Part shown: one piece after another, positions 1-33,379 of the stretch | Numbering within the stretch: position 1 is the first letter of the stretch | Layout of the letters: each line of letters opens with the position of its first letter | Assembly (NCBI GenBank): GCA_017995195.1 | Contig: JAGOJI010000015.1 | Coordinates: 1 to 33,379 of the forward strand | DNA from: Cloacibacterium sp. | Lineage (GTDB): Bacteria > Bacteroidota > Bacteroidia > Flavobacteriales > Weeksellaceae | Length of the DNA: 33,379 nt | Direction of reading: 5' to 3' | Notes under the pieces: generated by a model | What the model was told of the DNA's origin: nothing | Databases searched by the model: none | What the model saw: only the letters and a program-made list of their open reading frames with translations | Translations under genes and position numbers: made by a program

Positions 1-822
1 ACAATATCATAAATTTTTCTACGGAAAAATATAAAAAATGTGAAAAGACAAGAACTTATCCTGGATACTTTAGAAAAAATTGGACATCAGGATTAAATTT
101 TGGTCGTTAATCCGGAAGTAATAGAACGAAAATATCATCTAAAAATTAAAAAATTTACCAACAAGTACTTGGCTTATCTTTACGATAGCACCATGCGTAA
201 TCCTGTAGGTCACATTATAGATGTTTTTGATAAAGTATATTCATTCGACAAAAAGGACATAAAAAAATATGGATTTTCAGCGACAACGAATTATAATTAT
301 TTATTGAAAAAGAATGTTAATGATCAAGAAAATAAATTGGATTTATTTTATATAGGTTCTTATGATGAAAGATTGAAAGTTTTATATAAACTTTCTGAAA
401 AGTTAGATGATTTTAAATTAAAATATCAATTTGTAATTGTTGGAAAAAAATCTCGAAAAAAAGCTTTATTTAATTCATCAAAATTACACAGTAAATTTTA
501 TTTTACCACGAAAAGAATTCCACATGCTGAAATCCCCAATTATTATGAAAAATCTCGTGTGATTTTGGATTTGGTACGTGAACATCAGTCGGGACTCAGT
601 TTTAGGATTTTTGAAGCCATGGCTCTGCAAAAGAAAATAATCACAACAAATCCTTTTGTTAAAGAGTATGATTTTTATAATTCCAACAATATTTTGCTGC
701 TGAATAAGGACTTGTCAAATCTTGAAAAGTCTTTTTTTGAAACTGATTATCAAGAGCTTTCGTCGGAAATTTATCAAAAATATACGTTAGAAAATTGGGT
801 GAAAAACATTTTTGATTTATGA
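1..822 (+). pseudogene. CgeB-like glycosyltransferase, N-terminus interrupted by stops
   Basis: The intact part runs from a TTG at 100 to the TGA at 820-822 (240 aa). It resembles capsule-locus glycosyltransferases of the CgeB-like/Glyco_trans_1_2 type. The C-terminal stretch HQSGLSFRIFEAMAL followed by EYDFYNSNN is the sugar-nucleotide-binding half, and the last residues ENWVKNIF fit a normal C-terminus. The same frame upstream reads like the missing N-terminal domain (LILDTLEKIGHQD, stop, ILVVNPEV), but it is broken by TAA at 94-96 and TAA at 10-12. The family is normally around 300 aa or more, so about a quarter is missing or untranslated. The stop overlaps the next start (ATGA at 819-822), so the two genes are translationally coupled. 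The pseudogene call is inference. A 240-aa protein from TTG 100 or a sequencing error cannot be excluded, and sequence left of base 1 is not visible. Confidence 0.6.
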
Positions 823-2003
823 ATAAAATAAAACATATCTTATTTGTTACCAAGGAGTTTCAATGTGATTTTCAGAAAAATTCCGGAGGAACCGGAGTTT
901 TTTATAATAATTTGAGTCAGGAATTGCTAAGAATGGGCTATCAAATTTCTGTATTTGGTTCATCAAGAAACAGTTTTAAGATTGATGATGAAAACTTTTC
1001 GTTGTTATTTGTGAAAGATTATTTCAAAAAAAATAAATTGGCGGAACTTTTTCGATCTTTGACTGGTAAATTCTCTTTTTTAGAGAAATTTCATTACCTA
1101 ATATATAATTGGGAAAAGAATTATTTGAAGAAAAATTTGAAAACATTTATTTCGGATAAAGAGATTGATGTAATTGAAACACACGATTGGGAAGGGCTTT
1201 GTACCATTGTTGAGGACTTGAAGATTCCGTATGCTGTAAGATTCCATGGATCGTGGTCGGTTTTGAATAAATTCTTTGGATACGGTGCTTCGAAAGGAAA
1301 AATTATTGAAGAGAAAAGAGCTTTTGCAAATGTCAAAAATTGTATTACAATTTCGAAATTTAATGAGAAAACCGTTCGTGAGACTTTTGGTGACAAAAAA
1401 TTTCATTTGATTTATAATGGTATTGATACCGATTTTTATAGACCTTTATCAAATGTAAAAATACAGCCAAAATCTATCTTCTATTTGGGGAGTGTTTCCG
1501 TGGAAAAAGGTGCAGAAATTGCCTTTGAGGCATTCTTGGAAATAGTAAAGATCGAAAAAAATGCTACGTTGCATTTCATTGGGAAAGAAACTCATCTTGT
1601 AGAAAATTTACAGAAAAAAATCTCCGAAAATTGTTTAGAAGATAAAATTATTTTTTACGGAAAGAAAAACCCAAATGAAATTGTCGAATTAATCAGCAAA
1701 GCAGAGGTCGTGTTTTTTCCATCAAAAGGGGAGAACTTTAGCTTGGCACTCTTAGAGGTTTTAGCAATAGGAAAACCGGTAATTTGTTCTGATATTGAAT
1801 CTTTTCGTGAAGTAATAAAAGATGGAAAAACTGGAATGATTGCAAAATCTAAGGAAGATTTTGTAGAGAAAACTCTTTTTATTTTTAATAATAAAAATTT
1901 TTCTGATAAAACTTCATTGCAGGGAAGTGATTTAATAAAAGAAAAGTTTAGCCTTAAAAACATGGCAGAAGAAACAATAAATTATTATAAAACTATAATT
2001 TAG
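819..2003 (+). CDS. Glycosyltransferase family 4
   Basis: 394 aa, GT-B fold. The N-terminal domain starts with KHILFVTKEF and carries the glycine-rich donor loop NSGGTGVFYNN at residues 21-31. The C-terminal domain begins near IFYLGSVSVEKG and holds the retaining-transferase EX7E motif (E305 and E313 in GENFSLALLE), followed by GKPVICSDIESFREVI. It should transfer a sugar from a nucleotide donor to a lipid-linked oligosaccharide at the cytoplasmic face of the inner membrane. The start ATG overlaps the stop of the gene before it by 4 bp. The next gene starts 5 bp after the stop, so it sits in the polysaccharide operon. Family assignment is firm; donor and acceptor cannot be read from the sequence. 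Confidence 0.92.
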   Translation: MNKIKHILFVTKEFQCDFQKNSGGTGVFYNNLSQELLRMGYQISVFGSSRNSFKIDDENFSLLFVKDYFKKNKLAELFRSLTGKFSFLEKFHYLIYNWEKNYLKKNLKTFISDKEIDVIETHDWEGLCTIVEDLKIPYAVRFHGSWSVLNKFFGYGASKGKIIEEKRAFANVKNCITISKFNEKTVRETFGDKKFHLIYNGIDTDFYRPLSNVKIQPKSIFYLGSVSVEKGAEIAFEAFLEIVKIEKNATLHFIGKETHLVENLQKKISENCLEDKIIFYGKKNPNEIVELISKAEVVFFPSKGENFSLALLEVLAIGKPVICSDIESFREVIKDGKTGMIAKSKEDFVEKTLFIFNNKNFSDKTSLQGSDLIKEKFSLKNMAEETINYYKTII

Positions 2004-2008
2004 ACTAT

Positions 2009-2428
2009 ATGATGCAGGACTTCAACAAACCATTTATAATAGAATTTCCAAAGATTGGAAAGAGTTCTTTAGGATATATCTCAATAGCAGAAAAAGAAAC
2101 ACTCCCATTTATTCCAAAAAGGATATACTGGACGTATTTTACCCCCGAAGATGTAGAAAGAGGTGGACATTCGCATTACGATTTGCAACAAATCTTGGTA
2201 GCTGTAGCGGGACAGATTACGATAAACACAGAGCTACAGAACGGGGAGAAAGAAACTTTTGTACTTAATTCTCCAAACTATGGACTCTACATTCCCAAGA
2301 AATGCTGGAGAACTATGAAATATACTCATAATGCTGTACAAATGTGTATTGCCAGTAATGAATATGATGAGAAAGACTATATACGAGAGTATCAATTATT
2401 TTTGAATGAAAAAAAATTATATCCTTAG
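2009..2428 (+). CDS. fdtA: dTDP-4-keto-6-deoxyglucose 3,4-ketoisomerase, FdtA/QdtA-like cupin
   Basis: 139 aa, a single cupin of the WxcM-like C-terminal family. The family motif is clear: RIYW at 38-41, then RGGHSHYDLQQILVAVAG, with the active-site His pair H54 and H56. Near the C-terminus is YDEKDYIREY, matching the YDExDYIRDY ending of FdtA and QdtA. The reaction is isomerisation of dTDP-4-keto-6-deoxy-D-glucose to the 3-keto sugar, the first committed step to dTDP-Fuc3NAc or dTDP-Qui3NAc. Position 57, often Lys in relatives, is Tyr here. The aminotransferase (5624) and acetyltransferase (3598) that finish the sugar are in the same operon. FdtA (galacto product) and QdtA (gluco product) cannot be separated by eye, so the symbol is provisional. 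Start: ATG 2009, with another ATG directly after it. Confidence 0.85.
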   Translation: MMQDFNKPFIIEFPKIGKSSLGYISIAEKETLPFIPKRIYWTYFTPEDVERGGHSHYDLQQILVAVAGQITINTELQNGEKETFVLNSPNYGLYIPKKCWRTMKYTHNAVQMCIASNEYDEKDYIREYQLFLNEKKLYP

Positions 2429-3632
2429 AGGAAAAAAAATTATTTACGCAATAAAATCCCTATTTCTTCCTCGAAAGAAGAAGATTGTTTTTTTAAAGCC
2501 TTTAGAAAGTATAGGTGAAGATTCTATAATTTTAGAAAAAATTGTGGAAAAAGGTGGTATGGTTTTGTCTTATAAACCCAAGAAAAAAGGAGATTTAATT
2601 GAAAGTAAAATAGTTTATTCAAAAGAAGCAAGACTCTTCAAATTAAAAAATGTCTATATAGAATCTCAAACAACAGGGGTTCTAAATCATAAAAAATCTA
2701 CATTTTATTACGAAAAATGGCATAATGATAATAAGAAAATTTATCTCTACAAAAACAAATTCATACATTTACATTCTGACAAATATGCTCAAATTGGCAA
2801 CTTGAGTGTAAATAAAACACAAAGCACAGGTGTTTTTTTAGGAGGTACTTTTATATTTAACTATTTTCATTTTATGATGGAGGTAATGAGTAAAGTGAAG
2901 TATATTAGTTCTATACCAAATATTGAAAACTACCCAATTTTAATAGACAAGTGCATTGCAGAAAATACAAACTTTCAATTTTTCATATCTCTGTTTTTGC
3001 CTAAGAATAGAATTGTATATTTAAAAAACAATTTATTGTATAGAATCGAGAAATTATGGTATATTACTTCCCCAAATATAACAATTCCAAATATAGATTT
3101 AGGAGAAAAATACCTTCCGGAATATACCGCAATACGCGAATCTTCTGTTACATATCTTCGTAACTTTGTACTTCAACATTATTTAAAAAACATTCCTTCA
3201 ATACAGTTTTTTTCAAAAATATTTTTAGCAAGGAAATCAAAAACCCGAATTTATAATCAAAGCGAAATATTGGAAATTGCTTTAAACTATGGCTTTACTG
3301 CAGTTTATTTAGAGGAATTAAGTGTTTTGGAGCAAGCCCATATCATGCAAAATGCAGACTATATTGTAGGCCCTACCGGTGCCGCTTGGACAAACCTTCT
3401 TTTTGCCAAAAAAAATGCAAAAGGTCTTATTTGGATGAGTGACGTTTGGGGAGATTTCTCAGCATATTCCACTATTGCTCATTATGTTAACTTTGATTTA
3501 AATTATATTATTTTTGAAAAAAAATCAAATGATTTCCATGAAAACTATTTACTTGATAAAGAAGTTTTCACGAAAAATATAGAAAAATTATTAACTGATG
3601 AATTCCACAATAAAAATACATCATTTAGCTGA
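2406..3632 (+). CDS. Glycosyltransferase family 61 (DUF563)
   Basis: 408 aa. The C-terminal half matches the GT61/DUF563 family: [20 protein letters not shown], then [19 protein letters not shown] around residues 322-340, then a hydrophobic end. The N-terminal about 150 residues are Lys/Tyr-rich and not recognisable; [13 protein letters not shown] (about 155-168) resembles the family's conserved HF/HW segment. It probably adds a sugar during repeat-unit assembly. The gene overlaps the cupin gene by 23 bp and the following acetyltransferase by 35 bp, in different frames, which points to translational coupling. Many bacterial GT61 proteins lie in capsule or LPS clusters, consistent with this position. 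Substrate unknown. Confidence 0.8.
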
Positions 3633-4059
3633 TATTCAGACAGATAAAATTGGAGAAAATACTACTGTTTGGCAATTTTGCGTAATTTTACAAAATGCAG
3701 AAATTGGGAAAAATTGTAACATCAATTGTCATGTTTTTATAGAAAACAACGTGAAAATTGGTAATAATGTAACGATAAAATCTGGTGTGCAAATCTGGGA
3801 CGGAATTACTATAGAAGATGATGTTTTCGTTGGTCCAAATGTAACCTTCACCAATGATAAAAATCCAAAATCTAAAAATATAGATTTTAAACTCCAAGAA
3901 ACTGTTATCAAAAAAGGAGCTTCAATTGGTGCGAATGCTACTATTTTACCAGGAATAATAGTTGGAGAAAACACAGTAATTGGTGCTGGAAGCGTAGTAA
4001 CAAAAAATGTTCCTGATAACGAAACCTGGGTGGGTAATCCCGCAAAAAAAATAAAATAA
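3598..4059 (+). CDS. fdtC: dTDP-3-amino-3,6-dideoxyhexose N-acetyltransferase, FdtC/QdtC-like
   Basis: 153 aa, a left-handed beta-helix protein built from hexapeptide repeats (for example [43 protein letters not shown]). FTNDKNPKS at 84-92 is typical of the FdtC/QdtC/WxcM N-terminal acetyltransferases, and CHVFIEN (H45) matches the region of the catalytic histidine. The C-terminus GNPAKKIK is the standard end of this fold. It should acetylate the 3-amino group made by the 5624 aminotransferase using acetyl-CoA. The start ATG 3598 lies 35 bp inside the GT61 gene; beginning at that ATG gives the full family N-terminus. Galacto or gluco specificity is undecided. Confidence 0.85.
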
Positions 4060-4062
4060 TTT

Positions 4063-5615
4063 GTGGAAAAAAAAATTAATTTATCTGTATTTTTTAGTCT
4101 TTCCTTTATATTTATTCTCTACTCGATTTTAGTAGGAATTGATTTTATAGATTCTGGATACATCATATCTTTATCTAAAAAATACATAATGGACAGGTTA
4201 TTTATAAAAATTTTGATTATGTGAGACCATTTGTCACACCTGTTCTTTGGAGTATCATACTTCGTCCTTTCTGGGGATTTACAGATTATTTTTATATCAT
4301 TTGTAGGGGTTTAGTAGTGTTTCAATTGGTTGTAATTTCCTATAATATTTCCCGAATCCTGTTACAAGTTCATTTTTGGAATTATAAAATGTGGATTCTT
4401 ATTCCTTTTTTTACAATCATAAATATTCATACTTTTCCGATTATGCCTTGGCACACAATCGATGGACTTTTTTTCTTAAGTTTTTCCGCTTATTATTTGT
4501 TCGAAAGAAATTTTTTTTGGGCACTCTTTTTTTCAAGTATTGCAGCAGCAACTAAACAACCTTATTTTGCTACTACATTTTATTTATTATTTGGAATTAT
4601 TTTATTTAGAATGAATTTTTCTTATAAATTTGATTATAAAATTATCGTTTTTCTTCTACTTATAATGTTTATGCTTTATGATTATCATATTTATGAAGGA
4701 TTATTTTATTATAAAACATCTAAACGTGAAAACCTTGTCGAGCTTTATAATGCAGGAATAAAAGTATATTTAGAAGCGATAAAGAGTTGGTTGATTTTGT
4801 TAGTAGTAGTTGTTGTAAGTTTAATAATTTATTATAAAAATAAAAATAAAAATAAATGGTTTGAAATTTTAGTGGTCGTATTGTTTTGCATTTCTCTTAT
4901 AGTACCGATTTTTAATTTTATTTTGGGCAGAGATGAGCACAATTTACATAGAATTATCAATTTACTCTTGCCTATGTTTTTTGTAAGAGAAATAATTCGA
5001 GTATATAAAAAGAGGAATATAGACTTTGTTTTTTATCAAAACTTATTTGTGTTACTTATAATTTGGAGCTCATCAATTTCATGGGGAGCTAATACTATTT
5101 TTCTTGCCTTACCATTTTTCTTTTGTCTATTCAAAATCAATCTTTTTTCTCCCAAATCCAACTTTATTTTGAGTGGAATTGTTTTTCTATTTCTTATTTT
5201 AAGAATTTTTAATCCTTATGTCGAAAAAAATATTTTTGAGACAAATTACAGAAAAATAAAAAACTATCCTCTTCTCTCAGGTATTTATACGAGCTCTGAA
5301 CATTTAGAATATCTACAGGAAGCAAAAGAAATTTCGGAAAAATATAATAAAAATGTGTTGTTTTTACCAGGCTTTCCTTTAGCGACAATTTATCTAGAGA
5401 AAAAAAATAATAGAGCAAATTGGGAAATGGATATTGAGTACCCCAACATCGAAAAGGATTTATCTTTACTAAATGACAAAAATTTAATTTTTGTTTTGGA
5501 TAAAAAAGAAATTATAAGTTCGGAAGATGACTTCTATAAAAGTAGCTTTACAAAAATAGTTCGAAAAAACATAGAAAAGATAGACTCTACAACTTATTTT
5601 TACATCTATAAATGA
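4063..5615 (+). pseudogene. Multi-spanning membrane protein of polysaccharide locus, frameshifted near codon 40
   Basis: The C-terminal 464 codons are open from GTG 4221 to 5615 and encode a protein with about 9-11 hydrophobic segments and a soluble tail, like GT-C/ArnT-type or DUF2029-like membrane glycosyltransferases. The true start looks like GTG 4063, 3 bp after the previous stop. That frame gives a signal-anchor helix and then DFIDSGYIISLSKK. At the A6 run 4177-4182 the reading must move back one base to continue as IHNGQVIYKNFDYVRPFV, which is the kind of sequence expected at this point in such proteins (DxGY...NGQxxYKxFDYxRP). One extra A would give a single 517-aa protein. As written, the first frame ends at TGA 4222-4224 and the second has no start before GTG 4221. 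Either a pseudogene, a phase-variable gene, or a sequence error. Confidence 0.7.
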
Positions 5616-5623
5616 AATAACTT

Positions 5624-6727
5624 ATGATAAAGTTTCTTGATCTTCAAAAAATTAACCTTCTTCACCAAACAGAAATCGAAAAAGAACTATTGGATACTTT
5701 CAGAAGTGGGTGGTATTTATTAGGCGAAAAAAACAAAAATTTTGAAAAATCTTTGACCGATTATTTAGGTGTACGTCATGTAATAGGTGTTGCAAATGGT
5801 CTTGATGCTTTGAGATTAATCCTGCGAGCGTATATAGAATTGGGAATTATGCAGCAGGGCGACGAAATTATTGTTCCGGCAAATACTTATATCGCCTCTA
5901 TTTTAGCCATTACGGATAATGGTTTAAAACCTGTTTTAGCTGAGCCAAATATTGAAAATTATAATGTTGATGTCTCGGAGATCGAAAAAAATATTACTTC
6001 CAAAACAAAGGCAATAATGTTAGTTCATTTGTATGGAAAAGTCGCTTTTGACGAAAAAATAAAACAAATTGCACAAAAATATAACCTAAAAATAATTGAA
6101 GATAATGCACAAGCAATCGGTGCCGAATACAAAAATACGAAAACCGGAAACTTGGGAGATGCGTCTGGATTTAGCTTCTATCCCGGGAAAAATCTTGGAG
6201 CATTAGGCGATGGTGGAGCAGTTTCTACAAACGATGAAATGTTGGCAAAATGTATTAGAAGTTTGGCAAATTATGGGTCTGCAGAAAAATATATCAACCA
6301 ATACAAAGGACTAAACTCAAGATTAGATGAATTGCAAGCAGGAATTTTAAATATTAAACTAAAATATCTCAATCAAGAAAATAAACGTAGACAAGAAATT
6401 GCTAAGAAATATTGCACAGAAATAAAAAATCCCAAAATAATTCTCCCCAATTATAATCATGAATTTCCAAATGAAAACGTTTGGCATTTATTTGTTGTAC
6501 GAACTGAAAATAGGAATAATCTTCAAAAATATTTAGCCGACAATGGTGTACAAACATTGATTCATTATCCAATTGCACCACATCAACAAGAGTGTTACCG
6601 AGAGTTTTCCCGCTTGTCCTTTTCAATTACAGAAAAAATTCATCAAGAGGTTTTGAGCCTGCCAATCAGTCAGGTTTTGACCGACGACGAAGTAAATAAA
6701 GTAATCTGTTTAATCAATAATTATTAA
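5624..6727 (+). CDS. fdtB: dTDP-3-keto-6-deoxyhexose 3-aminotransferase, FdtB/QdtB-like (DegT/DnrJ/EryC1)
   Basis: 367 aa, a PLP-dependent sugar aminotransferase. It opens with FLDLQKIN, typical of this group. The PLP lysine is K189 in [17 protein letters not shown]160 of IIEDNAQA would contact the pyridine nitrogen, and [13 protein letters not shown] is present as [10 protein letters not shown]. It should transfer an amino group from glutamate to C3 of the 3-keto sugar made by the 2009 ketoisomerase. The product is then acetylated by the 3598 enzyme. rmlA and rmlB, which make the precursor, are not in the window and must lie elsewhere. Length is normal for the family. Start ATG 5624 follows the membrane-protein stop by 8 bp. 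Confidence 0.88.
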
Positions 6728-6733
6728 TTCTTT

Positions 6734-7639
6734 GTGGAAAATCCTTTAGTAAGTATCATTTTAATTTCAATGAATCACGAAAAATTCATTGCACAAGCTT
6801 GTTATTCTGCTTTAAATCAAACCTATTCAAATATCGAAATTATTTTTTTAGACAATAAATCTGACGATAAAACCTTTGAAATTGGTAATGAAATCTTATC
6901 TAAAGGAAAGTTTCCTTACAAAGGAATCCAAAATACAGAACGATTTGGTGTTTCTAAAAATTTAAATACTCTAGTTTCTTATGCAAGCGGTGAGTATATT
7001 TCAATACTTTCTGGTGATGATTGGTATGCAAACAATATAATCGAGCGAAAACTACAATTTTTAGAGAACAATAAAGCCGATATTTTATTATCAGACGGTT
7101 ATAAATATATCCAAGAAACAGGCGAAACCAAAGATGTTTATAAAAAAAAAGAAAAATCTAATATTATAGAATCTCTGGATAACTTTTTCGAAAAGAATGT
7201 AACTGAAAACAAAACAGCAAATGTAGGTACTTTTATAAAAAGAGAACTATTAATAAAAGAACCTTTCGATGAAAACGTACAAACTGAAGACTGGGACATG
7301 AATCTTAGGCTTACATCGAAGGGATATCAATTGAATTTTGTTGATGAAAAATTGTTTTTTTACAGAATTTTAAACTCCAGTCTGTCAAGAAATATTGATG
7401 CAATGGAGGAATCCTATCGAATAGTAACAAATAAATATATTCATTTCATCAATACGAACAAAAAATTAAAAAAAGAATACCTACTAAAGCTACTTTTCTA
7501 CAAATACGAGAAGCTTTTACAAAATTCAAGTGAAATGGAAAAAAAAAGAATTCTTAAAGCTTGGAAAATAGAAAAAAACAAAATTAAAAATCCTCAACCT
7601 TTAAGGTTTTTCAAAAATATATTTTTAAAACTCCAGTAA
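6734..7639 (+). CDS. Glycosyltransferase family 2
   Basis: 301 aa, GT-A fold. The N-terminus PLVSIILISMNHEKFIAQAC is the standard GT2 nucleotide-binding strand. D40 in IIFLDNKSDD and the DxD-like SGDDW at 93-97 are the donor and metal positions, and TEDWDMNLRL corresponds to the catalytic ED region. The C-terminal about 80 residues are Lys-rich and probably contact the membrane. It starts with GTG at 6734 in the context TTTGTGGAAAA, the same context as the start proposed at 4063. It follows fdtB by 6 bp and is the last + gene of the polysaccharide operon. Donor sugar cannot be predicted. Confidence 0.9.
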   Translation: MENPLVSIILISMNHEKFIAQACYSALNQTYSNIEIIFLDNKSDDKTFEIGNEILSKGKFPYKGIQNTERFGVSKNLNTLVSYASGEYISILSGDDWYANNIIERKLQFLENNKADILLSDGYKYIQETGETKDVYKKKEKSNIIESLDNFFEKNVTENKTANVGTFIKRELLIKEPFDENVQTEDWDMNLRLTSKGYQLNFVDEKLFFYRILNSSLSRNIDAMEESYRIVTNKYIHFINTNKKLKKEYLLKLLFYKYEKLLQNSSEMEKKRILKAWKIEKNKIKNPQPLRFFKNIFLKLQ

Positions 7640-7704
7640 ATCTATTACTTTACAAAATTATGTTGTTATAATGTTTTTTAAATTACGGCTAATACAGAAA
7701 AAGA

Positions 7705-7760
7705 CGTGAAATCATTGTGTAACATAACTTCTATTATGAAAAATGATTTGTTTTATCACG
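7705..7760. terminator. Weak long-loop inverted repeat between convergent genes
   Basis: In the 141-bp gap between the convergent genes ending at 7639 and 7781, AAATCATT at 7709-7716 pairs with AATGATTT at 7742-7749, and CGTG at 7705-7708 pairs with CACG at 7757-7760. The loop is 25 nt and there is no clean T tract, so the terminator role is only a guess. Nothing else is recognisable in the gap. Confidence 0.25.
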
Positions 7761-7780
7761 TATGTTTGTAATCTCTACTA

Positions 7781-8707
7781 TTATAAATTACAATCAAAGT
7801 ATCTTTCCAAAACCTTTAAACTACAATAATCCTCTACATTTTTATTCCAAAACTGTTCGCAAAATTCGTGGGCATTTTTTATTATTTCTAAGCATTTGTC
7901 GGGGTTAGCAATATAGAAGTTCAGTTGTTCTTCCAAGTTGGAGTAATCGGGCTTTATTTCTATAAAATGTCTGCCACTTTGGAGTTTCCCTTCCATAAAC
8001 CAAGTTTCGTATTTGGGTTTCGGCATCACTGCGATAGAGTTGCTACTCATAATCCATTTTAGGTTGGAGGCTACATCGTTTCCTTCCAAACTTAGGATAA
8101 ATTTATGGTTTAGGTGTTCCTGTAAACTACTTTTGGGCTTTATCCATTTAGGATCGCCACCGTTCTTGTTGATTTGTCCTAGATCGCAAAGTGGATGTTC
8201 AAAATATTTTTTGTAAAAATCATGGCGATGACTTTGAAAAACAGCTGCTCTTCCGTAGAGTATATTTTTCTTTTGGAAAAAAGGTTGGTCGTCTTTTATC
8301 CAAACAAAATGTCTTACTTTGTCTAGATTCAACAAGATGCTGTTTTGATTATGGTTGCCAATAGGGCGACTTTTTACAATGCTTGGCAGATCAGGAATAT
8401 GAATGACATCGCCAAAAACAAAATTTAAAGGTAAATTTTTATCAAAAAATCTGGCGTATTCCCAAGTGTCAAAATAATAAGCTTTCGGTGTTTTGGGTTT
8501 TTCTAAATCTTTGATGAAAGTAGTCCCCCAATTTTTATATAAAGAAGTTTTACAGTAGTAATCAATTCTTTCTCTTATAAGTTGTTCTTCGGATAATTGA
8601 GACTCTAATGCTAAAATTTTTGTTTTAAAATCTCTGCCAATAGGGAAGAGTAGATGGATATATCCTTTTAGGTAGAAAAATAACTTGTTTTGCTTCTTTA
8701 TCTTCAT
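7781..8707 (-). CDS. Glycosyltransferase family 90 (CAP10-like)
   Basis: 308 aa from the chosen start. The C-terminal half matches the GT90/CAP10 domain: HKFILSLEGNDVASNLKWIM, then SSNSIAVMPKPKYETWF, then HFIEIKPDYSNLEEQLNFY. GT90 proteins of bacterial surface-polysaccharide loci transfer sugars (xylose or related) to LPS or capsule; the donor here is unknown. The open frame extends to a TTG at 8734, but that codon sits next to the -7 promoter box at 8736-8743, so translation from ATG 8707 is preferred, giving a leader of about 20 nt. It is transcribed against the + operon and marks the end of the polysaccharide block. Confidence 0.85.
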   Translation of the reverse strand: MKIKKQNKLFFYLKGYIHLLFPIGRDFKTKILALESQLSEEQLIRERIDYYCKTSLYKNWGTTFIKDLEKPKTPKAYYFDTWEYARFFDKNLPLNFVFGDVIHIPDLPSIVKSRPIGNHNQNSILLNLDKVRHFVWIKDDQPFFQKKNILYGRAAVFQSHRHDFYKKYFEHPLCDLGQINKNGGDPKWIKPKSSLQEHLNHKFILSLEGNDVASNLKWIMSSNSIAVMPKPKYETWFMEGKLQSGRHFIEIKPDYSNLEEQLNFYIANPDKCLEIIKNAHEFCEQFWNKNVEDYCSLKVLERYFDCNL

Positions 8708-8735
8708 GTTATAAAATAACCAATTTGAGACCAAA

Positions 8736-8767
8736 CAAAGATAGATGAATCTTTATTTAGTCCCAAA
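8736..8767 (-). promoter_or_regulatory. Promoter of GT90 gene
   Basis: Reading the - strand, TTTG (8767-8764) is followed after 20 nt by TATCTTTG (8743-8736). This is a full match to the Bacteroidetes sigma consensus TTTG-N19-21-TAnnTTTG. The expected start of transcription is near 8730, upstream of ATG 8707. Confidence 0.8.
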
Positions 8768-8790
8768 TTTAGGTCAAATATACAATTATA

Positions 8791-9345
8791 CTATTTTACC
8801 GGAGGATAATTTTTGAGAATTTCGGCTATAATCTCCGGAATTTGTTTTTGTTTAGATTTTGGAGAATCTACATTGATTCCCGCTCCTATTCCTTGCCATA
8901 CCAATTTGTTGGTTTTGGCATCAATCATATCAAAAATCAGTGTTCCTTGGTTGTATTCGTAAGCCCAGGTTCTATTCATTCCAAATCCCCAGCCCCAAGG
9001 TCCACCCCAACCAAATCCTCCGTAATAAGGATATGATTGTTGTATATCTTGGATTCTTTTGTGACTTGCTTTTAGGTTGATGAGGAAATCAGGGTTTTCC
9101 GATTGCTGAAAGCCTTTGGCATTCATTTGTTTGGTAATTTCGTTTATTACTCTACTTTGATCAATGTCGTTGAGTTTCAAATCATCTACTTTTAATGCAA
9201 ATGTTTTGTATTGGCTGAAACTTGTATTTTGGTCGTAGTCTGATGTAATTTTATACGGGCTACACGATACTATAAGCAACGATGCCATCATAAGCATCAA
9301 TACATATTTTTTGCTGAAGGTAAAGGTTAAATTTTTCATATTCAT
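8791..9345 (-). CDS. DUF4136 lipoprotein
   Basis: 184 aa. Residues 1-28 form a lipoprotein signal with lipobox LIVSC, the lipidated Cys being C28; an internal start at Met3 is equally possible. The mature part fits DUF4136: SDYDQNTSFSQYKTFAL near the start, a helix with INEITKQMNAKGFQ, a Tyr/Gly/Trp-rich loop (PYYGGFGWGGPWGWG), then EYNQGTLIFDMIDAKTNKLVWQGIG, and a final IIAEILKNYPP. These proteins are cell-envelope lipoproteins of unknown function, common in Bacteroidota. The DUF5522 gene ends 7 bp upstream on the same strand, so the two are probably co-transcribed from the promoter at 9537-9544. Confidence 0.88.
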   Translation of the reverse strand: MNMKNLTFTFSKKYVLMLMMASLLIVSCSPYKITSDYDQNTSFSQYKTFALKVDDLKLNDIDQSRVINEITKQMNAKGFQQSENPDFLINLKASHKRIQDIQQSYPYYGGFGWGGPWGWGFGMNRTWAYEYNQGTLIFDMIDAKTNKLVWQGIGAGINVDSPKSKQKQIPEIIAEILKNYPPVK

Positions 9346-9352
9346 CGTATTG

Positions 9353-9532
9353 TTATTGTTTATTCTCTTTTTTTATAAATCTATCGGTTTTCTTGTCGTA
9401 TCCGTAGGGGCAATGTTTGCACCCACTTTTGCAACAATAGCCTCTTTTGAGGTGGTACTCCTCCGTGAAGACCTTAAAGCCTTGTTCGTTATAGTAAAAA
9501 TCGATATTTTCTTTTAATTCGTTGGATTTCAT
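9353..9532 (-). CDS. DUF5522 small cysteine-rich protein
   Basis: 59 aa from ATG 9532. It matches DUF5522: EEYHLKRGYCCKSGCKHCPYG, with four cysteines (C33, C34, C38, C41) and H40 that look like a metal or cluster site. Function unknown; it is cytoplasmic, as there is no signal peptide. An earlier TTG start at 9553 is rejected because the -7 box TATTTTTG (9544-9537) lies between it and ATG 9532. The ATG is only 4 nt from the box, so the transcript is probably leaderless or nearly so. It precedes the DUF4136 lipoprotein gene by 7 bp. Confidence 0.85.
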   Translation of the reverse strand: MKSNELKENIDFYYNEQGFKVFTEEYHLKRGYCCKSGCKHCPYGYDKKTDRFIKKENKQ

Positions 9533-9536
9533 ATTC

Positions 9537-9562
9537 CAAAAATACGAAAACAATTATATTTG
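9537..9562. promoter_or_regulatory. Divergent overlapping promoters with two -7 boxes
   Basis: TATTTTTG is read leftward at 9544-9537 and TATATTTG rightward at 9555-9562. Both match the Bacteroidetes -7 element TAnnTTTG. Each lies 4 nt from the start codon of its gene (ATG 9532 on -, ATG 9567 on +). No good TTTG is seen at -33 for either. Both transcripts are expected to start at or next to the ATG. Confidence 0.65.
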
Positions 9563-9566
9563 TAGA

Positions 9567-9902
9567 ATGATAATTGTATGCCAAACTCTCCTTAAAAACA
9601 CAAAAATTTCAGGAATTACGCTGTTTCCGTTTATTTTTTTGAAAAAAAAGGAAGATAAAAGGAATTTGGTGCTCATTAACCACGAAAAAATCCATTTGCG
9701 ACAGCAATTGGAGTTGTTGGTTATTCCTTTTTATATTTGGTATGTAGTGGAATATTTTTATTGGTATTTTAAGTATAAAGATTCTTATTTGGCTTACAGG
9801 AGAATTTGTTTCGAAAGAGAAGCCTTTGCTAAAGAAAATTCTACCCAATATCTAAAGGAACGAAAATTTTGGGCTTTTTGGAAATATAGAGTTCTTCGCT
9901 AA
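9567..9902 (+). CDS. Small HExxH protein, putative zinc-metallopeptidase-like
   Basis: 111 aa from ATG 9567; a TTG start at 9522 lies upstream of the -7 box and is rejected. The protein has HEKIH at 39-43 in LINHEKIHLRQQ, the HExxH zinc-binding pattern, and a second acidic motif FEREAFAKE at 82-90 after a hydrophobic aromatic segment (LLVIPFYIWYVVEYFYWYF, about 50-68). This spacing suggests a minimal gluzincin-like fold or a relic of the M56/M48 type. Similar short proteins occur in Bacteroidota and are usually called hypothetical. It converges on the beta-lactamase gene with a 6-bp gap. Peptidase activity is inference. Confidence 0.7.
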   Translation: MIIVCQTLLKNTKISGITLFPFIFLKKKEDKRNLVLINHEKIHLRQQLELLVIPFYIWYVVEYFYWYFKYKDSYLAYRRICFEREAFAKENSTQYLKERKFWAFWKYRVLR

Positions 9903-9908
9903 AGGATT

Positions 9909-10796
9909 TTATTTACTGTTGTAATAATTCCAAGTGGTTTTTGCAATGTCAGATATTATTTTTTCTGTGTCCGTTCTTTCTTCTGTTATATTTTTGAGAT
10001 AAACCGACAAGATAAAATGTTTCCCGTTCGGAAGGTTTACAATTCCAACATCATTCATGGCTACTCTTAAATTTTTTTCATTTGTTCCCGAGATTCCTGT
10101 TCTGTGTGCAACTTCCGTATTTTGTGGAAATCCTGCTTTCATCCAAGTTATGCCGCGAGAAGTTTCAACCATGATTTGATATAAGTATTTTGTTGTTTCT
10201 TTCTTCAAAACTTTCCCGTTGTAAAATTTTTCAAGCAACTCTGTAGTTGCCAATGGCGTAGTTGTATTTTTATAAAGATTTTCCCAAGTAGACATTTGTT
10301 GTTCGTTCACTTCTATTTTAAAATCTTTTATTCCTTGCTTGTTAATAAATTTTTGGACTTTCTGTGTTCCTCCAATAATGTTTAAGAGAATGTCGCAACC
10401 ATTATTATCACTATGCGAGACGGTATATCGTAACAATTGATCCAATGTTAAATATATATTCCCGTTTGGGTAATCCTCTCTAATAGGGCTCCAAGTTTCT
10501 GGCAGTAAATCTTCTTTTTTGATGAAAAATTTTTGGTTGAGTTTTAACTTTCCTTTGTCAACCAAATGTAGAGTAGCCAAGGCAATATGAAATTTGAAAA
10601 CGCTCATCATAGGTGCGTCTAAACTCCCATTGATACTCAGCGTATCTTGGTCTTCAATGCCTTTTATTGAAATACCAACAGTTGCATTTTTTGTAGAAAT
10701 AATTTTTTGTAAATCATTTCTCAGATTTTCTAACGATTGAGATTTGAGTTGAAAATTGAAAAATAATACTAAAATTATTAAAAAAGTATTCTTCAT
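9909..10796 (-). CDS. Class A beta-lactamase, CME/CGA-like (subclass A2)
   Basis: 295 aa with a signal peptide (residues 1 to about 20), so a periplasmic enzyme that hydrolyses beta-lactams. Motifs: S65-V-F-K68 in PMMSVFKFHIALA (Ambler 70-73), S129-D-N131 in SHSDNNGCDIL (130-132), E165 in VNEQQMS (166), and HRTGISG at 231-237, where family members normally have KTG (234-236). The block MMSVFKFH with SDNNGCDIL is typical of chromosomal enzymes of Chryseobacterium-type flavobacteria. The omega loop appears one residue shorter than in relatives I recall, and lacks the Trp of NWTTP (here NTTTP). An intrinsic terminator of the upstream agmatinase gene lies at 10813-10845, so transcription probably starts between that and ATG 10796 or inside the terminator region. 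Whether it still has full activity is unknown. Confidence 0.93.
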   Translation of the reverse strand: MKNTFLIILVLFFNFQLKSQSLENLRNDLQKIISTKNATVGISIKGIEDQDTLSINGSLDAPMMSVFKFHIALATLHLVDKGKLKLNQKFFIKKEDLLPETWSPIREDYPNGNIYLTLDQLLRYTVSHSDNNGCDILLNIIGGTQKVQKFINKQGIKDFKIEVNEQQMSTWENLYKNTTTPLATTELLEKFYNGKVLKKETTKYLYQIMVETSRGITWMKAGFPQNTEVAHRTGISGTNEKNLRVAMNDVGIVNLPNGKHFILSVYLKNITEERTDTEKIISDIAKTTWNYYNSK

Positions 10797-10812
10797 AGAT
10801 ACAGTTTCCGGT

Positions 10813-10845
10813 AAAAAAAAATGGAGAAGTTCTTAACATTCTCCA
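10813..10845 (-). terminator. Intrinsic terminator of the agmatinase-family gene
   Basis: On + the sequence TGGAGAAGTT (10822-10831), CTT loop, AAC, one bulged A, TTCTCCA (10839-10845) forms a 10-bp stem with a single bulge. On the - strand it is followed by nine T (10821-10813). It lies 11 bp beyond the stop of the 10856 gene and before the beta-lactamase start. Confidence 0.8.
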
Positions 10846-10855
10846 ATCGTACACT

Positions 10856-11710
10856 CTATTTCCTTGTTATAAAATAATACGCTAACATTTTGTAGTATAA
10901 TTTTGCTGCTAAAAATGCCGTTGGTTTTGCGTAGGGAGAGTCCATTAGTTCTACAATATCAAAGGCAACTACGTTGCATTTTTCAAATACTTTTTTCAAA
11001 AGTTCCAAAGTGGGATACCATTGTAGTCCGCCCGGCTCCGGTGTTCCTGTAGAGGGAGCAAAACTCGGGTCAAAAGCATCTAAATCTATGGTAATGTATA
11101 CATTGCCGGAAACCTTTGCCAAAACATCATCAATCCAATTGGGGTTCTTGGCTATTTCGTGAGCCCAAAAACATTGTCCTTTTGGGACGTATTGCATTTC
11201 TTCTACATCGCAAGAGCGAATCCCGACTTGTACCAAATTGTGCTTTTGGCTTGCCTCGAAAACAGCACAAGCATGATTGGAGGTAGAGCCATGAAAATCC
11301 GGTCTCAAATCGGTATGAGCGTCTAACTGAAGAACGGTAAGGTTCTCAAATTTTTCGCCGACAGCTCTTATAGAACCTATGGAAACCGAATGTTCGCCAC
11401 CAAAAAGTGTAAATAGTTTCCCTTCGTTTTGGAGCATTTCCTTCGTTTTTTGGTACACGGCTTCAGTCATGGCTTCCGGCGAGGAACTTTCTGAAACTTC
11501 TCCTGCGAGCCAAACACCTTCCAAATAAGGCTCGGTTCCTGTTTCTATGTCGTACAATTCCATGTTTTCCGAAGCATCAAGGAATAATTCGGGACCTTTG
11601 TCGGCTCCTTTACCCCAAGTAGAAGTTCCATCGTAAGGAACTGTAACCAACATTACTTTCGAGGATTCTAATTGTGCATTTTCTTCGGGGATTCCGGCGT
11701 AGGTTTTCAT
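10856..11710 (-). CDS. speB: Agmatinase/arginase-family ureohydrolase
   Basis: 284 aa from ATG 11710. All binuclear manganese ligands of the ureohydrolase family are present: H107 in FGGEHS, D130, H132 and D134 in LDAHTDLRP, D209 and D211 in IDLDAFDPSFAP. GTPEPGG follows, as in agmatinases. The reaction would be hydrolysis of agmatine to putrescine and urea, or of a related guanidino compound; substrate cannot be fixed by eye, and the usual ELxPxxD end motif reads ELMDS here. A longer frame to TTG 11752 is rejected because that codon lies in the -7 box TATCTTTG (11757-11750) and the extra residues come from low-complexity leader text. Confidence 0.88.
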   Translation of the reverse strand: MKTYAGIPEENAQLESSKVMLVTVPYDGTSTWGKGADKGPELFLDASENMELYDIETGTEPYLEGVWLAGEVSESSSPEAMTEAVYQKTKEMLQNEGKLFTLFGGEHSVSIGSIRAVGEKFENLTVLQLDAHTDLRPDFHGSTSNHACAVFEASQKHNLVQVGIRSCDVEEMQYVPKGQCFWAHEIAKNPNWIDDVLAKVSGNVYITIDLDAFDPSFAPSTGTPEPGGLQWYPTLELLKKVFEKCNVVAFDIVELMDSPYAKPTAFLAAKLYYKMLAYYFITRK

Positions 11711-11749
11711 ATTTATAAATGGTAATTGATAGTTGATAAATGATTTTGG

Positions 11750-11757
11750 CAAAGATA
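11750..11757 (-). promoter_or_regulatory. -7 promoter element of agmatinase-family gene
   Basis: TATCTTTG on the - strand matches TAnnTTTG exactly, 40 nt upstream of ATG 11710. No TTTG is present at the usual 19-21 nt spacing; the nearest is 28 nt away (11786-11789). Confidence 0.6.
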
Positions 11758-11789
11758 ATCAAATATTGAAAAAATTTTTAGTATTCAAA

Positions 11790-11814
11790 AAAAACTCATA
11801 AACTCTGAGTTTTT
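11790..11814. promoter_or_regulatory. Dyad symmetry in divergent intergenic region
   Basis: AAAAACTCA (11790-11798) and TGAGTTTTT (11806-11814) form a perfect 9-bp inverted repeat with a 7-nt spacer. It lies between two divergent genes, where a terminator has no obvious use, and about 33 bp upstream of the -7 box of the agmatinase gene. It could be an operator or a leader hairpin for the 11889 gene. No regulator is identified. Confidence 0.4.
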
Positions 11815-11888
11815 GAAATATTTATTTAACTTTATTAAAAATATTATTGCTTCGAAGATTGTTCTAATTATAGAAATAAATAAAAAAC

Positions 11889-13283
11889 ATGAAAACACTT
11901 CTTTCTATTCTGCTATTATTTTTAGCACAATTTTTCTTCACACAAGAAATTGTAGGTTCGTGGAAGGGCGACCTCGAAATCCAGGGGATGAAACTCCCTA
12001 TAATTCTGAATATTTCTAAAACAGAAAAAGGCTACAGCAGTACGCTGGATAGTCCAAACCAATCTGCTACGGGAATTCCGGTAGATAATACCCAATACCA
12101 AAACGGCACTCTAAAAATTGAAGTGAATAAACTCAACTTGCAATATTCGGGAAAATGGAATGCTGATAAAATAGAGGGGACTTTTTCGCAAAACGGACTG
12201 CAAATACCATTGGTTTTGAATGTCTTTAAAAAAGAAGAAAAGCAAGCGAAAACAGTAGGAAATCTTCCAAAAGACCTTACCCCAAATCTCAAAAATACCG
12301 AAAAATTTATTGCTTATCTTGAGAAAGAAAATATCAGTTCAGGTGGAATATCTATTTTTAAAGACGGCAAAGAAATATACCGACGGACTTTTGGCGAGCA
12401 AAATTTGCCTCATTTTAATAAGAAAAACAAACTATTTCAAATAGGAAGTATTACCAAAACAATGACAGCAGTAATGATGGTACAACTTGCCAACGAAAAT
12501 AAACTGAGTTTTGGAGATTTGCTTTCCAAATATTTCCCACAAGTACCCAATGCCGAAAAAATCACCTTGCTGCAGATGCTGAATCACAGTTCCGGACTTG
12601 CCGATTATACCGACAACAACTTAGAACCCCAATGGCTCAAGCGAAAGGCGACCGAAACCGAAATCTTCGATCACATCAGTAAACAGGCTAGCATTTTTGA
12701 GCCCGGAACTTCCGTAGTTTATTCTAACTCGGCTTATTATCTCTTGACCAAAATTTTGGAGAAAGTAAGTGGAAAATCTTTCGACGAAAACCTTAAAGTC
12801 CGCATACTGCAACCACTTGGAATGAAAAATACCTTTCCTGTAAACCAAAAACCGGCTTATGTTTTCCCTTCGTTTGAATATAAGGAAAAATGGACTTTGG
12901 TGAAAGATTTTGATTTTACCAATGTGGTTGGTGTAGGCGATATTGCAGCTATTCCTTCCGACCTCAATATATTTATTAGTGCCTTGTTTGATGGCAAATT
13001 AATTCCTTTGGAAAGCCTACAGGAAATGCTACCCGAAGGAAATGCCAGATTTGGAGAAGGAATCCACACAGTTCCTTTTCACAACAAAGTTTTTTTAGGA
13101 CATAGTGGTGGGACTTATGGTACCAATTCACTCATGATACATCATAAAACCGACGGGCTATCGGTATCTTATTCCCTAAATGCGAGTAAAATTAATTCAA
13201 AACAGTTTGTCTCTGCCGTTTTGGGGTCATTATATGGAATAGAGATAGATTACCCTAAGCTGAGCAATGAGAAACAACCATAA
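11889..13283 (+). CDS. Exported serine hydrolase, beta-lactamase/DD-peptidase family (PF00144)
   Basis: 464 aa. Residues 1 to about 19 are a signal peptide (MKTLLSILLLFLAQFFFTQ). Residues 20-120 form a separate beta-rich domain (IVGSWKGDLEIQGMKLPIILN and a second copy-like NGLQIPLVLNVF). The catalytic domain follows: S187-I-T-K190 in QIGSITKTMTAV, Y278-S-N280 in VVYSNSAYYLL, and H405-S-G in GHSGGTYG. This is the class C beta-lactamase/DD-peptidase fold shared by many peptidases and esterases, so the physiological substrate is open. ATG 11889 gives a good signal peptide. It is monocistronic and diverges from the agmatinase-family gene. Confidence 0.88.
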   Translation: MKTLLSILLLFLAQFFFTQEIVGSWKGDLEIQGMKLPIILNISKTEKGYSSTLDSPNQSATGIPVDNTQYQNGTLKIEVNKLNLQYSGKWNADKIEGTFSQNGLQIPLVLNVFKKEEKQAKTVGNLPKDLTPNLKNTEKFIAYLEKENISSGGISIFKDGKEIYRRTFGEQNLPHFNKKNKLFQIGSITKTMTAVMMVQLANENKLSFGDLLSKYFPQVPNAEKITLLQMLNHSSGLADYTDNNLEPQWLKRKATETEIFDHISKQASIFEPGTSVVYSNSAYYLLTKILEKVSGKSFDENLKVRILQPLGMKNTFPVNQKPAYVFPSFEYKEKWTLVKDFDFTNVVGVGDIAAIPSDLNIFISALFDGKLIPLESLQEMLPEGNARFGEGIHTVPFHNKVFLGHSGGTYGTNSLMIHHKTDGLSVSYSLNASKINSKQFVSAVLGSLYGIEIDYPKLSNEKQP

Positions 13284-13312
13284 ATTAGTGTTTGTAAAAC
13301 GGATAATCTTAG

Positions 13313-13431
13313 AAGCTGTTTAGGTTTTATTCAATAGTTTTTTATACAATCCCTCAATTACCTTAATTTGGCTTTGCCAAACCTAAAGGTTTCTTAATGT
13401 TAAAAAATATTTTACAAATTTAAACAGGCTT
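13313..13431. repeat. Possible small inverted-repeat element (119 bp)
   Basis: The 213-bp gap after the serine hydrolase holds AAGCTGTTTAGGTTT at 13313-13327 and, inverted at 13431-13416, AAGCCTGTTTAAATTT. These are imperfect terminal inverted repeats. Inside are two tight hairpins: TTTGGC-TTT-GCCAAA at 13367-13381, overlapping AAACCT-AA-AGGTTT. There is no ORF. This layout resembles short non-coding interspersed elements of flavobacterial genomes, but copy number cannot be tested from one window. Confidence 0.45.
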
Positions 13432-13444
13432 ATAGTGTTTATAT

Positions 13445-13476
13445 AAAAAAAGAACCACATTGTTTTCGATGTGGTT
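13445..13476 (-). terminator. Intrinsic terminator of the 13497 membrane-protein gene
   Basis: AACCACAT (13453-13460), loop TGTTTTCG, ATGTGGTT (13469-13476): a perfect 8-bp stem. On the - strand it is followed by CTTTTTTT, so it terminates the gene at 13497-13754. It may also act on + transcripts from 11889. Confidence 0.85.
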
Positions 13477-13496
13477 TAGTCTATGTTATCGTGATT

Positions 13497-13754
13497 TTAA
13501 TGATTGCTTTTTTCGTCGACAGGTCTTTGGTAGATAACTTCTACACCTTCTTGTTCATATAATTTAGGATAACGAACTTTTTCCGGATCAAATTTTTTCG
13601 TTTTTCCTAAGTATTCAGCAATTCCTTCTGTAAGCCACATAGGAACAATGAAAGTAGCGAAAAAAATGATGCACCAAAACCCAACCAAAAACATGATTAA
13701 GAAAAAAATGGTTCCTATAAATTGGTGAAAAGGCCAAAAACTTGCTAAAAACAT
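13497..13754 (-). CDS. Small membrane protein, unknown
   Basis: 85 aa from ATG 13754. Residues about 1-40 are strongly hydrophobic (MFLASFWPFHQFIGTIFFLI and onward to ATFIVPMWL), one or two membrane helices; the remaining about 45 residues are soluble and charged, with YLGKTKKFDPEKVRYPKLYE. I do not recognise a family. The gene has a clear promoter at 13770-13801 and its own terminator at 13445-13476, so it is a genuine monocistronic gene. It diverges from fumC. A longer frame to 13793 runs through the promoter and is rejected. Confidence 0.7.
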   Translation of the reverse strand: MFLASFWPFHQFIGTIFFLIMFLVGFWCIIFFATFIVPMWLTEGIAEYLGKTKKFDPEKVRYPKLYEQEGVEVIYQRPVDEKSNH

Positions 13755-13769
13755 ACTTCGTATTTTTAA

Positions 13770-13801
13770 CAAAAGTAATTTTTTTTGTATCAATACACAA
13801 A
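13770..13801 (-). promoter_or_regulatory. Promoter of small membrane-protein gene
   Basis: On the - strand TTTG (13801-13798) and TACTTTTG (13777-13770) are separated by 20 nt, a full match to the Bacteroidetes consensus. ATG 13754 lies 15 nt beyond the -7 box. Confidence 0.8.
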
Positions 13802-13903
13802 TTTAAAAAACATGAGATTTGTCATCTGCAAGAAAACGAGTTTTTAGTAAATTGCAGGGGTAAGTTTTAAAAGAATAATATTCTTCAAAAAAAATAATAA
13901 AAT

Positions 13904-15298
13904 ATGAATTTCAGAATTGAAAAAGACACCATGGGAGAGGTGCAGGTGCCTGCTGATAAATTTTGGGGAGCACAGACCGAACGTTCAAGAAATAACTTTA
14001 GAATAGGTCCTGAGGCTTCCATGCCACGAGAAATAATAGATGCTTTTGCGTATCTTAAAAAAGCAGCGGCATATACCAATTGTGATTTGGGAGTACTTTC
14101 TTCCGAAAAAAGGGATATGATTGCTAAGGTTTGTGACGAGATTTTGGAAGGAAAACTATACGATCAGTTTCCACTTGTAATTTGGCAAACAGGCTCCGGT
14201 ACCCAATCGAATATGAATGTGAATGAAGTTGTTGCTAACCGTGCTCATGTAAACTCAGGAGGAAAATTAGGCGAAAAATCCGAAATCCACCCCAATGATG
14301 ATGTTAACAAGTCTCAATCTTCCAACGATACTTACCCAACCGCAATGCACATTGCAGCGTATAAGAAGGTAGTAGAACATACTATTCCTGCGGTAGAAAA
14401 ACTAAGAAATACTCTGGACGAAAAAGCCAAAGCCTTTAAAGATGTTGTGAAAATAGGACGAACTCATCTTATGGATGCTACACCACTCACGCTGGGGCAA
14501 GAATTTTCGGGATATGTAGCCCAATTGGATTACGGATTGAAGGCACTTAGAAATACCTTGGAACATCTTCGTGAGCTGGCTTTAGGAGGTACAGCGGTAG
14601 GAACAGGACTCAACACGCCTAAAGGCTACGATGTAAAAGTAGCGGAATATATTGCTCAGTTTACACAATTGCCTTTTGTTACAGCTCCCAATAAGTTTGA
14701 AGCATTGGCAGCTCATGATGGTATTGTGGAAAGCCACGGTGCATTGAAACAATTGGCGGTTTCTTTATACAAAATTGCTCAAGACATCAGGTTGTTGGCT
14801 TCGGGACCACGAAGCGGAATCGGAGAAATCCTAATTCCGGAAAACGAACCCGGATCTTCTATTATGCCGGGTAAGGTAAATCCTACACAAAATGAAGCTA
14901 TTACAATGGTTTGTGCTCAGGTTTTAGGTAATGATACTACGATTTCTTTCGCCGGAACTCAGGGACACTATGAACTGAATGTATTCAAACCGGTAATGGC
15001 GTATAATTTCTTGCAATCGGCTCAGTTGTTGGCAGATGCTTGTATATCGTTTAACGACCATTGTGCGGTGGGAATTGAGCCCAACTATGTAAGAATTAAA
15101 GAATTAGTAGACAAATCGCTTATGTTGGTAACTGCTCTAAACACACATATCGGGTACGAAAATGCGGCAAAAATTGCCAAAACAGCTCATAAAAATGGAA
15201 CAACTCTGAAGGAAGAAGCCATTAACCTCGGACTTGTGACGGCAGAACAATTCGACGAATGGGTAAAACCCGAAGATATGGTGGGAAGTCTTAAATAA
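13904..15298 (+). CDS. fumC: Fumarate hydratase class II
   Basis: 464 aa, full length. It catalyses reversible hydration of fumarate to L-malate in the TCA cycle (cytoplasmic homotetramer). The aspartase/fumarase signature [16 protein letters not shown] lies near residues 317-331. Other family blocks are [13 protein letters not shown] and [14 protein letters not shown] in the active-site region and [20 protein letters not shown]. The N-terminus [26 protein letters not shown] is typical. Strong GC-richer codon use compared with the polysaccharide block. It is followed by a strong terminator and appears monocistronic. Confidence 0.97.
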
Positions 15299-15316
15299 GC
15301 CTTATCTTTAAGAATC

Positions 15317-15346
15317 AAAAATCCTGCTTTTGGCAGGATTTTTTTT
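15317..15346 (+). terminator. Intrinsic terminator of fumC
   Basis: ATCCTGC (15321-15327), loop TTTTG, GCAGGAT (15333-15339), then seven T; the flanking A and T runs extend the stem. It lies 22 bp after the fumC stop. Confidence 0.92.
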
Positions 15347-15364
15347 AAAAAGAATATTAGGTTG

Positions 15365-15372
15365 TACATTTG
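15365..15372 (+). promoter_or_regulatory. -7 promoter element of ABC exporter gene
   Basis: TACATTTG matches TAnnTTTG and lies 33 nt upstream of ATG 15406, directly after the fumC terminator. No clear TTTG is seen at -33. Confidence 0.55.
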
Positions 15373-15405
15373 TAGCCGCTAAGGAAAGCAAATAAACATC
15401 AACTG

Positions 15406-17151
15406 ATGAAAAAGCAAAGCACAGGAAAGATTATTAAACGATTGTTCTTCATAGGAATGAAGTTCAAGACATGGTTTATTATTGCCTTGGTGATTTCTAT
15501 TTTGTTGGCTTTGGTTTCTACCTATCGTCCTATTCTAACCAAAAATGTAGTAGATAACGACATTATTAGTTTTAAAGATAAGGTATCTTTAGTCCATCAT
15601 ATTTATGTTTTGATAGGTTTGGTTTTTGCCGAAACCTTGTTGCATTTTTTGCTGGTATATTACTCCAATTTTATTGCTCAAAATGTGATAAGAGACCTTA
15701 GAGAAAGACTTTATCATCAACTCATTTATTTCAAAACTTCGTTTTTTGACAAAACAGCTATTGGGAACTTGGTTACCCGTGCTGTGGGCGATGTAGAAAC
15801 CATTTCGGTGGTATATACCGATGGGTTTTTAATGGTTTTTGGTGATGTATTACGGGTAGTTATGGTATTGGTTGCTATGTTTGCTGTGAATACCGAGCTG
15901 AGTTTTATTTCGTTGACCCTTTTACCGGTTATGCTCTTAATTACTCGGTTTTTTCAAAAAAAATTAAAACATTCTTTTACCGAAGAAAGGTCTTGGACTT
16001 CTACACAGAATAGTTTTGTACAGGAAAGACTTTCGGGAATGCCTCTTATTCAGGTATTTAACCGACAGGAGGCAGAGTTTAAAAAATTCGACCAAATCAA
16101 TATTCGCCTGAAAGAAGCCTTGCTAAAAACCGTTTTTTATTTTTCCTTATTTTTTCCTGTTGTAGAGTTGCTGTCTTCGGTATTTATAGGTTTCATCTTG
16201 TTTTATGCAGGGCAAGAGGTTTTTTCTTACAAAAAGGCAAGTGCAGGCGATGTGATTGCTTTTGTTCAGTTTATTACGATGTTGATACGCCCATTGCGGC
16301 AAATAGCCGATAGATTCAACAATATTCAACGCGGCTTGGTAGGAGCTGAAAGAGTACTGGGGATTATGGACGAAAGAAGTAACATAATGCCCAACGAAGG
16401 AAGCATAAAAAAGGAATATGTAGAAGGGGAAATAGAATTTAAGAACGTAAGATTTTCTTATGATGAAAAACAAGAGGTGCTGAAGGGAATCGATTTCAAA
16501 GTAAATCCTGGTGAAACCGTAGCCATAGTAGGAGCTACGGGAGCCGGAAAATCTACTATTATTAGCTTGATTACTCGATTTTATGACATCAACGAAGGGG
16601 AAATTTTGCTGGACGGTATCGATATTCGAGACTATGAACTTTACCACTTGAGAAGCCAAATAGGGGTGGTATTGCAAGATGTATTTTTGTTTCACGGAAC
16701 TATTTTTGAAAATTTAACCTTGGGAGATGAAAATATCACGCTGGAGCAAATCAAGAAAATAGCACAAGAAATTGAAGTAGACGATTTTATCGAAAGTTTA
16801 CCCGGTGGCTACCATTTTGTGGTAAGCGAGAGAGGTTCATCTATTTCTTTAGGGCAAAGACAGTTACTGTCGTTTCTAAGAGCTTATCTCTCTAATCCTA
16901 AAATTTTGATTTTAGATGAAGCTACCTCTTCCATTGACCACGAATCGGAGAAACTCATCCAAAAAGCTACCGAAAAAATCACAAAAAACCGAACTTCCAT
17001 CATTATTGCCCATCGGCTTTCTACCATAGAAAAAGCTGATAAAATTATTGTAATGGATCAAGGGAAAATTGTAGAAGAGGGCTCTCATGAAGAACTTCTA
17101 CAAAAGGAAGGCTACTATTCATTACTATACAAAGGACAGATGGTTTTGTAG
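15406..17151 (+). CDS. ABC exporter, fused membrane and ATPase domains (MsbA/multidrug type)
   Basis: 581 aa half-transporter. Residues 1 to about 310 form six membrane helices (ABC_membrane domain); the ATPase domain begins near 340. Walker A is GATGAGKST (about 376-384). The signature is SLGQRQ (about 480-485), a variant of LSGGQ seen in this subfamily. Walker B with the catalytic Glu is ILILDEATSSID (about 499-510), and the switch His is in IIIAHRLSTI. It would act as a dimer in the inner membrane, exporting lipid or a drug-like substrate; which one cannot be said. It is preceded by its own -7 box and followed after 84 bp by an SDR gene. Confidence 0.93.
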   Translation: MKKQSTGKIIKRLFFIGMKFKTWFIIALVISILLALVSTYRPILTKNVVDNDIISFKDKVSLVHHIYVLIGLVFAETLLHFLLVYYSNFIAQNVIRDLRERLYHQLIYFKTSFFDKTAIGNLVTRAVGDVETISVVYTDGFLMVFGDVLRVVMVLVAMFAVNTELSFISLTLLPVMLLITRFFQKKLKHSFTEERSWTSTQNSFVQERLSGMPLIQVFNRQEAEFKKFDQINIRLKEALLKTVFYFSLFFPVVELLSSVFIGFILFYAGQEVFSYKKASAGDVIAFVQFITMLIRPLRQIADRFNNIQRGLVGAERVLGIMDERSNIMPNEGSIKKEYVEGEIEFKNVRFSYDEKQEVLKGIDFKVNPGETVAIVGATGAGKSTIISLITRFYDINEGEILLDGIDIRDYELYHLRSQIGVVLQDVFLFHGTIFENLTLGDENITLEQIKKIAQEIEVDDFIESLPGGYHFVVSERGSSISLGQRQLLSFLRAYLSNPKILILDEATSSIDHESEKLIQKATEKITKNRTSIIIAHRLSTIEKADKIIVMDQGKIVEEGSHEELLQKEGYYSLLYKGQMVL

Positions 17152-17201
17152 TTGAGATAAGTTGGGTCTTTTTCCAATTAGTTTCTGTAGGGTTTTTCCT
17201 T

Positions 17202-17209
17202 TATATTTG
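17202..17209 (+). promoter_or_regulatory. -7 promoter element of SDR gene
   Basis: TATATTTG, an exact TAnnTTTG, 26 nt upstream of the GTG start at 17236. No TTTG is seen at -33. Confidence 0.55.
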
Positions 17210-17235
17210 TAATCTTAAAGAAATTTCATACGGAA

Positions 17236-18240
17236 GTGATATTAGTAACCGGAGCTACAGGAATTCTCGGAAGAGTGCTTGTTTTAGAACTGCTAAAACG
17301 AGGAAAAAAGGTGCGGGCTTGCAAAAGGCCTACCAGTAATTTGGAGGAAGTTCGGGAATCTTTGAAATTTTATACCGAAAATCCCGATGAATTTTTTCAG
17401 AAAATAGAGTGGATTGATGTAGATTTTCAGGATATAGAATCTTTGCAAGAAGCACTAATTGGGGTAGAAGAAGTTTATCATTGTTCTGCCAAAGTCAGTT
17501 TCCACCCCAAAGATAAGGAAGAAATGTATCAGACCAATATTGAAGGAACCAAGCAACTTCTCTATGCTTGTGGAAGTTCTTCGGTCAAAAAATTCCTTTT
17601 CGTAAGTTCTATTGCTGTTTTAGATGGTTTAAATGAAAACGGTGAGCTCGATGAAGATTCCAATTACAATCCCAAAAACGCCCATTCGGCTTATTCAAAA
17701 TCCAAACATTTTTCGGAAATGGAAGTTTGGCGTGCTTCTGCAGAAGGACTGAATGTGGTCATTGTAAATCCGGGACTTATTATTGGCAGCGGAAATTGGG
17801 AGCAAAGCAGTGGCACACTTTTCAAGCAAATGGAAGATGGTTCTTACACTTTTTCGGGCGGAACTTCGTATATTGATGTTCGAGATGTAGCGAAAATTTC
17901 GGTTGAATTAATGGAAAAGAATATCTTCGGAGAACGATTTATTTTAGTTTCCGAGGATAAAAAATATAAAGAAGTTTCAGATTTTATCCGAACAAATTTG
18001 GGGAAACCTAAAGCAAAAGTATTACCCAAATGGGTTTTAGAAATAGGGGTGGCTCTTAATTTCTTTTTCGGGTGGCTCGTTTCTCCGTTACAAATGGCGA
18101 ATAAAGTCAATATAAAATCGGTAACGGAATTCAATAAAATCTCAAATCGAAAAATAAAAGAAAAACTGAATTTTGAATTTATTTCGGTAGAAGAGAGTTT
18201 GGCTTTTCATGTAGAAAATTATAAAGATTCTAAAAACTAA
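17236..18240 (+). CDS. NAD(P)-dependent epimerase/dehydratase (extended SDR)
   Basis: 334 aa. The N-terminus MILVTGATGILGRVL carries the TGxxGxxG dinucleotide-binding loop. The catalytic YxxxK is in AYSKSKHFSEMEV, and the preceding Ser is in FVSSIAVLDG. NPGLIIGSGNW matches extended SDRs of the dihydroflavonol-4-reductase/3-beta-HSD type. Substrate unknown: a nucleotide sugar, ketone or lipid intermediate is possible. Start: GTG 17236, since no ATG gives the complete Rossmann strand and a -7 box lies just upstream. Normal length for the family. Confidence 0.88.
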   Translation: MILVTGATGILGRVLVLELLKRGKKVRACKRPTSNLEEVRESLKFYTENPDEFFQKIEWIDVDFQDIESLQEALIGVEEVYHCSAKVSFHPKDKEEMYQTNIEGTKQLLYACGSSSVKKFLFVSSIAVLDGLNENGELDEDSNYNPKNAHSAYSKSKHFSEMEVWRASAEGLNVVIVNPGLIIGSGNWEQSSGTLFKQMEDGSYTFSGGTSYIDVRDVAKISVELMEKNIFGERFILVSEDKKYKEVSDFIRTNLGKPKAKVLPKWVLEIGVALNFFFGWLVSPLQMANKVNIKSVTEFNKISNRKIKEKLNFEFISVEESLAFHVENYKDSKN

Positions 18241-18263
18241 AGGGCACAAATATTTCACAATAG

Positions 18264-18287
18264 ACACTGAAAAAAAATAGTGTTTTT
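18264..18287 (+). terminator. Weak terminator after SDR gene
   Basis: ACACT (18264-18268), 10-nt A-rich loop, AGTGT (18279-18283), then a T run to 18287. The stem is only 5 bp, so efficiency is doubtful. Confidence 0.35.
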
Positions 18288-18340
18288 CGTGAAAAAACTT
18301 TGTGAACATTGTGTTTAAGAATGAGCCAAAAGCATTAAAA

Positions 18341-18370
18341 TAAACACAAAAAATAGTGTTTTTGTGTTTA
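18341..18370 (+). repeat. 12-bp perfect hairpin upstream of mevalonate decarboxylase gene
   Basis: TAAACACAAAAA (18341-18352) and TTTTTGTGTTTA (18359-18370) pair perfectly around a 6-nt loop, ending 21 nt before ATG 18392. The core AAAAAATAGTGTTTTT is an exact 16-bp direct repeat of 18272-18287. The 151-bp gap holds only such repetitive AT-rich text. Confidence 0.5.
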
Positions 18371-18391
18371 AAATTATTTGCGTTTATAAAT

Positions 18392-19450
18392 ATGGAAAAA
18401 GAATTTTTAGGTAAAAATAACTACACGGTTTCCAACCAAACCGTTTCCGCAAGTTGTCCAAGCAACATTGCACTCATTAAATATTGGGGGAAATACGCCA
18501 ATCAAATTCCTGCAAATCCTAGTATTTCTTATACTTTGAACAATTGCAAAACCAATACTACGATGGAATTTTTCGCTGATGAACCGTTTTCTGTTCAAAC
18601 TTTTTTAGCAGGAAATGAAGAAGTAAAATTTGCCGAAAAAATTGAGAAATATTTCAAGAATATTGAGAAATATCTTCCTTGGATTCTAAAAGGAAAATAC
18701 ATCATCAAAACCGAAAATACCTTTCCGCACAGTTCTGGTATTGCGAGTTCAGCTTCAGGTTTCGGTGCGATTGCAAGTTGTTTGATGAAATTAGATGCAA
18801 TATTTTCAACCAACGACCGACAACCGACGACCGACAACCAAAAAGCCAGTTTTTTGGCTCGTCTTGGAAGTGGAAGTGCGTGCAGAAGTTTGTACAACGG
18901 ATTGGTAGTTTGGGGCGAAACTCCCGAAGTAGATGGAAGTTCAGATTTATTTGCAGTTCAATATCCAAATGAGGAAGTTCATACTGTTTTTAAAAATTTC
19001 AATGATTGGGTTTTGCTCATTCACGAAGGTCAAAAATCGGTAAGTTCTACGGTTGGTCACGGTTTGATGAATACGAACCCTTATGCAGAACGACGATTTC
19101 AGGAAGCACGAGAAAATTTCGTTCCGATGAAAGAAATTCTCAAAAATGGTGATTTACAGAAATTCATCACGTTGGTAGAACATGAAGCACTCACACTTCA
19201 CGCGATGATGATGATGAGTGAACCTGCGTTTATTTTAATGAAAACCGGAACATTGGAAGTCATCAACAAACTCTGGAAATTCCGTGAAGAAACCGGAAAT
19301 CCTTTGTTTTTTACTTTGGATGCAGGTGCAAATGTTCATCTTCTATTTCCCGAAAATGAAAATTCCAGAGCCATCAAAGATTTTATTTCAACAGAATTAC
19401 TTCCGCATACACAGAAAGGCGGTGTTGTGAAGGATTTTATGAGGTTTTAA
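18392..19450 (+). CDS. mvaD: Diphosphomevalonate decarboxylase
   Basis: 352 aa from ATG 18392. It is a GHMP-superfamily enzyme that makes isopentenyl diphosphate from mevalonate diphosphate with ATP, the last step of the mevalonate route. Motifs: ALIKYWGK (27-34), NPSISYTL, the phosphate-binding loop PHSSGIASSASGFGA (112-126), and ARLGSGSACRSLY (156-168). A GTG at 18356 in the same frame lies inside the hairpin upstream and would add MFLCLKLFAFIN; it is rejected. Residues 139-150 (STNDRQPTTDNQ) are encoded by a 14-bp tandem repeat and look like an insertion in a loop between the two conserved motifs. The other mevalonate genes are not in the window. Confidence 0.93.
   Translation: MEKEFLGKNNYTVSNQTVSASCPSNIALIKYWGKYANQIPANPSISYTLNNCKTNTTMEFFADEPFSVQTFLAGNEEVKFAEKIEKYFKNIEKYLPWILKGKYIIKTENTFPHSSGIASSASGFGAIASCLMKLDAIFSTNDRQPTTDNQKASFLARLGSGSACRSLYNGLVVWGETPEVDGSSDLFAVQYPNEEVHTVFKNFNDWVLLIHEGQKSVSSTVGHGLMNTNPYAERRFQEARENFVPMKEILKNGDLQKFITLVEHEALTLHAMMMMSEPAFILMKTGTLEVINKLWKFREETGNPLFFTLDAGANVHLLFPENENSRAIKDFISTELLPHTQKGGVVKDFMRF
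18808..18835 (+). repeat. 14-bp tandem repeat inside mvaD
   Basis: AACCAACGACCGAC (18808-18821) is followed directly by AACCGACGACCGAC (18822-18835); the units differ at one base, and a partial AACC follows. The unit is not a multiple of 3, so gain or loss of one copy would shift the mvaD frame. Confidence 0.8.
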
Positions 19451-19534
19451 TGGGGTTTCAAAAACGGATCGCTTTGTTTTACTCACAATAATATGAAATC
19501 CATAGGGGGTACATTTATCAAACAAAAAATAAAT

Positions 19535-20644
19535 ATGAAAATAGGAATTCTCGGTGGCGGACAATTGGGCAGAATGTTGATTCAAAACGCATTGAATTAC
19601 GATGACGAATTTTACACATTAGACCCTCAAAAAGATTGCTCTTGTGCCAATATTTCGCATCATACTATAGGAAATTTCAATGATTTCCAAACGGTTTTGG
19701 ATTTTGGAAAAGACAAAGACGTGATCACCATAGAAATTGAACACGTTAACGTTGATGCACTTTTTGAGTTGGAAAAATTGGGCAAAAAAGTGATTCCCAG
19801 TGCAGAAATCATCAAAACCATTCAGCAAAAAATCCTTCAAAAAGAATTTTACAAAAAACATCAAATTCCAAGTCCTGAATTTGAAGTATACGATGGAACT
19901 TCCGATGAAATGAAGATTGAATTTCCTTTCGTTCAAAAACTCAACACTGGTGGTTACGACGGAAAAGGCGTGCAAATCATCAAAAATTCGGAAGATTTAA
20001 AAAATCTTTGGGTGGAAGATTCCGTTTTGGAAAATTTGGTGGATATTGACAAAGAACTTTCCATCATCATCGCCAAAAATGAAAACGGCGAAACCAAAAC
20101 TTTTCCTGTAACAGAAATGGTTGCAGACCCGAAACTGAATTTGTTGGACTTCAATATTTGTCCTGCGGAAATTTCGCAAGATGTTCAAAATCAAATTGAT
20201 GAAATTGCACAAAAATTTATAAAAGCCGCCAATTCTCCGGGACTTTTTGCGATTGAATTATTTTTAGACAAAAACGGAAAAGTTTGGGTAAACGAAACCG
20301 CACCGAGATTGCACAATTCCGGTCATCAAACGCAGGAAGGAAACGCCAACTCCCAATTTGAGCAGTTTTACCGTGTTTTGAAAAATCTTCCTTTGGCAGA
20401 CACCGATGCTTTTGGATTTTCGGGAATGCTGAATTTGGTTGGTGAAGAAAATTATTCAGGAAAAGTAAAATACGAAGACTTAGAAGAAGTCCTGAAATTC
20501 CCAAAAACCTACGTTCATCTCTACGGAAAAACCGAAACCAAACCCGGCAGAAAAATGGGACACATCAATGTTTTGGCAGGTTCTCGCGAAGAACTTTTGG
20601 AAAAACTGATTGCTATTAAATCAAAAATAAAGGTTCGAGGTTAA
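19535..20644 (+). CDS. purK: 5-(carboxyamino)imidazole ribonucleotide synthase
   Basis: 369 aa from ATG 19535 (MKIGILGGGQLGRML). An in-frame ATG at 19493 would add MKSIGGTFIKQKIN before the Rossmann strand and is rejected. It is an ATP-grasp enzyme of de novo purine synthesis that carboxylates AIR to N5-CAIR using ATP and bicarbonate. Motifs: GGGQLGRM, EIEHVNVDAL (usually EFENV), the glycine-rich loop GGYDGKG, and NETAPRLHNSGHQT, where most family members have NEIAPRPHNSGH. The partner purE is not in the window. Gap to mvaD is 84 bp. Confidence 0.94.
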   Translation: MKIGILGGGQLGRMLIQNALNYDDEFYTLDPQKDCSCANISHHTIGNFNDFQTVLDFGKDKDVITIEIEHVNVDALFELEKLGKKVIPSAEIIKTIQQKILQKEFYKKHQIPSPEFEVYDGTSDEMKIEFPFVQKLNTGGYDGKGVQIIKNSEDLKNLWVEDSVLENLVDIDKELSIIIAKNENGETKTFPVTEMVADPKLNLLDFNICPAEISQDVQNQIDEIAQKFIKAANSPGLFAIELFLDKNGKVWVNETAPRLHNSGHQTQEGNANSQFEQFYRVLKNLPLADTDAFGFSGMLNLVGEENYSGKVKYEDLEEVLKFPKTYVHLYGKTETKPGRKMGHINVLAGSREELLEKLIAIKSKIKVRG

Positions 20645-20795
20645 TTACCCAGATTCGGATTAACAAAAATTTTAACGCAGACAAACAAAAAATGAATCAA
20701 CCAAGTTACTTCGTTCAAGAAAGTCATACAACTTGGTAACCTTATAACTCTTTAACCTTCAATAATAATGTAGTCTGCATTTGCAGCTTGTCTCA

Positions 20796-20825
20796 TTGCC
20801 CTTTAAATCAAAAAAACTAAATTTG
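20796..20825 (+). promoter_or_regulatory. Promoter of rbfA
   Basis: TTG (20796-20798), 19-nt spacer, TAAATTTG (20818-20825). The -7 box ends 4 nt before ATG 20830, so the transcript is predicted to be leaderless. The rest of the 185-bp gap (20645-20829) is low-complexity; it contains ACCAAGTT and AACTTGGT as an inverted repeat flanking about 21 nt. Confidence 0.6.
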
Positions 20826-20829
20826 CAGA

Positions 20830-21192
20830 ATGAACGAAAGTAACAGACAAAGAAAAGTTGCACAGATTATTCAGGAAGATTTTGCAGAGTTGTTTCGCAA
20901 GCAATCGGCAGAGAGCAAGCAGGGTTTTCTAATTAGTGTAAGCGATGTAAAAGTAACAGCAGATTTGAGTATTGCCAAACTTTATTTGAGTATTTTTCCA
21001 AAAGAATTTCGTACGCCTATTATGAAAGAGATAGAAGAAAATAAGGCGGTATATAGAAATTTTTTAGGTCAAAAAATGGCTAAACAGGTACGAATTATTC
21101 CTCAACTCAACTTCTATTTAGACACTTCATTAGATGATGTGGAAAAAATTGAAAAAGAGCTAAAAGGAGAGGGCGATAATCCTATATTGTAG
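20830..21192 (+). CDS. rbfA: Ribosome-binding factor A
   Basis: 120 aa, a single KH-type domain. RbfA binds free 30S subunits and helps mature the 5' end of 16S rRNA. Family features are ESNRQRKVAQIIQEDFAELF at the N-terminus, ISVSDVKVTADLSIAKLYLSIF in the core strands, and VRIIPQLNFYLDTSLDDVEKIE at the end, which is the standard RbfA closing (P.L.F..D.S...). Length is normal. The next gene, a LolC/E-like permease, starts 87 bp downstream after a repetitive leader. Confidence 0.95.
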   Translation: MNESNRQRKVAQIIQEDFAELFRKQSAESKQGFLISVSDVKVTADLSIAKLYLSIFPKEFRTPIMKEIEENKAVYRNFLGQKMAKQVRIIPQLNFYLDTSLDDVEKIEKELKGEGDNPIL

Positions 21193-21279
21193 AGAACCGA
21201 GAACCAAGAATAAAGAGTCGAGATTCAACAAAAAATCTAATATTTTTCATTCTCAAATTTTAAATCTCCAGTCTCCATT

Positions 21280-22485
21280 ATGAAAAGCACTCCATTTTAC
21301 ATAGCATCGCGTTATCTGATTGCCAAAAAAGGCAGTCAGGCAGTTACCTTTATTACGGGGTTGGCGGCTTTGGCAATGATGGTGGCAGTAGCTTGTATGT
21401 TTATCATTATTTCAGTTTTTTCGGGTTTGGAGGATTTAAATAAGGAGTTGATTTCTGATCTTCATGCCGATTTAACCATAAAAAGTACAGAGGGAAAAAT
21501 AATCCCGGATATCGAAAAAAAAATAAAGATACTTCAAAATGAACCCGAGATAGCGAGTTTCTCTAAAGTTATCGAAGAAAAAGTATACATTAACTATAAC
21601 AATGTAGGCGAAATTGCTTATTTGAGAGGGGTAGATTCGCTGTATACCCAAGTAAACCCTATCAATAAAAATATCTTGTACGGATCGTATCCTTCGTTTA
21701 ATTATAAAAACGAGGTGATTATGGAGGCTCAACTGAATAATAGATTGGCAATTCCTGTAGGCTCCGATGCAGATTTTGTTACCTTGTTTATGCCCAAGGC
21801 AGGAGAAGGAATCATAAGTAAAGAAGAAGATATTTTCAACAAAAAAGAAATCTTTGTTACGGGAATTTTTCCAGGAAACGACCAGATCAACAACTATGTG
21901 ATAGCTCCTATAGAACTTACTCAAGAACTACTGAATTTGCCGAAAAAATCGGCATATCAAATTGTAATAAAGCTGAAGACACCGGAAAATGTGGAAGCAG
22001 TAAGAGCAGGTCTCATGAAAAAAATAGGTTCGGGAATTAGTATCAAAACCAAAGCAGAAGAAAATGCTGCTTTTTGGAAGATGATTAATACAGAGAAATT
22101 GATGATTTATCTTATTTTTGCCTTAGTGATATTTATTACAACATTCAATTTGGCGGGAGCTATCATTATTCTTCAACTCGACAAAAAAGAGCAGTCCAAA
22201 TCCTTAATATCTTTGGGGTATACCATTAAACAACTGCGAAAAACTTACTTTTATACCGGAGCTTTAATTGTACTTTTTGGCATTGTTACAGGGCTTGCTT
22301 TGGGGAGCTTAATTTGTTTTTTTCAAATGCAGACCGGTATTTTTAAAGCCTCATTGGATTTACCTTTTCCTGTGAAAATCGTGGGATACAACTATCTTAT
22401 TGTACTGCTTACGGCAAGTATTTTTGGATTGGCGGTGTCTTGGATATTTTCGAAAATTAATAAAGAAAATTTAACGGTAAATTAA
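21280..22485 (+). CDS. ABC transporter permease, LolC/LolE-like (MacB_PCD + FtsX)
   Basis: 401 aa. A first membrane helix lies at about 25-48 (VTFITGLAALAMMVAVACMF), a periplasmic domain at about 50-265 (MacB_PCD-like), then three C-terminal FtsX helices near 275-298, 325-345 and 365-395. This is the layout of LolC/LolE, which with the ATPase LolD releases lipoproteins from the inner membrane. No ATPase gene is adjacent, so the partner is elsewhere. rbfA next to this permease is a common order in flavobacteria as far as I recall. FtsX-type permeases of other function cannot be excluded. Confidence 0.85.
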   Translation: MKSTPFYIASRYLIAKKGSQAVTFITGLAALAMMVAVACMFIIISVFSGLEDLNKELISDLHADLTIKSTEGKIIPDIEKKIKILQNEPEIASFSKVIEEKVYINYNNVGEIAYLRGVDSLYTQVNPINKNILYGSYPSFNYKNEVIMEAQLNNRLAIPVGSDADFVTLFMPKAGEGIISKEEDIFNKKEIFVTGIFPGNDQINNYVIAPIELTQELLNLPKKSAYQIVIKLKTPENVEAVRAGLMKKIGSGISIKTKAEENAAFWKMINTEKLMIYLIFALVIFITTFNLAGAIIILQLDKKEQSKSLISLGYTIKQLRKTYFYTGALIVLFGIVTGLALGSLICFFQMQTGIFKASLDLPFPVKIVGYNYLIVLLTASIFGLAVSWIFSKINKENLTVN

Positions 22486-22507
22486 TAAATAGCTTTCCTG
22501 TATTATT

Positions 22508-22515
22508 TATCTTTG
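22508..22515 (+). promoter_or_regulatory. -7 promoter element of endonuclease gene
   Basis: TATCTTTG, an exact TAnnTTTG, 25 nt upstream of ATG 22541. No TTTG is seen at the -33 position. Confidence 0.6.
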
Positions 22516-22540
22516 CTCCAATTATAAAATAAGCAGGATT

Positions 22541-24409
22541 ATGATTAAAAAATCTATCACTTTACTTCTTGTAGCATTGTCCTTATTTGGTGTTGCACAA
22601 GCTCCTTCGGGATACTATGATTTAGCTTCAGGCAAAACAGGCTACGAACTGAAGACTTCTCTGAGTCAAATTATTTCTAAAAACCATCAAGACAAGGGCT
22701 ATTCGGCTCTTTGGGCGTGTTATAAGACATCGGATATTGATAATTATTACGAAAAAAACGGTAGTATATTGGATATGTACTCCGAGAATCCCAATGGTAC
22801 AGATTCTTATGAGTACGTTTGGCAAGTCGGGCAGTGTACCAGTGTGAATGGACCGGAAGGTACTTGCTACAACAGAGAACACTCGCTTCCTAAATCCTAT
22901 TTTGGTGGTCAAGATGCAGTACCTATGGCTAATGATGCACAATTTATCTTCCCTTCGGATTATGAAGTGAATAGCCAAAGATCCAATTTCCCGTACGGAA
23001 AAGTGGGCACAGCTTCTTGGACTTCCAAGAATGGATCCAAATTAGGAACAAGTGTTTCAGATGGCTACACAGGAACTGTGTTTGAGCCTATAGATGAGTT
23101 CAAAGGAGATATTGCCAGAATGCAACTCTATTTTATTACCCGATACGAAAGTCAGTTGCCTTCTTTCTATTCCATTAATCCGGATTCCAGTCTTTTTGAT
23201 GGCAGCAATAATAGGGGGTTCAAAAAATGGTATATTGATTTAATGTTGGCTTGGCACAATCAAGACCCTGTTTCTCAAAAGGAAATCGATAGAAACAATG
23301 CAGTTTATGCTTTTCAAAACAATAGAAATCCCTACATAGATCACCCGGAATATGTTAACCAGATTTGGAATTCAGGAGTTACAGATACAGAGATTCCTTC
23401 TACACCTGTGATTACCTCTGTTTCAAATATTACCAATACATCGGCTACTGTAACATGGTCTGCCTCTACGGATAATGTAGGCGTTTCGGGCTATAGAATA
23501 TACAGAGATGGAAACTTGGTAGGAAATACTTCCGCCACCAACTTCAATCTCATGGGACTTGTAGCCAATACTACCTACCAGATTACCGTAGAAGCTTATG
23601 ATACTTCAGGGAATAATTCTACTAAATCAGACGCTTACGCTATTACCACCACCAATATTGTTACACCGCCAGTTTCTGGCTCAGAATTGTATATTTCGGA
23701 ATATTACGAGGGATTAAGCAACAACAAGATGATAGAAATTACCAATCCTACCTCTACAGCAATAGACTTAAGTGCTTATTCCATCAAGAAACAGAGTAAT
23801 GGAGCAGGAAGTTGGATAAACGAAAAAACTTTATCAGGAAGCCTTCCTGCGGGATCTACCTTGGTGCTGAAAAACTCATTAACGGCTCTTTCCTGTACAT
23901 TTACTGCGACTTCGGTTGCAGGAGCACCTATGGATTTTAATGGAAACGACCCAATAGGTTTGTTCAAATCCGGAAATCTTATAGATATTGTAGGTAATTT
24001 TAACGGGGGAAGTGCTAATTTCGCTATAGATACCAATCTCAGACGAAAAGTTGCGGCTCCTAACAATACTTTTTCCGCTTCTCAGTGGCAGAGTATCACC
24101 ATTACTTCAACCGAACAAAGTTGTGATAACATAGGGATAGCCAATCCTACAGGAAATTTATCTACTGTGGAAAATAGCAAAAATTCCATCAGGATTTACC
24201 CGAACCCTGTTAGAAACAATAGAATCTATTTTTCAGGAAACAACTTGAATACCATCGAAAAAGTAGAAATTTATGCAGTTAATGGGGCATTGGTTCAAAG
24301 TTTTATTTATCCTTTTAAAGAAAATAATGTATTGATTTTAAATAACATACCTAAAGGAATGTATCTTGTAAAATACCAAGACATTACCCATAAAGTGATT
24401 GTAGAATAA
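22541..24409 (+). CDS. Secreted endonuclease I with Fn3, lamin-tail-like and T9SS sorting domains
   Basis: 622 aa. Signal peptide 1-20 (ends FGVAQA). Residues 21 to about 275 are an EndA/NucM-type endonuclease I: WQVGQC, then the active-site motif NREHSLPKSYF near 112-122, then DAQFIFPSDYEVNSQRSNFPYG. Residues about 288-372 form a fibronectin type III domain (PVITSVSNITNTSATVTWSA, YRIYRDGNLVG). About 380-540 resembles a lamin-tail domain (ELYISEYYEG, MIEITNPTSTAIDLSAYSI). The last about 75 residues are a type A T9SS C-terminal domain (IYPNPVRNNRIYFSG, IPKGMYLVKY, HKVIVE). It should be exported through Sec and the type IX system to the surface or medium to degrade DNA or RNA. Own promoter and terminator. 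Confidence 0.92.
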   Translation: MIKKSITLLLVALSLFGVAQAPSGYYDLASGKTGYELKTSLSQIISKNHQDKGYSALWACYKTSDIDNYYEKNGSILDMYSENPNGTDSYEYVWQVGQCTSVNGPEGTCYNREHSLPKSYFGGQDAVPMANDAQFIFPSDYEVNSQRSNFPYGKVGTASWTSKNGSKLGTSVSDGYTGTVFEPIDEFKGDIARMQLYFITRYESQLPSFYSINPDSSLFDGSNNRGFKKWYIDLMLAWHNQDPVSQKEIDRNNAVYAFQNNRNPYIDHPEYVNQIWNSGVTDTEIPSTPVITSVSNITNTSATVTWSASTDNVGVSGYRIYRDGNLVGNTSATNFNLMGLVANTTYQITVEAYDTSGNNSTKSDAYAITTTNIVTPPVSGSELYISEYYEGLSNNKMIEITNPTSTAIDLSAYSIKKQSNGAGSWINEKTLSGSLPAGSTLVLKNSLTALSCTFTATSVAGAPMDFNGNDPIGLFKSGNLIDIVGNFNGGSANFAIDTNLRRKVAAPNNTFSASQWQSITITSTEQSCDNIGIANPTGNLSTVENSKNSIRIYPNPVRNNRIYFSGNNLNTIEKVEIYAVNGALVQSFIYPFKENNVLILNNIPKGMYLVKYQDITHKVIVE

Positions 24410-24432
24410 TTTTTTATTCACTAAAAAATTAG

Positions 24433-24459
24433 AGGTCGAAGTTTTCTTCGGCCTTTTTT
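24433..24459 (+). terminator. Intrinsic terminator of endonuclease gene
   Basis: AGGTCGAAG (24433-24441), loop TTTT, CTTCGGCCT (24446-24454): a 9-bp stem with one T-G pair, then a run of T. It sits 15 nt before aroE. Confidence 0.85.
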
Positions 24460-24461
24460 AT

Positions 24462-24469
24462 TATTTTTG
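24462..24469 (+). promoter_or_regulatory. -7 promoter element of aroE
   Basis: TATTTTTG, an exact TAnnTTTG, ends 4 nt before ATG 24474. The -33 position falls inside the terminator hairpin and has no TTTG. A leaderless transcript is expected if the box is used. Confidence 0.5.
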
Positions 24470-24473
24470 ATAT

Positions 24474-25205
24474 ATGGAAGAAACAGCAAAATTCGGTTTG
24501 ATAGGAAAGAATATTTCCTATTCATTTTCAAAAAAATATTTTGAACAAAAATTCAGTAAACTTCTGCTAAGCAACTATTCATACGAGATATTTGATATAA
24601 ATGAGATAGAAGATGTTCAAAAAATTTTTGAAACGCCCTATATCAAAGGTTTAAATGTTACCATTCCTTACAAAGAAAAAATTATTCCTTATTTAGATGA
24701 ATTGAGCCACGAAGCCCAAAAAGTAGGAGCTGTAAATACCATTTTAATTAAAAACGGAAAAAAAACAGGCTATAATACCGATATTTTTGGATTCGAAAAA
24801 ACATTGGCAATTCACAGAACTCAGGCTCACAGTGCCGCTCTTATTTTAGGTCGAGGAGGTGCAGCGAAAGCTGTAAGCTATGTTTTGGATACCTTAGGGA
24901 TTCCTCATAAAACGGTTGCTCGAGATACCGATTTGAATTTTGATAATCTCACCGAAGAAATGGTTCGGCAACACCCATTGATTATCCAATGTACGCCTGT
25001 TGGCACTTTTCCTAACCTGAACGATTGTCTTAATTTCCCTTTTGCAGGGGTTTCTCGGGAGCATTTGGTTATCGATTTAATCTACAATCCTACCTATACT
25101 CAATTCATTAAAAATGCAGCCGATAGAGGAGCAAAAACCATCAATGGTTTTTATATGTTGGAGCAACAAGCAGAAAAAGCATGGGAAATTTGGAAATTAG
25201 CATAA
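24474..25205 (+). CDS. aroE: Shikimate dehydrogenase
   Basis: 243 aa. It reduces 3-dehydroshikimate to shikimate with NADPH in aromatic amino-acid synthesis. Motifs: SYSFSKKYFEQKF (shikimate-binding serines), NVTIPYKE with the catalytic K67, N88 in GAVNTI, D103 in GYNTDIFGF, and the nucleotide-binding loop LILGRGGAAKAV. The C-terminal GFYMLEQQAEKAWEIW is standard. It is somewhat short compared with the roughly 270-aa E. coli enzyme, but this length is usual in Bacteroidota. Downstream 86 bp to the next gene hold nothing recognisable. Confidence 0.95.
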   Translation: MEETAKFGLIGKNISYSFSKKYFEQKFSKLLLSNYSYEIFDINEIEDVQKIFETPYIKGLNVTIPYKEKIIPYLDELSHEAQKVGAVNTILIKNGKKTGYNTDIFGFEKTLAIHRTQAHSAALILGRGGAAKAVSYVLDTLGIPHKTVARDTDLNFDNLTEEMVRQHPLIIQCTPVGTFPNLNDCLNFPFAGVSREHLVIDLIYNPTYTQFIKNAADRGAKTINGFYMLEQQAEKAWEIWKLA

Positions 25206-25291
25206 AAAACAATTAATTTAGTGCCATCTAAGAAATCGCCTGGTTTTCAAGCGGCTGATGAATAGAGATTTAATACCCAAAAACGATTGCT

Positions 25292-27091
25292 ATGAGCAAA
25301 GAAATGGAATTACCGGAAATGGAAGCAAACAACAACGAGCCACAAGTGCCACCAACAGCTGTATCCTCAGAAATACAAGAAACCGAGACTTCACAGGAGC
25401 CACAAAGTGAAGCCCATGAGTTTTCTGTGGAGAATAGGTCTGTAAAGGAACTTCTTTCCGAAATGGAAACTCTTGTAAACGAGGCAGATACAGGTCTTCA
25501 TTTCAAAAAATTCAATCTGTTGAGAGAAGCAGCTCATCATATCATAGAAGAAGAAAAGGCCGATAAAAAACATGAGTTTGTAGAGGCAGGAAACGAACAG
25601 GAAGATTTTTCCTACGAGCATCCGGAGCAGCAGAAATTCTCGGCTTTGATTCATATTTTTAGAGAAAAGCAAGATACCTTCAATAAAAAACAAGATGAAG
25701 AGCAAAAGGTAAATCTTGAAAAAAGAACTCAAATTATAGAGAAACTCAAAAATCTCTATACCAATACAGAGCCCGGAACCAATCTGTTTAAAGCAATAAG
25801 AGAAATTAAAGAAGAATGGTCTGCGGCAGGGCAGGTTCCAAAATCCGAATTTAAAAACCTGAACAACAACTATTTCCACCATTTGAACGGTTTCTACCAA
25901 ATGCTGGATATGAACAAGGAATACCGTGAACAAGAGTTTGCACACAACTTAGAGAGAAGGCAACACATTATTCAGCGAGCCAAAGAGTTAGAAAAAGAAT
26001 CGGTAGTACAAAAAGCACTCAACGAACTGCAATATCTGCATAAACTTTGGAAAGAAGAAGCAGAGCCCGTTGCAGAAGAATTTAGAGAAAGTACTTGGGA
26101 AGAATTTAAAGAAATCTCCAACAAGATTCATGAAAGAAAATCCGAGCTTTTTGCCGAAATAGAAGCAGAGCAAAAGATAAATCTTGATAAAAAAAATGAG
26201 ATTATAGAGCAACTAAAAAAACTCGCTTCTCCCGAGAAAGACGCCACTCACAACTATTGGCAACAAAGCATTAAACTGGTAGAAGATCTTCGTTCAGAAT
26301 TTTTGAAATTGGGAAGCGTGCCCAAAAAACTTTCAAACCAAAACTGGACCGATTTCAAAGAAGCACTTAGAGCCTTCAATGCCAAAAAGAACGAGTTTTA
26401 TAAAGGTCTGAAAAACAATCAACAGAGTAATCTTGATGAAAAAATGAAGCTCATAAAAACAGCTCAAGACAACATGAATTCTGAAGATTGGGAGACCGTA
26501 GTTCCTTTATTCAAAAAACTTCAGGAAGATTGGAAAAACATAGGACATGTGCCAAGAAGCCATACCAACAAGGTTTGGGACGATTTCCGTGAAGCGTGCA
26601 ATACTTTTTTTAAGAATTTCCGCGAAAAAAACAATGCACAGACCGATGATTGGAAAGAAAATTTTAAACAAAAAAATGCTTTGTTAGAAGAACTGAAAGC
26701 TATTGGAAATGAAGAAGGAAGCATTGAAAAAATAGAACAAATCAAAACCTCTTGGAACAACATAGGAAAAGTTCCGAGAGAGAAAATATCCATCAATACA
26801 GAGTTCAACAAAACATTAAGAGAAAAACTGAAACTCAATAAAATCAATGAATTTGATCTTAAAGAGGAAGGGCTTACAGAAACTCAATTAACAGATAAGG
26901 CTCGGAAAGTTAAAAATCAGGTGGCTGATTTGGAAGCAGAAATTGTTCAGTTGGAAAACAATTTGGCATTCTTCAATAACCCTTCCAGAGAAAATCCTTT
27001 ACTAAAAGATACTTTTAATAAGATTGATGACAAAAAAGCCCAATTAGAAAGTCTTAAAAATAGTCTGCATCAGATGATTTCAGGAGAATAG
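25292..27091 (+). CDS. DUF349 repeat protein
   Basis: 599 aa, mostly helical and highly charged. After an acidic disordered N-terminus (about 1-50), DUF349 units recur: WSAAGQVPKSEFKNLNNNYF, LKLGSVPKKLSNQNWTDFKE, WKNIGHVPRSHTNKVWDDFR and WNNIGKVPREKISINTEF. The C-terminal about 70 residues are a coiled coil. No signal peptide, so cytoplasmic. DUF349 proteins are widespread in Bacteroidota; function is not established. It appears monocistronic and ends at a strong hairpin terminator at 27113-27142. Confidence 0.9.
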   Translation: MSKEMELPEMEANNNEPQVPPTAVSSEIQETETSQEPQSEAHEFSVENRSVKELLSEMETLVNEADTGLHFKKFNLLREAAHHIIEEEKADKKHEFVEAGNEQEDFSYEHPEQQKFSALIHIFREKQDTFNKKQDEEQKVNLEKRTQIIEKLKNLYTNTEPGTNLFKAIREIKEEWSAAGQVPKSEFKNLNNNYFHHLNGFYQMLDMNKEYREQEFAHNLERRQHIIQRAKELEKESVVQKALNELQYLHKLWKEEAEPVAEEFRESTWEEFKEISNKIHERKSELFAEIEAEQKINLDKKNEIIEQLKKLASPEKDATHNYWQQSIKLVEDLRSEFLKLGSVPKKLSNQNWTDFKEALRAFNAKKNEFYKGLKNNQQSNLDEKMKLIKTAQDNMNSEDWETVVPLFKKLQEDWKNIGHVPRSHTNKVWDDFREACNTFFKNFREKNNAQTDDWKENFKQKNALLEELKAIGNEEGSIEKIEQIKTSWNNIGKVPREKISINTEFNKTLREKLKLNKINEFDLKEEGLTETQLTDKARKVKNQVADLEAEIVQLENNLAFFNNPSRENPLLKDTFNKIDDKKAQLESLKNSLHQMISGE

Positions 27092-27112
27092 TTATAACCT
27101 TTAAATAAACTT

Positions 27113-27142
27113 AAAGAAACCACACACTTTGTGGTTTCTTTT
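27113..27142 (+). terminator. Terminator between DUF349 gene and ribD
   Basis: AAAGAAACCACA (27113-27124) pairs with TGTGGTTTCTTT (27130-27141) around the loop CACTT: 12 bp, perfect, then another T. It ends 7 nt before the ribD ATG at 27149. Confidence 0.88.
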
Positions 27143-27148
27143 GTATAC

Positions 27149-28189
27149 ATGAATCACGAAACCTATATGTACCGCTGTATAGAGCTCGCCCGAAAGGCGT
27201 TGGGAAACACCTATCCCAATCCTTTGGTGGGAGCAGTTATCGTGCACCAAGAAAAGATAATAGGAGAAGGCTATCACCAAAAAGCAGGAGAAGCTCATGC
27301 AGAGATCAATGCCATTTGTTCGGTAGAAGATCCATCGCTTCTTCCTGATTCTACAATATATGTTTCTTTGGAACCTTGTGCTCATTTTGGGAAAACACCG
27401 CCCTGTGCTTTGAAACTGAAAGAAATAGGTTTCGAAAAAGTAGTCATAGGGAGCATGGACATTCATGATAAGGTAAATGGCAAAGGCAAAAAAGTATTGC
27501 AAAATGCAGGGATAGAAACTCTTTCGGGTATTTTGGAGCAAGAGTGTGAGGCACTCAACAAAAGATTCTTCACGTTTCATCAGAAAAAACGCCCATATCT
27601 TATTCTAAAATGGGCAGAATCGGGCGATGGATTTATGGATAAAGATTTTAAACCTACGGCGATTAGCAATTCATTAGCCAAGCAATGGGTACATAGGTTA
27701 AGAGCCGAAGAACATGCTATTTTGGTAGGTACTCATACAGCTCTTGTCGACAATCCGAGCCTTACGGTAAGAGAAGTGGCTGGAAAAAATCCGATAAGAA
27801 TTTTAATTGATTTTGATTTGAAAGTGCCAAAAGACTTCAATCTGTATAACCACGAGGCAACCACTTTGGTTTTTAATGGCTTGAGAGATGAAGTTCGGGA
27901 AAATGTAAAATTCATTAAAACAGAAAAAGAAAATTTTCTTGATGATTTAATGGCAAAATTACACGAGCATCAAATTCAATCGGTGATTATCGAAGGAGGA
28001 GCTTTTACACTGCGTCAATTCATTGAAGCAAATTTGTGGGACGAGGTGATTATCATTAAAAATGAAAATCTCCGATTAGGAAATGGAACCCAAGCACCTA
28101 AATTTAATGAAAAACCTCTCGAAATAAAGAAGTTGAGAGACAACAAAGTGTTTATTTTCAAAAAATGCAGTTCAGTTATCAAACCATAA
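27149..28189 (+). CDS. ribD: Bifunctional riboflavin deaminase/reductase
   Basis: 346 aa from ATG 27149. The N-terminal deaminase domain (about 1-145) has the zinc site GEAHAEINAIC and LEPCAHFGKTPPC (PCxxxGxTPPC). The C-terminal reductase domain (about 150-346) has LILKWAESGDGF and VIIEGGAFTLRQFIE. It performs steps two and three of riboflavin synthesis from the GTP-derived pyrimidine. A GTG at 27131 in frame is inside the terminator hairpin and is rejected. No FMN riboswitch is visible: the 57-bp gap holds only the terminator. The next gene overlaps by 25 bp. Confidence 0.95.
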   Translation: MNHETYMYRCIELARKALGNTYPNPLVGAVIVHQEKIIGEGYHQKAGEAHAEINAICSVEDPSLLPDSTIYVSLEPCAHFGKTPPCALKLKEIGFEKVVIGSMDIHDKVNGKGKKVLQNAGIETLSGILEQECEALNKRFFTFHQKKRPYLILKWAESGDGFMDKDFKPTAISNSLAKQWVHRLRAEEHAILVGTHTALVDNPSLTVREVAGKNPIRILIDFDLKVPKDFNLYNHEATTLVFNGLRDEVRENVKFIKTEKENFLDDLMAKLHEHQIQSVIIEGGAFTLRQFIEANLWDEVIIIKNENLRLGNGTQAPKFNEKPLEIKKLRDNKVFIFKKCSSVIKP

Positions 28190-28767
28190 AAAAATCTGTG
28201 GAAAATATTCTGCTCAAGGAGAAAGGAAGCAGATTTATAGGTTTCTTGTGCCCCGTTTACAACGAGGCAGATTGTAAAAATACATTAGAAAGTATTAGAA
28301 TAGAGCACCCCAAGGCTACACACCATTGTTATGCTTTTCGTATGGGGCTAAAGGGAGAGCACTATCGTGCGAATGACGACGGAGAGCCTTCCGGAAGTGC
28401 GGGTCTCCCCATCTACAATCAGCTTTTGGCTCACGATTTGACACAGGTTTTGCTCGTAGTAGTGCGGTATTACGGAGGAACCAAATTGGGTGTTTCGGGT
28501 TTGGTAAAGGCATATAAAGAATGTGCCAAATTGGCTTTGGAACAGGCGGAAATTATTACCAAAGAACTGGAATCTGAGATGAAAATTACATTTAAATTCA
28601 ATCAACAAAATGTTATTTTTTCTTTACTCAATAAATTCTATGCCAAGGTTTTGCAGTTCGAGGCAGATGAAAACTGTCTTATTTTGGCTAAAATTAAAAC
28701 TTCGGACCAAGAAAAAATCTCGGAACTTCTGTCCGAGATTCAATATGTTTCTTTTGAATTGTCGTAA
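28165..28767 (+). CDS. YigZ/IMPACT family protein
   Basis: 200 aa. The N-terminal UPF0029 domain has the family signature DDGEPSGSAGLPIYNQL followed by VVVRYYGGTKLGVSGLVKAY. Early residues KGSRFIGFLCPV and HHCYAFRMG also fit. The C-terminal about 60 residues form the DUF1949-like domain. Family members are linked to ribosome or translation factors, but the bacterial role is unclear. ATG 28165 is 25 bp inside ribD, so translation is probably coupled. The gene converges on the zinc peptidase gene across a 164-bp gap with no recognisable feature. Confidence 0.9.
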   Translation: MQFSYQTIKKSVENILLKEKGSRFIGFLCPVYNEADCKNTLESIRIEHPKATHHCYAFRMGLKGEHYRANDDGEPSGSAGLPIYNQLLAHDLTQVLLVVVRYYGGTKLGVSGLVKAYKECAKLALEQAEIITKELESEMKITFKFNQQNVIFSLLNKFYAKVLQFEADENCLILAKIKTSDQEKISELLSEIQYVSFELS

Positions 28768-28931
28768 TAGCGAGAATTGTATTCCTTACTCTTTTTTGAA
28801 ATATGTCAGAAATTTCTTTTTTCTAAAATTGCTGAAAATATTTTTTGAGGGTGTTTTCCAAAATGTTTATAGGATTTCTTAACACCATGTCAATAAAGCA
28901 TTGCTTGCAGAGCCACAAAAAAAAGATACAA

Positions 28932-29621
28932 TTACTCTCTTTTTCCTCCGCTCAACATAGAGGCAAAGTAGATAAGTTGTGCCAACGAGCCCAAAGCGGC
29001 TACTACATAAGTTCTTGCCGCCCATTTTAGGCTATCTTCTGCACCTTCCAGTTCGTTGTCGGCAACAGTTCCTGTTTGTTTTAGCCATGCCAAAGCTCGG
29101 TTGCTGGCATCGTATTCTACCGGCAAAGTGATGAAAGAGAATAGCGTAGTTACCCCAAACAATAGAACACCTACCAAAAGTAAGGTTTTTCCGCTGCCCA
29201 TTGCCATCATGGCAATACCTGCCATGAGTACAAATTGTACCAATCGGGAGCTTATATTGACCACGGGCACCATATTGGAGCGGAGTTTCAGCATAGAGTA
29301 TCCTACAGCGTGCTGCACGGCGTGTCCGCATTCGTGAGCTGCTACTGCGGCGGCAGCGGCATTTCGCTGCATATAGACTTCTTCCGATAGGTTAACGGTT
29401 TTATTCTGAGGGTTATAGTGGTCGGTAAGTTGTCCGGGAACAGAGATTACTTGGACATCATAAATTCCGTTGTCCGCCAGCATTTTTTCGGCGATTTCTT
29501 TACCCGACATTCCGTTTCGGAGTCTTACTTTGGAGTAATAGGAAAATTTAGACCGCAATCTGTTTTGTACAAACATGCTGATGAGAAAAATAAGTCCGAT
29601 AATCAGATAATATCCTGTCAT
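28932..29621 (-). CDS. Membrane zinc metallopeptidase, YugP-like (PF04298)
   Basis: 229 aa. Helix 1 at residues 3-20 (GYYLIIGLIFLISMFV). The zinc motif HECGH is at 96-100 in AAAVAAHECGHAVQHA. VPGQLTDHYNPQNKTVNLSE is the family-specific strand, and LPVEYDASNRAL holds the probable third ligand. Two or three more membrane helices span about 120-165 and the C-terminal region 200-225. It should be an inner-membrane protease of unknown substrate. Two tandem-repeat-rich stretches lie upstream. Start ATG 29621 gives the full N-terminal helix. Confidence 0.92.
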   Translation of the reverse strand: MTGYYLIIGLIFLISMFVQNRLRSKFSYYSKVRLRNGMSGKEIAEKMLADNGIYDVQVISVPGQLTDHYNPQNKTVNLSEEVYMQRNAAAAAVAAHECGHAVQHAVGYSMLKLRSNMVPVVNISSRLVQFVLMAGIAMMAMGSGKTLLLVGVLLFGVTTLFSFITLPVEYDASNRALAWLKQTGTVADNELEGAEDSLKWAARTYVVAALGSLAQLIYFASMLSGGKRE

Positions 29622-29833
29622 GTGTTCAATTTTAAAAATGTTAAAAAATGTGGTAAATAATATGTAAAAAGTATGCCAAACTTAAAGTTGGACTTTAGCA
29701 AATCTAATAAAAAAAGATATAATCCAACAAAGAAAATTTAGATGTAAAATTGTCAGGTATAAAGTTGTGGAGTCTTTGGGTATGAAGTGGTGAAGTTGTT
29801 GGAGGTAAAGTCGCAAATGTTTTCAAATAATAT

Positions 29834-29841
29834 TATCTTTG
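29834..29841 (+). promoter_or_regulatory. -7 promoter element of GNAT-like gene
   Basis: TATCTTTG, an exact TAnnTTTG, 27 nt upstream of ATG 29869. The rest of the 247-bp gap 29622-29868 is low-complexity, with degenerate repeats of GAAGTTGTGGAG type at about 29761-29815. Confidence 0.6.
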
Positions 29842-29868
29842 TGGTATATTTACTCGAAATTATCTCCC

Positions 29869-30993
29869 ATGTCCGATGTCATAATAAAGCAGGTAACTCA
29901 TGAAAAAGAATTATTGGATTTTATCCAATTTCCCATGAGGCTTTACAAAAATAACCGCAACTATGTACCGCCACTTATTAAAGATGAAAAAGAAATCTGG
30001 AGTCTCCGGCAAAATCCGGCATTGGCATACTCTGAAGCCCGGCAGTTTTTAGCATATAAAAATAACGAAGTGGTAGGCAGGATTGCTGTAATCATCAATC
30101 ATAAAGAGGCAGAGGAATTAGGAATAAAAAAAGTACGCTTCGGGTGGTTGGATTTTATAGATGACCAAACGGTCTCTAAGGCTTTAATTGACGTTGCTAT
30201 CAATTTTGCCAAAGAAAAAAATATCAATAAAATTGAAGGGCCTATGGGATTTACCAATCTCGACAAAGCAGGAATGCTAACAATGGGCTTCAACAAATTG
30301 GCAACCATGATTGGGATTTACAATTTTGAATATTACCCCAAGCATTTAGAACAATTAGGCTTGTTGAAAGAAAAAGAATGGGTAGAATTTGAAATCCTAT
30401 TCCCTGAAACTTTGCCCGATAAGGTAGAGAAATTCAGTCGCCTTATTGCTGAAAAATATGAGCTGAAAATCATTAAATTTCAATCAAAAAAAGAAATTCT
30501 TCCTTTGGTAGAGCCTATGTTTAAGTTGTTGGACGAGACTTACAAAAATCTCTCTACCTATACCCCGATTACCAACGAGCAGATCCAGCATTACAAAGAG
30601 AAATATTTTGGGTTTATCGATAAAGATTATATCGTCTGTATTGCAGATAAAAACAATGATTTAATTGCTTTTGCCATCACCATGCCTTCCTATTCGCGTG
30701 CTTTGCAAAAGGCTAAAGGCAAGTTGTTTCCTTTTGGTTGGTACCATTTGCTTGGTGCGGGCAAAAAAAATGAACGAGCCAACTTTTATTTAATCGGCAT
30801 TCACCCCGAATACCAGAGACGTGGAGTTACTGCCATTATCTTCAAAGAAATTTATGAAACTTTCAGAAAAAAAGGAGTGAAATATTTGGAAACCAACCCG
30901 GAATTAGAGGAAAACAAAAATATTCAGGCACTTTGGGGAGATTACAATCCTGTTAATCATAAAAGACGAAGAACTTATGCGATGGAGTGGTAA
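29869..30993 (+). CDS. GNAT-fold protein, Bacteroidota type, function unknown
   Basis: 374 aa from ATG 29869; an in-frame GTG at 29839 lies in the -7 box and is rejected. The N-terminal half carries FLAYKNNEVVGRIAVIINHK and EGPMGFTNLDKAGMLTMGF; the C-terminal half has the acyl-CoA-type segment FYLIGIHPEYQRRGVTAIIFKEIYE, matching the GNAT R/Q-x-x-G-x-G/A loop. Two GNAT-like halves are likely. Proteins of this kind are usually annotated as N-acetyltransferase or hypothetical. Substrate unknown. No obvious operon partner: nuoA begins 197 bp downstream with its own promoter. Confidence 0.75.
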   Translation: MSDVIIKQVTHEKELLDFIQFPMRLYKNNRNYVPPLIKDEKEIWSLRQNPALAYSEARQFLAYKNNEVVGRIAVIINHKEAEELGIKKVRFGWLDFIDDQTVSKALIDVAINFAKEKNINKIEGPMGFTNLDKAGMLTMGFNKLATMIGIYNFEYYPKHLEQLGLLKEKEWVEFEILFPETLPDKVEKFSRLIAEKYELKIIKFQSKKEILPLVEPMFKLLDETYKNLSTYTPITNEQIQHYKEKYFGFIDKDYIVCIADKNNDLIAFAITMPSYSRALQKAKGKLFPFGWYHLLGAGKKNERANFYLIGIHPEYQRRGVTAIIFKEIYETFRKKGVKYLETNPELEENKNIQALWGDYNPVNHKRRRTYAMEW

Positions 30994-31117
30994 TTCATCT
31001 CAAAAAAATATAAAAATCATTTTTTATTTGTAAAATATATCAAAAAAAGGTTATTTTTAGACAAAATAAAATTTTTAGAGGTTGGGTGATTATAATTTTT
31101 ATAGACAAAAACAATTC

Positions 31118-31132
31118 GGCTATTTTTTAGCC
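31118..31132 (+). terminator. Small hairpin after GNAT-like gene
   Basis: GGCTA (31118-31122), loop TTTTT, TAGCC (31128-31132). The stem is 5 bp, there is no T tract, and it lies 125 bp after the stop, so a terminator function is uncertain. The remaining 30994-31117 is plain AT-rich DNA. Confidence 0.3.
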
Positions 31133-31148
31133 ATACGTTTATAATTAG

Positions 31149-31156
31149 TACTTTTG
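31149..31156 (+). promoter_or_regulatory. -7 promoter element of nuo operon
   Basis: TACTTTTG, an exact TAnnTTTG, 34 nt upstream of the nuoA ATG at 31191. No TTTG is seen at the usual upstream spacing. Confidence 0.55.
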
Positions 31157-31190
31157 CTCAATAGGATTTTAATAAAAATATCAATACATA

Positions 31191-31556
31191 ATGAATTTGC
31201 CGGAACAATATATCCCTGTATTAATTCAAGCCGCTGTAGGTTTGGGTTTTGTGCTTGTTTCTTTAGTTGCTTCACATTTTTTAGGACCAAGACTTCATGG
31301 TAAGAAAAAAGATGAAGCCTTTGAATGTGGTGTAGAGCTTCAGGGGAATGCCAGAACACCCTTCTCGGTAAAATATTTTATGACGGCGATTCTATTCGTA
31401 CTTTTCGATATAGAAATCGTCTTTTTTTATCCTTATGCTGTAAACTTCAGAGAGTTTGGAGTACCGGGATTTATAGCGGTACTTACCTTTGTGGCAGTAT
31501 TTTTCATGGGATATTTTTATGTGTTAAAAAGAGGAGCATTGAATTGGGATAAATAA
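31191..31556 (+). CDS. nuoA: NADH-quinone oxidoreductase subunit A
   Basis: 121 aa with three membrane helices (about 8-30, 62-80, 92-112). It is a membrane-arm subunit of complex I near the quinone site. Markers are the loop FECGVELQGNARTPFSVKYFMTAILF, containing the conserved Cys of helix I-II loop, and FDIEIVFFYPYA with the conserved acidic pair of helix II. The C-terminus YVLKRGALNWD is typical. First gene of the nuo operon, followed by nuoB after 119 bp of repetitive leader. Confidence 0.96.
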   Translation: MNLPEQYIPVLIQAAVGLGFVLVSLVASHFLGPRLHGKKKDEAFECGVELQGNARTPFSVKYFMTAILFVLFDIEIVFFYPYAVNFREFGVPGFIAVLTFVAVFFMGYFYVLKRGALNWDK

Positions 31557-31675
31557 TGACTTGCCTCTTTAGTAGGGCAAAAGAAACTTTTATAAATTGA
31601 TTTCAGAGATTAATCTTTAATTTTTTTTCAATTTTTAAATCTTTAAAATCTTTCAATCTTTAAATTAAAACGTAG

Positions 31676-32224
31676 ATGTCAAATAAAGAAATAAAAATAG
31701 TAGATGCACCGGAAGGTTTCAGTGGCGAGGGATTTTTCGTTACGCAGCTGAGTACCATTATTGGTATGGCAAGAGCAAATTCTCTTTGGCCATTGCCTTT
31801 CGCTACCTCTTGTTGCGGGATAGAATTCATGGCAACCATGATGCCCAACTATGATTTGGCAAGATTCGGTGCCGAAAGATTGAGTTTTTCTCCTCGGCAA
31901 GCCGATGTTTTGATGGTTTGTGGTACGATTTCCAAAAAATTAGGACCCGTACTCAAGCAGGTTTATACCCAAATGGCAGAACCAAGATGGGTAATTTCTG
32001 TGGGGGCTTGTGCCTCCAGCGGTGGAATATTCGACACCTATTCGGTGTTACAAGGTATTGATAAAATTATTCCTGTAGATGTCTATGTGCCGGGTTGTCC
32101 GCCACGTCCGGAGCAGATATTAGAAGGATTTATGCAGGTTCAGGCATTGGCAGAAAGCGAGAGTATTCGCCGAAGAGATATGCCGGAATATAAGCATCTT
32201 TTAGAAAGTTACGATATAAAATAA
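31676..32224 (+). CDS. nuoB: NADH-quinone oxidoreductase subunit B
   Basis: 182 aa. It holds the terminal iron-sulfur cluster N2 of complex I that passes electrons to quinone. Ligands: C46 and C47 in TSCCGIEFMA, C112 in VGACASSGG, and C141 in PGCPPRPEQ. All four are present. ARFGAERLSFSPRQADVL is the other conserved block. Peripheral arm subunit, cytoplasmic side. The 119-bp leader is low-complexity text (ATCTTTAAA-type units). Confidence 0.97.
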   Translation: MSNKEIKIVDAPEGFSGEGFFVTQLSTIIGMARANSLWPLPFATSCCGIEFMATMMPNYDLARFGAERLSFSPRQADVLMVCGTISKKLGPVLKQVYTQMAEPRWVISVGACASSGGIFDTYSVLQGIDKIIPVDVYVPGCPPRPEQILEGFMQVQALAESESIRRRDMPEYKHLLESYDIK

Positions 32225-32305
32225 AGATAATTCGTTTCAGGTTTCGGTTACACTATTTTTTTGAATTTGAAACAGGAAACCACCAAATATGAAACAAAAA
32301 TTGAT

Positions 32306-32800
32306 ATGACCAACGAATTTGTTTTAGAAGCCATTACAAGGGAGTTTCCCAATGCAGTTCTTCAATCATCGGAGCCTTACGGTTTTTTGACACTTGAGAT
32401 AAAAAAAGAAGAGATTAAAAAGGTAATTCACCATCTTAAAGAATCGTCTTTGGGTTTTATTTTTTTGACGGACATTTGTGGAATTCATTCTCCGGAAAAT
32501 AAAGAGAAAGAATTGGGTGTCATCTATCATCTGCACAATTTGGTAAGCAATAATAGAATAAGGCTCAAAACCTTTTTTACTAAAGAAAATGCAGAAGTAG
32601 AAACTCTTACCGACTTGTATGCGGGAGCCAATTGGATGGAAAGAGAAACATTCGATTTTTATGGAATTAAATTCAAAGGACACCCTGATTTAAGAGTGAT
32701 TCTAAATGATCCGGATTTAGGCTACCATCCTATGCTTAGAGAATATGAGTTGGAAGACGGAACCCGTACGGATAAAGACGATACCATGTTTGGAAGATAA
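32306..32800 (+). CDS. nuoC: NADH-quinone oxidoreductase subunit C
   Basis: 164 aa from ATG 32306. A longer frame to TTG 32261 adds residues encoded by repetitive leader DNA and is rejected. It is the 30-kDa-type structural subunit of the complex I hydrophilic arm. The family signature is ANWMERETFDFYGIKFKGHP, followed by DLRVILNDPDLGYHPMLREYELE. It is separate from nuoD here, not fused as in E. coli. Confidence 0.95.
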   Translation: MTNEFVLEAITREFPNAVLQSSEPYGFLTLEIKKEEIKKVIHHLKESSLGFIFLTDICGIHSPENKEKELGVIYHLHNLVSNNRIRLKTFFTKENAEVETLTDLYAGANWMERETFDFYGIKFKGHPDLRVILNDPDLGYHPMLREYELEDGTRTDKDDTMFGR

Positions 32801-32816
32801 AATATAAATGATAAGA

Positions 32817-32851
32817 GATAATTGATGAACGATTCCATTCTATCAATTATC
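32817..32851. repeat. Inverted repeat in nuoC-nuoD gap
   Basis: GATAATTGAT (32817-32826) and ATCAATTATC (32842-32851) form a perfect 10-bp inverted repeat with a 15-nt loop. Related units (GAATTATCAATTATT) follow just before nuoD. There is no T tract. Confidence 0.55.
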
Positions 32852-32879
32852 ATTCATCGAATTATCAATTATTAAAACT

Positions 32880-33379
32880 ATGAAAGACAATCAATTAGCC
32901 AATATACTCAGTCAATACGACTCTAAGGAGCAGATAGACGGGCAACTCTATACTCTTAATTTAGGACCTACCCATCCTGCTACACATGGTATTTTTCAAA
33001 ATATTCTTACTATGGATGGAGAGCGTATTCTCCATTCCGAGCCTACAATAGGCTATATCCACAGAGCGTTCGAGAAAATATCCGAACGCAGACCATACCA
33101 TCAGATTACTACCCTTACCGATCGTCTCAACTACTGTTCTGCCCCAATTAATAATATCGGTTGGCATATGACAGTAGAAAAGCTCATCGGTTGCGAAGTT
33201 CCCAAAAGGGTAGATTATATGAGAATCATCATTATGGAATTGGCAAGAATTGCCGACCATTTGATTTGCAATGGAGTAATAGGGGTAGATACCGGAGCTA
33301 TTACGGGCTTTACCTATATTTTTCAGGACAGAGAACGTATCTACGATATGTACGAACAGGTTTCAGGGGCGAGATTAAC
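32880..33379 (+). CDS. nuoD: NADH-quinone oxidoreductase subunit D (3' end beyond window)
   Basis: The window holds the first 166 codons of an open frame from ATG 32880. It is the 49-kDa-type subunit that forms the quinone pocket with NuoB. LNLGPTHPATHGIF at about 27-40 contains the quinone-site His. EPTIGYIHRAFEKISERRPYHQ, DRLNYCSAPINNIGW and RVDYMRIIIMELARIADHL are standard. The full protein is expected to be about 400 aa. It follows nuoC by 79 bp. Confidence 0.96.
   Translation, partial: MKDNQLANILSQYDSKEQIDGQLYTLNLGPTHPATHGIFQNILTMDGERILHSEPTIGYIHRAFEKISERRPYHQITTLTDRLNYCSAPINNIGWHMTVEKLIGCEVPKRVDYMRIIIMELARIADHLICNGVIGVDTGAITGFTYIFQDRERIYDMYEQVSGARL

Follow-up and report, generated by a model that had tools for sequence, protein, structure and literature searches.

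In the glycosyltransferases PimE, ALG6, ArnT and PglB the catalytic aspartate is located in the first loop (PMC12041525). GT-C proteins of the PMT_2 type (PF13231; ArnT/PMT-like) begin with an N-terminal helix and carry paired acids in the loop after it. Glycosyltransferases that vary in phase through homopolymers are surface-glycan enzymes with a poly-A run at the frame break, and a published survey of frameshifted genes called phase variation only where a poly-A/T run of 7 nt or longer was close to the frame transition (PMC3711429). The same work describes GeneTack singleton frameshifts, which are validated by homology, lie at a site that is not common to relatives, and represent either a recent indel or a sequencing error (PMC3711429). 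Finally, the dTDP-Fucp3NAc and dTDP-Quip3NAc cassettes carry an isomerase, an acetyltransferase and an aminotransferase (FdtA/FdtC/FdtB and QdtA/QdtC/QdtB, respectively).

The DNA analysed here is a stretch of 33,379 nucleotides from a Cloacibacterium sp. (the whole of which is called the window below), and the subject is a gene for a GT-C-like protein at positions 4063 to 5615, flanked by genes for an FdtC-like acetyltransferase and an FdtB/QdtB-like aminotransferase (Table 1). Like the Fucp3NAc and Quip3NAc cassettes, the window has an isomerase, an acetyltransferase and an aminotransferase around the gene, and by their sequences these Fdt/Qdt-like genes point to a dTDP-3-amino-3,6-dideoxyhexose of the Fuc3N or Qui3N type in the putative glycan; the window fits the two sugars alike. 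The cassette of Chryseobacterium piscicola has the same gene order as the window. In another relative (G249) the GT-C-like gene stands directly between the GT61 and GT2 genes with no fdtC or fdtB in between, so that GT61 and GT2 are its steadier neighbours, and because such genomes exist its tie to a Fuc3N or Qui3N sugar is loose. The GT-C-like gene belongs to a conserved GT61 / GT-C / GT2 glycan cassette. At the left end of the cassette the WaaS/CpsH-family ORF begins inside its profile, so the true start of that gene is further upstream. The cassette region of the window (positions 1-8740) is 29% G+C, while the remaining window is 36%, as would suit a surface-glycan locus that was acquired laterally or evolves fast.

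Table 1. Positions of the glycan cassette genes and of the features of the broken gene in the window
Feature	Start	End	Strand	Remarks
WaaS/CpsH-family glycosyltransferase (NF053598)	100	822	+	ORF begins at profile position 78
GT4 glycosyltransferase, cassette neighbour	819	2003	+	
FdtA/QdtA-type dTDP-sugar 3,4-ketoisomerase	2009	2428	+	
GT61-family glycosyltransferase	2406	3632	+	unbroken in every cassette found
Hexapeptide acetyltransferase, FdtC-like	3598	4059	+	
N-terminal fragment ORF	4063	4224	+	GTG start, 53 aa, TGA 4222-4224; residues 1-40 true N-terminus, 41-53 out of frame
A9 run	4067	4075	+	just past the start codon; encodes EKKI; shares the frame of the N-terminal fragment
A6 run	4177	4182	+	meeting point of both frames; one-base break not placeable to exact base
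Second open frame, rest of GT-C-like protein	4179	5615	+	first possible start GTG 4221
DegT-family sugar aminotransferase, FdtB/QdtB-like	5624	6727	+	
GT2 glycosyltransferase	6734	7639	+	unbroken in 18/18 cassettes found

Two reading frames of one gene

The sequence of positions 4063 to 5615 reads as a single membrane-protein gene that has been broken once by a one-base frameshift. The coordinates and letters of the GTG start, the A9 and A6 runs and the two-frame layout are as they had been given in the first-pass annotation of this DNA. The ORF that starts at GTG 4063 encodes VEKKINLSVFFSLSFIFILYSILVGIDFIDSGYIISLSKK and then 13 frame-shifted residues up to its TGA. The second frame begins with KIHNGQVIYKNFDYVRP and runs on to a stop that ends at 5615; counted from its first possible start it is an ORF of 464 aa (GTG 4221-5615), whose start overlaps the stop of the 53-aa ORF as GTGA. 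The joined reading of the 53-aa and 464-aa ORFs is 517 aa. Hydropathy places a single helix (residues 8-26) upstream of the break, and residues 1-40 of the 53-aa ORF carry this first transmembrane helix (TM1) and a first-loop D..DSG motif, so that the 464-aa ORF is without TM1 and without the first-loop acidic motif.

Homologs were sought in 323 genomes from the same taxonomic family, with one genome per species, and the GT-C-like protein is present in 27 of them including the window's own. Named members in the species collection come from Chryseobacterium and Apibacter and from uncultured bins, all of them Weeksellaceae. In the 26 other Weeksellaceae genomes the homologs, where intact, are single ORFs of about 503-543 aa that match both pieces column for column. 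The closest named homolog is that of C. piscicola (44%, tblastn), which reads DVLDSGYILSLSKKINDGQVIYKDFDYVRPF across the junction slot; the window's DFIDSGYIISLSKK and IHNGQVIYKNFDYVRPF, which meet at the junction, align without a gap to DVLDSGYILSLSKK and INDGQVIYKDFDYVRPF of C. piscicola with 11/14 and 14/17 identities, an agreement that lies far beyond chance. Alignment of the joined 517-aa protein to homologs had been proposed as a check on the split, and it runs end to end and gap-free at the junction; the two ORFs are therefore one gene. The same first reading would have fallen if homologs began at the position of GTG 4221, but none among those found in the 26 genomes does so, which favours the one-gene reading. 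The 464-aa part contains no further lesion and keeps the near-invariant residues of the family, from which the break appears to be recent. The proposal of a one-base split of a 517-aa protein at the A6 run thus stands as far as the split is concerned; for its second part, that the lesion is a change in the length of the A run, the alignment gives no such tie, since the corresponding slot in C. piscicola is AAAAAAG.

Relationship of the family to GT-C glycosyltransferases

What kind of protein was interrupted? Sequence and profile searches of Pfam, NCBIfam, PHROGs and the PDB with the family gave no real match, and hmmscan gave none. Comparison of the family by hhalign with PF13231 (PMT_2) members of the same taxonomic family gave 85.5% in local mode (pair E 5.7e-6) and 96.8% in global mode, values to be read against 85-91% for the positive control (PMT_2 versus GT87) and 0.2% for the negative control (the family versus Wzx flippases); the family versus GT87 gave 2-4%. 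In the profile alignment the first-loop D..D.GF of the family falls on the acidic pair (DE-type motif) of PMT_2 proteins, and its YKDFDYVRPF..P.FW falls on their Y.DKPP..W region. The family therefore has the acidic motif in the first extracytoplasmic loop after TM1 that is expected of GT-C enzymes. Within it D31 (C. piscicola numbering), directly after the first helix, shows a conservation of 90% or more, and its partner in the alignment is the DE/ND motif of the PMT_2 members; D58 of PimE is the described equivalent of this first-loop acid (PMC12041525).

These profile comparisons suggest that the family is probably a distant, polytopic glycosyltransferase of the GT-C type, PMT_2-like, with the N-terminal helix and the paired acids in the following loop that are typical of that type. 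It differs from described PMT_2 proteins in that none of its members is matched by a Pfam or NCBIfam model and in the lack of a significant Foldseek match. The homolog from C. piscicola was modelled with AlphaFold; the model is poor (mean pLDDT 55) and shows, at low confidence, a core of several helices with an alpha/beta domain at the C-terminus. Foldseek with this low-confidence model returned nothing significant (best E 0.5); PimE and ALG12 were listed, non-significantly. With about 27 Weeksellaceae genomes, no Pfam model and a fixed position beside GT61 and GT2, the family looks like an undescribed GT-C-type surface-glycan glycosyltransferase.

Frameshifts and gene losses beyond the window

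The GT-C-like gene is damaged in three of the 26 other genomes. In one assembly of many contigs (G039; L083/L086) the homolog is frameshifted and the two frames meet at a T6 run; in a single-contig genome (G249; L081/L087) it is frameshifted near a T4 run at about residue 420; and in a two-contig genome (G161; L084) only a 146-aa C-terminal remnant is left, away from the cassette. At a background of 1% the probability of at least three such cases in 26 is 0.002, and without the many-contig G039 the probability of at least two in 25 is 0.026, values that rest on small counts from a survey of one genome per species. Wherever they were found (18 genomes each), the neighbouring GT2 and GT61 genes of the cassette are unbroken. 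One GT61 copy (G210) has a TGA within the match, with an open frame of 405 aa and an alignment that extends to query residue 398, and this TGA was taken as its presumed natural end. The GT-C-like gene is thus lost more often than its GT2 and GT61 neighbours and more often than the general frameshift background.

Frameshifts elsewhere were sought with a coding-frame HMM. After ordinary gene overlaps had been removed, 504 kb of this genome contained two clear frameshifts besides that at 4177-4182, and 400 kb of a single-contig relative contained two by inspection, so there is no excess that would mark the assembly as frameshift-prone, within a sensitivity of about 0.8 in mid-gene and 0.12 at 8% of gene length that would let small differences escape. 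The break at 4177-4182 is itself not picked up by this HMM. Both clear frameshifts in this genome lie away from long runs. One splits ilvE, the branched-chain aminotransferase gene (G000:C45, about 1148-1245; L041). Its neighbour ilvD is intact and ilvC is apparently intact, cut only by contig ends; the ilvE break rather resembles a consensus error or a very recent mutation, with an incipient auxotrophy also possible, and its position beside these genes suggests that at least one frameshift in this assembly may be a consensus error. The other separates the N-terminal part from the C-terminal OmpA part of an OmpA-domain outer-membrane gene with TSP_3 repeats (L021 reverse strand, rc 7696-7760), and no homopolymer is present at the frameshift site. 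In a single-contig control genome (G187) there are apparent frameshifts in a GntR/MocR-like regulator and in a GT2-like gene (L104 and L107).

Origin of the break

We give a probability of roughly 0.6 to the reading that the break is a real, recent, non-programmed and inactivating one-base indel, that is, an ordinary gene loss. A single such indel about 40 codons past the start would inactivate a polytopic GT-C-type glycosyltransferase of the surface-glycan cassette. Ribosomes that start at GTG 4063 would yield a stub of 53 aa that ends at 4222-4224, and a product started at GTG 4221 would be without the first helix and without the acidic loop motif, the site of the GT-C catalytic base, so that no active enzyme would be expected and the glycan would be without the sugar that the GT-C-like enzyme adds. 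An annotation that relies on start codons alone would list the 464-aa ORF as a complete protein despite its missing helix and likely catalytic loop. The repeated loss of the gene may also have a link to phage sensitivity.

The gene could instead be intact in the organism, with a single base dropped from an A-rich stretch in the draft assembly. That draft is in 182 contigs and 89% complete, the two frames meet within a homopolymer, the remaining ORF is clean and ilvE is split in the same assembly though the neighbouring ilv genes look intact, all of which would fit such a consensus error. Against it, the density of detected frameshifts is no higher than in the single-contig relative, and neither of this genome's two other clear frameshifts falls on a run of at least 6, so nothing hints at a systematic error in homopolymers. 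The 415 kb of coding sequence examined contain about 1,290 A runs of at least 6 on the sense strand, almost all of them without a detected break (at the limited sensitivity of the scan). Other lineages, moreover, lose the GT-C-like gene more often than its neighbours, and because this loss also exceeds the general frameshift background we weight a real indel above a consensus error, which we regard as possible but on balance unlikely. The case resembles the GeneTack singletons in that the frameshift is validated by homology and its site is not shared by relatives, and is unlike them in that the GT-C-like gene also suffered independent breaks in further genera or species (PMC3711429). The pattern of loss could mean that selection repeatedly favours inactivation of this gene in the Weeksellaceae, through indels at different runs and for example under phage or immune pressure on the surface glycan. 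As such a hot spot the A-rich gene would behave as a slow, unordered on/off gene with no dedicated contingency tract; we think this rather improbable.

The first-pass annotation had pointed to phase variation of surface sugars. On this reading slipped-strand mispairing at the A6 run (or the A9 run) would toggle the enzyme, and the assembled clone would be off. Surface-glycan glycosyltransferases are typical phase-variable genes, this break falls on a homopolymer towards the 5' end of its gene, the A9 run is near the top of the coding run lengths of this genome (6 sense A9 runs in the 415 kb), and A runs of at least 8 in the cassette exceed those in codon shuffles (11 versus 4.85 expected; 0.8% of shuffles), yet runs of at least 9 are in no such excess (3 versus 2.2 expected). 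The proposal fared poorly in other respects and is now quite improbable. A run of 6 is short and common here (about 3 per kb of coding sequence for runs of at least 6) and is below the survey's 7-nt poly-A/T minimum; the 50 nt on either side of the break hold no run of at least 7, the next being the A9 run about 100 nt away. That A9 run is in the open frame and cannot rescue the broken one, since one base gained or lost in it leads to an early stop and cannot compensate for the break. The longer runs in the broken gene (A9, T8, A8 and several of 7) all keep the frame, and intact homologs carry in-frame runs of up to A9 and T10. Nor is the A6 slot conserved: C. piscicola has AAAAAAG there and most other homologs have GTAGGAAGA or similar mixed sequence, and the breaks in other lineages do not recur at it but lie at different sites (a T6 run, near a T4 run, and a large truncation). 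Thus the gene is like the homopolymer phase-variable glycosyltransferases in its role and in the poly-A at its frame break, and unlike them in the length and lack of conservation of that run, in its in-frame longer runs and in the positions of its relatives' lesions. Could programmed -1 frameshifting, slippage in transcription, or termination and reinitiation at the GTGA overlap still turn the two pieces into a functional protein? The overlap of GTG 4221 with TGA 4222 is a plausible layout for coupling and poly-A is slippery, but the homologs are single ORFs, so that neither a frameshift nor a split is conserved, and slippage at A9 meets a stop at once. A programmed -1 frameshift was rejected on this lack of conservation together with the absence of an in-frame A AAA AAA heptamer (TCT precedes the run) and with RNA downstream of A6 that is no more structured than its shuffles (z = -0.5). 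The layout of the letters would allow reinitiation at GTG 4221, but this would give a second product that lacks TM1 and the first-loop acids and, with them, the expected catalytic loop. We consider a functional two-piece protein of this kind extremely improbable, and prefer ordinary loss through a single indel.

Two more A9 runs, of a length that is rare in the coding sequence of this genome, are found in the window, at 7142-7150 and 7539-7547, both inside the intact GT2 gene.
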